From Enterococcus silesiacus (GTDB lineage Bacteria; Bacillota; Bacilli; Lactobacillales; Enterococcaceae), in the NCBI GenBank assembly GCA_001465115.1, contig CP013614.1:868001-932000 (forward strand): DNA of 64,000 nt, written 5' to 3'. A program made the position numbers and the translations under genes. Below, piece after piece: positions 1 through 64,000 of the stretch (its first letter is position 1; every line of letters starts with the position of its first letter). The notes beneath the pieces are model-generated. The model was not told where the DNA came from. It worked only from the letters and a program-made list of their open reading frames with translations, and searched no databases.

Positions 1-1
1 C

Positions 2-2227
2 GCTAAATTGGCTGCAAAAATTGCTGTAGGTCTAACGCTTGATGAAATGAAAAATCCAGTCACAGAAACGACTTATGCAGAGTTTGAGCCAGCATTGGAT
101 TATGTTGTTGCAAAAATCCCGCGCTGGCCATTTGATAAGTTTGAAAAAGGTGAACGCCGTTTAGGGACTCAAATGAAAGCCACTGGCGAGGTCATGGCAA
201 TCGGTCGTAACATTGAGGAGTCGCTATTAAAAGCAGTGCGTTCTCTTGAAATCGGTGCCTATCACAATGAACTGAAAGAAATACAAGAGGTCAGTGATGA
301 GTTATTGACTGAAAAAATCGTGAAAGCTCAAGATGATCGATTATTTTATCTATCAGAAGCGATTCGTCGAGGTTTCACAATCGAAGATTTAGCCATGCTT
401 ACCAAAATTGATTTATTCTTCCTAGATAAACTACTTCACATTTTTGAGTTGGAAACCGCATTAGCAAATAACATCAAAGATGTCGAACTTTTAAAAGAAG
501 CCAAACAAAACGGGTTTACCGATAGAAAAATTGCTGAACTATGGCAGTTGAACGAGCAAGCCGTTGCAGACTATCGTCACGAACAAAAAATTCTTCCTGT
601 TTATAAAATGGTTGATACCTGTGCTGCAGAGTTTGAATCTCAAACACCGTATTTTTACAGCACTTATGAATATGAAAACGAAAGTATTCGCTCGGAGAAA
701 CCATCTGTACTAGTTCTGGGTTCAGGACCAATCAGAATTGGGCAAGGTGTGGAATTTGACTATGCAACAGTTCACTCAGTAAAAGCAATCCAAGAAGCAG
801 GCTATGAAGCAATCATTATGAATAGTAATCCTGAAACAGTGTCAACAGACTTCTCGATTTCAGATAAACTTTATTTTGAACCATTAACATTAGAAGACGT
901 GATGAATGTGATCGAATTAGAACAACCAACTGGAGTGATCGTTCAATTTGGTGGTCAAACGGCCATTAATTTAGCTGAGCCATTAGTGAAACAGGGTGTG
1001 AAAATTTTAGGGACATCGATTGAAGATTTAGATCGAGCTGAAAATCGTGATTTATTTGAGCAAGCATTGCAGGCACTAGATATTCCTCAGCCGCCAGGAG
1101 ATACTGCAACGAGCGCCAAAGAAGCGGTGGCAGTAGCCAATAAAATCGGTTATCCTGTCTTAGTTCGTCCTAGCTATGTCCTTGGCGGACGAGCAATGGA
1201 AATTGTTGAGAATCAAAAAGACCTAGAAGATTATATGCGTAACGCCGTAAAAGCTTCACCTGAACATCCAGTATTAGTTGATAGCTACTTATTAGGTAAG
1301 GAATGTGAAGTTGATGCAATTTGTGATGGTCAGACAGTCTTGATTCCAGGTATTATGGAACATATTGAACGTGCAGGAGTCCATTCAGGAGATTCAATGG
1401 CCGTTTATCCACCACAAACTTTAGCGAAAGAGATTCAACAAACGATTGCTGATTATACAAGAAAACTGGCAATTGGTTTAAATTGTATCGGTATGATGAA
1501 TATTCAATTTGTTATTCACGAGGAAAAAGTTTATGTGATCGAGGTCAATCCTCGAGCAAGTCGAACAGTGCCATTTTTAAGTAAAATCACAGGAATTCCA
1601 ATGGCTCAAATAGCAACAAAAGCCATTCTTGGTAAAAAACTGACAGATTTAGGCTATCAAGATGGGCTATATCCTGAAAGCAAACAAGTACACATCAAGG
1701 CGCCAGTCTTCTCATTCACTAAACTCCAAAAAGTCGACACATACTTAGGTCCTGAAATGAAATCAACAGGTGAAGTAATGGGTTCTGACTATAGTCTAGA
1801 AAAAGCATTATATAAAGCTTTCGAAGCTTCAGGATTACACGTGCCAAGTTTCGGCGCAGTCTTGTTCACTATAGCTGATGAAACGAAGGAAGAAGCGCTA
1901 ACTTTAGCAAAACGCTTCAACAAAATCGGTTATAGCTTGGTTGCAACAAAAGGTACAGCAGATTTCCTAGCACAAAATGGATTGTCAGTGAAAACCGTTC
2001 TTAAAATAAATCAAGGCGGGGAAACGGTTCTAGACCTGATTCGCCACGGTGAAGCTCAAGTTGTTGTGAATACAATGGATAAAAATCGTTCAGATCTAAA
2101 TCAAGATGGATTTATGATTCGTCGTGAAGCTGTAGAACATGGCGTTCCATTGTTTACTTCATTAGACACAGCTGAAGCGATCCTGAAAGTACTTGAATCA
2201 CGAGCATTTTCAACTGAGTCTATCTAA
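2..2227 (+). CDS. carB: Carbamoyl-phosphate synthase large subunit, 5'-truncated by window edge
   Basis: Makes carbamoyl phosphate from bicarbonate, ATP and glutamine-derived ammonia, the first step of pyrimidine (and arginine) synthesis; it works with a CarA glutaminase subunit that must lie upstream of the window. The frame is open from base 2, so about 320 N-terminal residues of the usual ~1060 are missing. What remains is the end of the first ATP-grasp half, the oligomerisation region, the second ATP-grasp half ([31 protein letters not shown]) and the C-terminal MGS-like allosteric domain (last ~140 residues). It is followed by pyrK-pyrD-pyrF-pyrE, so it is the pyrimidine-operon copy. Identification is secure. 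Confidence 0.97.
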
Positions 2228-2242
2228 ATTTAAATAAACAGT

Positions 2243-2294
2243 GAGAAAAAAGCAGACCTTTTGGGACGTAAGAGAAGATAGAGGCTTTTTTCTC
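2243..2294 (+). terminator. Intercistronic hairpin between carB and pyrK
   Basis: A perfect 11-bp inverted repeat (GAGAAAAAAGC at 2243-2253, its complement at 2284-2294) sits 15 bases after carB and before the pyrK ribosome-binding site. The right arm carries a six-T run inside the stem rather than after it, so it is either a leaky terminator that lowers pyrK-pyrE expression or a processing/stability hairpin. It does not show a PyrR-type loop that I can recognise. Confidence 0.5.
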
Positions 2295-2322
2295 AACCAC
2301 ATGTTGTAAAGGAGTGGAATGA

Positions 2323-4743
<2,421 letters not shown>

Positions 4744-4747
<4 letters not shown>

Positions 4748-5379
4748 CAGAATCAGCAAAAAAAATTGCCAAAGATTTATTGGAAATCGAAGCCGTCTTT
4801 TTAAGCCCAAATGAACCATTTACATGGGCGAGCGGCATCAAGAGTCCAATTTATTGTGATAACCGAATTACCATGAGTTACCCGGTTGTACGTAAAGACA
4901 TTGCTAAAGGTTTAGCAGAGAAAATCAAAGCCACTTATCCAGATGTGCAAGTCATTGCAGGAACAGCAACAGCTGGGATTCCTCATGCCGCTTGGGTAGC
5001 AGATATTTTAGATTTACCAATGGTTTATATTCGCAGTAAAGCGAAAGAACATGGGAAAGGTAATCAAATTGAAGGGCGTATTTTTAAAGGCCAAAAAATG
5101 GTTGTGATCGAAGACTTGATTTCGACTGGAGGCAGTGTATTAGAAGCCTCTGCTGCAGCACAACGTGAGGGTGCTGATGTTCTTGGTGTGGCAGCGATCT
5201 TTACTTATGAATTGCCAAAAGGGAAAGCCCAATTTGAAGAGCACAAGATGGATTTGATTACCTTGACGAACTATTCAACATTGATCGATGCAGCGTTAGA
5301 ATCGAACTATATTGAAGAGAAAGATGTCGCACTATTAAAAGAGTGGAAACAAGATCCTGAAAATTGGTTAAATAAATAG
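4744..5379 (+). CDS. pyrE: Orotate phosphoribosyltransferase
   Basis: Adds ribose 5-phosphate from PRPP to orotate, giving OMP for PyrF. The PRPP motif [12 protein letters not shown] (about residues 118-129) is intact, and the N-terminal [16 protein letters not shown] substrate segment is present. I start it at the ATG at 4744, which overlaps the pyrF stop as ATGA and has GGAG seven bases upstream; this gives 211 residues, the usual length. A GTG at 4726 would add six residues but has a worse site. It is the last gene of the operon, followed by a terminator. Confidence 0.95.
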
Positions 5380-5389
5380 TACGTACTAT

Positions 5390-5434
5390 AAAAAGTATAA
5401 TTTTTGATCGTTGATTCAAAAGTTATGCTTTTTT
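5390..5434 (+). terminator. Rho-independent terminator of the pyr operon
   Basis: Arms at 5390-5407 and 5416-5433 form an approximately 18-bp AT-rich stem with G-U wobbles, an 8-base loop and a T-run at the right edge, starting 11 bases after the pyrE stop. Confidence 0.75.
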
Positions 5435-5435
5435 C

Positions 5436-5468
5436 TTGATCGCTCGATTTATTCAGATATGTTATAAT
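5436..5468 (+). promoter_or_regulatory. Candidate promoter for carbonic anhydrase-lysR
   Basis: An extended -10 (TGTTATAAT; TATAAT at 5463-5468) lies about 95 bases before the carbonic anhydrase start. A TTGATC at 5436 is 21 bases upstream, too far for a normal -35, so recognition would rest on the TGn extension. Confidence 0.5.
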
Positions 5469-5564
5469 TTGAAGTAAAAAAGAACAAAGCAGTTATTGAA
5501 AATTGACTGTTAATAATAATTAGTATACAGTTATTCAAACGATAAAATCAGAAGGTGGGGTTTG

Positions 5565-6266
5565 ATGAAAAATATTCGAAATATGGACGTGGAATGGGGA
5601 TACGAAGGAGAGCGTGGACCAGAACATTGGCATACACTTTGTGACTGGTTTTCACTTGGAGCTAAGTACCCGTACCAATCACCCGTCAATCTATCAAAAA
5701 ATTTAATCAATGGCGATGCCACGAATAGAGCAATTGATTTTTGTTATAAAACGGAAGAATTTACAGAAAAAGAATTTAAAAATACGTTTCACTTTGTTCC
5801 ACCGAATACGGAAAGCTATATCGTTTTTGAAGATGAAAAGTATTATTTGACTGATATTCACTTTCATACACCAAGCGAGCATACGTTTGATGGAGAACAT
5901 TCACCTTTGGAATTTCATCTTGTTCATATGAATAATTCTGGTGATAATTTGGTTGTTGGGTGCCTGTTTACGATTACAGCACAGGAAAATAAATTTTCAA
6001 AAAATCAGACTACCCTTGAATGGAACGCAGAAACCCATCAGCAATGGTTTAATCCTTCGATTTTTTTACCTGAGCAAAAATCACATTTTCATTATTTGGG
6101 CTCACTCACTACGCCGCCGACAAAAGGACCTGTTCATTGGTTTGTATTTGATTCTATTCAACAAATGGACCGTGACTTCTTCGAACGAATCGACGAAGGG
6201 ATGTTGTCATTCAATAATCGTCCTGTCCAAGCATTAAATGGGCGTAAAATTTATTTTTCTGAATAA
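5565..6266 (+). CDS. Alpha-class carbonic anhydrase
   Basis: Interconverts CO2 and bicarbonate. The alpha-class signature is clear: IHFHTPSEH (about residues 104-112) supplies two zinc histidines, EFHLVHMN (about 121-128) the third, followed by GSLTTPP (about 184-190) and FNNRPVQ near the C-terminus. The N-terminus (MKNIRNMDVEWGYEGERG) has no hydrophobic signal peptide, so the protein appears cytosolic, whereas most bacterial alpha-class enzymes are exported. I start at the ATG at 5565 after GAAGGTGG; a TTG directly before it is unlikely. A LysR regulator follows after 14 bases, probably cotranscribed. Bicarbonate supply for CarB, encoded just upstream, is a plausible use but an inference. 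Confidence 0.93.
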   Translation: MKNIRNMDVEWGYEGERGPEHWHTLCDWFSLGAKYPYQSPVNLSKNLINGDATNRAIDFCYKTEEFTEKEFKNTFHFVPPNTESYIVFEDEKYYLTDIHFHTPSEHTFDGEHSPLEFHLVHMNNSGDNLVVGCLFTITAQENKFSKNQTTLEWNAETHQQWFNPSIFLPEQKSHFHYLGSLTTPPTKGPVHWFVFDSIQQMDRDFFERIDEGMLSFNNRPVQALNGRKIYFSE

Positions 6267-6280
6267 AACGGAGGATATCG

Positions 6281-7171
6281 ATGAATATTCAACAGATGAA
6301 ATATGTGGTAGCTGTTGCGAACAATGGTAGTTTTCGGGAAGCAGCGAAGAAACTTTTTATCACCCAACCAAGTCTTTCTAATGGGATTCGTGAATTAGAA
6401 GAGGAAATTGGGGTAACGTTATTTATACGTACGAATAAAGGTGCTTCTCTGACAGAAGAAGGATTGACCTTTTTAGAGCACGCAGAAAAAATATTGACCC
6501 AAATGGAAATGATTGAAAATCGTTATCAAGAAGTGACGAAAAGTGAGCGTTTTTCGATTTCTTCTCAACATTATGATTTCTTGGGTGAGGTCATAGGAAA
6601 AGTGATTCAGCAATTCAAAGACCAATATAAAAATTTTCGCGTATTTGAAACAACCACACTAAAAGTGATTGAAGATGTGAAAAGTTATCATAGCGAACTA
6701 GGTATTATCTATTTAAATAGTCAGAATCAATCTGGAATCGAACGCTATTTAGAGCAAGCGAACTTAACCTACGAAGTTATTGGAAGCTTCAAAACACATA
6801 TCTTTCTTGGTAAAAATCATCCTTTAGCTAAGCAAAAGGAAATTGAATTAGAACAGCTCTGTTGTTATCCTCAAGTTCGGTTTACCCAAGAAGGGAGTAA
6901 CTTTGCCTATTTTTCAGAAGATCTGATTGAAAATCAAGAACAAGAAACAGTGATCTATACAAATGATCGAGGAACTTTGATGAATTTACTGGTAGAGACA
7001 GATGCCTATGCTTCAGGCTCAGGTGTTGTGACAGGTTTTACTAAAAAAGAAATTCGTTTGGTTCCATTGGCAGATAGTACGAATAATAAAATCTGTGTCC
7101 TCTATCAAAAAAATAAGACGATCAGTATGATTGGCCAATTTTTCATAAAAGAACTGAAACAGTTGTTTTAA
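6281..7171 (+). CDS. LysR-family transcriptional regulator
   Basis: N-terminal winged helix-turn-helix of the LysR family (residues ~1-60: AAKKLFITQPSLSNGIREL, LFIRTNKGASLTEEG) followed by a two-lobed substrate-binding domain (about 90-296). Length is normal. GGAGGATATCG precedes the ATG, and the gene lies 14 bases behind the carbonic anhydrase on the same strand, so it is likely cotranscribed with it and may regulate it. The ligand cannot be told from the sequence. LysR regulators are usually divergent from targets, so the co-directional arrangement is a mild oddity. Confidence 0.9.
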   Translation: MNIQQMKYVVAVANNGSFREAAKKLFITQPSLSNGIRELEEEIGVTLFIRTNKGASLTEEGLTFLEHAEKILTQMEMIENRYQEVTKSERFSISSQHYDFLGEVIGKVIQQFKDQYKNFRVFETTTLKVIEDVKSYHSELGIIYLNSQNQSGIERYLEQANLTYEVIGSFKTHIFLGKNHPLAKQKEIELEQLCCYPQVRFTQEGSNFAYFSEDLIENQEQETVIYTNDRGTLMNLLVETDAYASGSGVVTGFTKKEIRLVPLADSTNNKICVLYQKNKTISMIGQFFIKELKQLF

Positions 7172-7225
7172 AGGAACAGTAATATAACTAAGAATGAAAT
7201 AAGTTTGACTATGTTTAATTAAAAT

Positions 7226-7260
7226 AATAACTCCAAGATATCCGGTTTCTTGGAGTTATT
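7226..7260. terminator. Bidirectional terminator between lysR and hisC
   Basis: A perfect 13-bp inverted repeat (7226-7238 and 7248-7260) with a 9-base loop lies between the convergent genes. On the minus strand it runs into ATTTTAATT, a better tail than on the plus strand. Confidence 0.8.
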
Positions 7261-7264
7261 TCAA

Positions 7265-8323
7265 TTACGCTTTATTCCTGTCTAAATAGCTACTTAGCAA
7301 TTGATACACCTGTTCCATTTCTTCTTGTGTCCCGATCGAAATGCGTAAGTAATTGTTCAAACGTTGGATTTCTGGAAAATAACGGACAAAGACATTCTGT
7401 GTTTCTAAATAATCATACAGCTTTTTGATTTTTAAATCTGGATGGGTCATCAATACAAAATTTGTTTTTGAAAACAATGAAGAAAAACCTGAGTTCTCAA
7501 TTTTTTTTGCAAACCATTCTCTTGTTTCACAAATTTTTCTAGTGATTCCTACGTAATACTCTTCATCTTCAACGGCAGCAGTCGCTAATTTTTCAGCCAA
7601 CCTATCAACAGAATAGGGATTGAAGGATGACTTAATACTTGCTGCAATTTGAATATAGGGTGGATTGCCAATGGCATAACCAACTCTTAAACCTGCTAAA
7701 GAATTTGATTTTGAAAATGTTCGTATAATGATCAGGTTTGGGTAACTATCTAAAAGTGTGACAGCAGATTGATCGGCAAAATCAATATAAGCTTCATCGA
7801 TGATTACAATAACTTCTTGATTTTCTTTTAGTATACGTTCGATTTCTGCAAGAGGTTTGAATAAACCTGTAGGTGCATTGGGATTAGCTATGATTATACC
7901 GCCGTTTAGCTGTTTGTAGTCTTCTTCAACTAGTTCGAACTGATTGTTTAACGGTATCTCTTTAAATGGAATTTGAAATAAATCAGCCCAAACTTTATAA
8001 AATCCATACGTAATATCTGGAAATAAAATTGGATCAGGACTATTGAAAAAAGCGAGGAAACAAAAAGCTAAGACTTCATCTGAACCGTTACCGATTAAGA
8101 AATGATCAGGAGATAAGTTGTGCTTCACTCCTAAAGCTTTTTTTAAAGAGAGGGTATCAATGGAGCTGTAACGTTTTAATTGCCCAACATCGAAATTTCT
8201 TAATACCTCGGCGACTTTTTGGGACGGTGGATAGGGATTTTCATTAGTATTTAACTTGATCATATCCGAATAATTTGGCTGTTCTCCCGGAACATAAGGT
8301 GTAATCTTTCGAATACCTTTCAT
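7265..8323 (-). CDS. hisC: Histidinol-phosphate aminotransferase family (orphan HisC; possible aromatic aminotransferase)
   Basis: PLP-dependent fold-type I aminotransferase. Seen: LNTNENPYPPS at the N-terminus, IANPNAPTG, IIDEAYIDF (PLP Asp/Tyr region), FSKSNSLAGLRVGY with the Schiff-base lysine, and a C-terminal RISIG arginine motif. I start at 8323, which has GGGAGAG six bases upstream; an ATG at 8341 has no ribosome-binding site. Length 352 fits HisC. No other histidine genes are in the window. HisC-family enzymes commonly transaminate phenylpyruvate and hydroxyphenylpyruvate, so with the aro cluster 47 kb away lacking an aminotransferase, a role in Phe/Tyr synthesis is a reasonable inference. 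Confidence 0.88.
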   Translation of the reverse strand: MKGIRKITPYVPGEQPNYSDMIKLNTNENPYPPSQKVAEVLRNFDVGQLKRYSSIDTLSLKKALGVKHNLSPDHFLIGNGSDEVLAFCFLAFFNSPDPILFPDITYGFYKVWADLFQIPFKEIPLNNQFELVEEDYKQLNGGIIIANPNAPTGLFKPLAEIERILKENQEVIVIIDEAYIDFADQSAVTLLDSYPNLIIIRTFSKSNSLAGLRVGYAIGNPPYIQIAASIKSSFNPYSVDRLAEKLATAAVEDEEYYVGITRKICETREWFAKKIENSGFSSLFSKTNFVLMTHPDLKIKKLYDYLETQNVFVRYFPEIQRLNNYLRISIGTQEEMEQVYQLLSSYLDRNKA

Positions 8324-8349
8324 CTGGCTCTCTCCCTTCATTTCACTTA

Positions 8350-8378
8350 ACTATAAAGAAGAGGAGAGGCTTTCGCAA
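8350..8378 (-). promoter_or_regulatory. Candidate hisC promoter
   Basis: On the minus strand TTGCGA (complement of 8373-8378) is separated by 17 bases from TATAGT (complement of 8350-8355), ending about 27 bases before the hisC start. Confidence 0.6.
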
Positions 8379-8439
8379 GAGTAAAATGTGAATTTAGAAA
8401 GAAAAAACAGGGAATTGAAATACAAATTTCATTTTAAGC

Positions 8440-8461
8440 GGAATTATGCTATTATAATTCC
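8440..8461 (+). promoter_or_regulatory. -10 element embedded in an inverted repeat upstream of araT
   Basis: TATAAT at 8453-8458 is the likely -10 of the aminotransferase gene. It overlaps the right arm of a perfect 8-bp inverted repeat (GGAATTAT 8440-8447, ATAATTCC 8454-8461) that could be an operator. No good -35 is visible. Confidence 0.45.
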
Positions 8462-8518
8462 ATTAAGAAAAATAACATTGGAACACAATGATTCGATTAG
8501 ATAAGAGGGGATGGTTTG

Positions 8519-9688
8519 ATGGATTTAACAAAAAGATTTAACAAACGAGTAGATAAAATCGCTGTTTCGATGATTCGCCAATTCGACGAGCAAGTAACAG
8601 ATATCGAAGGAATCATAAAATTAACGTTAGGAGAGCCAGATTTTAACACCCCGGAACATGTAAAAACAGCTGCTCATGATGCAATTAAAGCTAATTTTTC
8701 ACATTATTCTGGTATGTCAGGTTTGACTGATGTTCGCGAAGCAGCCACATTTTTTATGAAAGAAAAATATGGTGTTAGCTATCAACCAGCTTCTGAAGTC
8801 TTAGTAACAGTAGGTGCAACCGAGGCAATTTCAGCAAGTTTATTAGCTATTTTGGAACCAGGTGATAAAGTCTTGATGCCGGCACCAATATACCCGGGGT
8901 ACGAACCGGTAATAACGTTAGCTCAAGCAGAACCTATTTATATTGACACTACTTCAAACCATTTTGTTTTGACCCCTGCGATGATTGAAGCGGCAATGTT
9001 GGAGCATGGTGATCAAGTTAAAGCAATCATTCTAAATTATCCAAGTAATCCAACTGGGGTGACGTATAATCGTGAAGAAGTGAAAGCAATTGCAGCTGTA
9101 CTGAAAAATTATCCGATTTTCGTAATCAGTGATGAGATATACAGTGAATTGACCTATGAAGATCAGCACGTATCAATTGCGGAGTTTATTCCAGAACAAA
9201 CGATTTTGATCAATGGTTTATCAAAATCACACGCGATGACTGGTTGGCGGATTGGATTTATCTTTGGTCCTGAAAAATTGATTGCTGAAATAATCAAAGT
9301 ACATCAATATTTAGTGACAGCAGCGTCCACCATTTCTCAAAAAGCTGCCGTTAGGGCATTAGTTGAGGGGATGAACGATGCGGCTGTGATGAAAGAAGAA
9401 TATCGTGAGCGCCGAGATTTTGTTTATGAACAAATGACTTCTTTTGGCTTTGAAGTCGCTCGACCGAATGGCGCATTTTATATTTTTGCTAAAATTCCTA
9501 AAGGTTATGAACAAGATTCAATGAAGTTTTGTGTGGCGCTTGCGCATGAACAAGCAGTTGCAATTATTCCAGGAGTGGCATTCGGGAAAGAAGCGGAAGG
9601 ATATGTCCGTATCAGCTATGCGGCAGATTTAGCTACTTTAAAAGAAGCGATGAAACGAATCGGTTATTATATCAAAGAAAACAGTTAA
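8519..9688 (+). CDS. Class I/II aminotransferase, AraT/PatA-like
   Basis: PLP-dependent aminotransferase resembling lactococcal AraT (aromatic amino acid aminotransferase) and PatA-type enzymes. Motifs: KLTLGEPDFNTPEHV near the N-terminus, LNYPSNPTGVTY, ISDEIYSEL, and GLSKSHAMTGWRIGF with the PLP lysine at roughly residue 235. Length 389 is normal. The ATG at 8519 follows AGAGGGG; a TTG immediately before it is unlikely. Likely substrates are aromatic or branched-chain amino acids and their keto acids; aspartate aminotransferase is the alternative. It is transcribed divergently from hisC, a pairing of two transaminases. No terminator with a strong T-run is obvious downstream. Confidence 0.85.
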   Translation: MDLTKRFNKRVDKIAVSMIRQFDEQVTDIEGIIKLTLGEPDFNTPEHVKTAAHDAIKANFSHYSGMSGLTDVREAATFFMKEKYGVSYQPASEVLVTVGATEAISASLLAILEPGDKVLMPAPIYPGYEPVITLAQAEPIYIDTTSNHFVLTPAMIEAAMLEHGDQVKAIILNYPSNPTGVTYNREEVKAIAAVLKNYPIFVISDEIYSELTYEDQHVSIAEFIPEQTILINGLSKSHAMTGWRIGFIFGPEKLIAEIIKVHQYLVTAASTISQKAAVRALVEGMNDAAVMKEEYRERRDFVYEQMTSFGFEVARPNGAFYIFAKIPKGYEQDSMKFCVALAHEQAVAIIPGVAFGKEAEGYVRISYAADLATLKEAMKRIGYYIKENS

Positions 9689-9727
9689 ACGAGCAGTCGT
9701 TTGACTGTTTTCTTTCTCAACATAACC

Positions 9728-9776
9728 TTTACATTCCTTTACTCATTATTTACAGAACGTTGAAACAGAATTAACA
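9728..9776 (+). promoter_or_regulatory. Probable Pho box (PhoP binding repeats) upstream of pstS
   Basis: Five hexamers close to TTTACA/TTAACA recur on one face of the helix: TTTACA 9728, TTTACT 9738, TTTACA 9749, TTGAAA 9760 and TTAACA 9771, spaced 10-11 bases apart. This matches the known architecture of Gram-positive PhoP sites (direct TTAACA-like repeats with ~11-bp period). It ends about 50 bases before pstS, and a PhoPR-like pair lies downstream. Confidence 0.75.
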
Positions 9777-9824
9777 CACCGCTGTTAAACTGATCTTGTA
9801 ACTAATTGAAAAGGACGTGTAAAG

Positions 9825-10733
9825 ATGAAGAAACGTTTATTATCAGCAATTGTATTAAGTGTAGGACTTTTAGTCGCAGGATGCGGCAATCAAGGAGCCG
9901 CGACTAGTGATAGTAGTAATAAATCAAAAGATAGTGGTGCCAATAGCACTCAACCTGTTAAAATCGTAGCGGTAGGCTCAACGGCAGTACAGCCATTAGT
10001 GGATGCAGCGAAAGATCAATTTACAGCGGATCATCCAAATTATACGATTTCAGTACAAGGTGGCGGCAGCGGAACAGGACTTTCTCAAGTCTCCGATGGC
10101 GCTGTAACAATTGGTAATTCTGATGTTTTTGCCGAAGAAAAATCAGGTGTCGATGCGGCGAAACTGGTTGACCATCGTGTGGCAGTAGTTGGTATGGGGC
10201 CTGTTGTCAACAAAGACATCGGTGTGAAAAATATTACCAAACAAGAATTGATCGACATTTTTACTGGAAAGACCAAAAATTGGCAAGACTTAGGTGGTAA
10301 AGATCAAGAGATTGCTGTGATCAATCGTCCTAGCGGAAGTGGTACACGAGCAACCTTCGAAAAATGGGGTCTAGATGGGGCAACAGCTATCCAATCACAG
10401 GAGCAGGACTCTTCAGGAACAGTGCGCCAAATCGTTGCACAAACACCTGGAGCAATCAGTTATCTTGCTTTTTCATATATGGATGATTCAACAGTAGCCT
10501 TAAGCATTGATGATGTAAAACCAACTGAGGAAAATGTTGCAGATAATTCTTGGAAAATTTGGTCTTACGAACACATGTATACCAAAGGACAACCGGATGA
10601 TGATGTTAAAGCGTTTTTAGATTTTATGCTGACAGATGATGTACAAGAAGGCGTTGTGAAAGAGTTGGGTTACTTACCAATGACCGCGATGAAAGTTGAA
10701 AGAGACGTTTCTGGAACAATCACTAAAAAATAA
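9825..10733 (+). CDS. pstS: Phosphate ABC transporter substrate-binding lipoprotein PstS
   Basis: Extracellular phosphate-binding protein of the Pst importer. Residues 1-19 are a lipoprotein signal ending in a lipobox LVAGC with the lipidated Cys at 20. Phosphate-binding loops are visible as GSTAVQP (near 55), QGGGSGTGLSQ (near 85) and NRPSGSGTRATFEKW (near 170). Length 302 is usual. ATG follows AAGGACG. The permease and ATPase genes (pstCAB) are not next to it, so this gene stands alone here, behind a probable Pho box and convergent with the PhoR/PhoP-like operon. Phosphate-starvation induction is therefore likely. Confidence 0.95.
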   Translation: MKKRLLSAIVLSVGLLVAGCGNQGAATSDSSNKSKDSGANSTQPVKIVAVGSTAVQPLVDAAKDQFTADHPNYTISVQGGGSGTGLSQVSDGAVTIGNSDVFAEEKSGVDAAKLVDHRVAVVGMGPVVNKDIGVKNITKQELIDIFTGKTKNWQDLGGKDQEIAVINRPSGSGTRATFEKWGLDGATAIQSQEQDSSGTVRQIVAQTPGAISYLAFSYMDDSTVALSIDDVKPTEENVADNSWKIWSYEHMYTKGQPDDDVKAFLDFMLTDDVQEGVVKELGYLPMTAMKVERDVSGTITKK

Positions 10734-10752
10734 ATTCTTCCCCTAAAGAGTC

Positions 10753-10790
10753 AAAAAGAGGCTAAACGTAAATAACGTCAGCCTTTTTTT
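10753..10790. terminator. Terminator between pstS and the kinase gene
   Basis: AGGCT and ACGT at 10759-10769 pair with ACGT and AGCCT at 10774-10783 (small bulges), followed by seven T on the plus strand; on the minus strand the stem also runs into CTTTTTGA. It can serve both convergent units. Confidence 0.8.
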
Positions 10791-10795
10791 GTTTA

Positions 10796-12553
10796 CTAAT
10801 TTTTTGGTAGCTTCACTGTAAAAGTTGATCCGAGACCTAAATGACTATCGATCGTTACCGTTCCACCTAATAATTCCGTATAATTGTGTACGATCGATAA
10901 GCCCAAACCAGTCCCACCAGAATGACGACTACGCGCTTTATCAACCCGATAGAAGCGTTCAAAAATCCGTTCCTGGTCTTCTAAGCTAATACCGATGCCT
11001 AAATCTTTCACTTCAAAAAAGAAGGTCTCAGCATAACCAAAATCGATTGTAATTATTCCATCTGATTTAGAATATTGAATCGCATTTTCAATCAAATTTT
11101 TAACGATTGGATAGAACAGTTCATATTTGGTCGTATAAGTTGTTGTTTCATCGCCAAGAATTTTGATCGTGAGCTGTTTTTCTTTGATTGTCTTGCGATA
11201 CGAGCGTAGCAGCTCTTGTGTAAAAGGAAGTAAAACAACTTCTTGATCATCATAAGAGATATTTTTGCCATCCCGAGAAAGCTGCAAAATTTCTTGAATC
11301 AGTTGTTGCAGACGCAACGCATCTTTTTGCATGATTTCTAGAAATTGCGATAGTGTTTCAGGGTCATCTTTCGCTCCATCTAATAAAGTTTCCGTAAAGC
11401 CTAACAGAGAGGTAACAGGTGTTTTTAATTCATGCGAAACGTTACTAACAAAATCTTTTTGCATTTTTTCCAACTGTCTGACACGAGTCAAGTCATAAGC
11501 GATTCCAAGAACTTGATAGTCATTGCCATCTTCTTCTATAAATCTTAAAGACATATCTAAAATAGTTTCATTCAATGAATCAGTCAACTTGATTTCTTGA
11601 TGTATCGAACTTTTTTCAGTGATGACTTGATGAATCAAATGGATCAGAGCGGGTTCATTAATCACCTCAAAATACTCTTTACCAGCATCCTTTTCAGCGA
11701 TCATTAAAATATCCACCATTTTAGGATTGATCAGTTGCAATTTGCCGTCCACATCAATAATAAACACACCGATCATCAATTCATCCAATAAAGCATGAAA
11801 TTGCTCTTCAGTGGAGGTATAAGCTAAATACGTTTGACTCATTTGCTGGCTCAAAAGATTGACTGTTTGATACAGTTCGTTCCATTCAGGAGAATCTTGA
11901 ATGATCGAGCGGGCTTCATCCGGATATTTCACGATTTTTTTTAATACGGGTAGGACAGTCACGAGCGGTTCGTTTTTTTGATGCAGCAGTAGAAAAACAA
12001 ATGCTGTAATAATCAAAAATAACAGCCCGAGAGTGAATAAAATATATCGTTTGAATGATTGGATACTATTGGAAAACTGTGTTGTTTCTTCTGACATGCG
12101 TAAGATACCGACCAGTTGTCCGTCTTTATCAACTGGCAAAGCTAAATAGAGCAATTCTTCTTTTAAAGTCGTACTTTTTCTCAAAGCAGAACCAAAATCA
12201 GCCCCTGAAAGAATCGCTTTTATTTCAGGTCTGTTATTTCTTGAGTCATGCAGTGTTGGATCGATACTATCATAGAAAATCGTTCCTTTCCCGTTCATTA
12301 ACGTCAACCGCTCATTTTTGTCTGTTGAATAATGCTCAATGAGCTTTTTTTCTTGCTCTGAAAAGTGTTGCGTTAAAAACAAGTCGGGTGAGAGCTGATC
12401 GAGAATCAAGGTTCCCTTTTTTTGTAAGTACTCTTCTTGCTGTGATAATAATTCTTTTTTGAAAAAATAATTTGTTAAAAAAATACTGCCGACAAACAGG
12501 CCAAACATCACGATTCCGACGATCCAATATTCAAAACGTTGCCGTTTTTTCAT
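10796..12553 (-). CDS. Sensor histidine kinase, PhoR/PnpS-like
   Basis: Membrane sensor kinase of a phosphate-type two-component system. Order: transmembrane segment (about 9-31), extracytoplasmic sensor region (32-167), second transmembrane segment (168-190), a HAMP-like linker, a PAS domain (about 250-360), HisKA with the phospho-accepting His in SHELKTP (about 374), and the ATPase domain with ENAIQYS, DLGIGI and GGTGLGLSIV. 585 residues suits PhoR proteins with an extracellular domain. Its ATG overlaps the stop of the upstream response regulator (4 bases), so the pair is coupled. Proximity to pstS with a Pho box supports the phosphate assignment over WalK-like kinases. Confidence 0.9.
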   Translation of the reverse strand: MKKRQRFEYWIVGIVMFGLFVGSIFLTNYFFKKELLSQQEEYLQKKGTLILDQLSPDLFLTQHFSEQEKKLIEHYSTDKNERLTLMNGKGTIFYDSIDPTLHDSRNNRPEIKAILSGADFGSALRKSTTLKEELLYLALPVDKDGQLVGILRMSEETTQFSNSIQSFKRYILFTLGLLFLIITAFVFLLLHQKNEPLVTVLPVLKKIVKYPDEARSIIQDSPEWNELYQTVNLLSQQMSQTYLAYTSTEEQFHALLDELMIGVFIIDVDGKLQLINPKMVDILMIAEKDAGKEYFEVINEPALIHLIHQVITEKSSIHQEIKLTDSLNETILDMSLRFIEEDGNDYQVLGIAYDLTRVRQLEKMQKDFVSNVSHELKTPVTSLLGFTETLLDGAKDDPETLSQFLEIMQKDALRLQQLIQEILQLSRDGKNISYDDQEVVLLPFTQELLRSYRKTIKEKQLTIKILGDETTTYTTKYELFYPIVKNLIENAIQYSKSDGIITIDFGYAETFFFEVKDLGIGISLEDQERIFERFYRVDKARSRHSGGTGLGLSIVHNYTELLGGTVTIDSHLGLGSTFTVKLPKN

Positions 12554-13263
12554 TTTTTAGGCTCCTGAAAACGATAGCCAAATCCTCTAACTGTGGTCAA
12601 GTAAGCCGGACGCTTTGGATCGATTTCTATTTTATCTCTTAAATGACTGACATGCACATCAACAATGCGGCTTTGACCTGCAAAATCATAATTCCAAATT
12701 CGGTCTAGCAAAGTATCACGATCGATCACACGATCTTTCCGTTTGATAAAGTAGACAAGTAATTCAAATTCCTTTGGCGTCAGCTCGATTTTTTGACCTC
12801 GGACTGTCACTTCGTAATTTTGTTCGTCTACACTGATTTCACCTAAGACCAGTGGTGCTTTAGTGGCTTCCGTCATTTCTTCAGATTTATTTGAAACAGG
12901 TTTTAATCTTCGGAAAATAGCCTTCATTCGGGCTAAAACTTCTCTGGGACTAAATGGTTTGGTTAGATAGTCATCCGCACCGATTTCTAGTCCAATGATT
13001 TTATCAACTTGATCATCTTTAGCAGTCAAAATCAAAATGGGTGTATCGATTTTTTCTCTGCGCAGTGATTTCGTGATTTCTAAGCCATCCATATTCGGCA
13101 GCATAACATCTAAAATAATAAAATCAAATTGGTTAGACAAAGCCAACTCATAACCGACTGCTCCATCAACAGCTGTCATTACTTCATAGCCGTCTTTTTC
13201 TAAGTTAAATGTCAATAGCGTGACAATTGACGGTTCGTCATCAACGACTAGTACTTTCTTCAT
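12550..13263 (-). CDS. Response regulator, PhoP/OmpR family
   Basis: DNA-binding response regulator. Receiver (1-120) has the acidic pair VVDDE (8-9), phospho-acceptor Asp52 in LDVMLPNMDG and Lys102 in LTKPF. The C-terminal winged helix (about 135-235) carries the OmpR signature TPKEFELLVYF and VDVHVSHLRDKIE. Length 237 is normal. GGAGC lies upstream of the ATG. It is first in the operon with the PhoR-like kinase. Likely binds the repeats at 9728-9776 in front of pstS, an inference from proximity and repeat type. Confidence 0.92.
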   Translation of the reverse strand: MKKVLVVDDEPSIVTLLTFNLEKDGYEVMTAVDGAVGYELALSNQFDFIILDVMLPNMDGLEITKSLRREKIDTPILILTAKDDQVDKIIGLEIGADDYLTKPFSPREVLARMKAIFRRLKPVSNKSEEMTEATKAPLVLGEISVDEQNYEVTVRGQKIELTPKEFELLVYFIKRKDRVIDRDTLLDRIWNYDFAGQSRIVDVHVSHLRDKIEIDPKRPAYLTTVRGFGYRFQEPKK

Positions 13264-13301
13264 CTATTTAGCTCCTTTAAATACGAAATAAACACAAGGT
13301 T

Positions 13302-13320
13302 ATTTTAGCACAGATTCACA
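13302..13320 (-). promoter_or_regulatory. Candidate promoter of the phoP-phoR-like operon
   Basis: On the minus strand an extended -10 (TGCTAAAAT; hexamer is the complement of 13302-13307) lies about 40 bases before the regulator start. A TTGATA further upstream is at a short 15-base spacing, so the -35 is uncertain. Confidence 0.4.
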
Positions 13321-13376
13321 GGTATCAAAAACTTTATGGAATGTTTCTAAAACTACTTTCAAAGCCAAAGAAATGG

Positions 13377-13382
13377 TATAAT
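13377..13382 (+). promoter_or_regulatory. Candidate -10 for the DUF523 gene
   Basis: A perfect TATAAT lies 26 bases before the start codon at 13409. No convincing -35 hexamer is present at the right distance. Confidence 0.45.
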
Positions 13383-13408
13383 AATAAAGATTGAAATGAG
13401 GGAAGCAA

Positions 13409-13876
13409 ATGATAGGAATCAGTGCATGTCTTGGTGGGGTTTGCTGCCGCTATGATGGACAAGCAAAAGAAATCACTGCCTTAAAACAATTAATAGCGAA
13501 CGGTCAAGCAATCAGCGTCTGTCCTGAAGTTCTAGGTGGTTTACCAATTCCTAGAGAACCTGCTGAAATCAAAGGGGGAGATGGGTTTGATGTCTGGAAT
13601 GATAAAGCCGTAGTCCTCACTAAAACAGGGGAAGATATGACCCAATCATTCAAACAAGGAGCGATCATTGCCTATCAAAAACTGGTTGAATACAATATCA
13701 CAACAATTATTTTAAAAGAAAACAGTCCGTCCTGTGGCAGTAAGAGTATTTATGATGGTACCTTTTCAGGAAATCATCGTGATGGGATAGGTGTTGCTAC
13801 GGCTTATTTTGTCTCCCAAGGACTTGAAGTGATTTCAGAAAATGATTGGCAATCTGTGATTGATCGTGAGGAATAA
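13409..13876 (+). CDS. DUF523 family protein (thiouracil desulfidase-like)
   Basis: Small DUF523 protein. Conserved cysteines are visible in SACLGGVCCRYDG (residues 5-17), VCPEVLGGLPIPREPAE (about 48-64) and NSPSCGS (about 110-116). The family includes TudS, an iron-sulphur desulfidase acting on 2-thiouracil, in which conserved Cys residues hold the cluster; whether this member desulfurates nucleobases is inference. Length 155 is typical of the stand-alone domain. GAGGGA precedes the ATG. It ends two bases before the NUDIX gene and is probably cotranscribed with it. Confidence 0.85.
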   Translation: MIGISACLGGVCCRYDGQAKEITALKQLIANGQAISVCPEVLGGLPIPREPAEIKGGDGFDVWNDKAVVLTKTGEDMTQSFKQGAIIAYQKLVEYNITTIILKENSPSCGSKSIYDGTFSGNHRDGIGVATAYFVSQGLEVISENDWQSVIDREE

Positions 13877-13878
13877 GG

Positions 13879-14523
13879 ATGTCAGAAAGTGAAGTACTAA
13901 AAATTTTTGACAGAAATTATCAGCTAATCGGCACGGCAACACGGCAAGAGACTCATGCCCAAGGCCTTTGGCACGAAACCTTTCATTGTTGGTTTTATAC
14001 AATGAAAGAAAATGAGCTGATTATCTATTTTCAAAAACGTTCATCCGTAAAGAAAGATTTTCCCAATCAATTGGACATTACAGCTGCTGGACACTTATTA
14101 GCGCAAGAAACTGTGATTGATGGTTTTAGAGAAGTACAAGAAGAATTAGGAATGGATATTTCGAGTGATCAGGCTCATTTTTTAGGTATTTTCCCTGTAG
14201 AAATCCATTTGGAGAATTTTATTGATAATGAATTTACGAATGTTTATTTGGTAGAACGAGAAATTTTATTAGGAGAATTTAAACTTCAGGAAGAGGAAGT
14301 AGCAAGTTTATTTCCGATCTCTTTAACGCTTTTAAAGAAATTGTTCACTGATCCAAGCGCTGAAGCTACTTTGACAGGCTATACTCAGGAAAATAAACAG
14401 CAAAAAATCATAACAGAACACTTCTCTAAAAAAGATTTTTGCGTAAATGCGCAAAGTTATTATGATCGATTGATCGAATCTTTTGAAAAAATCCTTGAAA
14501 ATCAAATAAGAACTATTGACTAA
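13879..14523 (+). CDS. NUDIX hydrolase, isopentenyl-diphosphate-isomerase-like subgroup
   Basis: NUDIX-fold protein. The Nudix box is GHLLAQETVIDGFREVQEEL (about residues 74-93) followed by GM; catalytic REVQEE glutamates are present, and the spacing between the first Glu and Arg-Glu is one residue shorter than the classic box, seen in IDI-like NUDIX proteins. N-terminal HETFHCWFY resembles the family's HRAF-type segment. Substrate unknown: likely a nucleoside diphosphate derivative or a housecleaning role; true isopentenyl isomerase activity is not supported. Starts two bases after the DUF523 stop with AAGGATG-type spacing. Confidence 0.8.
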   Translation: MSESEVLKIFDRNYQLIGTATRQETHAQGLWHETFHCWFYTMKENELIIYFQKRSSVKKDFPNQLDITAAGHLLAQETVIDGFREVQEELGMDISSDQAHFLGIFPVEIHLENFIDNEFTNVYLVEREILLGEFKLQEEEVASLFPISLTLLKKLFTDPSAEATLTGYTQENKQQKIITEHFSKKDFCVNAQSYYDRLIESFEKILENQIRTID

Positions 14524-14573
14524 TCACTCTGAAATCGGTAACCTAAAAGGGATTGAAGATAGGAGCAACAACT

Positions 14574-14912
14574 ATGGAAATTGAAAAAACCAATCGAATG
14601 AACGCATTATTTGAATTTTACTCCACTTTGTTGACAGAAAAACAAATGAATTATATGGAGATGTATTATGCGGATGATTTCTCTTTAGGTGAGATTGCTG
14701 AAGAATATGATATCAGTCGCCAAGCGGTTTATGATAATATTAAACGGACAGAAAAAATTTTGGAAGAGTATGAAAAAAAACTTCATTTATTTTCCGACTA
14801 TATCGTACGCGGAGAATTACTAGAGACATTAAAAAGCTACGTAAACGAAACCTATCCGAAAGATACAACGATTGCCCGTTATATAGAACAAATACAAGAA
14901 GTAGAGGAATGA
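14574..14912 (+). CDS. ylxM: YlxM/p13-like DNA-binding protein linked to SRP
   Basis: Small UPF0122 helix-turn-helix protein; YlxM in streptococci associates with the signal recognition particle and modulates Ffh. Seen: [26 protein letters not shown] and [17 protein letters not shown], the sigma-70 region-4-like HTH typical of the family. I start at the ATG at 14574 with AGGAGC at 14561; an upstream in-frame start would add seven unsupported residues. 112 residues is normal. It ends four bases before ffh, the conserved arrangement. Confidence 0.93.
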
Positions 14913-14916
14913 GATT

Positions 14917-16335
14917 ATGGCTTTTGAAAGTTTAACAGATCGCCTGCAACAGGCAATGAGCAAATTACGTCGTAAAGGAAAAGTATCTGAAGCTGACGTA
15001 AAAGAAATGATGAGAGAGATACGTTTGGCTTTATTAGAAGCCGATGTAAATTTACAAGTAGTCAAAGATTTTACTAAACGTGTACGTGAACGTGCAATAG
15101 GGGTGGAAGTGCTAGAGAGCCTCTCACCAGCGCAACAAATCGTTAAAATCGTCGATGAAGAATTAACAGCGACATTGGGTACCGAAACTGTTGGGTTGAA
15201 CAAGTCTGAACGGATTCCGACCGTGATCATGATGGTTGGTTTGCAAGGGGCTGGTAAAACGACCTTTGGTGGTAAATTAGCGAACCATTTGATTAAAACT
15301 GAAAATGCCCGTCCACTGATGATTGCAGCCGATGTATACCGTCCAGCGGCGATCGATCAGTTAAAGGTGTTAGGACAACAATTAGATGTACCTGTTTTTG
15401 ATATGGGTACTGATGTTAGTCCAGTTGAAATAGTTCGTCAAGGAATGGCACTAGCTAAAGAAAAGAAAAATGATTATGTTTTGATTGATACGGCAGGGCG
15501 TCTGCATGTCGATGAGGCATTGATGGATGAATTAAAACAAATTAAAGAAGTAGCACAACCAGATGATATTTTACTTGTTGTTGATGCAATGACAGGGCAA
15601 GATGCGGTCAACGTTGCAGATAGTTTTAATCAACAATTAGGGATTACAGGGGTTGTAATCACAAAACTTGATGGGGATACTCGAGGCGGTGCGGCACTTT
15701 CTATTCGCTCTGTGACGGGTGCACCAATCAAATTTATCGGTTCTGGTGAAAAACTAACAGATTTAGAAATTTTCCATCCAGATCGTATGTCTAGCCGAAT
15801 CTTAGGCATGGGCGATATGCTGACATTGATTGAAAAAGCCCAACAAGATTATGATGAGAAAAAAGCTGAAGAACTTGCAGTAAAAATGAAAGAAAACAGC
15901 TTTGACTTTAATGATTTTATTGAACAACTCGATCAAGTAATGGGCATGGGACCAATCGAAGATCTCTTGAAGATGATTCCTGGTATGAATAATATGCCTG
16001 GTTTAGAAAATGTCAAAGTCGATCCAAAAGATGTGGCTCGTAAAAAAGCGATGGTTCTTTCAATGACGCCAGCTGAAAGAGAAAATCCGGATCTTTTGAA
16101 TCCAAGTCGCCGTCGTCGAATTGCTGCTGGTTCTGGTAATAATGTTGTTGAAGTCAATCGGATGATCAAACAATTTAAAGAATCTAAAAAAATGATGCAG
16201 CAAATGTCTAAAGGGAATATGGATATCCCTGGTATGGATCAAATGCTTGGTGGCGGTATCAAAGGTAAATTAGGAAAAATGGCCATGAATCGTATGGTGA
16301 AGAAAAACAAGAAGAAGAAAAAGAAGAAAAAATAA
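14917..16335 (+). CDS. ffh: Signal recognition particle protein Ffh
   Basis: SRP54 GTPase that binds signal sequences on ribosomes and delivers them to FtsY at the membrane. N domain (1-90), G domain with GLQGAGKTTFGGKLA (about 104-118), VLIDTAGR (about 187-194) and TKLDGDTRGGA (about 245-255), then the methionine-rich M domain (about 300-440) that binds 4.5S RNA. The C-terminus is a lysine tail. Length 472 is normal. Coupled to ylxM upstream and ended by a strong terminator. Confidence 0.98.
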   Translation: MAFESLTDRLQQAMSKLRRKGKVSEADVKEMMREIRLALLEADVNLQVVKDFTKRVRERAIGVEVLESLSPAQQIVKIVDEELTATLGTETVGLNKSERIPTVIMMVGLQGAGKTTFGGKLANHLIKTENARPLMIAADVYRPAAIDQLKVLGQQLDVPVFDMGTDVSPVEIVRQGMALAKEKKNDYVLIDTAGRLHVDEALMDELKQIKEVAQPDDILLVVDAMTGQDAVNVADSFNQQLGITGVVITKLDGDTRGGAALSIRSVTGAPIKFIGSGEKLTDLEIFHPDRMSSRILGMGDMLTLIEKAQQDYDEKKAEELAVKMKENSFDFNDFIEQLDQVMGMGPIEDLLKMIPGMNNMPGLENVKVDPKDVARKKAMVLSMTPAERENPDLLNPSRRRRIAAGSGNNVVEVNRMIKQFKESKKMMQQMSKGNMDIPGMDQMLGGGIKGKLGKMAMNRMVKKNKKKKKKKK

Positions 16336-16340
16336 TACAA

Positions 16341-16380
16341 AAAAGTTGAGCAAAGTCTAATGACTTTGCTCAACTTTTTT
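16341..16380 (+). terminator. Terminator of ylxM-ffh
   Basis: A 17-bp perfect stem (16341-16357 with 16362-16378), loop TAAT, and six T. Its AT-flanked form also allows termination of the opposing ABC operon. Confidence 0.9.
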
Positions 16381-16398
16381 ATGAATGTGACTGTAACG

Positions 16399-17568
16399 CT
16401 ATGATTTAACGTTACTGCTATTTTTCACCTGTCTTCTCCGATTGATTGATCCGTGGATTTCTTTCCTAAAAACAAGGTAGCTTCCGATTAAAGCAGTAAT
16501 TATTCCGTAAATCAACAAACCAGGAATTGGGGAAGCGCCATTTTCATAGCTATAGTATCCGTGGTTAAATACAAGAACAATAGGAACATAAATGACCATA
16601 GCAATAACAACTGGGATTTTAAGCGTGTCAAACAGCAAATAGTTTCCTTTTTTCTCCAAAGTAAGCGTAGGAAACAGATATGAACCAACAGCGAGTACCA
16701 ACAATGGCAAGACAATAGCCACAATAACTGGCAATATCGATATAGGGGCCTTTTCTACAGTATATACAAAGAATTTATTCGTTACATAGAGATCCGTTGT
16801 TGTCTTGGTAAAATAATACCATGCATTGATGACAGCTGTAATGAAAAATTCTAATGATAAACAGAAGCCAAGAGCAGTAAGAGGACCTAAAATCAGATTG
16901 CCTGTTACCAAACCGATAAATGCCGCGATAAAGAAGTAAAGAATGTATGTCGTCCAACTAGCTAAAACATTCGCTAACAAATCCATCATACTTATATTGA
17001 CATACTCAGCTGGAATTCCTGTTGTAATAATACTAACAAACAAAATCTTAGCTAGAAGTATGCTGCCTAATAGCGGTAGTGAGATCAAGGCAAACTTTGA
17101 GAAATAGATTCTACGTTTGGAGACACCTAGTGAAAAAAGAAATTCATTGAAGGATGTTCTTAAATCAACAAAAAATACAAAAAATCCTGCAGCTACAACA
17201 ATCGCTAGCAAAAGAAGCGGATTTTCATTGAAGTACATTGTAAAGTAAGAATCATCGTTTGGAGAAGTAGTCTCTAGTTTTCCCTGTTCATCATACGAAT
17301 CTACTTGATAAAATAAATTCAATCCTTCTTTTTTATCTAACTCTTGGCGCTCTTTAAGCGATAGTCCAGTATATCTTGGATTATCATCTTCTGACATGCC
17401 TCTCAAATCATCTAAGTATTGCTCGGAGTTATAATAAGTGTTCGTATCCTTCCAATGATTAAGATCACTGACACCCATATAGGTATAAAACAAAATAATT
17501 GAAAGACTTGTAATCATTAGAACCAGTCCATAACGTTTTTTCAAAATAGTCATTAATTGTTTATTCAT
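16399..17568 (-). CDS. ABC transporter permease (ABC-2-like), part of a GntR-ABC operon
   Basis: Integral membrane protein with several predicted hydrophobic segments: about 12-32, a large polar extracytoplasmic loop (33-120), then segments near 122-142, 165-190, 210-240, 245-265, 290-315, 325-345 and 350-370. No catalytic motif. It overlaps the ATPase gene upstream by four bases, so the two form one exporter. Substrate unknown; YtrA-type GntR/ABC operons of Firmicutes often respond to cell-envelope-active peptides or antibiotics, which is the best guess here. Confidence 0.8.
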   Translation of the reverse strand: MNKQLMTILKKRYGLVLMITSLSIILFYTYMGVSDLNHWKDTNTYYNSEQYLDDLRGMSEDDNPRYTGLSLKERQELDKKEGLNLFYQVDSYDEQGKLETTSPNDDSYFTMYFNENPLLLLAIVVAAGFFVFFVDLRTSFNEFLFSLGVSKRRIYFSKFALISLPLLGSILLAKILFVSIITTGIPAEYVNISMMDLLANVLASWTTYILYFFIAAFIGLVTGNLILGPLTALGFCLSLEFFITAVINAWYYFTKTTTDLYVTNKFFVYTVEKAPISILPVIVAIVLPLLVLAVGSYLFPTLTLEKKGNYLLFDTLKIPVVIAMVIYVPIVLVFNHGYYSYENGASPIPGLLIYGIITALIGSYLVFRKEIHGSINRRRQVKNSSNVKS

Positions 17569-18464
17569 AACGTTTCTCCTTGTAAAGAGTAGTCGGTTTC
17601 TTCATTGGCAAGGTTCGCTTCAAAGACGTCTTCTAAGGTTAAAGGCAGTTCTTCGAATAAAATCGGTTGTTCTGCTTGAATCAACGTTTTTAATTCGTGG
17701 GTATAGTTTTCAAAGATCGCTGTAACGACCCGTCCTTGAAAGTGAAGCAGGCGGCTATTTTCTTTAACAAGTTGAGGCACTTTCTTTGTTTTAAAGACCA
17801 TTTGTATTTTGCGAGCATGTTCTCTTAGAACTTCTAAGTGATAATCAAGTTGGATGTGGTTTCTTTTCAAAATTAGCGCACGATCAATAATACTTTCCAG
17901 CTCATTTAAATTATGAGAAGAGATAATGATTGAACGACTATTTTCACTGACATCATCTAAAAGAATGCCTAAAACCTTCTTTTTAACAATAATATCTAAT
18001 CCATCCAAAGGCTCGTCTAGTAACAAGTAATCTGCATTAGAACAGATAGCTAAAATCATCTTATAAAGTCCTTGCATCCCTTTAGACATCGAACGATACT
18101 TAAAACGAGGATTCAGATTATTTTTTTTAGTTAAAGTTAAATATTTTTCTTTATTAAAACCAGCATAGGCATTTTGGTAAAATAGCAGCAATTTGTTCAA
18201 TGTATAGCCTGAAAGAAAATTGTATTGTTCATCAATATAAAAAATTTTTTGCTTGAGTAATTTATTTTCTTGAATGTCTTCCTGGTCAATAAGAATCTTC
18301 CCGTGATCCAATTCATAATGTCCTGCAACGGATCTAAAAAAAGTGGTTTTACCAGAACCGTTTCGACCAATCAAGCCAGTGATTTCTCCTTTATTGAATG
18401 TCAAGTTGAGCTCTTTCAAAATAACTTTTTGATCAATTCTTTTTTCTAAATTCTCTATTTTCAT
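17565..18464 (-). CDS. ABC transporter ATP-binding protein
   Basis: Cytoplasmic ATPase partner of the permease. Walker A GRNGSGKTT (about residues 33-41), a signature region MSKGMQGLYKM in place of a canonical LSGGQ (about 123-133), Walker B YLLLDEPLDGLD (about 144-155) and a switch His in ISSHN (about 180). Length 299 includes a C-terminal extension. Two bases separate it from the GntR gene upstream, and it overlaps the permease downstream. The MSKGM signature is usual in YtrB/EcsA-type ATPases. Confidence 0.9.
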   Translation of the reverse strand: MKIENLEKRIDQKVILKELNLTFNKGEITGLIGRNGSGKTTFFRSVAGHYELDHGKILIDQEDIQENKLLKQKIFYIDEQYNFLSGYTLNKLLLFYQNAYAGFNKEKYLTLTKKNNLNPRFKYRSMSKGMQGLYKMILAICSNADYLLLDEPLDGLDIIVKKKVLGILLDDVSENSRSIIISSHNLNELESIIDRALILKRNHIQLDYHLEVLREHARKIQMVFKTKKVPQLVKENSRLLHFQGRVVTAIFENYTHELKTLIQAEQPILFEELPLTLEDVFEANLANEETDYSLQGETL

Positions 18465-18466
18465 AT

Positions 18467-18847
18467 TTACTCCCCCTTCAAGTGCTGATCACTTTCATCC
18501 AACCATTGACTTAGTTCATGTTTAGAAACGTTTAAATAATTTGCTTCAATAATCAACTCATTAAATTTCTTTTTTATTTTTTGAATCTGATAGTCATCGC
18601 GGAGCTCGGTATCGATTTTTTTCACGTAAGTTCCTTTACCTTTGACAGTAACGATCACTTCTTGTGTTTCTAATAATTTATAAGCTTTGCTGACTGTATT
18701 AGGATTCATCATGAGTTGGCGGGCCATTTCTCTGACAGAAGGTAGGCGGTCACCAGACTGAAGTATTCCACTTAAAATGTCTTCTTTGATACCTAGCATG
18801 AGTTGCTCATAATAAGGTTTACTACTTGTTTTATCAATAGAAACCAT
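18467..18847 (-). CDS. GntR-family regulator, YtrA subfamily
   Basis: Short GntR repressor: winged helix-turn-helix in residues ~10-75 (GDRLPSVREMARQLMMNPNT, KAYKLLETQEVI, KGKGTYV) and a short helical tail, without a large effector domain, which is the YtrA layout. I start at 18847, where GAAAGGAGACA lies directly upstream; longer in-frame extensions run through the promoter and operator. 126 residues fits. First gene of the operon with the ABC pair; it most likely represses its own operon through the palindrome at 18882-18902. Confidence 0.9.
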   Translation of the reverse strand: MVSIDKTSSKPYYEQLMLGIKEDILSGILQSGDRLPSVREMARQLMMNPNTVSKAYKLLETQEVIVTVKGKGTYVKKIDTELRDDYQIQKIKKKFNELIIEANYLNVSKHELSQWLDESDQHLKGE

Positions 18848-18881
18848 AAATGTCTCCTTTCTAAAAAAAGTGTGTTTGTTG

Positions 18882-18916
18882 TGTACTAGTATACATAGTA
18901 CAGTTGAGGTTGTAAA
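18882..18916 (-). promoter_or_regulatory. Promoter with overlapping operator of the GntR-ABC operon
   Basis: On the minus strand TTTACA (complement of 18911-18916), a 17-base spacer and TATACT (complement of 18888-18893) form a near-consensus promoter. The -10 is inside a palindrome, TGTACTA and TAGTACA arms (7 bp, perfect) with a 7-base centre, at 18882-18902. A repressor bound there would block RNA polymerase. Confidence 0.8.
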
Positions 18917-18986
18917 CATTATTTCAGAAATTTTGTTAAAATAAAGAAGTAGCATAAAAAATTGAGGCTGAATGGTTGGAGGGGAA

Positions 18987-19580
18987 ATGGTGAAACAAAG
19001 ATGTTCTTGGGCAGAAGCTAACGACGAAATGAAACACTATCATGATACAGTTTGGGGCGTTCCAATACATAACGACCAGCGTTTATTTAGAAAACTAATC
19101 TTAGATATTCACCAAGCTGGACTAAGCTGGCAAACTATTTTAAATAAAGAAGGTCATTTTGATGAAGCTTTTGATTATTTTGACATAAAAAAAGTTGCTG
19201 CTTACGATGAAAAAAAGGTTGAGGAATTGTTGGATAACCCAGGAATCATCCGTAATCGCAGAAAAATCGAAGCAACAATCCATAATGCTCAAAAAGTTAT
19301 TGAAATCCAAAATGAATTTGAGACTTTTTCCAACTATTTATGGGCGTTCAATAATCATAGTGTTTTAAAAAATTCTTATCATGACCAAATAGATATTCCA
19401 ACAACGAATGATTTATCTGATAGAATCACGGGAGATTTAAAGAAAAGAGGCTTTAAGTTTGTTGGCAGCACGATTATCTATGCTTTTTTGGAAGCGGTTG
19501 GGGTCATCAATGATCATGTGACGAGTTGCTTTAGATATGAAAATAGCACCCATATTTTAGACGAGGATGGTACAAAGTGA
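18987..19580 (+). CDS. tag: DNA-3-methyladenine glycosylase I
   Basis: Base-excision enzyme removing 3-methyladenine. Family features: RCSWAE at the N-terminus with the first zinc Cys, YHDTVWGVP with zinc His, GLSWQTIL and the C-terminal NDHVTSCF with His and Cys zinc ligands. About 197 residues, typical. The GGAGG at 18978 serves either ATG 18987 (4-base gap) or GTG 18990 (7-base gap); an ATG at 18972 lies upstream of it and is less likely. The stop overlaps a GTG of the decayed gene that follows. Confidence 0.93.
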   Translation: MVKQRCSWAEANDEMKHYHDTVWGVPIHNDQRLFRKLILDIHQAGLSWQTILNKEGHFDEAFDYFDIKKVAAYDEKKVEELLDNPGIIRNRRKIEATIHNAQKVIEIQNEFETFSNYLWAFNNHSVLKNSYHDQIDIPTTNDLSDRITGDLKKRGFKFVGSTIIYAFLEAVGVINDHVTSCFRYENSTHILDEDGTK

Positions 19581-19859
19581 TCAAAAGAGGGGAGTTTAAA
19601 AATTACGCTAACGGCTGTATTACAAACCAATTATTCGATATTAACATAGATAAAACCGATGAGGTAGACAGTGCGATTTAAATGAATTAATCGATTCCCC
19701 TAATAAAAAAATAGCGGCTAAAAAAGAACAAGCAACAACAGTTAGTTAGAAGTTGAATCAACGAATGAAGTAGCATTTCATCTCTATCGCTCCATAGGTT
19801 TTGAGGAGCAGACGTTATTTGATTATTATGTCTATGAGCTATCAAATAAGAACGGATAA
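19577..19859 (+). pseudogene. Decayed GNAT-type acetyltransferase remnant
   Basis: No intact frame, but coding-like pieces remain. From a GTG at 19577 (overlapping the tag stop) 34 codons run to a stop at 19681; a second frame gives NELIDSPNKKIAAKKEQ; and 19752-19859 encodes VESTNEVAFHLYRSIGFEEQ and a tail ending YVYEL-SNKNG. The last piece matches the C-terminal end of GNAT acetyltransferases (N-x-x-A-x-x-x-Y-x-x-x-G-F). At least two frameshifts or a deletion separate the pieces. Family from the C-terminal motif only; whether all pieces come from one gene is uncertain. Confidence 0.6.
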
Positions 19860-19861
19860 AA

Positions 19862-19917
19862 AATAAGCTATGAACTAGAGAAAAAAAACTTCAATATTGT
19901 TCATAGCTTATTTTTGT
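19862..19917 (+). terminator. Terminator after tag and the remnant
   Basis: A 14-bp perfect stem (19862-19875 with 19899-19912) and TTTTTGTT. It ends the tag transcription unit. Confidence 0.85.
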
Positions 19918-20011
19918 TAAGCAACTGTTGATTGCCCCTGCCAAGGTAAAATAAGTATAGCATATTTAGCTTAAAGTGCCAAAATTCAGCGGTTTAATGC
20001 TTTTTTTAGGG

Positions 20012-20056
20012 TGTAAAGAAAAAACTCTTTACAGCTTGCTTTAAATCTGGTAAACT
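20012..20056 (+). promoter_or_regulatory. rpsP promoter with an inverted repeat over the -35
   Basis: TTTACA (20028-20033), 17-base spacer, TAAACT (20051-20056). The -35 is the right end of a perfect 8-bp inverted repeat, TGTAAAGA (20012-20019) and TCTTTACA (20026-20033), which might be an operator; no regulator is known to me for it. Confidence 0.65.
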
Positions 20057-20095
20057 AACATTTGTGATTAAGTTAATGGAGGTGTAATATATAAA

Positions 20096-20371
20096 ATGTC
20101 AGTAAAAATTCGTTTAAAACGCATGGGTTCTAAAAAGAGTCCTTTTTACCGTATTGTAGTCGCAGATTCTCGTTCTCCTCGTGATGGACGTTTCATCGAA
20201 ACTGTTGGAACTTACAATCCTTTAAAAGATCCTGCAGAAGTAGTTTTAAAAGAAGATTTAGTTTTAGACTGGTTGTCTAAAGGTGCTCAACCTTCAGATA
20301 CTGTTCGTAACATCCTTTCAAAAGAAGGCGTTATGAAAAAACACCACGAAGCTAAACTTGAAAAGAAATAA
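20096..20371 (+). CDS. rpsP: 30S ribosomal protein S16
   Basis: Small-subunit ribosomal protein. The sequence [20 protein letters not shown] at the N-terminus and [16 protein letters not shown] are the family signatures. 91 residues, normal. GGAGGTG lies 11 bases upstream of the ATG, a slightly long gap. Followed after 11 bases by khpA, the usual Firmicute pair. Confidence 0.98.
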
Positions 20372-20382
20372 GGTGACCGATG

Positions 20383-20628
20383 ATGACAGATGTGAAAGAG
20401 TTAGTCTTAACTATCGTTCGCCCATTAGTCAGTCAACCTGAGCTAGTTAAATTAGAAATAGAAGAATCTGATGTTTTTCTAGAGTATAATTTGACTGTAT
20501 CACCTGAAGATATTGGTCGTATCATTGGCAAACAAGGACGTGTTGCAAAAGCAATTCGTACGATTGTATACAGTGTACGTGTGGATGGGCCGAAAAAAGT
20601 TCGTTTGAATATCGTCGATGGTAAATAG
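20383..20628 (+). CDS. khpA: KH-domain RNA-binding protein KhpA
   Basis: Single KH domain with the GxxG loop in RIIGKQGRVAKAIRT (about residues 46-60). KhpA forms a complex with KhpB and affects cell division and elongation in streptococci and relatives. I prefer the second of two adjacent ATGs (20383), six bases after AGGTGA; 20380 would be only three. 81 residues is normal. Cotranscribed with rpsP; a terminator follows. Confidence 0.93.
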   Translation: MTDVKELVLTIVRPLVSQPELVKLEIEESDVFLEYNLTVSPEDIGRIIGKQGRVAKAIRTIVYSVRVDGPKKVRLNIVDGK

Positions 20629-20636
20629 CACAAAGT

Positions 20637-20667
20637 AAAACACCCAAATTTTTTGGGTGTTTTTTTA
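20637..20667 (+). terminator. Terminator of rpsP-khpA
   Basis: AAAACACCCAAA (20637-20648) pairs with TTTGGGTGTTTT (20652-20663) and runs into seven T. Confidence 0.92.
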
Positions 20668-20737
20668 TCCATTTTGACGAATTGTTAAATATCAGCTACT
20701 ATAGATTAAAATAGAGGACAGAATGGAGGAAAAGTAA

Positions 20738-21283
20738 GTGAGTGACTTAAAAAGCTATCAAGAACAACTATTACAAGGTCTTGAGGAATATTTTGCACAA
20801 ACAGAATTAGAAACAGGTGACATTTTTGTACTTGGTTGTAGCAGCAGTGAAGTTGCTGGAGGCATGATTGGTAAAAACTCTAATTTGGAGATCGGCAAAA
20901 TGATTGTTTCAATAATCAAAGATATTTTAGATGAAAAAGGGATTCATTTCGCAGTGCAAGGTTGCGAGCATATCAATCGTTCGCTCGTTGTTGAAAAGGA
21001 AATCACCAAACGCCATCAGTTTGAGATCGTTTCGGTTGTACCTGCTCTTCACGCAGGAGGAGCTGCGGCAGTTGCCGCGTTTAAACTATTCCAAAATCCT
21101 GTCGTTATAGAAAAAGTCACGGCGCAAGGTGGCATAGATATTGGAGACACCTCGATCGGTATGCATATCCAACATGTCCAAGTGCCAGTCCGCACTTCAA
21201 TCAAAGAAATAGGTGGAGCTCATACTACTTATTTACGCACACGGCCTAAATTAATTGGCGGCACTCGTGCGGTTTACGAATGA
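20738..21283 (+). CDS. UPF0340 (DUF436, TIGR01440) family protein
   Basis: Conserved protein of unknown function, YwlG-like. Family marks: [14 protein letters not shown] (about 33-46), [14 protein letters not shown] (about 73-86), [11 protein letters not shown] and [17 protein letters not shown] start with GGAGGA seven bases upstream. 181 residues is typical. Small glycine- and cysteine-containing conserved loops suggest an enzyme, but no reaction is established that I can cite. Monocistronic, with its own terminator. Confidence 0.9.
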
Positions 21284-21330
21284 AAAAAGACGAGATAGCC
21301 GATCCATTCACAGGTTATCTCGTCTTTTTT
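21283..21330. terminator. Terminator between UPF0340 gene and the opposing operon
   Basis: About 17 bp of stem (21283-21300 with 21313-21330, one G-U) ending in a seven-T run; A-rich on the left side, so it works in both directions. Confidence 0.88.
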
Positions 21331-21340
21331 TATTCAATGG

Positions 21341-21679
21341 TTATTTTTTTCTAAATACGTTAATTTCAAAATCAGGTGAATCAAAACTAATTTCTGCTTC
21401 GTCAATCATTAAACCTAGCAGGTGATAATCTTCTTCTTCATGATGGGTAATACCGAGTAATTCATCATAATAACACTCAATACTTAGATCTCTGGGTGTA
21501 TTTAATAACTCTAATAAATGTAGGACATTCTCTGGTTCTTCTTCAGTTTTACCTTTAATTTTGATACGAAAACCTTCAGAAGTAAAATCCAGTCCAATCT
21601 GAATCTTGGTTATATCATTCGAAAAAAAGTAAGTCAATAATTCGTCTACAATTCGTTTAGCCTTTTCTCTTTCTTGCAT
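21341..21679 (-). CDS. Conserved hypothetical protein, partner of the DUF1576 gene
   Basis: 112-residue acidic protein without signal peptide or membrane segment. I do not recognise the family. AGGTGA lies a few bases before its ATG, and it starts 23 bases inside the end of the DUF1576 gene, so the two are translationally coupled. Likely a soluble accessory to that membrane protein; function unknown. Confidence 0.75.
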   Translation of the reverse strand: MQEREKAKRIVDELLTYFFSNDITKIQIGLDFTSEGFRIKIKGKTEEEPENVLHLLELLNTPRDLSIECYYDELLGITHHEEEDYHLLGLMIDEAEISFDSPDFEINVFRKK

Positions 21680-22985
21680 GTTGTTTCACCTTTCTAATCT
21701 GTAAAATATTATCAAGTAATGGTACCATGACAGCCGCCACAAAACCAGTAGAAAACCCATTATTATAAAGATTCAGTCCACCGTGGAGATAGCTAACATT
21801 TGTGACCAGCGACATATGTAAAAATCCTGCAAGCAAACCAAAAGTAATACCATAATATCCAGCAATCGGGGCTAGACCTGTACCAAAGATTCCTGCAAGT
21901 ACGACAGTCGTTTGATCTACTTCGAAAACAGAAGACAACTGGGCCGTTAAAAAGACACTCACCAATAATGGTAAGCTATTTAAAAGATGATTACCGAAAG
22001 CACTGAAGCCAACTGCAGATAAAATGGCACCTACGATCGGTCCGTTGAGTGTCGAGTGACTAATCTGCGTATAACCAACAAGTAACAACCCCATCAGCGC
22101 CATATTCATCATAGTGGCTCCAACACCTGCGATAGAAATAAAGTCAGTGATTAATTTCCCAGAAGTTTTGCTGATTTCTTTTAAGCCTTTCAGTGAAAAA
22201 TGATTGACCAAAAAACCAACGAAAAACAGTAATAAAAACAAAAATAATAGAAAAATAAGCAGTTTTGAATGATAATCAACTGAAACTAAGTTCTTACCTT
22301 CGATTTTCCAACCAAACATTCTTAAAATCCCTGTAAACATCATTGCAATAAGGCCAGAAGTGAAGCCAACATTATACAATGAGAAGCCCTGATGAAAAGT
22401 CAGAACATGTGAGGCCAAAGGTGGTAAAATCATGCCAATGAAAATACCAACGAAACAGCCTAAAGGAAACGAAAGAACTAAGGGCAAAGAAAGACCAAAG
22501 GTGAGATAGCTGATAATAGGGGAGAGAGCACTACCAAACAGGCTAACGACGATAAATTGTGAAAATGGTTTTTTCACAATTCTTGCATAGCATAGTCCAC
22601 CAATAATAATTGGAATTGAATTATACAAGTTTTTCCCAAAAAAAGAACAGCCAGATACAGTAAATAAAGCGGCGATCATAGGGCCGTTGATCGGAATTTT
22701 TTCTTTTTTTGCCAGCAGAACACTGATGAGTGTAAGTAGACCGCTATTTAAAAATGCACTGCCAAATGTGCCAAGTTCAATATAATCAGTCAATAAATTA
22801 CTAGGCGAAGTTAAAATTCGAACCATACCAGCTAATAAAGTTGAGATAGGTTCACTAAGAAGCCCAATAATAATTAAAATAAAACAATATCCTATCAGTA
22901 AAAAATAATTTTTATTCGTATCCATTATTTCCAACTGTTTTTTGTCAGTATGTAATAAAAGTCTTTGGCTGTTATTTTTAGCCAT
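21657..22985 (-). CDS. DUF1576 multi-spanning membrane protein
   Basis: About 442 residues with some 12 hydrophobic segments. The sequence looks internally duplicated: NGPMIAALFTVSGCSFFGKN in the first half resembles NGPIVGAILSAVGFSAFGNH in the second, and LYNVGFTSGLIAMMF resembles LYNNGFSTGFVAAVM. This suggests two homologous halves, as in many transporters. I start at 22985 (MAKNNSQ) where GGGGG lies six bases upstream; a 5' extension would run through the promoter. Substrate unknown. Followed, with overlap, by a small soluble protein. Confidence 0.85.
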   Translation of the reverse strand: MAKNNSQRLLLHTDKKQLEIMDTNKNYFLLIGYCFILIIIGLLSEPISTLLAGMVRILTSPSNLLTDYIELGTFGSAFLNSGLLTLISVLLAKKEKIPINGPMIAALFTVSGCSFFGKNLYNSIPIIIGGLCYARIVKKPFSQFIVVSLFGSALSPIISYLTFGLSLPLVLSFPLGCFVGIFIGMILPPLASHVLTFHQGFSLYNVGFTSGLIAMMFTGILRMFGWKIEGKNLVSVDYHSKLLIFLLFLFLLLFFVGFLVNHFSLKGLKEISKTSGKLITDFISIAGVGATMMNMALMGLLLVGYTQISHSTLNGPIVGAILSAVGFSAFGNHLLNSLPLLVSVFLTAQLSSVFEVDQTTVVLAGIFGTGLAPIAGYYGITFGLLAGFLHMSLVTNVSYLHGGLNLYNNGFSTGFVAAVMVPLLDNILQIRKVKQHARKRKG

Positions 22986-23016
22986 AAAAATACCCCCGTT
23001 TTCTATCAATAATATA

Positions 23017-23046
23017 ACTATAGCCCGTGAAACAAGCATTGGTCAA
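23017..23046 (-). promoter_or_regulatory. Promoter of the DUF1576 operon
   Basis: Minus strand TTGACC (complement of 23041-23046), 18-base spacer, TATAGT (complement of 23017-23022), 30 bases before the start. Confidence 0.65.
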
Positions 23047-23137
23047 TAAAATTCCGATGAAGTTTGACAAATTATCATGTTTTTTACAGATACACATAAT
23101 TATTGAGAAAACGAACTACTAAAAGAGTGTAAAATGA

Positions 23138-23272
23138 AAGAATAAATACAAAATTAAAAATCATTGTTTAGCTTTACCAGCTGATCTCTGGAAAAATGAA
23201 CATTGGTTTCGTGACATAACGTATGCTCAATTTCTCCGAAAGGATAGCAAAGCTCGTTTAGGTTTTAAATAA
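23138..23272 (+). pseudogene. Possible gene remnant: open 44-codon stretch without a start
   Basis: Between an in-frame TGA (23135) and a TAA (23270) lies a stretch whose translation looks protein-like: CLALPADLWKNEHWF, RDITYAQFLRKDSKARLGFK. No ATG/GTG/TTG with a ribosome-binding site opens it. It could be the C-terminal tail of a lost gene in front of the TetR gene; I do not recognise the family. Could be chance. Confidence 0.35.
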
Positions 23273-23287
23273 AAAGGAGGGTTTATT

Positions 23288-23818
23288 TTGGTAAGAAAAA
23301 AAGTATATAAAAAACAGCACATTTTAGCGTCTGCACAAGAATTATTAACAGAAAAAGGTTTTTCAGCGATCACAGCGCGAAACGTAGCAGAGCATATGGG
23401 AATCTCGACGCAACCTATTTATCTTGAATTTAAAAACATGGAAGAGTTGAAGTTGACGTTATTGGAAAACATACATGAGTTTTTAGACACTGAATTCTTT
23501 TCTAAAAAGCAAACCTCAAATAACTTAGCAAATTTTGGATTGAACTATATTGACTTTGCACAAACAAATACCAATTTATATCTATTTTTATTTGTCGACC
23601 ATCATTCTTATGGACAGGAATTACAAAAATTATCGTTTGATTCATTTCAGAGACTCATTCAAGCAGATGAGAAGTATGCTGCAACATCCAAAGAACTGTT
23701 GGAGAAGCTTCATATGAAGTTATGGATTGTAGCAACTGGAATGGCCTCACTTAGTATTTCAGGCATATTAACGTTATCAAAAGAGCAATTGATTTCAGCA
23801 TTTGAGGCTGTTGAGTGA
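23288..23818 (+). CDS. TetR/AcrR-family transcriptional regulator
   Basis: N-terminal TetR helix-turn-helix (about residues 8-52: KQHILASAQELLTEKGFSAI, ARNVAEHMGISTQPIYLEF) followed by an all-helical ligand/dimer domain. TTG start, seven bases after AAGGAGG, which decides the start. 176 residues, slightly short but normal. No obvious cotranscribed target: the nearest downstream gene (YxeA-like) is 207 bases away on the same strand. Ligand unknown. Confidence 0.88.
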   Translation: MVRKKVYKKQHILASAQELLTEKGFSAITARNVAEHMGISTQPIYLEFKNMEELKLTLLENIHEFLDTEFFSKKQTSNNLANFGLNYIDFAQTNTNLYLFLFVDHHSYGQELQKLSFDSFQRLIQADEKYAATSKELLEKLHMKLWIVATGMASLSISGILTLSKEQLISAFEAVE

Positions 23819-24025
23819 GAAGATATGTTAGTGTTAAGAGCAGAGCATGAGGTGTTTAGCAGATACAATGTAGGACGGAAATCATTGATATAACTACATT
23901 CTATATACAGCGACCGATAATTTTCTATGCCAAAAGTATTAAGAAGAGTTCGTATATTTGACTGATTTGTTTTAGTTATTTTGTTGCTAAAATAAGTTTA
24001 TTAAATGAATTTTGGAGGAAATAAC

Positions 24026-24400
24026 TTGAAAATAATCAAAGCAATCGTTGTACTAGCTATACTTTCTGGTGCTGCTCTTTTTGGAGCTAAACTATACACG
24101 CAAAATAAATCAGATGAGCTTTCAGGCACCATCGATCAATTAAACCCTTTAGTCACAAATGGAGAAGTTTATGTCAAAACCAAAAGAGCTGATAGTATCA
24201 ATAAATATGGGATTACAACTTACACACAACAAACAGTTGACAAGAATGGCAATAGTAAAGAGCTGACCTTTACTGCAGATCATGAACTAACAACGGATCG
24301 CTATTTGAAAATTTACAATAAAGGTGCACACGTAGAAACCTATGAGGAAGTTACTGAAGAGACTATTCCTAAAAAGGCACTACAACAATTGAATAAATAA
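24026..24400 (+). CDS. YxeA-family (DUF1093) secreted or membrane-anchored protein
   Basis: N-terminal hydrophobic segment (about residues 4-20) then a ~100-residue extracellular beta-rich domain: NGEVYVKTKRADSINKYG, TTYTQQTVDKNGN and YLKIYNKGAHVETYEEV, the YxeA family pattern. GGAGG at 24014 points to a TTG start at 24026 rather than the ATG at 24005, which lies before it. 124 residues. Function of YxeA proteins is not established; they are often linked to cell-envelope stress or ABC transporter loci. Own terminator. Confidence 0.82.
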   Translation: MKIIKAIVVLAILSGAALFGAKLYTQNKSDELSGTIDQLNPLVTNGEVYVKTKRADSINKYGITTYTQQTVDKNGNSKELTFTADHELTTDRYLKIYNKGAHVETYEEVTEETIPKKALQQLNK

Positions 24401-24403
24401 ACG

Positions 24404-24469
24404 AAAAGACTGCCCACTTACAATCCGAACTTGTTTTGTCGGAATATAAATGGGCAGTCTTTTTTTTGC
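24404..24469 (+). terminator. Terminator after the yxeA-like gene
   Basis: AAAAGACTGCCCA (24404-24416) pairs with TGGGCAGTCTTTT (24451-24463); an inner helix may extend it; eight T follow. Confidence 0.88.
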
Positions 24470-24480
24470 AATCAATTTGT

Positions 24481-24696
24481 TCAAATAGCCTGAGGTATAA
24501 AGTCAATTGTACATAAATCATTATAATGAAAATGGATTGTAGCTTGAATTCGTCCATCATCAATTAATTTTTGTGCAGTGTCTTTTACGTCTTCTTGGTC
24601 AAATTGCTGGAAATTGATTACGTTTGCTACAAAGTGAGGGGATTTCCGATTGGAAGCCTCAAGAATGAGCGTTTCAATTTGTGGATTAAACGTCAC
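24481..24696 (-). CDS. Small conserved-looking hypothetical protein
   Basis: 71 residues, GTG start with AGGTGA six bases upstream, which makes it a likely real gene. No signal or membrane segment. The stretch SPHFVANVINFQQFDQEDV, followed by a helix and an RIQATIHF strand pair, hints at a small winged-helix fold. Function unknown. Confidence 0.65.
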   Translation of the reverse strand: MTFNPQIETLILEASNRKSPHFVANVINFQQFDQEDVKDTAQKLIDDGRIQATIHFHYNDLCTIDFIPQAI

Positions 24697-24785
24697 TAGC
24701 TTTCACCTCTTTTGTTAACAGTACCACGTTATCATCAGAATGGATAGCATTTCAGTGATATATGAAGATATGGAAAGAAAAAATT

Positions 24786-25310
24786 TCACAATTCATTTGT
24801 TTTAAGAATCTCACGTTTATAGCAAGAATAGGCATCAGAGTCTCTTAAAATGGTCAATTTTTTATCCGATAGGTCGGCCAATTTTTTTAATTCAAAAATA
24901 TTTTTTGTTTCAAAATGGTGATTCCAAACAAACATCATTCTCAATAAATTAAGTGTAGGCTTATAATGAGCTACTTCTTTATTCGTTATTTGTTTGATGA
25001 AGCGACTGAAGATTCGGTAAACTCGAGTGAAATAAGGTGGTAGCAATAATAAAACAATATCTGCATCATCTATCGCCGGTTTGATCCACTCTTTCGTTGC
25101 CGTCCCTTCGATGATCCAACTTTCTTTCGCCAAAATAGTCTGCAGCTGTTTGGTAGACTCTAATTCTGAGTAAGGTTTATCTCCAGTTGGCTGACGATTC
25201 CAAATAAGATTATCCAATTCATAGTAGGTAATCTTTTTTTCTGTCGATAGTTGTTTGGCAAAGCTTGTTTTACCACTGCCAACAGGTCCAGCGATCAAGA
25301 TTTTTTTCAT
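24786..25310 (-). CDS. P-loop nucleotide kinase-like protein (FlaR / DNA topology modulation family)
   Basis: Adenylate-kinase-like P-loop protein. Walker A AGPVGSGKTSFA (about residues 7-18), YYELDNLIWNR typical of the FlaR-like family, WIIEGTATKEW and a DADIVLLLLPP Walker-B-type strand. 174 residues. GGAAAGC precedes the ATG. The name 'topology modulation' comes from old FlaR annotation; real substrate unknown, probably a nucleoside or small metabolite kinase. Confidence 0.8.
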   Translation of the reverse strand: MKKILIAGPVGSGKTSFAKQLSTEKKITYYELDNLIWNRQPTGDKPYSELESTKQLQTILAKESWIIEGTATKEWIKPAIDDADIVLLLLPPYFTRVYRIFSRFIKQITNKEVAHYKPTLNLLRMMFVWNHHFETKNIFELKKLADLSDKKLTILRDSDAYSCYKREILKTNEL

Positions 25311-25330
25311 AGCTTTCCTCCATACTTTAA

Positions 25331-25375
25331 AGAAAAAGCCCTGAATAAAACTAAACGTCAGTTTTGTCCAGGGCT
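25331..25375 (-). terminator. Terminator of the cyclophilin gene
   Basis: A near-perfect 16-bp stem (25337-25352 with 25360-25375), followed on the minus strand by TTTTTCT. Confidence 0.85.
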
Positions 25376-25416
25376 CTATATCCGAATAAATGCTTTTGTT
25401 CTAGCTACTTATTACT

Positions 25417-26172
25417 CTATTTTTTTGCTTCTTGTAAAATATTGATTTTTTCGATTCGGATGTCTTTTTTAGGTTTGTCTTGATCAGCAGTTTCAGCTGA
25501 AGCGATTTTATCTACAACGTCCATCCCTTTTGTTACTTGACCAAAAACAGTGTGTTTACCATCTAAGTGGGGTGTACCACCTTTTTTGTAAGCATCAATG
25601 ATTTTTTCTGGATAATCATCTTTTAGTAAGCCATCGGACATGTCATCAGTATTTTGTACAATAAAGAATTGACTGCCATTCGTACCATTTCCTTTTTCAT
25701 CTTTACCAGCATTGGCCATTGATAATGCACCACGGATATTATAAAGTTGATTTGAGATTTCATCATCAAACGAACCATTCCAAATGCTCTCTCCACCAGT
25801 TCCATCCCCCTTAGGATCGCCACCTTGAATCATAAAATTCTCGATAACACGATGGAAAAGAACATTGTCATAATAACCATCTTTGGCATGTGTCATAAAG
25901 TTTTCAACGGTTTTCGGTGCTTGTTTAGGAAATAGTTTGATTTCAATAGTTCCTTCAGTCGTGACCATCTCAACTAAATCTTCATCTTCGTTAACAGTAT
26001 CTGATAGTTGTGGTAATTCTAGGGAATTCAAATCAACCGATTCAGATGATTTTGTTTCAGTTGAAGAGGTAGCAGAAGAATCTGCTGCTTTTTCCTTGTT
26101 AGGTCCACAAGCTGCAAATAATACTAATGTTGCTAAAAGAGCTGTTGCAGCAATGAATTTTTTTGTTTTCAT
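25417..26172 (-). CDS. Cyclophilin-type peptidyl-prolyl isomerase lipoprotein
   Basis: Extracellular folding catalyst anchored by a lipid. Signal peptide with lipobox LFAAC (Cys about residue 22), a Ser/Thr-rich linker, then the cyclophilin domain: LFHRVIENFMIQGGDPKGDG, GALSMANAG, NGSQFFIVQ, HTVFGQVTKGMDVVDKIA, including the catalytic Arg of FHR. About 251 residues. I start at the ATG at 26172 (MKTKKF); an upstream in-frame TTG would overlap the GGAAG ribosome-binding site. Monocistronic. Confidence 0.94.
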   Translation of the reverse strand: MKTKKFIAATALLATLVLFAACGPNKEKAADSSATSSTETKSSESVDLNSLELPQLSDTVNEDEDLVEMVTTEGTIEIKLFPKQAPKTVENFMTHAKDGYYDNVLFHRVIENFMIQGGDPKGDGTGGESIWNGSFDDEISNQLYNIRGALSMANAGKDEKGNGTNGSQFFIVQNTDDMSDGLLKDDYPEKIIDAYKKGGTPHLDGKHTVFGQVTKGMDVVDKIASAETADQDKPKKDIRIEKINILQEAKK

Positions 26173-26273
26173 AAAGTTAAGTCTTCCTTTCAAAAATAGT
26201 TACATCTCATAATAACAAATCATCTATCGAACTGCCAGCCAAAATGGGAAATTTTTAAGATTCATAAAAGGTG

Positions 26274-26302
26274 TAGACCACTTTTTCTTATTCTGCTATA
26301 AT
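26274..26302 (+). promoter_or_regulatory. Promoter of mupG-like gene
   Basis: TAGACC (26274-26279), 17-base spacer, TGC-TATAAT extended -10 (26297-26302), 48 bases before the start. Confidence 0.7.
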
Positions 26303-26349
26303 GAAAATGGATACATTATAATCAATACAAATCTTAGGAGGCAGTAATA

Positions 26350-27441
26350 ATGGGAAAATTAGGTATTTCTATTTATCCAGAACGTTCAACTTTTGAAAAG
26401 GACAAAGCTTATCTAGACTTAGCACATAAATATGGTTTTAAACGTGTCTTTACAAGTTTACTTCAAATTACAGAAGACAAAGAAAAGGTATTAGCAGAGT
26501 TTAAAAAAGTTGTTGATTATGCCAATAGTCTTGGAATGGAAGTCATGGTTGATATCAATCCTGCCTTATTTGAACAATTAGAAATCTCTTATGATGACTT
26601 ATCATTTTTTGACGAGATGGGCGCTTACGGCGTACGTTTGGATGTTGGCTTTACTGGCGCCGAAGAAGCAAAAATGACACGTAATCCTTTTGGCATTAAA
26701 ATCGAAATTAACATGAGTACAGGAACAAGCTATGTTGATAATATTATGAGCTATTCACCGAATACGGATAATTTATTAGGTTCGCACAATTTTTATCCGC
26801 ATCGTTATTCTGGTTTAGGCTACGATCATTTTGTTTTTTGTTCTGAAAAATTCAGGAAATATAACTTGAATACTATGGCTTTTGTGAACTCTCATGATGC
26901 AACTTTTGGTCCTTGGCCAACACAAGATGGATTATGTTCATTAGAAGACCATCGTGATCTAGAAATCGCTACTCAAGTGAAACATTTAGTATTGACAGGT
27001 TTAATCGATGATATCTTAGTTGGAAATGCTTATGCATCAGAAGCAGAACTTAAGGCAATGGCAGAGGCATTTAATGCGGAATACCCATCTGTAAAAGTCG
27101 ATGTTGCACAAGACATTACAGCCGACGAAAGAGAAGTCTTGTTCACAAGTCTTCATTCTTATCGTGGTGATCGTTCAGAATATATTTTACGTTCTACTAT
27201 GACAAGGATTCATTTTAAAGATCGTGCATTTCCAGCTCATAATACAAATGATATGACAAAAGGAGACGTATTGATTGATAATGTTGATTATGGTCAATAT
27301 AAAGGCGAAACCCAAATCGCGTTAAAGGAAATGAAAAATGACGGACGAGTGAATGTTGTGGGTCGTATCTCTGAAGATGAGTTATTCTTATTAGACTTCT
27401 TAAAACCTTGGTCTAGTTTTAAATTGATTGAAAATAAATAA
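26350..27441 (+). CDS. MupG family (DUF871) TIM-barrel protein, probable 6-phospho-N-acetylmuramidase
   Basis: DUF871 family; the characterised member MupG of Staphylococcus aureus hydrolyses MurNAc-6P-GlcNAc during cell-wall recycling. Seen: LGISIYPERSTFEKDKAYL at the N-terminus, VMVDINPALFEQL, LRLDVGFTG-type barrel strands (VRLDVGFTGAEE), HNFYPHRYSGLGYDHF, and a C-terminal cyclophilin-like domain (SEYILRSTMTRIHFKDRAFP). 363 residues, normal. No PTS or murQ partner adjacent, so it is separated from a recycling operon here. Confidence 0.88.
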   Translation: MGKLGISIYPERSTFEKDKAYLDLAHKYGFKRVFTSLLQITEDKEKVLAEFKKVVDYANSLGMEVMVDINPALFEQLEISYDDLSFFDEMGAYGVRLDVGFTGAEEAKMTRNPFGIKIEINMSTGTSYVDNIMSYSPNTDNLLGSHNFYPHRYSGLGYDHFVFCSEKFRKYNLNTMAFVNSHDATFGPWPTQDGLCSLEDHRDLEIATQVKHLVLTGLIDDILVGNAYASEAELKAMAEAFNAEYPSVKVDVAQDITADEREVLFTSLHSYRGDRSEYILRSTMTRIHFKDRAFPAHNTNDMTKGDVLIDNVDYGQYKGETQIALKEMKNDGRVNVVGRISEDELFLLDFLKPWSSFKLIENK

Positions 27442-27453
27442 TAAAGTAAGTTT

Positions 27454-27498
27454 GAGATTGAGTGAAAGGAGCTAATCCTTTTACTTAATCTCTTTTTT
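27454..27498 (+). terminator. Terminator after mupG-like gene
   Basis: GAGATT and AGT...AAAGGA on the left pair with TCCTTT...ACT and AATCTC on the right, closing around GCTAA; six T follow. Confidence 0.85.
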
Positions 27499-27572
27499 CT
27501 TTCTTAAGATTTTTCCTAAACTATTTTAAATAATTACTCTATCGCTAAAATAGAAGAAAACGAGGTGTATCG

Positions 27573-28202
27573 ATGGAAAAAGAATTAAGTCTGCTAGTAG
27601 CAAAGCTTCAAGGTATTGCACAAACAGGTAAAAAGTATGGAAAAGATATTTTTGATCAAGAACGCTACGAAGAACTATCTCAAGTAACCAAAGAACTAAT
27701 GAGTATATTGTATCTTAATCTATCAAATCAGGATTTAGCAATTCTTGTTGATCAAGATGAAGGGTACGCTACGCCAAAAGTAGATATTCGAGCAGTTGTC
27801 TTCAATCAAGAAGGAAAATTATTATTAGTAAAAGAAAAAAGTGATAACGCTTGGTCTTTGCCAGGCGGCTGGGCTGATATTGGTTATTCACCAAGCGAGA
27901 TTGCTGAAAAGGAGACCTTAGAAGAAGCGGGTTTAACGGTTAAGGCGAAGAGGCTCATTGCTGTATTGGATAAATCAAAACATGACTTTCCGCCAGCACT
28001 GACGTATACTTATAAGTTTTTCATTCGATGTGAACCTCAAAATGAACTATTAGCCACAGGTGTCGAGACCAATGATGTGGGGTACTTTTCACTACAAGAA
28101 ATTTATTTGCTTTCTCTTTCTAAACATCGAAATATCATTGACAATTTTGAAATGATTTTTGCTGATTATCAAAACGAGAAAAAGACCATAATTTGTGATT
28201 AA
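27573..28202 (+). CDS. NUDIX hydrolase with N-terminal helical domain
   Basis: Residues 1-60 form the helical Nudix N-terminal domain found in ADP-ribose/nucleoside pyrophosphatases. The NUDIX domain follows: VDIRAVVFNQEGKLLLV, WSLPGGWADIGYSPSEIAEK and the box end ETLEEAGL. The first box Glu is replaced by Tyr and the Arg by Lys, while the metal-binding EE pair is kept. 209 residues. Substrate probably ADP-ribose or a similar dinucleotide; not certain. Monocistronic. Confidence 0.85.
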   Translation: MEKELSLLVAKLQGIAQTGKKYGKDIFDQERYEELSQVTKELMSILYLNLSNQDLAILVDQDEGYATPKVDIRAVVFNQEGKLLLVKEKSDNAWSLPGGWADIGYSPSEIAEKETLEEAGLTVKAKRLIAVLDKSKHDFPPALTYTYKFFIRCEPQNELLATGVETNDVGYFSLQEIYLLSLSKHRNIIDNFEMIFADYQNEKKTIICD

Positions 28203-28204
28203 TA

Positions 28205-28233
28205 TTGCGAAAATCCCAATAAAACATTATACT
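28205..28233 (+). promoter_or_regulatory. Promoter of the alpha/beta hydrolase gene
   Basis: TTGCGA (28205-28210), 17-base spacer, TATACT (28228-28233). The start codon is 95 bases downstream. Confidence 0.65.
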
Positions 28234-28328
28234 ATTTAAGAATTTGAAAAAAGTTAGTATTATTTATGGTGTTTGAGTTAGACTAAGCCCATTTGATCAA
28301 ATAATACTATTAAATAGGGAGCAGTGGG

Positions 28329-29261
28329 ATGAATCGAATCGTAAAAATTTTGATAGCTATAGTCGTATTGGTTGTAATTGTGTTGACGGGAGCTGGGATG
28401 TATTTCTACAATTACGCAGTTGTTCCATCAGAAAAAGATTTTCTAGCAGGTGGTACTCCTGGAACAGATGTTGAAGCGAAAACACCACAGGAAAAATGGT
28501 TTAAAGACAAAAATAATCGAACCTATTGGACAATGACATCCAAAGACGATTTAAAGCTAAAAGCAATCTATTTACCAGCTGATAAAAAAACAGATAAAAA
28601 TGTTATTATGGCTCATGGCTATATGGGTAGTGCTGAAACAATGGCCAGTTTTGCTAAAATGTACCATGATTGGGGCTATAATGTTTTAGTGCCGGATGCT
28701 AGAGGACATGGAGAAAGTGAAGGAGATTATATTGGTTTTGGTTGGCCAGAGCGAAAAGACTACCTTCAGTGGATCGATCAAGTGCTAACTGAAAACGGTA
28801 ATGATGCACAAATTACTTTGTACGGTATTAGTATGGGTGGTGCCACAGTGATGATGACAAGTGGCGAGAAGTTGCCGAAAAATGTCAAAGCAATCGTTGA
28901 AGATTGTGGCTATTCTAGCGTAAATGAGGAATTAGCTTATCAATTAAAAGATATGTTTAATCTTCCCTCATTTCCATTAGTTCCTGTTACAAGTTTGATC
29001 ACTAAAATTCGTGCTGGTTATTTCTTCGGGGAAGCAAGCTCAGTTGCGCAACTGAAAAAAAATAAAGTTCCAATGCTATTTATCCATGGTGATGCAGATA
29101 AGTTTGTGCCATTTGAAATGTTGGATGAAGTCTATAATGCTACAGATGTACCAAAAGAAAAATTGGTTGTAAAAGGTGCTGCTCATGCAAAAGCCTATAC
29201 CGTTGATCCAAAAGCGTATAAAGCGAAAGTTGAGAGCTTTTTAACACAATATGTAGATTAA
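28329..29261 (+). CDS. Membrane-anchored alpha/beta hydrolase
   Basis: Single N-terminal transmembrane segment (about residues 5-27), then an extracellular or membrane-facing alpha/beta hydrolase domain. Catalytic triad visible: nucleophile Ser in YGISMGGA (about 175), Asp in HGDADKFVP (about 255) and His in AAHAKAY (about 285); oxyanion loop AHGYMGSAET. 310 residues, similar to YqkD-like serine hydrolases. Substrate unknown. Preceded by a promoter and followed by its own terminator. Confidence 0.87.
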   Translation: MNRIVKILIAIVVLVVIVLTGAGMYFYNYAVVPSEKDFLAGGTPGTDVEAKTPQEKWFKDKNNRTYWTMTSKDDLKLKAIYLPADKKTDKNVIMAHGYMGSAETMASFAKMYHDWGYNVLVPDARGHGESEGDYIGFGWPERKDYLQWIDQVLTENGNDAQITLYGISMGGATVMMTSGEKLPKNVKAIVEDCGYSSVNEELAYQLKDMFNLPSFPLVPVTSLITKIRAGYFFGEASSVAQLKKNKVPMLFIHGDADKFVPFEMLDEVYNATDVPKEKLVVKGAAHAKAYTVDPKAYKAKVESFLTQYVD

Positions 29262-29266
29262 CCATT

Positions 29267-29303
29267 ATCGTCACACAGTTTAAACAGCTGGTGGCGATTT
29301 TTT
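29267..29303 (+). terminator. Terminator after the alpha/beta hydrolase gene
   Basis: ATCGTCAC (29267-29274) pairs with GTGGCGAT (29291-29298, one G-U), then six T. Confidence 0.7.
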
Positions 29304-29424
29304 CAAGCAGAGAAGTTTAATTGTTTTAGAAAGAAAATTTTATTTAAAAAATATTCTCACTGATTTTACTATACATTTGTTAGAATTCTTTGATATGATA
29401 ATAAAAAGAAATGAGGTAAAATAG

Positions 29425-30315
29425 ATGGAAGAACAAGTGATTGACTATCTGCATTACTTACAAATAGAACGCGGGCTTTCTCTTAATACAAGAAAAAGCT
29501 ATGAACGGGACTTATATAAATATATAGCTTTTCTTATAGAGCAAAAAATCGACTCTTGGCAACTGATTGATCGCTATATTATTATGGAATACCTGCAGAT
29601 ACTACATAATGAGAATAACTCGTCGGCAACAATCATCCGTATGATTTCCAGTTTAAGAGGTTTTCATCAATTTTTACGACAAGAACAAATCACGGATCAC
29701 GATCCGATGCAGCATATTGATTCACCAAAAAAAGCTCAAAAGCTTCCAAGTACACTTTCAGTTGAAGAAGTTACTTTATTGATCGAAACACCTGATACCA
29801 CAAAACCTTTAGGGGTAAGAAACCGAACGATTTTAGAAGTCATGTACGCAACTGGTTTGCGAGTGACTGAATTGGTAGACTTGAAAATTGGTGACCTGCA
29901 TTTAGCAATGGGGTTACTTCAAACAATCGGCAAGGGCGATAAAGAACGTATCATTCCTTTAGGTGATTATGCCATTCAGTGGATCGAAAAGTACTTGGAG
30001 GAAGCACGCCCTTTTTTAATTAAAAAAAATCAAAATGAAACGCATTTATTTGTCAATCACCACGGCAAACCTTTGTCTCGTCAAGGGGTTTGGAAAAATT
30101 TGAAACAAATCGTTCAAGCGGCTGGAATCAATAAGAATATTACACCGCATACGTTACGGCATAGCTTTGCCACACACCTATTGGAAAATGGTGCTGATTT
30201 GAGAATTGTTCAGGAGCTTTTGGGCCATGCTGATATATCTACAACTCAAATCTACACGCATATTACCAAACAGCGAATGGCTGACGTGTATAAACAGCAC
30301 TTTCCAAGAGCCTAA
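29425..30315 (+). CDS. xerD: Tyrosine recombinase XerD
   Basis: Site-specific recombinase that with XerC resolves chromosome dimers at dif. N-terminal SAM-like domain (1-85), catalytic domain with Arg in ATGLRVTEL (about 147), HTLRHSFATHLLENGADL (His-x-x-Arg), LLGHADISTTQIY (His) and catalytic Tyr in IYTH (about 277). 296 residues, normal. It heads the xerD-ribT-scpA-scpB-rluB order also seen in Bacillus, so this is the housekeeping XerD, not a phage integrase. Confidence 0.95.
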   Translation: MEEQVIDYLHYLQIERGLSLNTRKSYERDLYKYIAFLIEQKIDSWQLIDRYIIMEYLQILHNENNSSATIIRMISSLRGFHQFLRQEQITDHDPMQHIDSPKKAQKLPSTLSVEEVTLLIETPDTTKPLGVRNRTILEVMYATGLRVTELVDLKIGDLHLAMGLLQTIGKGDKERIIPLGDYAIQWIEKYLEEARPFLIKKNQNETHLFVNHHGKPLSRQGVWKNLKQIVQAAGINKNITPHTLRHSFATHLLENGADLRIVQELLGHADISTTQIYTHITKQRMADVYKQHFPRA

Positions 30316-30347
30316 CTTGTAAAAATTGGAAGAAAGAAGGTGAGATC

Positions 30348-30710
30348 ATGTTAACGTATTATCGAAAAGAGCAACGAAAAATTGCAATGGGATTATTAAG
30401 CTTCCATCAAAAACTGACTGAATATCAGTCACAGTTGAAAGAAATAGATATGTATGAAACAGAAGCTGATTTGCATTTGCTTTTTTGGATACCTGCGGGC
30501 GAACAAAATATTCAGGGGATTGTGGGAATTGAAGTAGAAACGTCTGAAGCAATGATTATACATGATATATCGATCAATCCTTCTTTTAGAGGTGAAAAGG
30601 TGGGCTTTGATTTATTAAATGAAGTGGTAGAACTGTACCCAGAAATGAAAATTTACGGGACCTTAGCCACATCTGCTTATTTATCTAAGTGGAAAGAACA
30701 CAAGTCATGA
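30348..30710 (+). CDS. ribT: RibT-like GNAT acetyltransferase
   Basis: Small GNAT-fold protein resembling Bacillus RibT: N-terminal YRKEQRKIAMGLLSFH, then IQGIVGIEVE, IIHDISINPSFRGEKVGF (acetyl-CoA loop) and a short C-terminus. 120 residues. In B. subtilis ribT ends the rib operon beside scpA; here it keeps the scpA neighbourhood without rib genes, though an FMN riboswitch and ribU follow 2 kb downstream. Substrate unknown. AGGTGA precedes the ATG. Confidence 0.82.
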   Translation: MLTYYRKEQRKIAMGLLSFHQKLTEYQSQLKEIDMYETEADLHLLFWIPAGEQNIQGIVGIEVETSEAMIIHDISINPSFRGEKVGFDLLNEVVELYPEMKIYGTLATSAYLSKWKEHKS

Positions 30711-30748
30711 ATTTTATGGTAAACTAAAGAGCTGAAAAAGAAAGTTGG

Positions 30749-31534
30749 ATGAACTTGCAGGAAATTAATGTAAAATTAGATGTATTCGAAGGACCGCTGG
30801 ATCTTCTTTTGCATTTAATCCAAAAATTGGAGATAGATATTTACGATATCCCGATTGCTGCAGTGACGGAACAGTATATGAACTATATCCATACGATGAA
30901 AACGTTGGAGCTAGAGATTGCTGGAGAATATATCGTAATGGCAGCAACCTTGATGGCCATTAAAAGTAAGATGCTTTTGCCCAAACAAGAGTTGGAAATG
31001 ACAGAAGACGATGAAATCTTTGATGGCGAAGACCCACGGGATGCTTTGGTTGCCCAGTTATTAGAGTATCGTAAATTCAAATATGCAGCGGGCCTTTTAC
31101 ATGAAAAAGAATCGGAAAGAAGTCTGTATTATACAAAAGAACCAATGGATATTGATGAGTATAAGGACGACAATCCTTTACTTACGCCGAATCAATTAAA
31201 TACGATTGACTTATTCTTAGCGTTTCATGCAATGTTGGAAAAGAAAAAAAGCCGACAACCAGTTGAGACAACAGTTGCGGGTGATGATGTATCGATTGAA
31301 GAAAAAATTACAGTAATTTCACAAAAAATGCGACAAATTGCTCGTGATACACCAATAAATTTTGAATCATTTTTCACTTCATATTCTAAGCAAGAGGTTG
31401 TTACTACTTTTATGGCTTTGTTGGAATTGATGAAAAAAGGAGTTATTCACGTAGAGCAAGAGGACAATTACGGTACTATTTTATTATACAATACGTCTGA
31501 AGAAATTGAATCAAGTACGGAGGAAACAGCGTGA
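30749..31534 (+). CDS. scpA: Segregation and condensation protein A
   Basis: Kleisin subunit bridging the SMC dimer. Signature N-terminus VFEGPLDLLLHLIQKLEIDI (about residues 13-32) and the C-terminal winged helix (about 190-250). 261 residues, normal. The ribosome-binding site is weak (GAAAG). The stop overlaps the scpB GTG, so the two are translationally coupled. Confidence 0.97.
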   Translation: MNLQEINVKLDVFEGPLDLLLHLIQKLEIDIYDIPIAAVTEQYMNYIHTMKTLELEIAGEYIVMAATLMAIKSKMLLPKQELEMTEDDEIFDGEDPRDALVAQLLEYRKFKYAAGLLHEKESERSLYYTKEPMDIDEYKDDNPLLTPNQLNTIDLFLAFHAMLEKKKSRQPVETTVAGDDVSIEEKITVISQKMRQIARDTPINFESFFTSYSKQEVVTTFMALLELMKKGVIHVEQEDNYGTILLYNTSEEIESSTEETA

Positions 31535-32148
31535 CCACAATCAGTCAAATCGAAGCGATTTTATTTGTTGTTGGTGAAGAAGGAATCGGTTTAGAAGAGT
31601 TATCTTATTTACTAGAATTATCCACTGCCAAAACATATGAAGCCTTGACCGCTTTAAAAGAACGCTATGCATCAGATAAACAAGCAGCATTAAATATTTT
31701 AGAAGTTGGCAATCATTTTGTCCTATCTACTAAAAAGGTATTTGCACCATTGTTGAAAAAATATGCGCAATCACCGATTTCTAATTCTCTATCTCAAGCA
31801 GCTCTTGAGACCTTGTCGATTGTTGCCTATAAGCAACCAATTTCAAGAGTAGAAGTAGATGAAATCAGGGGAGTACAGTCAGCTGGCTCCATGCAAAAAT
31901 TAGTTGCTCGTCAATTGATTGAAGAAAAGGGGCGAGTAGATGGTCCCGGCAGAGCTATTTTATATGGAACAACACCTTATTTTATGGATTATTTTGGCTT
32001 GAAATCTTTAGAAGAGTTGCCGGACATCCATCAAATGGAAGAAGAAATCGCAGAAGAGTTACCTTTAGACCTCTTTTTCGACCGTTACAAAGAATTAAAT
32101 AAAGAAGAACCAACAACGGATACAAAGGAAGCGGAGGAAGAAAACTAA
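31531..32148 (+). CDS. scpB: Segregation and condensation protein B
   Basis: Tandem winged-helix protein that binds ScpA in the SMC complex. Seen: QIEAILFVVGEEGIGLEELS at the N-terminus and ALETLSIVAYKQPISRVEVD, with EIRGVQS after it. 205 residues with an acidic C-terminal tail. GTG start overlaps the scpA stop as GTGA. Followed directly by rluB. Confidence 0.97.
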   Translation: MTTISQIEAILFVVGEEGIGLEELSYLLELSTAKTYEALTALKERYASDKQAALNILEVGNHFVLSTKKVFAPLLKKYAQSPISNSLSQAALETLSIVAYKQPISRVEVDEIRGVQSAGSMQKLVARQLIEEKGRVDGPGRAILYGTTPYFMDYFGLKSLEELPDIHQMEEEIAEELPLDLFFDRYKELNKEEPTTDTKEAEEEN

Positions 32149-32865
32149 ATGGAAAGACTTCAAAAAGTAATTGCGCATGCAGGAATTGCATCACGTAGAA
32201 AAGCAGAAGAGTATATTGTCAATGGACGTGTAAAAGTAAACGGGAAAATCATTCGTGAATTAGGAACTCAAGTCGGAAAAAACGACAAGGTTGAAGTAGA
32301 CGATGTACCGATTTATAAGGAAGAGTATGGTTATTATTTATTCTATAAACCTAAAGGGGTTATTTCGGCTGTCTCTGATGATAAGGGTAGGAAAGTTGTT
32401 ACGGACTTTTTCTCTCACATTAAAGAACGGATTTATCCTGTTGGTAGATTGGATTATGATACTTCAGGATTGTTATTACTAACGAATGATGGTGAATTTT
32501 CTCAAAAATTGACGCATCCAAGTCACGAAATCGATAAAGTGTATGTAGCAAAAGTTAAAGGATTAGCTAAGAAACATGATTTACTTCCGCTGACTAAGGG
32601 CATGAAAATCGAAGGGTATAAAACTGCGCCAGCGGCTTTTGAGATCATATCCGTTGACCTTAAAACAAACACAAGCATAGTGGAATTGACAATTCATGAA
32701 GGGCGTAACCATCAAGTGAAAAAAATGCTACAGGCTGTGGGTTACCCAGTTCAAAAATTAAAGAGAGAAAAATATGGCGATCTAACGTTAAAAGGATTAC
32801 GTCCAGGTGAATACCGTAATCTAAATAAAAAAGAAATCAGTGTTTTAATGAATCAATCAAAATAA
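32149..32865 (+). CDS. rluB: rRNA pseudouridine synthase B
   Basis: 23S rRNA pseudouridine synthase of the RsuA/RluB family. S4 RNA-binding domain (1-60: LQKVIAHAGIASRRKAEEYI), then the catalytic domain with GRLDYDTSGLLLLTND (catalytic Asp about residue 104) and HEGRNHQVKKM. 238 residues. It starts immediately after the scpB stop. Confidence 0.95.
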   Translation: MERLQKVIAHAGIASRRKAEEYIVNGRVKVNGKIIRELGTQVGKNDKVEVDDVPIYKEEYGYYLFYKPKGVISAVSDDKGRKVVTDFFSHIKERIYPVGRLDYDTSGLLLLTNDGEFSQKLTHPSHEIDKVYVAKVKGLAKKHDLLPLTKGMKIEGYKTAPAAFEIISVDLKTNTSIVELTIHEGRNHQVKKMLQAVGYPVQKLKREKYGDLTLKGLRPGEYRNLNKKEISVLMNQSK

Positions 32866-32871
32866 TTTTTT

Positions 32872-32916
32872 AGAGTGCGTTAAGACGATAGGTTCGTTTT
32901 AACGTACTCTTTTTTG
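32872..32916 (+). terminator. Terminator of the xerD-rluB unit
   Basis: AGAGTGCGTTAA and ACG (32872-32887) pair with CGT and TTAACGTACTCT (32895-32910) with a few mismatches; six T follow. Confidence 0.85.
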
Positions 32917-32969
32917 CAATAAAAACAGCGAGTACAGATCATTTACATGTGACGTTCTGAACATAAATA

Positions 32970-32997
32970 TTGCTTTTTTCTAAAAAGGTTGTATACT
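32970..32997 (+). promoter_or_regulatory. Promoter of the FMN riboswitch transcript
   Basis: TTGCTT (32970-32975), 16-base spacer, TATACT (32992-32997), about 24 bases before the riboswitch. Confidence 0.65.
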
Positions 32998-33020
32998 TGA
33001 GTTGTACAAAAATTTAATAA

Positions 33021-33145
33021 AGGTTCGTCTTCAGGGGCAGGGTGCAATTCCCGACCGGTGGTTATAGTCCACGACCTACTTCATTTGAAGTGGCTGAATT
33101 GGTGAAATTCCAATACCGACAGTAAAGTCTGGATAAAGAAGATAG
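33021..33145 (+). promoter_or_regulatory. FMN riboswitch (RFN element)
   Basis: Senses flavin mononucleotide and controls riboflavin genes. Conserved blocks are present in order: TCTTCAGGGGCAGGGTG, ATTCCCGACCGGTGGT, AGTCCACGA, a variable hairpin (CTTCATTTGAAG), GGTGAAATTCCA, ACCGACAGT, and AAGTCTGGATAAAGAAGA; the outer helix pairs TCTTC (33028) with GAAGA (33138). It is followed by its own terminator and, 520 bases on, ribU. Confidence 0.95.
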
Positions 33146-33184
33146 GGCTTATTTGAATTGGCATTTTTCAGATAAGATAACTCT

Positions 33185-33217
33185 ACTCTATTTTCCCTGC
33201 TGGAAAATAGAGTTTTT
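33185..33217 (+). terminator. Expression-platform terminator of the FMN riboswitch
   Basis: A 12-bp perfect stem, ACTCTATTTTCC (33185-33196) with GGAAAATAGAGT (33202-33213), loop CTGCT and a T5 run. Placed 40 bases after the aptamer as expected for a switch that stops transcription when FMN is bound. Confidence 0.88.
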
Positions 33218-33230
33218 GCTGTGAAACACT

Positions 33231-33304
33231 GCGATTGACCAAAGGACAGAGCAGATGTTGAACAGTACTTGGCGAGCAAAGCGAGAGAAGTCACCTTCAT
33301 ACTG
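33231..33304 (+). repeat. Direct repeat copy 1 in the ribU leader
   Basis: The first 38 bases (33231-33268, beginning GCGATTGACCAAAGGACAGA) are identical to 33370-33407. Similarity continues, with substitutions and an indel, through GAGAGAAG and CCTTC to about 33304. Neither copy has a start codon or likely frame; it looks like a dispersed or duplicated intergenic repeat. Confidence 0.85.
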
Positions 33305-33369
33305 AAACACTGCACTTCGTTTCGATCTCATCAATCTCTAAGAGCTAAAGCTCTAAGAATTGAAGGACC

Positions 33370-33443
33370 GCGATTGACCAAAGGACAGAGCAGATGTTGA
33401 ACAGTACAAGGCGTACAACGTGAGAGAAGTTTCCTTCGTATTG
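33370..33443 (+). repeat. Direct repeat copy 2 in the ribU leader
   Basis: Second copy, 139 bases after the first; 38 bases perfectly conserved, then diverged. The stretch from 33444 to 33650 holds nothing else that I can name: no good promoter, frame or hairpin before the ribU ribosome-binding site. Confidence 0.85.
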
Positions 33444-33662
33444 ACACACCATACTTAACTAAAACTAAATATGGGTGAGTTGTCGTACGTTCAATAACTG
33501 TTAAGCACTTACCAATAAAATTGGGAATAGCTTTGCAATCTATAGCGATACAAATCATATCGTTCGACCAAGCAACATCTCACAGCAAATCAAGAGCAAT
33601 CACTGAAAAGTCAATTTAGAGAAGTTCGTTTGAAGATGGGTCCTTAAACAGGAGGATTTCAT

Positions 33663-34271
33663 ATGCGAAACAACAAGGTACAAAAAATGGTAAGTGTAGC
33701 AATGTTAGCAGCAATCGGTGTGGTATTACAGTTTGTAGCGTTTCCGATCATACCGTCGTTAAGTTTTTTGAAAATTGATTTTAGCGACATTCCCGTTATG
33801 ATCAGTATGTTCTTATTTGGGCCATTAGCTGGAATCAGTACGGCTTTTATAAGATCTGCACTGCATCTATTTACAACTGGAGCATCACCACAAAATTTAG
33901 TAGGGGACACCGCTAGCTTTTTTGCAACGATTGTCTTCACATTACCAATGTATTATTTTTTCAGACGAGGAAGCGACAAGCTTTCAAATAAAATTTTAGG
34001 TATCGCTACAGGAATAATCGCTTTAACTGTTTTCATGGGTGTCGCAAATTATTTTGTGATCACACCTCTTTATTTAAAACTGTTTGGCGTATCAGCAGGT
34101 CAATTCTTAGGAATGTCGTTAGCAAAATATGTTACGATTGGCATTGTTCCTTTTAACCTGATCAAAGGTGCAATTGTGAGTGCTGTTTTCTTAGTCCTGC
34201 ATGCAAAGCTTTTACCTTGGCTTTCCAGAAAACAATATCAGCTGAGTAATAAAAAGACAATAACGAAATAG
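33663..34271 (+). CDS. ribU: Riboflavin ECF transporter substrate-binding subunit RibU
   Basis: S component of the energy-coupling-factor riboflavin importer. Six hydrophobic segments and the family motif around FLKIDFSDIPVMISMFLFGP (about residues 36-55) with FIRSALHLFTTG following. 202 residues, normal. AGGAGG lies seven bases before the ATG. Controlled by the FMN riboswitch upstream, but with an unusually long post-terminator leader (~440 bases) holding the two repeats. The ECF module (EcfA/EcfT) is elsewhere. Confidence 0.95.
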   Translation: MRNNKVQKMVSVAMLAAIGVVLQFVAFPIIPSLSFLKIDFSDIPVMISMFLFGPLAGISTAFIRSALHLFTTGASPQNLVGDTASFFATIVFTLPMYYFFRRGSDKLSNKILGIATGIIALTVFMGVANYFVITPLYLKLFGVSAGQFLGMSLAKYVTIGIVPFNLIKGAIVSAVFLVLHAKLLPWLSRKQYQLSNKKTITK

Positions 34272-34301
34272 AACATGCATATAAACTGAATAAACATAGA
34301 G

Positions 34302-34333
34302 TAGAACGATTTGTTTTGCGCTATGTTTTTTTA
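34302..34333 (+). terminator. Terminator of ribU
   Basis: AAACATAG (34302-34309) pairs with CTATGTTT (34321-34328) and runs into T7. Confidence 0.75.
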
Positions 34334-34409
34334 TTGTCAAAACAAAAAATTCTAGTTATAGAAAAATTTCTGATAAAATAAATGAATCAAAAACGAAAGG
34401 AGAAATAAA

Positions 34410-35132
34410 ATGAAAAAATGGCAAAAACGACTACTTTGGTTTTTAGGAGTATTTGTATTAGTGATTTTGGTGGGATTATTCTACATAAAAACCATTACCT
34501 ATACACCTACGACAATGGCTGTAGAAGCATCTCAAAAAGCAAGCAATGAAAATGGTACACTATTTTTCAAAGGGGATAAAGAGAAACCCGCTCTGATTTT
34601 TTATCAGGGAGCTTTGGTTGAAAGTGCCAGTTATAGCATTTGGGCTGAAAAGGTAGCAGAGGCCGGATTTTCAGTCTACCTAGTAAAAGAACCGTTGAAT
34701 CTAGCTGTTTTAGGCCAAAATAAAGCAGAAGAAGTTATTCGCTCTAATCATCTAACCAGTTACGTGATTGGCGGACATTCACTAGGTGGTGTTATGGCTA
34801 GTCGCTTTGCTGCTGAGCAAGACAATAATGCATTAAAAGGTGTATTTTTCCTAGCAAGTTATCCTGACGAAAAAGGCAGTCTTACAAAGTTTAAAGGACA
34901 AGTACTGTCAGTGACAGGTTCTGTTGATGGTGTTTTGAATTGGCAATCCTATGATCAGGCAAAAAAAGACTTACCTGAACAAACTATTTTTGAAGAAATC
35001 AAAGGTGGAAACCATGCTGGATTCGGCAGTTACGGTGAACAAAAAGGCGACAAGCCAGCTCAGATTAATAACGACGAGCAACAACAAGAAGTCGCCAATC
35101 TGTTGATTGAATGGCTAAAAACGATCAAATAA
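34410..35132 (+). CDS. Membrane-anchored alpha/beta hydrolase
   Basis: N-terminal transmembrane helix (about 9-27), then an alpha/beta hydrolase domain with nucleophile Ser in GGHSLGGVMA (about residue 121), Asp near VTGSVDGVLN and His in GGNHAGFGSYG (about 203). 240 residues; similar to the YpbG-like or dienelactone-type small hydrolases of lactobacilli. Substrate unknown. GAAAGGAG precedes the ATG; a terminator follows. Confidence 0.85.
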   Translation: MKKWQKRLLWFLGVFVLVILVGLFYIKTITYTPTTMAVEASQKASNENGTLFFKGDKEKPALIFYQGALVESASYSIWAEKVAEAGFSVYLVKEPLNLAVLGQNKAEEVIRSNHLTSYVIGGHSLGGVMASRFAAEQDNNALKGVFFLASYPDEKGSLTKFKGQVLSVTGSVDGVLNWQSYDQAKKDLPEQTIFEEIKGGNHAGFGSYGEQKGDKPAQINNDEQQQEVANLLIEWLKTIK

Positions 35133-35138
35133 AACAAT

Positions 35139-35181
35139 AAAAGGAGAAAATAAAGTCTTTCGATAAGTATTTTCTCCTTTT
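35139..35181 (+). terminator. Terminator after the hydrolase gene
   Basis: AAAAGGAGAAAATA (35139-35152) pairs with TATTTTCTCCTTTT (35168-35181), a perfect 14-bp stem. The short T-tract is part of the stem; usable from both directions with fer. Confidence 0.75.
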
Positions 35182-35212
35182 ACTATTGAGTTAAGAAACA
35201 AGCTGATTTTCA

Positions 35213-35425
35213 TTATTTTTCTGTAATCTCTATTGCACGAACAGGACATTTGCGGTACGCTGTTAAGGCATTGTTTCTTTCACTTTCAGGAACAAACTCC
35301 TGATAAGCTTCGTTATCATTTTTTAAAATGACGATTCCATCATCATTATAATCGAAAATTTCTGGTGCATATACTTGGCACAGACCACAAGCAATACATT
35401 TTTCAGGAATTATTTTACATAACAT
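35213..35425 (-). CDS. fer: Ferredoxin, single [4Fe-4S] cluster
   Basis: Small electron carrier. CIACGLC (residues 10-16) gives three ligands and Cys59 (in YRKCPVRAI) the fourth, with an acidic middle. 70 residues, as in Firmicute Fer. AGGAT lies eight bases before the ATG. Divergent from ypbB across only 39 bases; the fer-ypbB-recQ order is conserved in Bacillus and Enterococcus. Confidence 0.93.
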   Translation of the reverse strand: MLCKIIPEKCIACGLCQVYAPEIFDYNDDGIVILKNDNEAYQEFVPESERNNALTAYRKCPVRAIEITEK

Positions 35426-35464
35426 ATGAGCACATCCTATTCTATCATTGAAAGAGGTGGAAAT

Positions 35465-36496
35465 ATGGAACCTTTCTTTATTTTAGCGTTATTTCAGCAC
35501 GGATACAAGGCACGAACCTCAACATTGTATCATCTTTTAAAAGGCAAACGGACTAGTTCAGTGTTACTATATGGTTTTTTATATGAAAATTTACATTTTT
35601 TTCAGCTTTTTCCAGCGTTATCAGAAGTGCAATTCAATAATATAATCGCTGACCTGATTAAGCAAAAATTATTGCGACAAACGGTCGATGGCGAAGTTCA
35701 AATCACAACCAAAGGGCAGCTAGACACGCATCGGTATCTAACCAATTTTTCTTGGATCAACAATTATCATTTTGGTAAGACAGACGAAATGATTTGGCGA
35801 TTGCTACAATTTACGGTACAAGTCGTCTCTCATTTATCCTATACAAATAAAAACTATATCCCTCTTGAGCAATCGCCATTGTACCAAAAACAAGTAAAAA
35901 TGTATATAAAATCAATGCCAAAAGTCGAATTGATTAAAACGGTCAAGCAAGAATGGACTCAAATTTTTTCTTGTTTATCTGATGAAGAAGCAAATTATTT
36001 TGTAAAGCAATTCTCTGGTTATCAACAAATCGGCAAAACAGCGTTTCAATTAGCTGATGATCAGGGGAATCCGTTTGACCGATTTATGTTTTCAAAAGAA
36101 AAACTACATCATTTATTGTCTACAATCGAACAGATGCCAGATGGTAGTTTTTTAAAAGCATTAATCCTACAAATGATTAAGCAAAATGAAAATAAAAGTA
36201 TGAACGAAACAAAAGCGTATCTAGAGCGGCTAGATTCAGTAGAAAAGCTAGCTGAACAGAGAAAAATAAAAGTCAGCACGATCAAAGATCATCTGATGGA
36301 ACTAGCGTTAACAGGTGACTTTCCTTTTGACTCTTTTATAACAACAAAGACCTCTGATTTTTTATTAGAATGTTCACCTCCTTATCAAGACTGGTCCTAT
36401 CGATCGTTAAAACAACTCAATCCTGCACTAGATTATTTTGAGTTTCGTTTATATCAAATCCAAAAACTGAGAGAAGAAAGAGAAGCGAACCGATGA
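35465..36496 (+). CDS. ypbB: YpbB-like helix-turn-helix protein preceding RecQ
   Basis: 343 residues, no signal peptide; C-terminal helical segment RKIKVSTIKDHLMELAL (about 275-291) is a helix-turn-helix of the kind found at the end of RecQ/YpbB proteins. I start at the ATG at 35465 four bases after AAAGAGGTGG, rather than at an earlier in-frame codon that overlaps the fer promoter. Stop overlaps recQ start (ATGA), so it probably acts with RecQ. Exact role unknown. Confidence 0.88.
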   Translation: MEPFFILALFQHGYKARTSTLYHLLKGKRTSSVLLYGFLYENLHFFQLFPALSEVQFNNIIADLIKQKLLRQTVDGEVQITTKGQLDTHRYLTNFSWINNYHFGKTDEMIWRLLQFTVQVVSHLSYTNKNYIPLEQSPLYQKQVKMYIKSMPKVELIKTVKQEWTQIFSCLSDEEANYFVKQFSGYQQIGKTAFQLADDQGNPFDRFMFSKEKLHHLLSTIEQMPDGSFLKALILQMIKQNENKSMNETKAYLERLDSVEKLAEQRKIKVSTIKDHLMELALTGDFPFDSFITTKTSDFLLECSPPYQDWSYRSLKQLNPALDYFEFRLYQIQKLREEREANR

Positions 36497-37935
36497 AGAT
36501 GGATTTAGAGCAACGACTATTTGAAAATTTTGGTTTTCACACATTTAAGCCAGGTCAAAAAGCTGTCATCGAGCATCTGTTAAAAAAGCAAGACACACTA
36601 GCGGTTTTGCCTACAGGAACGGGAAAATCTTTATGTTATCAATTTGTTGGTCAAATGATCGAAGGAACTGTGCTGATTGTTTCCCCATTATTATCATTAA
36701 TGGAAGACCAAGTGACTCAACTACAAAAAAAGGGTGAGACACGAGTAATCGCATTAAATAGTAGCCTGTCTTTTTTAGAAAAGCAATATGTATTAGCTCA
36801 TTTAAGCGAGTATAAGTTTGTTTTAATTAGTCCAGAAACCTTGACACAAAAAGAGGTCAGACATAAAATCGCCAGCTTGAAAATTGCTTTGTTTGTAATA
36901 GATGAAGCTCATTGTGTGTCCCAATGGGGCGTCGATTTTAGACCAGAATATACCAAGTTGGCTGGAATACAAGAAGAATGCGGTTATCCATTGACTCTGG
37001 CATTGACAGCAACCGCGACGCCCGCCGTAAAAAAAGAGATACTTCAGCAAGTATTTACGCAGCGTAAGGAAATTTCTGAAGTGATTTTCTCAGTCGATCG
37101 GCCGAATATTGGTTTGATTGTGGAACAAATCGCGGAAAAAGATGATAGGTTGATTTCTTATCTGACACAACTACGCAATAAAGGCATCATTTATTGCGCA
37201 ACAAGAAAAACAGCTGAGAAGATCCATCGATTAATCAAAGATACGACAAATGTAAAATCGGCATTTTACCATGGCGGTTTAACAGCAAATGAACGCAGTC
37301 TTTTACAACAGCAATTTGTCTCGAATCAATTAGATGTTTTATGCGCAACAAATGCTTTTGGTATGGGGATCGATAAACCAGATGTACGTTTTGTGCTTCA
37401 CTATGATTGCCCTGATAGTCTAGAAAACTATGTTCAAGAAATTGGTCGTGCAGGGCGCGATGGGCAAGCAAGTTTAGCGATTTTGCTTTATCAAAAAGGG
37501 GATGAATCCATCCATTACTACTTTCAATCAGAAAGTCGTTTGGATCGAGAACTTTTAAATGAGCTGAATGTCAACAATTTGCAAAAACACGAAAATTTAT
37601 TACCTGAATTAAATGAAATTCAACAAAAATGGCTACAAGGATACTTAGAAAAAGAATACACAATCGAAGAGTTGGAACAGAGATTATTAAGAAAAGAGAA
37701 AGAACGTCAGCAGCAGTTAAGCGTTATGTTAAACTATATTAACGAAGAAAAGTGCCGTCGTACATTCATTCAGCAGTATTTTTCAGAAAAAATAGATCAA
37801 ACTAAACAAGAAAATTGTTGTGATCGATGCGGCTTATCCTTTGACAATTACAAAGAGCAAATAGTACAATCACCAGAAGAAAACGAAATCTCCGAACAAT
37901 GGGAGGACATTTTGATAAGATTATTTAAAGAATGA
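36493..37935 (+). CDS. recQ: ATP-dependent DNA helicase RecQ, short form (RecS-like)
   Basis: Superfamily 2 3'-5' DNA helicase. Motif I PTGTGKSLCYQ (about residues 39-49), motif II VIDEAHCVSQWG (about 135-146), motif III LTATAT, motif V NAFGMGIDKPDVR, motif VI QEIGRAGRDG. The C-terminal zinc-binding region has CRRTF, then NCCDRCG. At 480 residues it lacks the HRDC domain of 600-residue RecQ, as in Bacillus RecS. Coupled to ypbB. An AT-rich terminator overlaps its 3' end. Confidence 0.95.
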   Translation: MKMDLEQRLFENFGFHTFKPGQKAVIEHLLKKQDTLAVLPTGTGKSLCYQFVGQMIEGTVLIVSPLLSLMEDQVTQLQKKGETRVIALNSSLSFLEKQYVLAHLSEYKFVLISPETLTQKEVRHKIASLKIALFVIDEAHCVSQWGVDFRPEYTKLAGIQEECGYPLTLALTATATPAVKKEILQQVFTQRKEISEVIFSVDRPNIGLIVEQIAEKDDRLISYLTQLRNKGIIYCATRKTAEKIHRLIKDTTNVKSAFYHGGLTANERSLLQQQFVSNQLDVLCATNAFGMGIDKPDVRFVLHYDCPDSLENYVQEIGRAGRDGQASLAILLYQKGDESIHYYFQSESRLDRELLNELNVNNLQKHENLLPELNEIQQKWLQGYLEKEYTIEELEQRLLRKEKERQQQLSVMLNYINEEKCRRTFIQQYFSEKIDQTKQENCCDRCGLSFDNYKEQIVQSPEENEISEQWEDILIRLFKE

Positions 37936-37951
37936 AAATAATCTTTTTTTA
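37918..37951 (+). terminator. Terminator overlapping the recQ stop codon
   Basis: AGATTATTT (37918-37926) pairs with AAATAATCT (37936-37944), followed by T7. The left arm lies inside the last recQ codons. Confidence 0.7.
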
Positions 37952-37973
37952 GACTGCAGTTGACAAAAAGCTG

Positions 37974-37982
37974 TGGTATAAT
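37974..37982 (+). promoter_or_regulatory. Promoter of the LysM protein gene (extended -10)
   Basis: TGG-TATAAT extended -10 (hexamer 37977-37982), 32 bases before the GTG start. A TTGACA at 37960 is only 11 bases away and so is unlikely to act as the -35. Confidence 0.6.
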
Positions 37983-38014
37983 AGCAAACGAGAGAATTTT
38001 AGGAGGAACGATAC

Positions 38015-38542
38015 GTGAGTAAAAAAGATAAGAAAAAGCCATCAGGAGCTCGTGAACCTTGGGAGCAATCAATTTATGATACGGATAAGAACAGTGGAGG
38101 TTCCCGTTCAGAAAAACGTCAACAAAAAAAAGGCAATACGGTTTTTCTGACAATTTTAGTTATCTTATTACTATTGATCATCACCTTACCCGTGGGAACG
38201 TATCTTTATGTGATGAGAGACAAACCTAACGACAACAAAGAAACAAGTAAGCCATCATCATCTGTCGTGGTACAATCATCAACAAAAAACAGTTCAACGC
38301 AACCATCATCACAAGCATCAACATCAGCGTCGTCAGAATCTGTAGCTGAGGGACAAAGCAGTGTAATACAAGAAACAACGCCAACAAGTGAAGTAGCTGA
38401 AGCTTACACAGAAGTTCTGAATGGAGAAGGACCAAATCAAGTTGCAGCAAGAAATGGTATCACAACAGAAGAATTATTACAATTGAATGGGTTAAGCATG
38501 GATTCAATGTTACAACCCGGACAATCATTGCGTATTAAATAG
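38015..38542 (+). CDS. YpbE-like membrane-anchored LysM protein
   Basis: Cytoplasmic basic N-terminus (1-40), one transmembrane segment (about 43-66), a long Ser/Thr/Pro-rich linker outside the cell (70-130), and a C-terminal LysM motif (about 131-175: VAARNGITTEELLQLNGLS, LQPGQSLRIK) that binds peptidoglycan. GTG start with AGGAGG at 38001. 175 residues. Matches the position and architecture of Bacillus ypbE downstream of recS. No catalytic domain. Confidence 0.9.
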   Translation: MSKKDKKKPSGAREPWEQSIYDTDKNSGGSRSEKRQQKKGNTVFLTILVILLLLIITLPVGTYLYVMRDKPNDNKETSKPSSSVVVQSSTKNSSTQPSSQASTSASSESVAEGQSSVIQETTPTSEVAEAYTEVLNGEGPNQVAARNGITTEELLQLNGLSMDSMLQPGQSLRIK

Positions 38543-38600
38543 CAAATTAAGTAAAGAGTGAGACGGTACCAATTTTTCGCTCAGTCTTTCCTTTTAAGGG

Positions 38601-38641
38601 TCTGAAGCAAAACACTCGATGTTTTGTACCAGACTCTTTTA
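38601..38641 (+). terminator. Terminator after the LysM gene
   Basis: GTCTG and CAAAACA (38601-38615) pair with TGTTTTG and CAGAC (38621-38635) with a 3x3 internal loop; TCTTTT follows. Confidence 0.75.
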
Positions 38642-38667
38642 CTATGTGATAAACAAAGGAGTTCGTT

Positions 38668-39336
38668 ATGAAAAAGATCAGTATTGCCATCGATGGGCCA
38701 GCATCTTCTGGTAAAAGTACAGTAGCTAAGATTTTAGCAAAAAAAATGCATTACATTTATTGTGATACAGGGGCGATGTATCGCGCACTAACCTATCTGG
38801 CAATCCAACAAAACGTCGATTTTGAAAATGAACAAGAATTAGCAACACTATGTCTTGAACATACGATTTCGTTCAAGCAAGCGGAAAAAGAGCAGCTCGT
38901 TTTTATTGATGGAATCGAAGTGACGGAAGCGATTAGACAACCAAATGTGACAAATGCAGTTTCTATTGTTGCAAAACATGCGGCTGTTCGAAATAAAATG
39001 GTGGAAATACAGCAAGAAATCGGACGTTTAGGCGGAGTCGTTATGGATGGTCGAGATATTGGCACAGCAGTATTGCCTGATGCACAGGTTAAGATTTTTC
39101 TAGTTGCCAGTGTAGAAGAACGCGCTGAACGACGCTTTAAGGAAAATCAAGAAAAAGGAATTACGACTGACTTTGACACCTTGAAAAAAGAAATCGAACA
39201 TCGGGATTATCTCGATTCAACTAGAGAAGTATCGCCTTTAAAACAAGCAGCAGATGCTGTGAAAATCGATACAACTGGAATGAACATAGAAGAGGTTGTA
39301 CTAGCGATCGAAGAAGTCATCGCAGCAAAAAGTTAA
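38668..39336 (+). CDS. cmk: Cytidylate kinase
   Basis: Phosphorylates CMP and dCMP. P-loop [13 protein letters not shown] (about residues 8-20), [10 protein letters not shown] (about 31-40), [13 protein letters not shown] (about 127-139) and [13 protein letters not shown]. 222 residues, normal. AAGGAG precedes the ATG. The cmk-rpsA order is conserved in Firmicutes. Confidence 0.97.
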
Positions 39337-39364
39337 AGGTTTATATGTTGTAATAAAATAGCTG

Positions 39365-39406
39365 CAAAGAAAGTATGACTGAGTGAAAGTGATACTTTCT
39401 TTGTCT
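39365..39406 (+). terminator. Hairpin after cmk
   Basis: CAAAGAAAGTAT (39365-39376) and ATACTTTCTTTG (39392-39403) form a perfect 12-bp stem. The tail TCTTAAAG is a poor T-run, so termination may be partial, allowing cotranscription with rpsA. Confidence 0.6.
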
Positions 39407-39472
39407 TAAAGCAAGAAAATAACTTCTTATTTCAAAGAAAAAAAAGAAAATGAGAGAAATCGCTTTATTTTT

Positions 39473-39514
39473 TGACCAAAATCCCGTACTATTAAAGGAG
39501 TAGGTCAGTTTTTT
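39473..39514 (+). promoter_or_regulatory. Terminator-like hairpin in the rpsA leader
   Basis: TGACC (39473-39477) and TACT (39487-39490) pair with the contiguous AGTAGGTCA (39499-39507), leaving a 9-base left bulge, followed by GTTTTTT. It could be a weak terminator or an autoregulatory element of S1. Only seen by eye. Confidence 0.35.
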
Positions 39515-39547
39515 ACGAATTTTTTGGTGGCATAGGAGGATAATTTC

Positions 39548-40759
39548 ATGACAGAAGACAAAAAAGTGGAAATCAGCAACGAAACAATGGAAGATGCAAT
39601 GAATAGTGTCCAAGAAGTAAGTGTTGGCGACATCGTTAAAGGTGAAGTACTTGCAATTGAGGACAAACAAGTTGTTGTTGGTATTGAAGGTGCAGGCATT
39701 GAAGGGGTTGTACCAGCAAAAGAATTATCAACTACACAAGTAGAAGATATCAACGAATTAGTAAAAGTTGGTGACATCTTAGATTTAGTTGTCATTACAT
39801 CAATTGGTAAAGATAAAGAAAATGGCAGTTATTTACTTTCTAAACGTCGTTTGGATGCTAAAAAAGTTTGGGAAGAAATCGAAGCAGATTTCCAAGCTGG
39901 TAAAATCATCGAAGCCCCCGTTACAAATGTTGTAAAAGGCGGTTTAGTTGTTGATGTTGGTGTGCGTGGATTTGTTCCGGCATCAATGGTAGAAGACCAT
40001 TTTGTTGCTGATTTTTCAGAATACAAAGGACAAACATTAACATTTAAGATTATTGAGATTGAACCTTCAGAAAACCGTTTGATTTTATCTCATAAAGCTG
40101 TTGTAGCTGCAGAGAAAAACTCGAAGAAAAAAGATATCTTAGCAACTCTTCATGATGGCGATATCGTAGAAGGAAAAGTCGCTCGTCTAACTGATTTTGG
40201 AGCATTTATTGATCTAGGTGGTATTGATGGATTAGTCCACGTTTCTGAAATTGCACATCAACATGTTGGGAAACCAAGTGACGTGTTGACAGTAGGGGAT
40301 GACGTAAAAGTCAAAATTCTTTCAATCAATCCTGACGAAGAACGTGTTTCTCTATCAATCAAAGAAACTTTAGCTGGACCATGGGAGGATATCGAAAACA
40401 AAGCAGCCGTTGGATCTGTTCTTGATGGAACAGTCAAACGTTTAACTAGTTTTGGAGCATTTGTTGAAGTATTCCCAGGTGTTGAAGGGTTAGTTCACAT
40501 TTCTCAAATTTCACACAAACATATTGCAACACCTCATGAAGTCCTACAAGAAGGTGATGCAATTCAAGTGAAAGTATTGGAAGTTAATCCTGATGAACAC
40601 CGTATTGCATTAAGTATTAAAGCTTTAGAAGCAAAACCAGAATCTCAAGAAGAACCCAAAGATGTTCAAGAATATGAGTTACCAGAAGAAAATACTGGCT
40701 TCACAATGGGTGATATCTTAGGTGATGCTCTAAAAGCACAAGATACTGATTCAGAATAA
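39548..40759 (+). CDS. rpsA: 30S ribosomal protein S1 homologue
   Basis: RNA-binding protein with four S1 domains (about residues 18-88, 105-172, 192-262, 278-348), each with patterns such as VEGKVARLTDFGAFIDLGG and LDGTVKRLTSFGAFVEV. 403 residues, the usual Firmicute S1 length (E. coli S1 has six domains). Acidic C-terminal tail. GGAGG at 39536 precedes the ATG. An ISL3 element begins only eight bases after the stop. Confidence 0.96.
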   Translation: MTEDKKVEISNETMEDAMNSVQEVSVGDIVKGEVLAIEDKQVVVGIEGAGIEGVVPAKELSTTQVEDINELVKVGDILDLVVITSIGKDKENGSYLLSKRRLDAKKVWEEIEADFQAGKIIEAPVTNVVKGGLVVDVGVRGFVPASMVEDHFVADFSEYKGQTLTFKIIEIEPSENRLILSHKAVVAAEKNSKKKDILATLHDGDIVEGKVARLTDFGAFIDLGGIDGLVHVSEIAHQHVGKPSDVLTVGDDVKVKILSINPDEERVSLSIKETLAGPWEDIENKAAVGSVLDGTVKRLTSFGAFVEVFPGVEGLVHISQISHKHIATPHEVLQEGDAIQVKVLEVNPDEHRIALSIKALEAKPESQEEPKDVQEYELPEENTGFTMGDILGDALKAQDTDSE

Positions 40760-40828
40760 TTTTTAATGGCTCTTTGTCAACTAATGTTGGTAAAGAAAAA
40801 CCAAAGAATTAAATCGATTAGTATGATT

Positions 40829-40856
40829 CCTAGAGGAACTTTCCTCTAGGTTTTTT
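40829..40856 (+). terminator. Terminator at the left end of the IS, downstream of rpsA
   Basis: CCTAGAGGAA (40829-40838) pairs with TTCCTCTAGG (40841-40850), then six T. It overlaps the transposase stop codon on the other strand and now terminates rpsA transcripts. Confidence 0.85.
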
Positions 40857-41825
40857 GTTTTCTTGAAAAAGAATCGTACCAAAACATAAAGAAATTCTCA
40901 ATTTGAAATTGTAAAAGTTACGAAAGCCGTATGCTATATCTAATTTATCGGAATCTTTCAATAGTAGCTTCCAATAGCGTTTTAAACGACGGTATTGTTT
41001 TGGTTCAGAACTTTTCAAACGGTTCATCGTTTGAATTCGCAGTTGGTTCAACGTACGATTCATTTGTTGGACGATATGAAAGCGATCCGTCACTAATTGA
41101 GCATTCGGAAAGACCGTTCGAAGAAGTTGATGGTAACTAGCGTTCATATCGGTTACGAGATACGCTACATGTAGCCGAGCTTCACGTGTAAAGCGCATGA
41201 AATGAGCGGTCAATTTGTGTAGTCGTCTATCTTCCAGCACTTCTAACAACTGATTCCGTTCCCCATCTACACAAATAAAGCTCATACTTCCTTGGCAAGA
41301 TTTCATGGATTTAAATTCATCGATACATAGAATTTTAGGGAGGAAGTTCCAGTTTATTCGATAATTTTTTGATAGTCTCTCCATCATTCTAAGGACTGTT
41401 ATGTCTGAAACAAAGTGTTTTTGAGCAATCATTTTTCTTGAAACATTCTTTTTTAAGTCAAGCATAATTTGGTATTGAAGCTGTTTAGATAAGTGATGAT
41501 GTTCTTCAATCAGCTCTGTATGAGCGTGAAAAGTAGCACCACATGCATGACAAAGAAAACGTGTCCGTTTTAGTTCTAATAGAGTGAAGCGCTCATTAAA
41601 AACAGGCAATTGAGCTGTTGTTGTATGACTGCCATTTTTGATGATTTGTCCATGATTGAGGCTCCCGCATTTTTCGCAGTGAGTAGGTGAATAAGTCAGT
41701 TTGGCTTTAATCACTTGAGCTTGCACTCCTTTTACTGGTCTTTGTTCCAACCAATTTTCTTCAAACCGGAGGTTTTTGTCTGTAAGTCCGAGCAATAATC
41801 TGGTATTCTTATCCATAGGGAACAA
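40830..41825 (-). CDS. ISL3-family transposase with internal deletion
   Basis: DDE transposase, 331 residues compared with ~430 for intact ISL3 proteins. The N-terminal zinc finger (CEKCGSLN, CHACGATFH), an HTH region and the first two acidic catalytic residues (IDEFKS..., YLVTDMNASY) are present. After KLLLKDSDKLDIAY the sequence jumps to GFRNFYNFKLRI, which is the normal extreme C-terminus; about 100 residues including the third catalytic acid (NGxxEGxNNxIK region) are missing. The frame is kept across the join. It should be inactive. Confidence 0.85.
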   Translation of the reverse strand: MFPMDKNTRLLLGLTDKNLRFEENWLEQRPVKGVQAQVIKAKLTYSPTHCEKCGSLNHGQIIKNGSHTTTAQLPVFNERFTLLELKRTRFLCHACGATFHAHTELIEEHHHLSKQLQYQIMLDLKKNVSRKMIAQKHFVSDITVLRMMERLSKNYRINWNFLPKILCIDEFKSMKSCQGSMSFICVDGERNQLLEVLEDRRLHKLTAHFMRFTREARLHVAYLVTDMNASYHQLLRTVFPNAQLVTDRFHIVQQMNRTLNQLRIQTMNRLKSSEPKQYRRLKRYWKLLLKDSDKLDIAYGFRNFYNFKLRISLCFGTILFQENKKPRGKFL

Positions 41826-41960
41826 CCTTTCTGATGATTTGTGGTTTTTGTCGATTTCATTTTATCAGTTAGTTGTTCCTTTTTGTGTTTAAATGCTTAA
41901 AAAAGTGCTGGTAGAAAATCTTTTTTGATTTCCACCAACACAATATATTATAGAACCGTA

Positions 41961-42012
41961 AAAAAGACTAGTACAACAACGTGGAGATTCACGTTATTGT
42001 ACTAGTCTTTTG
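41961..42012 (-). terminator. Terminator of the AraC-type regulator gene
   Basis: A long stem: GACTAGTACAA and AACGTG (41966-41983) pair with CACGTT and TTGTACTAGTC (41990-42008), one mismatch on each side; the minus strand ends in CTTTTTTAC. Confidence 0.85.
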
Positions 42013-42058
42013 CTGCCCAGATAAACATGTCTGCCCAACACTCATTTTTAGTAACCTA

Positions 42059-42835
42059 TTAATTATAAATTACTCGTAAATCTGCGGGCGTATGTTCGCC
42101 ACGATACTGTTTACGGAATTGATGTGGTGATTGACCTACTTTTTTCTTAAACAATTTACTGAAGTATGTAGCATCGATATAACCGACAGTTCCAGCAATT
42201 TCAGTGATTGACTCTTCTGTTTTCATTAATAATTGTTTTGCCTTTTCGATACGATAGGTTGTTAAATAATCAATAAAATTCATACCGACTGCCTCTTTAA
42301 AGAAGCGACTGACATAGTGACGATTTAAGTGCATGATATCAGCTAAGGTAGTCAAATTTATTTCCTCATTATAATGGTCATGAATATAATCCAGAATTGT
42401 GTTGATTTGTTCTTTAGCCAAGACGGTAGGTTTATTGTTTAAGACATCCATCAATGAAACTTGATTGAGAGACTTAACGCAACGATCAATAGCGAATTTA
42501 AGCTCATTAAAATCAACAGGTGTTAATAAATAATCGATCACACCGCAACGTAAAGCTTGGTGAATGCTTTGAAAATTATCCCGTTCAGTCAGTATAATAA
42601 CTTTAATATTTGGCAATTGTTGAACTATTTTACGTTTGACGATAAAACCGTCGATATCTAAGTGGTCGATTGCAATCAAAAGAATTTCTGGAAGGAGCTT
42701 TTCAGAAATAGCTAAAGCTTCTTGCTCTGTCGTAGCAGGAGGTAAAACTTTTATATTCATAAAGGAATCGTTGATAGATTGTTGAAGTGTTTGCTGTTCG
42801 TTTACATCGTTACTGACAATCAATAATCGGCACAT
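42059..42835 (-). CDS. AraC-type response regulator with atypical receiver domain
   Basis: Receiver-like domain (1-125) joined to an AraC/XylS DNA-binding domain (about 155-255: ITEIAGTVGYIDATYFSKLF, KKVGQSPHQFRKQYR). The receiver departs from the norm: the acidic pair is Ser-Asn-Asp (IVSND), the loop after Asp57 (IAIDHLDIDG) is two residues short and lacks the proline, and the invariant Lys is Thr (YLLTPVDF). So phosphorylation may not be the control. No kinase gene is adjacent. Transcribed divergently from the aldehyde dehydrogenase gene, its likely target. Confidence 0.88.
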   Translation of the reverse strand: MCRLLIVSNDVNEQQTLQQSINDSFMNIKVLPPATTEQEALAISEKLLPEILLIAIDHLDIDGFIVKRKIVQQLPNIKVIILTERDNFQSIHQALRCGVIDYLLTPVDFNELKFAIDRCVKSLNQVSLMDVLNNKPTVLAKEQINTILDYIHDHYNEEINLTTLADIMHLNRHYVSRFFKEAVGMNFIDYLTTYRIEKAKQLLMKTEESITEIAGTVGYIDATYFSKLFKKKVGQSPHQFRKQYRGEHTPADLRVIYN

Positions 42836-43031
42836 AAGTAAACCCTCTTTTCTTTGATGAGATAATAGTCCTTCAGTTTGTGAAATTCACCTTACTACTC
42901 TATAATACCCTGAATAAATTCAGCTTTCAAGTGCAATTGTTTGTGAAAAAAATACGTTAAAAGGTAAATTTTGTCCATAATCTTCTTAAAATATTCCCTA
43001 ACAAATTGGCTTAAATAGATTAAAATGAATT

Positions 43032-43046
43032 TGTAAGCGTTTAACA
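43032..43046 (+). promoter_or_regulatory. cre-like site upstream of the aldehyde dehydrogenase gene
   Basis: TGTAAGCGTTTAACA resembles the CcpA-binding catabolite-responsive element (TGWAANCGNTNWCA), but the right half is one base too far. About 80 bases before the start. Region 42836-43124 shows no consensus sigma-A promoter. Confidence 0.4.
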
Positions 43047-43124
43047 AATAGAAAACATCACTATTGTTAGAAATAAACGGACCAACAGTAGTGAAAGTTG
43101 AATCATAAAAAAGGAGTGTATGAC

Positions 43125-44465
43125 ATGACTGAAGAAATCAAAGTACAAGAAATTGAAACATTAGTCGAAACAGCAAAGAAGGCTCAAGCTGAATATGAGA
43201 GCTTTACACAAGAACAGGTAGATGCGGTTGTAAAAAACGTCTATCAAAAAACACTGGATAATGCAGAAAAATTAGCTATTTCAGCAAATCAGGAAACTGG
43301 ATTTGGAAAAGTTTCTGATAAAGTAATCAAAAATACTTTTGCAAGCGAGCAAGTTTATGAAAGCATCAAAGACCTACCGACAGTTGGTGTGATTAATCGC
43401 AGAAAAGAAGAAAAAATTATTGAAATCGGCATTCCGCTAGGTGTGGTCGCTGGTCTGATTCCTTCAACAAACCCAACAGCAACAGTTATCTTCAAATCAC
43501 TGATTGCATTAAAAACTAGAAATGCGATTGTTTTTTCTCCACATCCCAAAGCGTTAAAATCGATTCTAATGGCCGTAGAGATAATTGAGCAAGCTGCAGT
43601 TGAAGCTGGAGCGCCAGCTGGATTAGTTCAGGTGATTAAAGAACCTACACTAGACGCAACAAGCGCATTGATGAAACATGAGAATGTTTCATTGATCCTA
43701 GCTACAGGTGGTAAGGCAATGGTGCAAGCTGCATACAGTTCTGGGAACCCGGCAATTGGGGTAGGACCTGGCAATGTTCCTGTATTGATCGATAAAACTG
43801 CTGATATTGCACATGCGATTGATTGTGTGGTTAGTAGCAAAACATTTGACAATGGAATCATCTGTGCTTCAGAGCAAGCACTTGTTGTAGATAAATCTGT
43901 AAAAGACGCAGTGATCGAACAATTAAAAGCTAAGAAAGCCTACTTTATGAATGAAGAAGAATCAGCGAAAGTCAGTCAATTTATTTTAAGAGAGACAGGA
44001 ACACTGAATCCTGATATCGTTGGTAAGAGTGCTTCGGATGTTGCAAATTTAGTAGGAATTTCTGTGCCAGATGCAACTTCAATTTTAATTTCAGAGCAGT
44101 CAGAGATTGGGACTCATAATCCATACTCAAGAGAAAAATTAACACCGATCTTAGGATTATTTACAGTTGATTCTTTTGAAGCAGGTGTAGAAACTTGTAA
44201 GGCTTTACTTGCAAATGAAGGAACGGGTCATACTGCAGTGATTCATACAACAAAAGATGCTAATGCAGAAATATTTGGTTTGGAAATGAGGGCTTCACGT
44301 ATCTTAGTCAATACATTGGGTGCCTTAGGAGCAATTGGCGCAACAACAAAATTAGCGCCTTCAATGACATTGGGCTGTGGTGCAATGGGTGGAAGCAGCA
44401 CGACTGATAATGTAACAGCTCATCATTTGATGAATGTAAAACGTATTGCTTATGGTGTTGAATAA
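43125..44465 (+). CDS. CoA-acylating aldehyde dehydrogenase (stand-alone)
   Basis: Oxidises or forms acetaldehyde or another short aldehyde from acyl-CoA with NAD. Resembles the N-terminal domain of Adh[20 protein letters not shown] (about residues 103-121), [14 protein letters not shown] (about 207-220), catalytic Cys in [14 protein letters not shown] (about 237-250), [12 protein letters not shown]. 446 residues, with no iron-alcohol dehydrogenase domain. I start at 43125 (MTEEIK), nine bases after AGGAG. Microcompartment enzymes (EutE, PduP) have an N-terminal targeting helix, and none is obvious here. Terminator follows. Confidence 0.9.
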
Positions 44466-44493
44466 GTAGGAAACGGCTCAAATAATTGAAGTG

Positions 44494-44538
44494 TCCTGTA
44501 ATTGTCAAGCTTATTAAGTGACAATTACAGGATATTTT
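44494..44538 (+). terminator. Terminator after the aldehyde dehydrogenase gene
   Basis: TCCTGTAATTGTCA (44494-44507) pairs perfectly with TGACAATTACAGGA (44519-44532); TATTTTTG follows. Confidence 0.9.
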
Positions 44539-44579
44539 TGTATTCACTTGCTTTAATTTACTTATTTCACTAGTTTTTC

Positions 44580-44608
44580 TTGCATCTTAGACAAGCTTTA
44601 GGTAAACT
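44580..44608 (+). promoter_or_regulatory. der promoter
   Basis: TTGCAT (44580-44585), 17-base spacer, TAAACT (44603-44608), 36 bases before der. Confidence 0.6.
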
Positions 44609-44644
44609 AGTAAAGATTGAAAACTTGTCAAGGAGGTAATTTGA

Positions 44645-45955
44645 ATGGCAAATCCAACAATTGCAATTGTCGGGCGCCCAAACGTTGGGAAATCGACGAT
44701 TTTTAACCGTATAGCTGGTGAGAGAATTTCTATTGTAGAAGATACACCAGGTGTAACAAGAGACCGTATTTATGCCACAGGAGAGTGGCTGGGACGTGAA
44801 TTTAGTATTATTGATACAGGTGGTATCGATCTAAGTGACGAACCATTTATGGATCAAATCAAGCATCAAGCAGAGATCGCCATTGAAGAAGCAGATGTCA
44901 TCGTTTTTGTTGCAAGTGGCCGAGAAGGTGTTACTGATGCAGATGAATTAGTAGCAAAAATTTTATATCGTAGTAATAAACCAGTCATTTTAGCTGTCAA
45001 TAAAGTCGACAATCCTGAAATGAGAAATGATATTTATGAGTTTTATTCTTTAGGCTTAGGCGATCCATTTCCAATTTCTGGAAGCCATGGTTTAGGGATC
45101 GGAGACGTTTTGGATGAAGCTGTCAAACATTTTTCTACTGAGATCGAAGATGAAGATGAAGATACGATCAAATTTAGTTTGATTGGACGTCCAAATGTGG
45201 GTAAATCATCATTGATCAATGCGATCCTTGGTGAAGAGCGCGTAATCGTTTCTGAAATTGAAGGAACGACCCGTGATGCGATTGACACCCATTTTGAATC
45301 AGAAGATGGCCAAAAATTCTTGATGATTGATACGGCTGGTATGCGTAAGCGAGGCAAAGTATATGAGTCCACAGAAAAATACAGTGTCATGCGTGCAATG
45401 CGCGCAATTGAACGCTCAGACATTGTTTTAATGGTTCTAAACGCTGAAGAAGGGATTCGGGAGCAAGATAAGAAAGTCGCTGGATATGCTCACGAAGCAG
45501 GTCGTGGCATTATTATCGTTGTGAACAAATGGGACACCGTTGAAAAAGAAACCAATACGATGCGTGACTTCGAAGAAGAGATACGTGAAGAATTCCGTTA
45601 TCTTGATTATGCGCCAATCATCTTTGTATCGGCATTAACAAAACAACGCTTGAATAAATTGCCGGAATTGATCGAATTAGTTAGTATGAATCAAAACCTA
45701 CGCATTCCGTCAGCCTTATTGAATGATGTAGTGATGGATGCGATTGCCATTAATCCAACACCAACAGATAAGGGCAAACGTTTGAAAGTTTTCTACGGAA
45801 CGCAAGTAGCGATCAAACCGCCAACATTTGTTATTTTTGTTAATGAAGAAGAATTGATGCACTTTTCATATGCTCGATTCTTGGAAAACCAAATTCGCAA
45901 GGCTTTCACTTTTGAAGGAACACCAATCAAAATCATCCCAAGAAGACGGAAGTAG
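44645..45955 (+). CDS. der: Ribosome-assembly GTPase Der (EngA)
   Basis: Tandem-GTPase required for 50S ribosome maturation. Two G domains, each with GRPNVGKS (about residues 9-16 and 182-189), DTPGVTRDR / GTTRDAID switch regions, DTGG / DTAGMR, NKVD and NKWD; C-terminal KH-like domain (about 350-436). 436 residues, normal. AAGGAGG precedes the ATG. Confidence 0.98.
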
Positions 45956-46126
45956 AGCATTTTACCACACTTTTTTCAAATGTACAAATAAATTCATTGA
46001 GTTATAAAAAAAAATGATAGTTTTAGAAAAAACTGGTTAAAACGCATCAAAAACCTTGCTATTACAAGCTTCCTATGATATCGTGATAACAGAATATTGA
46101 TCCAATTCAATATTTGTACGTCATTT

Positions 46127-46154
46127 TTGGACCACTCAAAAATAAACGTAAATT
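46127..46154 (+). promoter_or_regulatory. Candidate hup promoter
   Basis: TTGGAC (46127-46132), 16-base spacer, TAAATT (46149-46154). Directly after it AGATATC is repeated (46154-46174). Confidence 0.4.
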
Positions 46155-46202
46155 AGATATCTTTTAGATATCCTATCCCTTGTGGAGGAGGTGAAATAAT
46201 CC

Positions 46203-46478
46203 ATGGCAAATAAAGCAGAATTAATCGAAAACGTTGCATCTTCAACTGGTTTAACTAAAAAAGACGCAACTGCAGCAGTGGATGCTGTATTTTCAACAAT
46301 CCAAGAATCTCTTGCTAAAGGTGAAAAAGTTCAATTAATCGGTTTTGGTAACTTTGAAGTACGCGAACGTGCGGCTCGTAAAGGACGTAACCCACAAACT
46401 GGTAAAGAAATTCAAATCGCTGCAAGTAAAGTACCTGCGTTCAAACCAGGTAAAGCCTTGAAAGATGCTGTTAAATAA
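46203..46478 (+). CDS. hup: DNA-binding protein HU
   Basis: Nucleoid protein that bends DNA. The family signature [20 protein letters not shown] (about residues 46-65) is present, with [15 protein letters not shown] at the C-terminus. 91 residues, normal. GGAGGAGG precedes the ATG by nine bases. Confidence 0.98.
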
Positions 46479-46488
46479 GACAGTTCTT

Positions 46489-46523
46489 AGAACCCTTGAT
46501 TATTCAAGGGTTCTTTCTTTTTT
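46489..46523 (+). terminator. hup terminator
   Basis: AGAACCCTTGA (46489-46499) pairs with TCAAGGGTTCT (46504-46514) and is followed by TTCTTTTTTT. Confidence 0.92.
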
Positions 46524-46591
46524 TGCTGATGCTTTGTCGTAGCTGTTACCACTCTTGAAAAGTGTCAATTTCACTTTTTATAAAAGTGGGC

Positions 46592-46830
46592 ATAAAAAAA
46601 CCAATCACTCAGGATTGGTTTAACGGATCAAGAATAATTAGCTATGTTAAAAAAACAAATAGCATGTAACTATGAACGTTGTTGTGTGCTAATTATTCAA
46701 ATTTCGACTGAATCACTCTGTTTCTTCAAAACAGTAACCATGTAAGAATTGCGCTATTTTTCTTAGAAGTAGACTATTTTTCGAAACAAGATTAGTATAA
46801 ACCACAAATAAGATTTTTTTACATAAAAAT
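46592..46830 (-). ncRNA. Candidate small RNA on the minus strand between hup and the AroB-like gene
   Basis: The 519-base gap after hup has no protein frame. On the minus strand a stem (complement of 46613-46620 with 46599-46606) ends in seven T, an intrinsic terminator with no gene to terminate. Upstream of it lie a perfect 11-bp inverted repeat (46632-46642 and 46688-46698) and a CTGTTT/AAACAG hairpin (46718-46734). A candidate promoter, TTGATT-16-TATTCT, is the complement of 46856-46861 and 46834-46839. I do not recognise a known RNA family. The rest of the gap (46862-46997) holds a 9-bp inverted repeat at 46868-46895. Confidence 0.4.
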
Positions 46831-46997
46831 AGTAGAATATATAGAGATAAGTATGAATCAATAATGCCTGTTCTTTAAGAAAATTAAAAGAACAGATGTC
46901 TTTAATCAAAGATCATTGTGTTTTCAAAAAAATAAAAATCATCCCTCTTTCTGTTTTATGATAACTAATGGTAAAATAAAGGAGAGGGGTGCTATGA

Positions 46998-48044
46998 ATG
47001 GAACTAGGTTATAAGAAAAGTCAGATGCAGACGTTAATTATCTATGGTGAAACATTTGCCTCACAGATCAAATCAGCTTCATTTGGGACGAAGCATCTTT
47101 TTTTGATCACCAACCAACGCTATTATGATTTATTTTCGGAGAAACTGATCCAGCTTTTTGATGACAAACAGGAATTAGATTGGTATATTTGTAAGAACGA
47201 CGCTCATTGTAACAATCTGAATGAGCTGGAAAATATAGTAACTTTTTTAGCAGATTTTGATCAGCAGCAGCAATTTCTTTTTTTAGGTGTTGGCAATGAA
47301 GGCGTTGTTCAACTAACGAATTTCCTGCATGAAACATCTGTACTAACATCTAATTGTTGGCTCTTGCCGCTATCGATCCGGTCGTTAAGTAAGAGCTTAA
47401 TTGCTGAGTCTCAAATAGAATTAAAGAATCATCCTGTGTTAAAACGTTCAGTACTTGCAGAAAAAATCATCTATGACCATACCTTAACCACAGATTATGG
47501 AGAGGGGAAATTAGTTGATTTTCTTGTTTTTATTCGCTGCGGATTGGTTTGTAGCCATGATTTTTTACGAATGCTGTTTAAAAACTATAGCGATACAACA
47601 CGTTTAAATCAACAATCATTTAATGGTATGTTGGATGAAATGATTCGTTACTATGAAAAACAGGGTCAAACGATCGACCAATTTGGTCAATTGTTTGAAC
47701 ATGGTTTTTTAGAAACAACAAATGGTCATTTGCTTTCGGGTCATATGAAACGATTTTTAGGCTGTTTATTGCAGTTGCTTTGGTCTCAAGAGATCAACCA
47801 ATTTTCATTTCATTATAAGAATTTTATGATCTGGCTGATTCGGTTAGGGTTTCCCGTGGATTTTCCTGAACAAATTTTAATCAGTGATTATGTGGAAGGT
47901 GTGTTAACATGTGTAGATCGTGGTGAAACAGCGGCTCTTTTGAAAGAAGTAGGGAAGCTTGATTCTATGCAACAACCTAAAACAGAAGACTTACTAGCAA
48001 CAATAGAAAAATACAAAACTATTTTAAAAGAGATTAGAGGATAA
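46998..48044 (+). CDS. Divergent AroB (3-dehydroquinate synthase)-like protein, probably not catalytic
   Basis: 348 residues. By eye it lines up with AroB over much of its length: FLFLGVGNEGVVQLTNFL against the nucleotide-binding [28 protein letters not shown] against [30 protein letters not shown] against [14 protein letters not shown], and NGHLLSGHMKRFLG in the zinc-histidine region. The GGG loop, PTT and DSSIGGK sequences are lost and the zinc Glu position reads Asp, so dehydroquinate synthase activity is unlikely. Start: an ATG at 46994 is out of frame; the ORF opens with ATG 46998 after GGAGAGGGG. Four bases before the TPR gene. Confidence 0.6.
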   Translation: MELGYKKSQMQTLIIYGETFASQIKSASFGTKHLFLITNQRYYDLFSEKLIQLFDDKQELDWYICKNDAHCNNLNELENIVTFLADFDQQQQFLFLGVGNEGVVQLTNFLHETSVLTSNCWLLPLSIRSLSKSLIAESQIELKNHPVLKRSVLAEKIIYDHTLTTDYGEGKLVDFLVFIRCGLVCSHDFLRMLFKNYSDTTRLNQQSFNGMLDEMIRYYEKQGQTIDQFGQLFEHGFLETTNGHLLSGHMKRFLGCLLQLLWSQEINQFSFHYKNFMIWLIRLGFPVDFPEQILISDYVEGVLTCVDRGETAALLKEVGKLDSMQQPKTEDLLATIEKYKTILKEIRG

Positions 48045-48047
48045 AAG

Positions 48048-49307
48048 ATGACAACTTATAGTGAAAAAATGTTGCAAGCATTACATGAAGAAGACTTGGC
48101 TCAAGCACAATTGATGTTGGCAGAAGCGATTAGAAAAGACGATGATGATACACTTGCTGATTTAGGCGAAGAATTATTGTCGCTTGGTTTTTTAGAAGAA
48201 GCAAAATTAGTTTTTGACCACTTACTGACGGTTTTTCCTGATGCAGATGGCTTGAATATTCCCTTAGCAGAAATAGCAATTGAAAATAATTTGATTGATG
48301 ATGCGTTTGTCTACTTAGAAAAAGTGGGGAAAGACAGTGATAGTTATGTGCAAAGCTTGCTTGTAACGGCTGATTTGTATCAAGTGATCGGCATCCCAGA
48401 AGTAAGTGAAGCAAAATTAAAAGAAGCACAACGATTAATGCCTGATGAACCATTAATTTTATTTGCTTTAGGTGAGTTGTATTTTTCTAATGGACAGTTC
48501 CAAGAAGCTTCTGCTGCTTATCATGAGTTGCTTGAAGAGCAAGTGACAGAAATTTCTAGCACTTCGATTAACGAACGTTTAGGAAGTAGTTATAGCATGT
48601 CAGGTGATTTTGAAGAGGCCATCCCATTTTTGGAGAAGGCTCTAGACGAAGGACAGACAGATGATCGTTTATTCCAATTAGCATTCACATACTTACAACT
48701 ACATGAAAATCAAAAAGCAATTGCATTGTTGCAGCAATTAAGAGCATTGAACCCACATTATCAATCCGTTTATTTATCTTTGGGCGAAGCGCTACAAGAA
48801 GAAGAACAATTAGAGGAAGCCCGAACCGTTTTAGCTCAAGGGATCAAAGAAAACCCATTTCAAGTGGATCTATATCAGTTAGCATCTGAGAATGCTTACC
48901 GATTGCACGATATAGAACAAGCAGAAGCTTTATTGAAGCAAGCACTAGAGCTTGGCGAAAAGACTGATGAAACACGACTTACATTAAGTAATCTGTATTT
49001 GAATGAAAACAGGTTCGATGAAGTAATCGAGGTTGTACAAAAAATGGAAGAGCAAGGCCACCCATACGGAGAATGGAATCTAGCTCATGCCTATAATGAA
49101 TTGGAAGAGTTTGATTTAGCAAAAGTCCATTATGAACAAGCTTACCAAGAGCTTTCTCACGAACCTGAATTTTTGAAGGAATATGCCGTTTTTCTTCGTG
49201 AAGAAGGACAATTAGAAAAGGCCAAAGAGCTGTTGCAACACTATCTTCAACACGAGCCAGGGGATAATGAAGCACAATCCCTGTTAGATGATATTGAAGA
49301 AAGATAG
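48048..49307 (+). CDS. ypiA: YpiA-like TPR-repeat protein
   Basis: 419 residues made of about ten tetratricopeptide repeats (patterns such as [20 protein letters not shown] and [20 protein letters not shown]). Cytoplasmic, acidic, no signal peptide. A protein-interaction scaffold. YpiA-YpiB adjacency is conserved in Bacillus beside aro genes; its molecular role is not settled. AAAAG-AT spacing before the ATG is only moderate; it begins three bases after the AroB-like gene. Confidence 0.9.
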
Positions 49308-49315
49308 GTGATAAA

Positions 49316-49852
49316 ATGTTTGTCAATGTCGCAGAAAAAAAAGAGTTTTTAGTTTGGCTAGTTAATAATATTTCATTTAGTCAAAGAGAAGTGTTATGGA
49401 TTTTAAATTACTTGATCAATCATGAAGCTATTTTAAATAATGTTCATTTTATTGAGCAGGCAGATAAAGCGATTCGTGGCTTAAAAGTCACATCAAAAGA
49501 AATCGAGGATGATCCAATCCGTTTGTTTTTGTCAGGAAAAGAATTTACGGATACAGATCAAATCTTTCATGAAATCAGAATGAATTGGAAAGAAGCACTC
49601 TATGTGGAATGTATTTTTGATGGATCTTGGCAAAATAGCCAGTATTTGTCTATTTTAGAGGATAATCCATATGCTCGCTGGAATGAGCAGGTAAGTGAAG
49701 ATGTGATTGAAAGTATTAATGAATTTTTCGCTCATGAAGAAAAACAAGCAAAGTTAAATTTATTGTATGGTCAAATTGATTTAGCTTTAGAAGATAATAA
49801 TTATGAAGCTTTTTTAGAATTAACAGATGAATTGAACCGTTTGAAAAAATAA
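49316..49852 (+). CDS. ypiB: YpiB/ReoY family protein (UPF0302)
   Basis: 178-residue cytoplasmic protein. N-terminal [20 protein letters not shown], central FYEI-type region ([15 protein letters not shown]) and C-terminal [20 protein letters not shown] are the family pattern. The Listeria homologue ReoY works with ReoM (IreB) to promote ClpCP degradation of MurA, so a role in controlling peptidoglycan synthesis is likely. AGGTGA is five bases before the ATG, and it follows ypiA directly. Confidence 0.88.
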
Positions 49853-49894
49853 GAAAAGGTGAGATAGCGTAAAGAACGTCTATTTCACCTTTTC
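49853..49894. terminator. Bidirectional terminator between ypiB and yitT
   Basis: GAAAAGGTGA (49853-49862) pairs with TCACCTTTTC (49885-49894), with an inner ATAG/CTAT helix; T-rich on both strands. Confidence 0.8.
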
Positions 49895-49902
49895 TCTTTC
49901 TG

Positions 49903-50796
49903 TTAATTCAATTGTTTTTTTCGTTTAAAAAGCATTCTTACTGGTCTAGAATAGGTGAAGCCTTCACCGATTGCTTCATGAACGTTGATGACCGAGATAA
50001 ACGCTTTTTCATCTAGTTCATGAACAATTCGTTTGATTTCTATGATTTCACTTGGACTGACAACGACATAAAGGACTTTTTTATCAACTTGAGAATAGCC
50101 GCCCTGACCATCTAAATAAGTTACGCCACGTTCTAATAGCGCCATGATCACTTCACCGATATCCTCAGAATGATCTGAAATCACTAAGATACCTTTGGCT
50201 GCATAAGCACCGTCCAAGACCGAATCAACAACTTTACTGAAAACAAAAGACACAATCAACGTGTACATCATCCGTTTTACATCAATGTAACTCAAAGAAA
50301 GAATTAAAACTAAAATATCAAAAATCAATAATGACCGTCCCATACTGATGCCATAATTTTTTTCTAAAATCCGCGCAATAACATCGGTCCCACCAGTTGT
50401 TCCGCCCACGCGATAAACTAAGCCACTGCCGATGCCTGCAGCAAGTCCTGCAAGTAAAGAAGCAATCAGTAGATCATGATCTAAATTGACCTCTATTGGA
50501 AATCGTTGCCACAACCATAAGAAAACTGATAAGGACACAGTTCCTAGGATTGTATAATAAAATGAATGTTTCCCTAAAATTTTTCCGCCGATCAAAATCA
50601 ACGGTATATTGATGATCAAGGTCGAATAAGCTGGATCAATATAAAAAAGTGCACGTAAAATCAAGGTAATCCCAGTTACTCCACCTTCTGCTAAATCATT
50701 TGCAATATTAAATGTAACTAACCCAAACGCATAAAGACATGTGCCAGCTAAAATCAGCAAAACGTCTTTAACATAGAACTTTTTTTCTTCAATCAT
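49903..50796 (-). CDS. YitT-family membrane protein (DUF161/DUF2179)
   Basis: Five or six transmembrane segments in residues ~8-185 (KDVLLILAGTCLYAFGLVTF, AEGGVTGITLILRAL, VYRVGGTTGGTDVIARIL), then a soluble DUF2179 domain (about 215-285: YLDGQGGYSQVDKKVLYVVV). About 297 residues. I start at 50796, eight bases after AGGAG, not at an earlier in-frame codon. Function of YitT proteins is unknown; several copies per genome are usual. Confidence 0.9.
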   Translation of the reverse strand: MIEEKKFYVKDVLLILAGTCLYAFGLVTFNIANDLAEGGVTGITLILRALFYIDPAYSTLIINIPLILIGGKILGKHSFYYTILGTVSLSVFLWLWQRFPIEVNLDHDLLIASLLAGLAAGIGSGLVYRVGGTTGGTDVIARILEKNYGISMGRSLLIFDILVLILSLSYIDVKRMMYTLIVSFVFSKVVDSVLDGAYAAKGILVISDHSEDIGEVIMALLERGVTYLDGQGGYSQVDKKVLYVVVSPSEIIEIKRIVHELDEKAFISVINVHEAIGEGFTYSRPVRMLFKRKKQLN

Positions 50797-50957
50797 AATG
50801 ACCACTCCTAACACTTATTGAACAGATTCTGTTAAACTCCATACCCCAAAAGCCTTATCCAGTACTCACTTTATCATTCTCATTATAAAACAACAAGTAG
50901 AACCTTTTCAGATGGCGTAGTTTTTGATAAGATGAGTAGTAGAAAGGTTGGGGTAAA

Positions 50958-51305
50958 ATGAAAGACGAAAATCAATCTTTGCATTCTATGCAAGAAGAAG
51001 TGGATACGTATATCCAACAATTTAAAACGGGTTATTTTTCTCCATTAAGCCAGATGGCACGATTAACAGAAGAAGTAGGTGAATTAGCAAGGGAAATCAA
51101 TCACTATTATGGTGAGAAGTCTAAAAAAATAGATGAAAAACCGAAAACTGTTTCTGAAGAGCTAGGTGATGTGTTATTTGTCACGATGATTATGGCTAAT
51201 TCATTAGATATAGATTTAACAGAGGCATTTCAAAACAATATGGATAAATTCAATCAACGGGATAAATATCGTTTTGAACGAAAGGATGGACAAACAAATG
51301 ATTAA
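50958..51305 (+). CDS. ypjD: MazG-like nucleotide pyrophosphohydrolase YpjD
   Basis: All-helical MazG-fold protein, 115 residues. Metal-binding acids are visible in [13 protein letters not shown] (about 36-48) and [13 protein letters not shown] (about 69-81). Probably hydrolyses non-canonical nucleoside triphosphates. ypjD-dapB-cca order is conserved in Bacillus. It overlaps dapB by eight bases. Confidence 0.88.
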
Positions 51306-52086
51306 AATTTTAGTCGCTGGCTTTAAAGGGAAAATGGGTGCAACTGCAACAAAGATGGTTTTAAATCATGAAGGTTTTGAATTAGTCGGAGTACTTGATC
51401 CCTTTGAAGAAAAAAATAATCTTAAAGAATTAGCAGAATACCCAGCGGTCGATGTGCCGATTTTTAAAACGAAAGATGACGTTCTTTCTGTTCAGCCAGA
51501 TGTTTGGATCGATTTTACCATTCCAAAAGTTGCCTATGAAAATACACGTTTTGCTATAGAGCACAAAATTTCACCAGTTGTAGGAACGACTGGTTTAACA
51601 GATGAACAATTAACTGAATTAACTGATCGTTCTAAGACATCGAACGTTGGCGGGGTGATTGCACCTAACTTTGCTGTGGGTGCGGTTTTAATGATGCAGT
51701 TTGCTCAAAAAGCGGCTGAATATTTCCCGGATGTCGAAATTATCGAGCTACATCATGACAACAAATTGGACGCTCCAAGCGGGACGGCGATTAAAACGGC
51801 TGAAATGATGAGTGAAGTTCGTACAAAAAAAATGCAGGGGCATCCGGAAGAAAAAGAATTGATCGAAGGAGCACGTGGTGCAGATTTTGACGGAATGAAA
51901 ATCCACAGCGTTCGTTTGCCAGGGATGATCGCTCATCAGCAAGTGCAATTTGGCGGCATTGGTGAAGGTTTGACAATTAGACATGATTCATATGACCGAA
52001 GTTCATTTATGACAGGTGTGGCTTTAGGCTGTGAAAAAGTTGTCAATTTAGATAAATTAGTTTATGGATTGGAAAATCTATTATGA
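51298..52086 (+). CDS. dapB: 4-hydroxy-tetrahydrodipicolinate reductase
   Basis: NAD(P)H-dependent step of lysine and diaminopimelate synthesis. Nucleotide-binding [16 protein letters not shown] (about residues 5-20), [24 protein letters not shown], and the substrate-binding [15 protein letters not shown] (about 153-167). I start at 51298 (MIKILVAG) with AAAGGATGG upstream and eight bases of overlap with ypjD. 262 residues, normal. Overlaps cca by ATGA. Confidence 0.95.
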
Positions 52087-53294
52087 AACTAGAGATAATA
52101 CCAGATGAATTTACAAAAGCGGCTAGCGTACTGCAAGAAATTCAGGCACATGGATTTGAAGCCTATTTTGTCGGTGGAAGTGTGCGTGATGCATTACTAA
52201 ACAAACCGATTCACGATGTGGATATTGCGACTAGCGCATACCCGGAAGAAATCAAACAAATTTTTCACCGCACGATTGATGTAGGAATCGATCATGGAAC
52301 TGTGCTTGTTTTAGTTGGTGAAGAGCAATATGAGATTACAACATTTAGAACTGAATCAACCTATCAGGATTTTAGACGCCCAGATACAGTGACCTTTGTC
52401 CGTTCTTTAAAAGAAGATTTAAAGCGCCGAGATTTCACGATCAATGCATTAGCGATGGACGTTGATGGTAAAATCATTGATTTGTTTGACGGCATACTCG
52501 ATCTGGAGCAAAAAATCATTCGTGCGGTAGGAAATCCTAAAGAACGTTTTCATGAAGATGCGCTTCGTATGATGCGTGGTTTACGATTTGCTAGCCAGTT
52601 AGATTTTACGATTGAAACGAATACATTATCTGCTATTGAGGAATTCCATCCATTGTTAGGAAAAATTTCTGTAGAGCGAATTGCCGTAGAGTTTATTAAA
52701 CTATTATTAGGAAAAAATCGACGAGCAGCCTTGTTACCCTTTATCGAAACCGAATGCTATCAGTATTGCCCAGGACTAAAAAAACATGGTGAAGCATTGT
52801 TTAATTTTTCAGATCTTTCAAATAGACCGATTGATGCTGAAAACCAAGCTTGGACGTTATTGATCCATACGATAGGTCTAAAAGAAACTGACATTCGTAA
52901 CTTTTTAAAAACTTGGAAACAATCTAATCAAATGATTCAAGAGGTACAATTACTGATTTTCGGATTAAATAAACGTCTTTCAGGTGATTGGCAAGTGATG
53001 GATTTATTTAATTTAGGCCTAGATGCTGTACTATCAATAGAAAATCTATTGTATTATTATGATCAAAAGAGTAAAATTGAAGAAGTAAAAGAACGATATT
53101 TGCGTTTGCCGATCCATAATAGAAAGCAACTTGCGATTACTGGTAATGATTTGTTAGACTATTTTGATGAGAAACCTGGAAAATGGTTAGGAGATATGAT
53201 TGAAATCTTGGAAATTGCTGTCGTGAATGGTCAAATCACAAATAACAAAGAATTACTGATTGCATATGCTAAAAATATAATCGATAAGGAGTGA
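52083..53294 (+). CDS. cca: CCA-adding tRNA nucleotidyltransferase
   Basis: Class II CCA-adding enzyme. Head domain with [13 protein letters not shown] (about residues 28-40), [12 protein letters not shown] (metal-binding DxD), FRRPDTVTF and [12 protein letters not shown] (about 117-128), then neck ([13 protein letters not shown]) with body and tail helices. 403 residues, normal for the Gram-positive form. Coupled with dapB; its stop overlaps a GTG of the following frame. Confidence 0.96.
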
Positions 53295-53299
53295 AAGCC

Positions 53300-53671
53300 G
53301 TGGAAGAATTCTCAAAAGGGTTTGTTGTTGAGGCAAAAGACACTGCCAAAGAAATTGGTTCTGGGGATTTAGATGTCCTAGCTACACCTGTACTGATTGC
53401 AATGGTGGAAAATACAGCAAAAGAGTATTTGCACAAACATTTAGCACCAGAAGAAACAAGTGTAGGGACAGTAATCGAAGCGAAACATTTGCGCCCCTCT
53501 AAAGTTGGAGCGACAATCAATGTTAAAGTGAAGGTTGATTCGCAAGAAAAAACAAAGATTAATTTTTCTTTTGAGGTTTTAGATAATGATCAAACCGTGG
53601 CTACAGGAACACATCAAAGAGCTGTTATCTTAACAGATGTTTTTTTAAATAAATTAGCGAACACTAAGTAA
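53300..53671 (+). CDS. Hotdog-fold thioesterase, FlK-like
   Basis: About 123 residues. TPVLIAMVENTA (about residues 29-40) holds the Thr and Glu that correspond to the catalytic pair of fluoroacetyl-CoA thioesterase FlK, and KHLRPSKVG the His. The rest fits a single hotdog domain (INVKVKVDSQ, FSFEVLDNDQTVATGTH). AGGAG eight bases upstream supports GTG 53300 over GTG 53291. Actual substrate unknown; probably a short acyl-CoA. Coupled to the cca end. Confidence 0.82.
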   Translation: MEEFSKGFVVEAKDTAKEIGSGDLDVLATPVLIAMVENTAKEYLHKHLAPEETSVGTVIEAKHLRPSKVGATINVKVKVDSQEKTKINFSFEVLDNDQTVATGTHQRAVILTDVFLNKLANTK

Positions 53672-53684
53672 TGAAGCGAATGGT

Positions 53685-53713
53685 GTGACCTGAGATGAAA
53701 GTTATGCTAAACT
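53685..53713 (+). promoter_or_regulatory. Promoter of the 53755 gene
   Basis: GTGACC (53685-53690), 17-base spacer, TGC-TAAACT extended -10 (53708-53713). Confidence 0.6.
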
Positions 53714-53754
53714 TAAATTTGTAGTAATTATTTTAGAATAAGGAGACTTATATT

Positions 53755-54207
53755 ATGAGTAGAGAAATGACAGGATTGAAATTTTATTTTAGAAATGGTG
53801 AAACTTGGACAATTGGCCGCCGTTTTATCGGTGATCTATGGATCAAACAAATCACAACTAGCTTTGGCCGTATCCACGGAAGTGAATTTATGGAAATTCA
53901 TCCGTGTGAAGGTTTTAAAATCGAAATCTTCCAAGAAGGCGATCACGTTCAAACACATGATATTAACCTTGGCGGACTAGAACTTGGGATGTTTGCCCGT
54001 GCGTTGAAATATGAAGATATTGAACGTATGGAAATTTTATACAAAACTGGTACACCAGATTTGGTTTACTTCCCATACAAAGACAAAACAGACGAAGGTT
54101 TAGATAATGTCTACCAATCTACTAAAGTCAGTGAAAAAACAAAAAGCTTGTATATCGTGATTGATCCAACACAAACGGTTGATGACGTATATGGTGAAGA
54201 ACTTTAA
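53755..54207 (+). CDS. Conserved-looking protein of unknown function
   Basis: 150 residues, soluble, no signal peptide. I do not recognise the family. The sequence alternates strands and polar loops (LKFYFRNGETWTIGRRFIGD, FMEIHPCEGFKIEIFQEG, VYFPYKDKTDEGLDN) suggesting a compact beta-rich fold. AAGGAG lies before the ATG. It has its own promoter and terminator, so it is a monocistronic gene and likely well expressed. Confidence 0.75.
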   Translation: MSREMTGLKFYFRNGETWTIGRRFIGDLWIKQITTSFGRIHGSEFMEIHPCEGFKIEIFQEGDHVQTHDINLGGLELGMFARALKYEDIERMEILYKTGTPDLVYFPYKDKTDEGLDNVYQSTKVSEKTKSLYIVIDPTQTVDDVYGEEL

Positions 54208-54221
54208 TAAATAAATGCGAT

Positions 54222-54259
54222 AACCGTAGATTTCTTTTTAAAAGATTCTACGGTTTTTC
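54222..54259 (+). terminator. Terminator after the 53755 gene
   Basis: AACCGTAGA (54222-54230) pairs with TCTACGGTT (54247-54255), one-base offset, with inner TCTTTT/AAAAGA pairing; T5 follows. Confidence 0.85.
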
Positions 54260-54286
54260 CGTTAATCATCCTTGGAGGTGTTCTGA

Positions 54287-55267
54287 ATGAGAGCCATTGA
54301 GTTATCATTTGATGGGAATCAAGCGGGCTTAAAGATAAATGACACAGCAGCAGTACCAGTTAGAAAAAAAGGTCAGTTACTGATCCAGGTCCAAGCAGCA
54401 GCGGTCAATCGGACAGATTTAGTCGCTAAAGAAACGGGGAATTTACCTAAAGGAAACCCTATTTTAGGCGTTGAAGTTTCTGGAACAGTCGTTGCGAGTG
54501 AATCGGCACGATTTCCTTGTGGTACGCGTGTTATGGGACTTGTAAATGGTGGTGGCTATGCTGAATACGCCGTGATGAATGTTGGAAATGCCATGCCCTT
54601 ATCTGAACAATTGACATTTGAAGAAGGAGCTGCAATTCCAGAGGTTTTTCTTACAGCGTATCAAACGCTATTTTGGCTAGGAAAATTGCAGGCTACAGAG
54701 TCAGTGTTGATTCATGCTGGTGCTAGTGGCGTAGGAACGGCTGCGATTCAGTTAGCTAAACAACTAACGTCTGCTAAAATATTCGTTACTGCGAGCTCGT
54801 CGGCTAAGCTCGAGTTATGTCAGTCATTGGGAGTGGATGTTCTTATTAATTATCATGAAGAGGATTTTAGCCAAAGGATTATTCAAGAGACTTTAGGCCA
54901 AGGTGTGAACGTGATTCTAGATTTTATCGGAGCTTCTTATTGGGAAAAAAATCTAGCTAGCATTGGGACTGATGGTCACTTGATTTTGATTGGTATTTTA
55001 GGTGGAACAATTGTTCAAGATGTTAATCTGATGACTTTATTGCAAAAACGGATTACCGTTAGCGGGACATTGCTTACTCCACGGAGCGATGCTTATAAAG
55101 CTGAGTTGACTAAGGAGTTTGTTGCAAAGACGAGCGAGTTATTTGCAGTAAGTAAACTAAGGCCAATCATCGACGCTGTATTTGAACTTGAAAAGGCAGA
55201 AGAGGCGCAACAATACATGGCTAGCAACAAAAATAAAGGGAAAATTATTTTAAAAGTAAGTAACTAA
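54287..55267 (+). CDS. Zinc-type alcohol dehydrogenase-like NADPH:quinone oxidoreductase
   Basis: MDR-superfamily oxidoreductase, 326 residues. GroES-like domain (1-125: VQAAAVNRTDLVAKE, ILGVEVSGTVV), then a Rossmann domain with IHAGASGVGTAAIQLAKQL (about 142-160) and VILDFIGASYW. No zinc-ligand Cys/His pattern, so it is the quinone reductase (QOR) type. Prefers NADPH by analogy. GGAGGTG precedes the ATG. The next genes are the aro operon, transcribed from a separate promoter. Confidence 0.88.
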   Translation: MRAIELSFDGNQAGLKINDTAAVPVRKKGQLLIQVQAAAVNRTDLVAKETGNLPKGNPILGVEVSGTVVASESARFPCGTRVMGLVNGGGYAEYAVMNVGNAMPLSEQLTFEEGAAIPEVFLTAYQTLFWLGKLQATESVLIHAGASGVGTAAIQLAKQLTSAKIFVTASSSAKLELCQSLGVDVLINYHEEDFSQRIIQETLGQGVNVILDFIGASYWEKNLASIGTDGHLILIGILGGTIVQDVNLMTLLQKRITVSGTLLTPRSDAYKAELTKEFVAKTSELFAVSKLRPIIDAVFELEKAEEAQQYMASNKNKGKIILKVSN

Positions 55268-55322
55268 TAAGTATGAATGCAAGAAAATAAGCCAGTATTT
55301 TTAAATTTAACAAGAAAAAATG

Positions 55323-55351
55323 TTGACACTGAGTTTTAGTAGGTATATACT
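55323..55351 (+). promoter_or_regulatory. aro operon promoter
   Basis: TTGACA (55323-55328), 17-base spacer, TATACT (55346-55351): the strongest consensus promoter in the window. Transcription should start near 55358, giving a leader of about 310 bases before aroE. Confidence 0.85.
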
Positions 55352-55391
55352 GAGAACAATTCTTAAATAAATCAGTTACGGAGTGATTCAT

Positions 55392-55454
55392 ATGACAACC
55401 ATGAAGCATAACCAATTACAACTGAATAATTATTACTTTAGCTATTTTAGATGA
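55392..55454 (+). CDS. Leader peptide rich in Tyr and Phe, aro operon attenuator
   Basis: A 20-codon frame starting with ATG, eight bases after GGAG (55380-55383): residues 12-20 are NNYYFSYFR, with five aromatic codons in six (Tyr, Tyr, Phe, Ser, Tyr, Phe), then TGA. This is the composition expected for a ribosome-mediated attenuator that senses charged tRNA-Tyr and tRNA-Phe, the end products of the operon. It is too short to be a functional protein. Its 3' codons (55436-55453) also form one arm of the first attenuator helix. Confidence 0.75.
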   Translation: MTTMKHNQLQLNNYYFSYFR

Positions 55455-55634
55455 GTTTGTATTCATAACATTATGGATGCAGACTAGCAAGTTTGTATCT
55501 ATGATGGCTAGGGGATTTTGAGATGACTTTCAGCCGCGTAGATGAGAAAATCTATAGTGGCTTTTATATTACCTATTTTTTGTGAGGTGTTCGCTGTAGA
55601 TTTTTTTCTGAAAATTTACGTGAACACCTTTTTT
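55436..55634 (+). promoter_or_regulatory. Multi-helix transcription attenuator of the aro operon
   Basis: Six segments can pair in alternative ways. A 55436-55453 with B 55496-55513 (about 17 pairs, one mismatch); B ATCTA/GGCT (55497, 55506) with C AGCC/TAGAT (55532, 55539); C with D (AGCCGC-TAGAT, 55532-55543, with ATCTA-GTGGCT, 55550-55562); D 55547-55557 with E 55594-55604 (11 pairs); E 55585-55604 with F 55611-55629 (about 19 pairs, one bulge) plus T6, the terminator. A blocked by a stalled ribosome gives B:C, D:E and read-through; A free gives A:B, C:D, E:F and termination. Confidence 0.7.
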
Positions 55635-55667
55635 GTTTGAGAAAAATTGCTTTTAGGAGGAAACAAG

Positions 55668-56537
55668 ATGGAAAACAAGATTACAGGCCACACTCGATTG
55701 GTTGCGTTATTTGCTACACCGATTCGTCACAGTGTTTCACCAATGATCCATAATACAGCGTTTCAAGCGTTAGGAATCGATGCGGTGTATCTTGCTTTCG
55801 AAGTTGGAACAGCTGGGTTAGAGCAAGCGATTGATTCAATTAAGAATTTGGACATGATGGGCGCAAACTTATCTATGCCAAATAAAATTTTAGCAGTAGA
55901 GTACATGGATGAATTAAGCGAGGCTGCTCGCTTGATAGGAGCGGTCAACACAATTACCAATGATCAGGGGAAACTAACTGGGCATAACACAGACGGAACT
56001 GGATTTATGAGAAGTCTGAAAGATATTGAGGTTGATATCATCGGTAAAAAAATGACGATCATCGGTGCAGGTGGTGCGGCTACAGCGATCATTGTTCAAG
56101 CAGCTTTAGATGGTGTCAAGGAAATTACTGTTTATAACCGAAAAGATGATTTCTATGACAAAATCAAAGAGAAACTCGCTTATATTTCAGAAAATACAAA
56201 CTGTACGATTACTTTAAACGATTTATCTGATGAAACTAGCTTAGCGAAAGATGTAGCTGAAAGTGCGTTATTATTAAATGCAACGGGTGTTGGAATGAAA
56301 CCATTGCAAGAGCAAACACCGATTCAAGATTTTTCTATCATTCGTCCAGACTTGGCTGTTTGTGACGTTATCTATACACCTAGAGAAACAGAATTTCTCA
56401 AACAAGCTCGTTTACGTGGGGCTAAAACCAATAACGGTTTAGGCATGCTGCTTTACCAAGGTGCCGCAGCATTTGAAAAGTGGACTGGACAAGAAATGCC
56501 AATAGAAATCGTAAAACCAATTATCGAAAACAACTAA
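55668..56537 (+). CDS. aroE: Shikimate dehydrogenase
   Basis: Reduces 3-dehydroshikimate to shikimate with NADPH. N-terminal substrate domain (FATPIRHSVSPMIHNTAFQA, about residues 13-32; NLSMPNK with the catalytic Lys; GAVNTI; HNTDGTGFM) and a Rossmann domain (IIGAGGAATAI, about 128-138; YNRK). 289 residues. AGGAGG at 55655 supports ATG 55668; an upstream TTG is inside the terminator tail. First structural gene behind the leader attenuator. Confidence 0.95.
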   Translation: MENKITGHTRLVALFATPIRHSVSPMIHNTAFQALGIDAVYLAFEVGTAGLEQAIDSIKNLDMMGANLSMPNKILAVEYMDELSEAARLIGAVNTITNDQGKLTGHNTDGTGFMRSLKDIEVDIIGKKMTIIGAGGAATAIIVQAALDGVKEITVYNRKDDFYDKIKEKLAYISENTNCTITLNDLSDETSLAKDVAESALLLNATGVGMKPLQEQTPIQDFSIIRPDLAVCDVIYTPRETEFLKQARLRGAKTNNGLGMLLYQGAAAFEKWTGQEMPIEIVKPIIENN

Positions 56538-56566
56538 ATTAGAATTGACTGAAGGAGAGAACAATA

Positions 56567-57589
56567 ATGATCGTAATTATGAAATCAGAAGCAACGAAAG
56601 CGCAAATCAAATCAGTGATCGAACGAGTGAAAAAAGAAGGACTAGAAGTTCATCTAAGTGAGGGTAAGGAACAAACAATCATTGGCTTGGTTGGTGACAC
56701 AAGAAAAATGCAGGATGTGGCATTTAATAGTTACGATGGTGTTGAAAATGCAGTCAGAATATCTTTGACATACAAACTAACAAGTCGTGAGTTTCATCCA
56801 GAAAACACAATTGTTGATGTCGCTGGTGTGAAAATTGGTGATGGCAGTATGACAATGATGGCAGGACCTTGTTCAATCGAAAGTTTAGATCAGATCCGTG
56901 AATGCGCCAGAATCGCGAAAGCAGGCGGGGCAACGGTTTTACGAGGAGGTGCTTTTAAACCAAGAACCTCTCCCTACGCTTTCCAAGGCTTAGAAGAAGA
57001 AGGCTTAAAATATATTCGTCAAGCAGCAGATGAATTTGATATGAAGGTCATTACAGAGGTTATGGACGAAGGGCACATCGATATGATTGCTGAGTACAGT
57101 GATATTTTACAAATCGGTGCTAGAAATATGCAAAATTTTAAATTGCTACAAGCAGTTGGCAAAACTGGTAAACCAATTGGCTTAAAACGAGGTATTTCTG
57201 GTACAATTGATGAGTGGCTAAATGCTGCAGAATATATCGCAGCACAAGGTAATTTCAATGTGGTTTTTATTGAACGTGGTATTCGTACGTATGAAACGGC
57301 AACACGTAACACGCTGGATTTAAGTGCTGTTCCATTGATTAAAAAATTAAGTCATTTCCCAATCATCGTTGATCCGAGTCACGGTGTCGGAATTTGGGAT
57401 CTTGTTCCTCCAATGGCACGAGCAGGTGTTGCCTCTGGCGCGGATGGCTTGATTGTTGAAATTCATCCAGATCCAGTCAACGCTTGGTCTGATGGACCAC
57501 AATCACTAAATGAAAAAACATACATGCGCATGATGGAAGAAGTTCATATTATAGAAAAAGCAATGAAAGAAATCAACGCATTAGGCTAA
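56567..57589 (+). CDS. aroF: 3-deoxy-7-phosphoheptulonate (DAHP) synthase, AroF/AroG-beta type
   Basis: Condenses phosphoenolpyruvate with erythrose 4-phosphate, the committed shikimate-pathway step. Residues 1-70 are a ferredoxin-like regulatory domain, as in Thermotoga-type enzymes; the barrel follows with AGPCSIESLDQ (about 99-109), LRGGAFKPRTSPYAFQG (about 127-143), IGARNMQNF and VDPSHGVG. No chorismate mutase domain is fused, unlike B. subtilis AroA(G). 340 residues. Likely feedback-inhibited by Phe or Tyr through the N-domain (family knowledge). Confidence 0.93.
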   Translation: MIVIMKSEATKAQIKSVIERVKKEGLEVHLSEGKEQTIIGLVGDTRKMQDVAFNSYDGVENAVRISLTYKLTSREFHPENTIVDVAGVKIGDGSMTMMAGPCSIESLDQIRECARIAKAGGATVLRGGAFKPRTSPYAFQGLEEEGLKYIRQAADEFDMKVITEVMDEGHIDMIAEYSDILQIGARNMQNFKLLQAVGKTGKPIGLKRGISGTIDEWLNAAEYIAAQGNFNVVFIERGIRTYETATRNTLDLSAVPLIKKLSHFPIIVDPSHGVGIWDLVPPMARAGVASGADGLIVEIHPDPVNAWSDGPQSLNEKTYMRMMEEVHIIEKAMKEINALG

Positions 57590-57648
57590 TAGAATCATTA
57601 AAATAGTTAGTCAGTGGGTTCTCTTTAACAAAAAAGGAGTTGAAATAA

Positions 57649-58710
57649 ATGAAACTCACAGTAAATCTACCAAACCATTCTTATGATTTGAGCATTGAAG
57701 CAGGCTTATTGAAAAGTATTGGTTCTTGGGCGAAAGAGTTATGGTCACCGCAAAAGATCGTGATCATAACAGATACAAATGTTCATCCTTTGTATGGTGA
57801 TCAAGTTTTCAAAAGTTTGAAAGAAGCAAATTTTGAAGTGTCAACTTTTGTGATCGATGCAGGTGAGCAAAGTAAAAGTTTGACTGTAGCGGCTGAAATC
57901 TATGATTTTTTGGCAGATGAAGGTATGACTAGAAGTGATGGAATCATCGCTCTAGGTGGTGGAGTGGTTGGTGATTTAGCAGGTTTCGTTGCTTCAACCT
58001 ATATGCGTGGACTTCATTTTTTACAAGTCCCAACAACCTTATTGGCGCAAGTTGATAGTAGCATCGGCGGTAAGACAGCTGTTAATACTACTAAAGCTAA
58101 AAATTTGGTAGGTACATTTGCACAGCCAGATGGGGTTTTGATTGATCCTGAAACGTTGAACACATTAGAGGTGAGACGCATCAGAGAAGGAATCGCTGAA
58201 ATCATCAAATCTGCTGCAATTGCAGATAAAGACTTATGGCAAGAACTTGACGAACTGGTTGATGAACAGGATTTGATCGTGCATGCAACAGAGATCATTG
58301 CTGCTTGTTGTAAGATAAAGCGGAAAGTTGTAGAAGAAGATGAACTAGACAATGGGGTTCGTTTACTCCTCAACTTTGGTCATACAATCGGTCATGCCTT
58401 AGAAAATACTGCAGGCTATGGTAATTTAACTCACGGTGAAGGTGTCGCAATCGGGATGAGTCAAATCACTAGAGTAGCCGAAAGCAAACAGCTGACGCCA
58501 ATTGGTACGACCGAGCAATTAAATAAAATGATTCAAAAATTTCATTTACCAATCAGATCAAATCAGTGGAATCAAGAGCAGTTATACACTGCCTTGACTC
58601 ATGATAAAAAAGCACGCGGCGGAAAAATTAATATTATTTTGTTAGAATCGATTGGCGCAGCAAAGATCGTTCGTATTCCAATTGAAGAAATGAAAAGTTA
58701 TTTAGATTAG
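57649..58710 (+). CDS. aroB: 3-dehydroquinate synthase
   Basis: Second shikimate-pathway step. NAD-binding [16 protein letters not shown] (about residues 102-117), [19 protein letters not shown] (about 127-145), zinc ligands in [10 protein letters not shown] (Glu), [11 protein letters not shown] and [11 protein letters not shown] (His). 353 residues, normal. A paralogue-like degenerate protein is at 46998. AAGGAG precedes the ATG. Confidence 0.97.
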
Positions 58711-58843
58711 CTAGCTTCAAGAGCTAGCCTTTCGGTAAAAAGACAAAATCTGATTGTGGCAAAAAACGCCACCCTTTGATTTTCCTATTTTCCTGTCAAG
58801 GCTGACCAAGCTCTTTCAACTTTTAAAATTAGGAGGAAATCAT

Positions 58844-60010
58844 ATGCGTTTTATTACAGCCGGAGAATCACACGGGCCAGAATTAACAGCAATTATAGAA
58901 GGATTACCAGCAGGGTTGCCATTGTCACCAGAGGATATTAATTTGGAGTTAGCTAGAAGACAAGGCGGCTATGGGCGTGGTGGTAGAATGTTGATTGAAA
59001 AAGATCAAGTAAGAATCACTTCTGGTATACGTCACGGAAAAACATTGGGGTCACCAGTCACACTTGTCGTTGAGAATAAAGATTGGAAAAACTGGACATC
59101 TGTTATGTCGATTGAAGAAGTTACAGAGAAAGAAAAGAAAATCCGCCGGGTCAATAAACCACGTCCAGGACATGCGGATCTTGTCGGTGGGATCAAATAC
59201 CAGCATGATGATCTTAGAAATGTATTAGAACGTTCCTCAGCGAGAGAAACAACGATGCGTGTGGCTATTGGCGCTGTTGCTAAAAAACTATTAAAGGAAC
59301 TAGATATCGAAGTCGCAGGTCATGTTGCAATACTAGGTGGGATCAAAGCGGAAATTCCTGATAATTTAACCGTTAAGGACATTCAAGAACGTTCGGAAAA
59401 TTCAGATGTTCGTGTACTTGACCCTTCAGTTGAACAAGACATTCGTGATTTAATTGATCAGACAAAGAAAAATGGTGACACGATCGGCGGCGTAGTCGAA
59501 GTTGTTGTGGGCGGTGTGCCAATAGGTCTAGGCAGCTATGTTCAGTGGGATCGCAAGTTAGATGCAAAAATCGCTCAAGCTGTAACAAGTATCAATGCAT
59601 TTAAGGGCGTTGAATTTGGGATCGGTTTTGAAATGGGCTTTAAACCTGGCAGCCAAGTCATGGATGAGATTGTTTGGGATAAAAAGACGGGCTATACAAG
59701 AACATCAAATAATCTAGGTGGTTTTGAAGGTGGTATGACAAATGGCATGCCAATTATTGTTAGAGGAGTGATGAAGCCTATTCCGACCTTATATAAGCCG
59801 TTACAAAGCGTCAACATCGATACAAAAGAACCGTATAAAGCAAGTGTCGAGCGTTCTGATAGCACAGCTGTGCCAGCTGCAAGCGTCGTTTGTGAAGCCG
59901 TTGTAGCAACAGAAGTTGCCAAAGCGATGTTGGAAAAATTCGGCAGTGATGCTTTTGCACAAATGAAAGCAGAAGTTGAATCGTATCGTCGCTATACTCA
60001 AACGTTTTAA
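58844..60010 (+). CDS. aroC: Chorismate synthase
   Basis: FMN-dependent conversion of EPSP to chorismate. Signatures [18 protein letters not shown] (about residues 3-20), [27 protein letters not shown] and the C-terminal [15 protein letters not shown] start at ATG 58844 after AGGAGG; longer in-frame starts read through the intergenic hairpins. 388 residues, normal. The 133-base gap after aroB holds two small hairpins (58710-58728, 58756-58772) without good T-runs. Confidence 0.96.
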
Positions 60011-60039
60011 TGCAAACTAAAAATGGAGAGTGAAGTGAA

Positions 60040-61137
60040 ATGAATAAGCAGGTTTTGATTATCGGTCTAGGTTTGATCGGCAGCTCGTTAGCATTGTGCA
60101 TAAAAAAACAACATCCATCCGTGACGATTATTGGGGTCGATCAGCAAGAAACATCTGAAGATTTTGCACTAAAACGCCAAATGATTGATCAAAAAGGGTC
60201 GTCCATAGAGGCTGCAGCAGTTCAGGCAGATGTCATTTTCTTATGTACACCTGTTAAGAGTATGTTGAAGCAATTGATATTATTAGGGACATTGCCCTTA
60301 AAAAAAGATGTCATTATTTCTGACGTGGGCAGTACCAAACTTGAAATCATGGCAACAGCTCAAAAAGCTGACTTAGAAACCTTTATCGGCGGACATCCAA
60401 TGGCAGGCTCGCATAAATCAGGTGTGACTGCAGCCGATGAAAACTTATTTGAGAATGCTTACTATATTTTAACTTCATCAGAGCCAGAAAAACAACGGCA
60501 AGTAAATGAGCTGCAGCAATTATTACAAGGAACTAGAGCAAAATTTGTGGTTCTTACAGCTGAAGAACATGATCAAATTACAGGAATGCTCAGTCATTTG
60601 CCTCATATTATTGCAGCAGGTTTAGTTAATCAAAGTAAAGAGTTCAATGAAGAGCATCCTCGTTCACGTCAATTAGCCGCTGGAGGTTTTCGTGATATTA
60701 CACGTATCGCTTCGTCTGACCCGCAAATGTGGACCGATATTTTGCTAAGTAATAAAGAAGCATTATTAGAATTAATGAATGCGTGGCAAGCAGAAATGAA
60801 TCAAGTTTCAAAATGGCTTCAAAACGAAAATAAAGAAGCAATTTTTCAATTTTTTTATGAAGCAAAGGAAACAAGAAACCAAATGCCAGTACACAAAGAA
60901 GGCGCAATACCAGCGTTTCATGATTTATTCGTCGATGTTCCTGATGTTCCTGGTGTGATTGCAGAGATTACAGGTTTATTAGGTAAAGCAAAGCTTTCGT
61001 TGATTAATTTGAAAATTCTTGAAACAAGAGAAGATATTTATGGTATTTTACAGTTGACTTTTAAGCGTCAGGAAGACTTAGAACAGGCAAAAGAAACAAT
61101 CGAAAAAGAGACAGATTATTTGTGTTATGAAAAATAA
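60040..61137 (+). CDS. tyrA: Prephenate dehydrogenase with C-terminal ACT domain
   Basis: Makes 4-hydroxyphenylpyruvate for tyrosine. Rossmann motif IIGLGLIGSSLALCIKK (about residues 6-22), HPMAGSHKSG (about 121-130) and GGFRDITRIASSDPQMWTDI (about 222-241). Residues ~295-365 form an ACT domain (VPGVIAEITGLLGKAKLSLI), the site of tyrosine feedback in related enzymes. 365 residues; no chorismate mutase fused. Cotranscribed with aroC 29 bases upstream. Confidence 0.93.
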   Translation: MNKQVLIIGLGLIGSSLALCIKKQHPSVTIIGVDQQETSEDFALKRQMIDQKGSSIEAAAVQADVIFLCTPVKSMLKQLILLGTLPLKKDVIISDVGSTKLEIMATAQKADLETFIGGHPMAGSHKSGVTAADENLFENAYYILTSSEPEKQRQVNELQQLLQGTRAKFVVLTAEEHDQITGMLSHLPHIIAAGLVNQSKEFNEEHPRSRQLAAGGFRDITRIASSDPQMWTDILLSNKEALLELMNAWQAEMNQVSKWLQNENKEAIFQFFYEAKETRNQMPVHKEGAIPAFHDLFVDVPDVPGVIAEITGLLGKAKLSLINLKILETREDIYGILQLTFKRQEDLEQAKETIEKETDYLCYEK

Positions 61138-61180
61138 ATTTTGTGAGCTAGTTGTTTAGATCAAAGGCTATGAATTATAG

Positions 61181-62602
<1,422 letters not shown>

Positions 62603-62616
62603 ATGGAGGAACAAAG

Positions 62617-63120
62617 ATGAAGGGAATTATTTTAATTGGTTTTATGGGAGCAGGGAAAACAACAGTTGGAAAGCTAATTTCAGAGCAAACTGGCATGGAA
62701 CATATTGATTTTGATGATAAAATAGTTGAAGAAATCGGCATGACGATTCAAGAATACTTTGATTTGCACGGAGAAGAAGCATTTAGAGAACGAGAAACAA
62801 ACGTCTTGAAACGCTATCTAAACCATAACCAAGTTGTCTCAACTGGTGGTGGTATTGTAATGCGAGCAGAAAATAGAGCACTTTTAAAACAAATGGCACC
62901 TGTTGTATATTTACAAACGAAACCAGAAGTCTTTATCCCAAGACTGAAACATGATCATACAACAGTTAGACCATTAGTTGTTTCAAAATCTCCAGAAGAA
63001 ATCCAGCAGGTTTTTGAGCCGCGCATTCCATTTTACGAGGAAAGTGCCAGTTTAATTGTGGAAACAGACGATCGGACACCCGAGGAGATCGTAAATGAAA
63101 TCTTAGAGAATATTAAGTAG
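62617..63120 (+). CDS. aroK: Shikimate kinase
   Basis: Phosphorylates shikimate at the 3-hydroxyl. Walker A GFMGAGKTTVGKLI (about residues 8-21), HIDFDDKIVEEIGMTIQEYF with the DxD, FRERETNVLKRY, STGGGIVMR (about 76-84) and R in TTVRPLV. 167 residues, normal. AGGAACAAAG precedes the ATG; 14 bases after aroA. Confidence 0.96.
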   Translation: MKGIILIGFMGAGKTTVGKLISEQTGMEHIDFDDKIVEEIGMTIQEYFDLHGEEAFRERETNVLKRYLNHNQVVSTGGGIVMRAENRALLKQMAPVVYLQTKPEVFIPRLKHDHTTVRPLVVSKSPEEIQQVFEPRIPFYEESASLIVETDDRTPEEIVNEILENIK

Positions 63121-63128
63121 GTGAGTCA

Positions 63129-63977
63129 ATGAAAGTCGGTTTTTTAGGACCAGAAGCTTCTTTCACGCATAATGCCGCAAGAACAGCTTTTCCAAATGAA
63201 GAATTGATTCCTTACCATTCAATTCCAGCCTGTATCAAAGCTGTTGAATTTGGAGAGGTTGATTTAGGGGTCGTTCCGATTGAAAACACGATTGAAGGTT
63301 CCGTCAATACAACTGTCGATTATCTTTTCCATCAAACATCGATTCCAGTAGGGGCAGAAATCGTTCTACCAATCTATCAACAATTAATGGTAGCACAAAA
63401 CAACAAAGAAACTTGGTTGGCAACAACAAAAATTTTATCGCATCCACAAGCCTTAGCCCAGTCTCAAGAATTTATTCGCCAACATTTTCCAATGGCAGAA
63501 CTTGAAGCAACACCTTCAACTGCGTATGCAGCAAGTTTTGTCGCTAATCATCCAGAGCAAAAAATCGCAGCGATTGCACCAAAGTTATCAGCAAAGACAT
63601 ATAATCTTGAAATTGTTGGAAAAGATATTCAAGATGTAGCGATCAATCAAACGCGTTTTTGGGTGTTAGGGGCTGACAAAGTCGATTTACCGATTATAGC
63701 CAATGATCAAAAGCTGACAATCGCTTTGACGATGCCTGATAATATGCCGGGTGCTTTGCATAAAGCCTTATCTGCATTTAGTTGGCGAGAAATTGATTTA
63801 AGCAAAATCGAATCACGGCCGTTAAAAACAACTTTAGGAGAATACTTTTTTTTGATCGATATCAATGGTCAAAAACCGCAGCAACTAATAGAAAACGCAT
63901 TAGAAGAAATACGTTTAATGGGTGGGGCAGTTAAAATATTCGGAAATTATGCGGTCCATCCAATCAGCGGAGTATAA
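63129..63977 (+). CDS. pheA: Prephenate dehydratase
   Basis: Makes phenylpyruvate for phenylalanine. Catalytic domain: VGFLGPEASFTHNAARTAFP (about residues 2-21), VPIENTIEGSVNTTVDYL (about 53-70), and NQTRFWVLG (Thr-Arg-Phe motif, about 175). C-terminal ACT domain with the IESRPLKTTLGEYFFLIDI pattern (ESRP; Phe binding). 282 residues, the monofunctional form. GTG-type spacing AGGTGAG precedes the ATG. Last gene of the operon. Confidence 0.95.
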   Translation: MKVGFLGPEASFTHNAARTAFPNEELIPYHSIPACIKAVEFGEVDLGVVPIENTIEGSVNTTVDYLFHQTSIPVGAEIVLPIYQQLMVAQNNKETWLATTKILSHPQALAQSQEFIRQHFPMAELEATPSTAYAASFVANHPEQKIAAIAPKLSAKTYNLEIVGKDIQDVAINQTRFWVLGADKVDLPIIANDQKLTIALTMPDNMPGALHKALSAFSWREIDLSKIESRPLKTTLGEYFFLIDINGQKPQQLIENALEEIRLMGGAVKIFGNYAVHPISGV

Positions 63978-64000
63978 AGATCTGAAAAGGTCTTTTTATT
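63978..64000 (+). terminator. Terminator of the aro operon (cut by window edge)
   Basis: AGATCT (63978-63983) pairs with AGGTCT (63988-63993, one G-U) around GAAA; TTTTATT follows. Confidence 0.7.

Follow-up and report, generated by a model that had tools for sequence, protein, structure and literature searches.

The window analysed here, a stretch of 64,000 nucleotides, covers positions 868001-932000 of the 3.93 Mb genome of Enterococcus silesiacus (CP013614.1). At window positions 55323..55634 it carries a leader of chained helices directly upstream of the aroE operon. The parts of this element, in window coordinates, are:

55323..55351 (+), promoter TTGACA-17-TATACT, read from the sequence (TTGACA at 55323-55328, TATACT at 55346-55351)
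55380..55383 (+), GGAG, Shine-Dalgarno of the leader ORF, read from the sequence
55392..55454 (+), leader peptide ORF, MTTMKHNQLQLNNYYFSYFR and stop, 20 codons, ending YYFSYFR (window translation; Tyr/Phe codons conserved)
55438..55453 (+), segment A: last aromatic codons, Arg and stop; partner B (duplex energy; 99.0% of alignment cells paired)
55455..55468 (+), segment a, adjoining the stop codon; partner a' (duplex energy, covariation)
55470..55485 (+), segment a'; partner a or B (duplex energy, own-vs-swapped test; column counts weak)
55490..55511 (+), segment B; partner A, a' or C (duplex energy, own-vs-swapped tests)
55532..55544 (+), segment C; partner B or D (duplex energy, covariation)
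55547..55564 (+), segment D; partner C or E (duplex energy, covariation)
55584..55605 (+), segment E; partner D or F (duplex energy, covariation)
55610..55634 (+), segment F and U-tract; E:F is the final terminator (-25.4 kcal/mol; covariation)

The genes behind it are:

55668..56537 (+), aroE, shikimate dehydrogenase, first gene of the operon (NCBIfam TIGR00507, 223.8 bits, cut-off 200.2)
56567..57589 (+), DAHP synthase (NF006421, 498 bits, cut-off 335)
57649..58710 (+), aroB (TIGR01357, 381.8 bits, cut-off 305)
58754..60010 (+), aroC, match from residue 31 of the listed ORF (TIGR00033, 432.7 bits, cut-off 212.2)
60040..61137 (+), tyrA, prephenate dehydrogenase (NF005107, 532.8 bits, cut-off 414)
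61187..62602 (+), aroA, match from residue 56 of the listed ORF (TIGR01356, 435.9 bits, cut-off 287.25)
62617..63120 (+), aroK-like, read from the sequence (no NCBIfam match at 1e-60)
63129..63977 (+), pheA, prephenate dehydratase (NF008865, 347.8 bits, cut-off 219)

This operon is the pathway to Tyr and Phe. A second aroE-like gene, whose product has 53% identity to the operon AroE, lies outside the window at genome positions 850299-851162, and the window also holds an FMN riboswitch at 33023-33147 (+, 100.3 bits).

Direct reading confirms the layout given in the original prediction: a promoter, a 20-codon leader ending in Tyr-Tyr-Phe-Ser-Tyr-Phe-Arg and a chain of segments. The promoter has 11 of the 12 consensus bases, and promoter-like sites are equally common in shuffled sequence (2 vs 2.1). 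All five of the proposed pairings exist, with duplex energies of -15.9 (A:B), -16.1 (B:C), -15.2 (C:D), -15.9 (D:E) and -25.4 kcal/mol (E:F). C:D is a first, weak terminator-like hairpin and is followed by TTTTATATT. The whole 312 nt fold 7.1 standard deviations better than dinucleotide shuffles, none of 100 shuffles being as good; a simple terminator scan of 55250-55680, under a rule that demands a short uninterrupted hairpin, called no site. B and D are near-copies, as had been noted (11 of 13 bases identical). That these modular repeats imply growth by duplication is not a valid inference, and we rejected it: B and D share the partner C, while A, C and E share B or D, so the resemblance is forced by pairing and is no sign of duplication.

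Relatives of the element were collected in several ways. Most of the copies with Tyr/Phe leaders were found with a pattern that itself contains Tyr/Phe codons; the aroE-linked and model-based sets were not. The pattern search matched 187 of 395 genomes (at most 2 mismatches), a count that includes chance matches and is no measure of element frequency. Of 226 pattern places, seven without the B motif were dropped: L108, L110, L123, L171 (Borreliella), L185 (an Erysipelotrichaceae bin), L197 and L215, the last two of which have a good leader and may be real copies. The remaining 219 were thinned at about 93% similarity to 109, and L169 was left out to give alignment A1, with 108 diverged copies (the 3' ends of 9 rows were set by hand).

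The leader frame is conserved. Among the 163 distinct copies left of the 219, an ATG with a Shine-Dalgarno-like site stands in frame in 159, and the other two frames have one in 0/163 and 1/163; the stop codon lies directly before segment a in 152 copies, the other 11 reading on. An aroE match was present in 103 genomes of the family, and we read the region upstream of it in 90. The element is present in 73, and in all 73 the two codons before a conserved TTTAGC (TTTGGC in one) specify Tyr or Phe. Conservation of frame and codons in relatives, which the original prediction had named as support, is found. It is absent from 17 regions, 14 of them in one genus. In records of E. mundtii, E. durans and E. 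villorum the same leader precedes DAHP synthase, not aroE. Outside the family, the matches listed (at least 118 stretches) include copies in Aerococcus, Vagococcus, Lactobacillus, Alkalibacterium and Atopococcus records. In a phylum sample searched beyond the order with model R1, under the stricter filters of a large search, 3 of 299 genomes matched, all of them Lactobacillales; a bin (L193) whose label is Bacillales nevertheless carries the complete element.

Comparison of the copies also supports the alternative helices. For each pairing, the energy with the copy's own partner was set against energies after partners had been exchanged between copies (2000 permutations). Across the 108 copies all five pairings of the original prediction favoured their own partner, with z of -8.1 (A:B), -3.7 (B:C), -9.7 (C:D), -15.8 (D:E) and -28.0 (E:F); no permutation was as good for the chain pairings, save one in 2000 for B:C. 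Pairings outside the chain were null in eight of nine cases (|z| up to 1.3), the exception being C:F (z -6.7), which we attribute to a likeness between F and D. A further pairing outside the chain, a:B, deviates as well (z -4.1), with weak energies. Column covariation scores lie above all 500 shuffles for A:B, B:C, C:D, D:E, E:F and the inner hairpin. E:F has 341 alignment cells changed on both sides; A and B are nearly invariant, so that few changes back their pairings (6 such cells in A:B and 6 in B:C). The copies are related, and these counts are therefore not independent.

Two segments between A and B, here called a and a', had been missed. They pair with each other (9 pairs in which both sides have changed; own-vs-swapped z -16.1), and a' can instead take B, in the window through 16 pairs at -19.5 kcal/mol. 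A simpler scheme would have six segments only, A to F, with a stall on A freeing B and a/a' serving as a mere spacer hairpin. The strength and covariation of the five pairings fit such a scheme, and so does the weakness of the column counts for a':B, which are barely above shuffles (covariation score 23/500); the own-vs-swapped z of a':B is only -2.0 in the Trp class described below. However, every one of the 108 copies allows a' to reach B at -8 kcal/mol or better, its own B being preferred (z -9.5), RNAalifold on the mixed-class alignment picks the a':B hairpin, and a ribosome at the stop codon also masks A, a state that A alone leaves unexplained. The six-segment scheme seems to us unlikely.

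We think it likely, instead, that the element is a ribosome-mediated transcription attenuator built on a relay a-a'-B-C-D-E-F, where A serves as an additional partner for B, and that its scaffold has been re-coded for Trp and for Ile/Leu/Val. We infer that the helices would switch as follows. When Tyr or Phe is short, the ribosome would stall on the aromatic codons within A, masking A and leaving a free; a:a' would form, B would be left free to take C, and D to take E, and D:E would block the E:F terminator, allowing the aro operon to be transcribed. When Tyr and Phe are plentiful, the ribosome would move on to the stop codon, where its front edge would cover a: a' would then pair with B, C with D and E with F, ending transcription. 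Without translation, A:B would enclose a:a', and C:D and E:F would form again. The a':B option can account for a ribosome at the stop codon, which would mask A and in a scheme of A to F would wrongly free B. The earlier idea of a Tyr/Phe attenuator with a parity right for a biosynthetic operon is retained, but the chain starts earlier than had been proposed.

Folding calculations bear on these states. The ribosome was taken to cover some 14 nt downstream of the A-site codon. Bases under the ribosome were masked in each of the 108 copies, the RNA was ended at C, D or E, and a helix was counted from 5 expected pairs upwards. At the end of C, RNA with no ribosome formed A:B in 96 copies and a:a' in 102; a ribosome placed on the stop codon gave a':B in all 108 and B:C also in 52, and one stalled at the first aromatic codon gave a:a' in 98, B:C in 101 and a':B in 16. 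In the model these results suit termination in the no-ribosome and stop states and a free D in the stalled state, and the masked states offer a reason for a stop codon placed directly before a. At the end of D, C:D wins in all states (stalled ribosome: C:D in 99/108, B:C in 9/108), and in the stop state at the end of E, D:E is found in 66/108. In the window copy D:E forms before F is made, whatever the state of the ribosome, and a stall on a later Tyr codon (mask of 26) behaves more like the stop state. At full length C:D is present in 102-104 and E:F in 106-107 of the 108 copies, A masked or not. Equilibrium folding alone thus yielded no read-through switch in the 108 copies. The full-length E. 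coli trpL leader, folded as a control with segment limits that we assumed, also favoured its terminator when segment 1 was masked; because this true attenuator fails equally, the equilibrium test cannot tell true from false ones. Since no switch appears at equilibrium, we infer that read-through would be kinetic, depending on first-formed helices that outlast the passage of RNA polymerase. The stop-state results bear on the a/a' detail, and they have lowered our confidence in the attenuator for that reason.

The original prediction knew of no description of such an element. This is half right. Homologues are in Rfam, where they carry other descriptions: the element matches the full model of RF02863 (sRNA_2410) at 56.1 bits and RF04312 (trpB motif) at 35.6 bits, both under the gathering scores (61 and 59). 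It is homologous to the first along the full model, which starts inside the leader ORF and is described as a small RNA gene; with the second, described as a riboswitch candidate, it shares the scaffold from a' to D, the RF04312 model ending before the second hairpin E:F that the element has. Nine of 20 related loci pass the RF02863 gathering score, and in the order 131 of 246 genomes have a match at E 0.001 or better, 61 of them above the cut-off. In E. silesiacus itself, model R1 (E 0.001 or better) finds the window element and two further loci, no more. One of these, at 3058450-3058653 (-), is the best RF02863 match of the genome (134.7 bits), has the leader MTHSINPQLNKAYFSYFR and precedes a TrpX-like binding protein. 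The other, at 834047, is the one RF04312 copy of the genome above the cut-off (60.7 bits), has the leader MNRLSKPISELNNSWQNWRR, ending NNSWQNWRR, and precedes TrpX.

These two descriptions correspond to two further explanations. Two transcripts of sRNA_2410 were detected in E. faecium, with RNA-seq and on Northern blots (PMC5593968), which would suit a trans-acting small RNA. However, homologues sit immediately upstream of a gene that fits their leader codons, and a terminated or processed leader transcript would give the same picture; we regard a trans-acting role as highly improbable. Under daptomycin sRNA_2410 showed a fold change of 2.3 by RNA-seq and 4.1 by qPCR (Table 2 of that paper), the text calling expression mostly uniform (PMC5593968). 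Charging stress may show in the leader transcript of an amino-acid transporter.

The trpB motif, of which more than 900 representatives with co-varying hairpins are described, has been published as a strong riboswitch candidate; it most often precedes an ABC transporter of the amino-acid type, and its authors could not exclude a classic attenuator (PMC11109978). Against a metabolite riboswitch stand the leaders of this motif. We examined 31 copies (the best-scoring 30 RF04312 loci in the family, and L277), and all 31, each above the Rfam cut-off, have a Trp-codon leader with a Shine-Dalgarno, most commonly ending SWQNWRR, and the leader ends where the A arm pairs B. The same scaffold, moreover, with other codons and other arms, precedes genes concerned with several amino acids. 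A riboswitch has in our view a chance as slight as that of the small RNA. In this Trp class the own-vs-swapped z values were -4.2 (A:B), -3.4 (B:C), -5.6 (C:D), -6.4 (D:E) and -8.8 (E:F), those of control pairings +2.9 (C:E), -1.7 (A:D) and within 1.3 for the other four, and the second hairpin E:F reaches -8 kcal/mol or better in 29 of the 31 copies. Three RF04312 matches from genomes of other orders (L278-L280) score below the cut-off, at 38.1-41.5 bits; they have no fitting leader, look like chance and were set aside.

T-boxes are the usual control of such genes in Firmicutes. A T-box or protein-controlled leader might be expected here too, since the trpX operon of Streptococcus suis is under a T-box (PMC9382623), but no T-box matched in the window at the gathering score, nor in 55250-55680 up to E 10; we give this reading next to no weight. 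Proteobacterial amino-acid leader families of Rfam were likewise missing from the 12 matches in 55250-55680 up to E 10.

The element belongs to a family in which three or more amino-acid specificities are represented. Its scaffold would also serve Trp (TrpX-family transporters and trpB) and Ile/Leu/Val (ilvA, ilvB, ilvE and LivJ-type binding proteins), the codons of the leader and the A and B arms having changed together. In family f4, Ile leaders (ending IISIIR) precede ilvE and ilvA, a Leu/Ile/Val leader (ending NLLISVIR) precedes acetolactate synthase, Ile-rich leaders precede LivJ-type binding proteins, and Phe/Tyr leaders precede prephenate dehydratase; for the LivJ and prephenate dehydratase products, NCBIfam scores are under the curated cut-offs and Pfam Peripla_BP_6 and PDT scores well over theirs. 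Forty further copies found with R1 in family f4, chosen regardless of their codons, all have a leader ORF, and as read these leaders are 13 Trp, 17 Tyr/Phe and 10 Ile/Leu/Val; for 9 of the forty the family of the gene behind the leader was determined. One of these ten, L411, has an Ile-rich leader (ending VVIINRIYIR) before a family 5 solute-binding protein gene. The arms follow the codons: in Trp copies the mean for A:B is -16.1 with their own B vs -10.6 with a Tyr-class B, and in 11 of 14 Ile/Leu/Val copies the own B is the better partner for A.

Codons and genes were compared across a wider set. Of 305 raw matches, 296 had an accepted ending and a class, 269 were not duplicates and 226 had a downstream ORF of at least 200 aa; genes were sorted by blastp against 16 reference proteins. 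Because copies are related and some genes were fetched from two collections, the table does not count independent events. Tyr/Phe leaders stand before aro, pheA, TrpX-family or CitMHS genes in 157 of 161 cases (AroE 50, TrpX-family 91, DAHP synthase 5, AroB 5, AroC 2, CitMHS-type 3, PheA 1), the other 4 being unassigned. Trp leaders stand before a TrpX-family binding protein (55) or TrpB (1) in 56 of 56, and Ile/Leu/Val leaders before ilv or liv genes in 9 of 9 (IlvE 4, IlvA 2, IlvB 2, LivJ 1), a class that in this table misses most LivJ-type copies. Among the 226 copies there was no crossing between branched-chain and aromatic leader classes.

This agreement also bears on a TnaC-like alternative, in which the nascent peptide would sense a ligand or cause arrest and the ribosome would not be waiting for charged tRNA. 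Many Enterococcaceae and Lactobacillus copies keep Q/K-L-N before the aromatic run at the peptide level, its Leu codon varying synonymously at one position (CTG 88, TTG 12, CTA 6, TTA 3); this conservation is not explained by pairing or by the aromatic codons, and selection perhaps extends beyond both. But Q-L-N is missing from many distant copies, the Trp, Ile and Leu/Ile/Val leaders are alike in codon composition and have no common peptide, and gene function tracks codon class. We judge sensing or arrest by the peptide to be quite improbable.

Both aromatic classes precede TrpX-family binding proteins. In a tree of 90 such proteins (146 thinned at 85% identity; a quick tree without bootstrap), those behind Trp leaders (34) and those behind Tyr/Phe leaders (56) are split by one branch (SH-aLRT 99), with 1 class change vs 27.6 in shuffles and none of 500 shuffles as low; the split is a single event. 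Against the NCBIfam TrpX cut-off of 390, the one protein scored behind a Trp leader reached 469, and four behind Tyr/Phe leaders 274 to 384. The TrpX-like proteins behind Tyr/Phe leaders may be Tyr/Phe transporters.

Several other genes lie behind leaders of these classes. L362, L355 and L364 have a Tyr/Phe leader (ending YFSYFR) before a membrane transporter, which is perhaps an aromatic amino acid carrier; that of L362 matches Pfam CitMHS and has no NCBIfam match at 1e-20. In L420 a Phe-rich leader (ending FFNSNFR) precedes a gene of the D-2-hydroxyacid dehydrogenase family, whose product, at a guess, acts on phenylpyruvate. L311-L314, from a genus which we take to be Streptococcus, have a Tyr/Phe leader before a TrpX-like binding protein and a permease.

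The element resembles E. coli trpL and the enterobacterial trp, phe and his attenuators in its codons for the regulated amino acid, its mutually exclusive helices and its final intrinsic terminator, and as in trpL the equilibrium prefers the terminator at full length. It differs from them in several ways: those attenuators have four segments, whereas the element is a seven-segment relay with two terminator-like hairpins in series; its A arm is the codon run itself; and one scaffold is re-coded for several amino acids. To our knowledge, leader-peptide attenuation is considered rare in Firmicutes, where T-boxes usually do that work. His leader-peptide attenuators exist in some Firmicutes (PMC2965389, PMC9413887); by their descriptions these use classical leader-peptide attenuation, such as is proposed for the element, with His codons and with other genes and lineages. 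Outside Proteobacteria and Actinobacteria, Naville and Gautheret (2010) knew of no such attenuators beyond the His case that they described and the atypical leader of ermC (PMC2965389). The uORFC-13-1 motif, upstream of aroF in Acholeplasma, is alike as described, with a short ORF of at least one Phe codon and a terminator before a DAHP synthase gene, in a lineage other than that of the element (PMC8632094). A description of the present attenuator was not found in the literature searched, which covered few subscription papers. As a mechanism it belongs to a known kind. What appears new is the architecture of the relay, the re-coding of one scaffold for several amino acids within a single Firmicutes order, and the different reading that this gives to two Rfam families.

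For the Lactobacillales as a whole, we think it very likely that these leaders constitute a general, re-codable, ribosome-read amino-acid sensor, so far for Tyr/Phe, Trp, Ile and Leu/Ile/Val, which has a seven-segment relay and two terminator-like hairpins in series, unites two Rfam families and has codons that predict the substrates of paralogous transporters. Such a scaffold would be re-targeted through its leader codons and matching arms much as the T-box is through its specifier codon. If this is true, a scaffold that is present across several families of one order and re-coded among them would change the picture of attenuation in Firmicutes, and two Rfam families without an established function would be explained. 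The specificity of transporters could then be read from leader codons, and the sensor would be a modular one, the length of its relay and its double hairpin posing kinetic questions.
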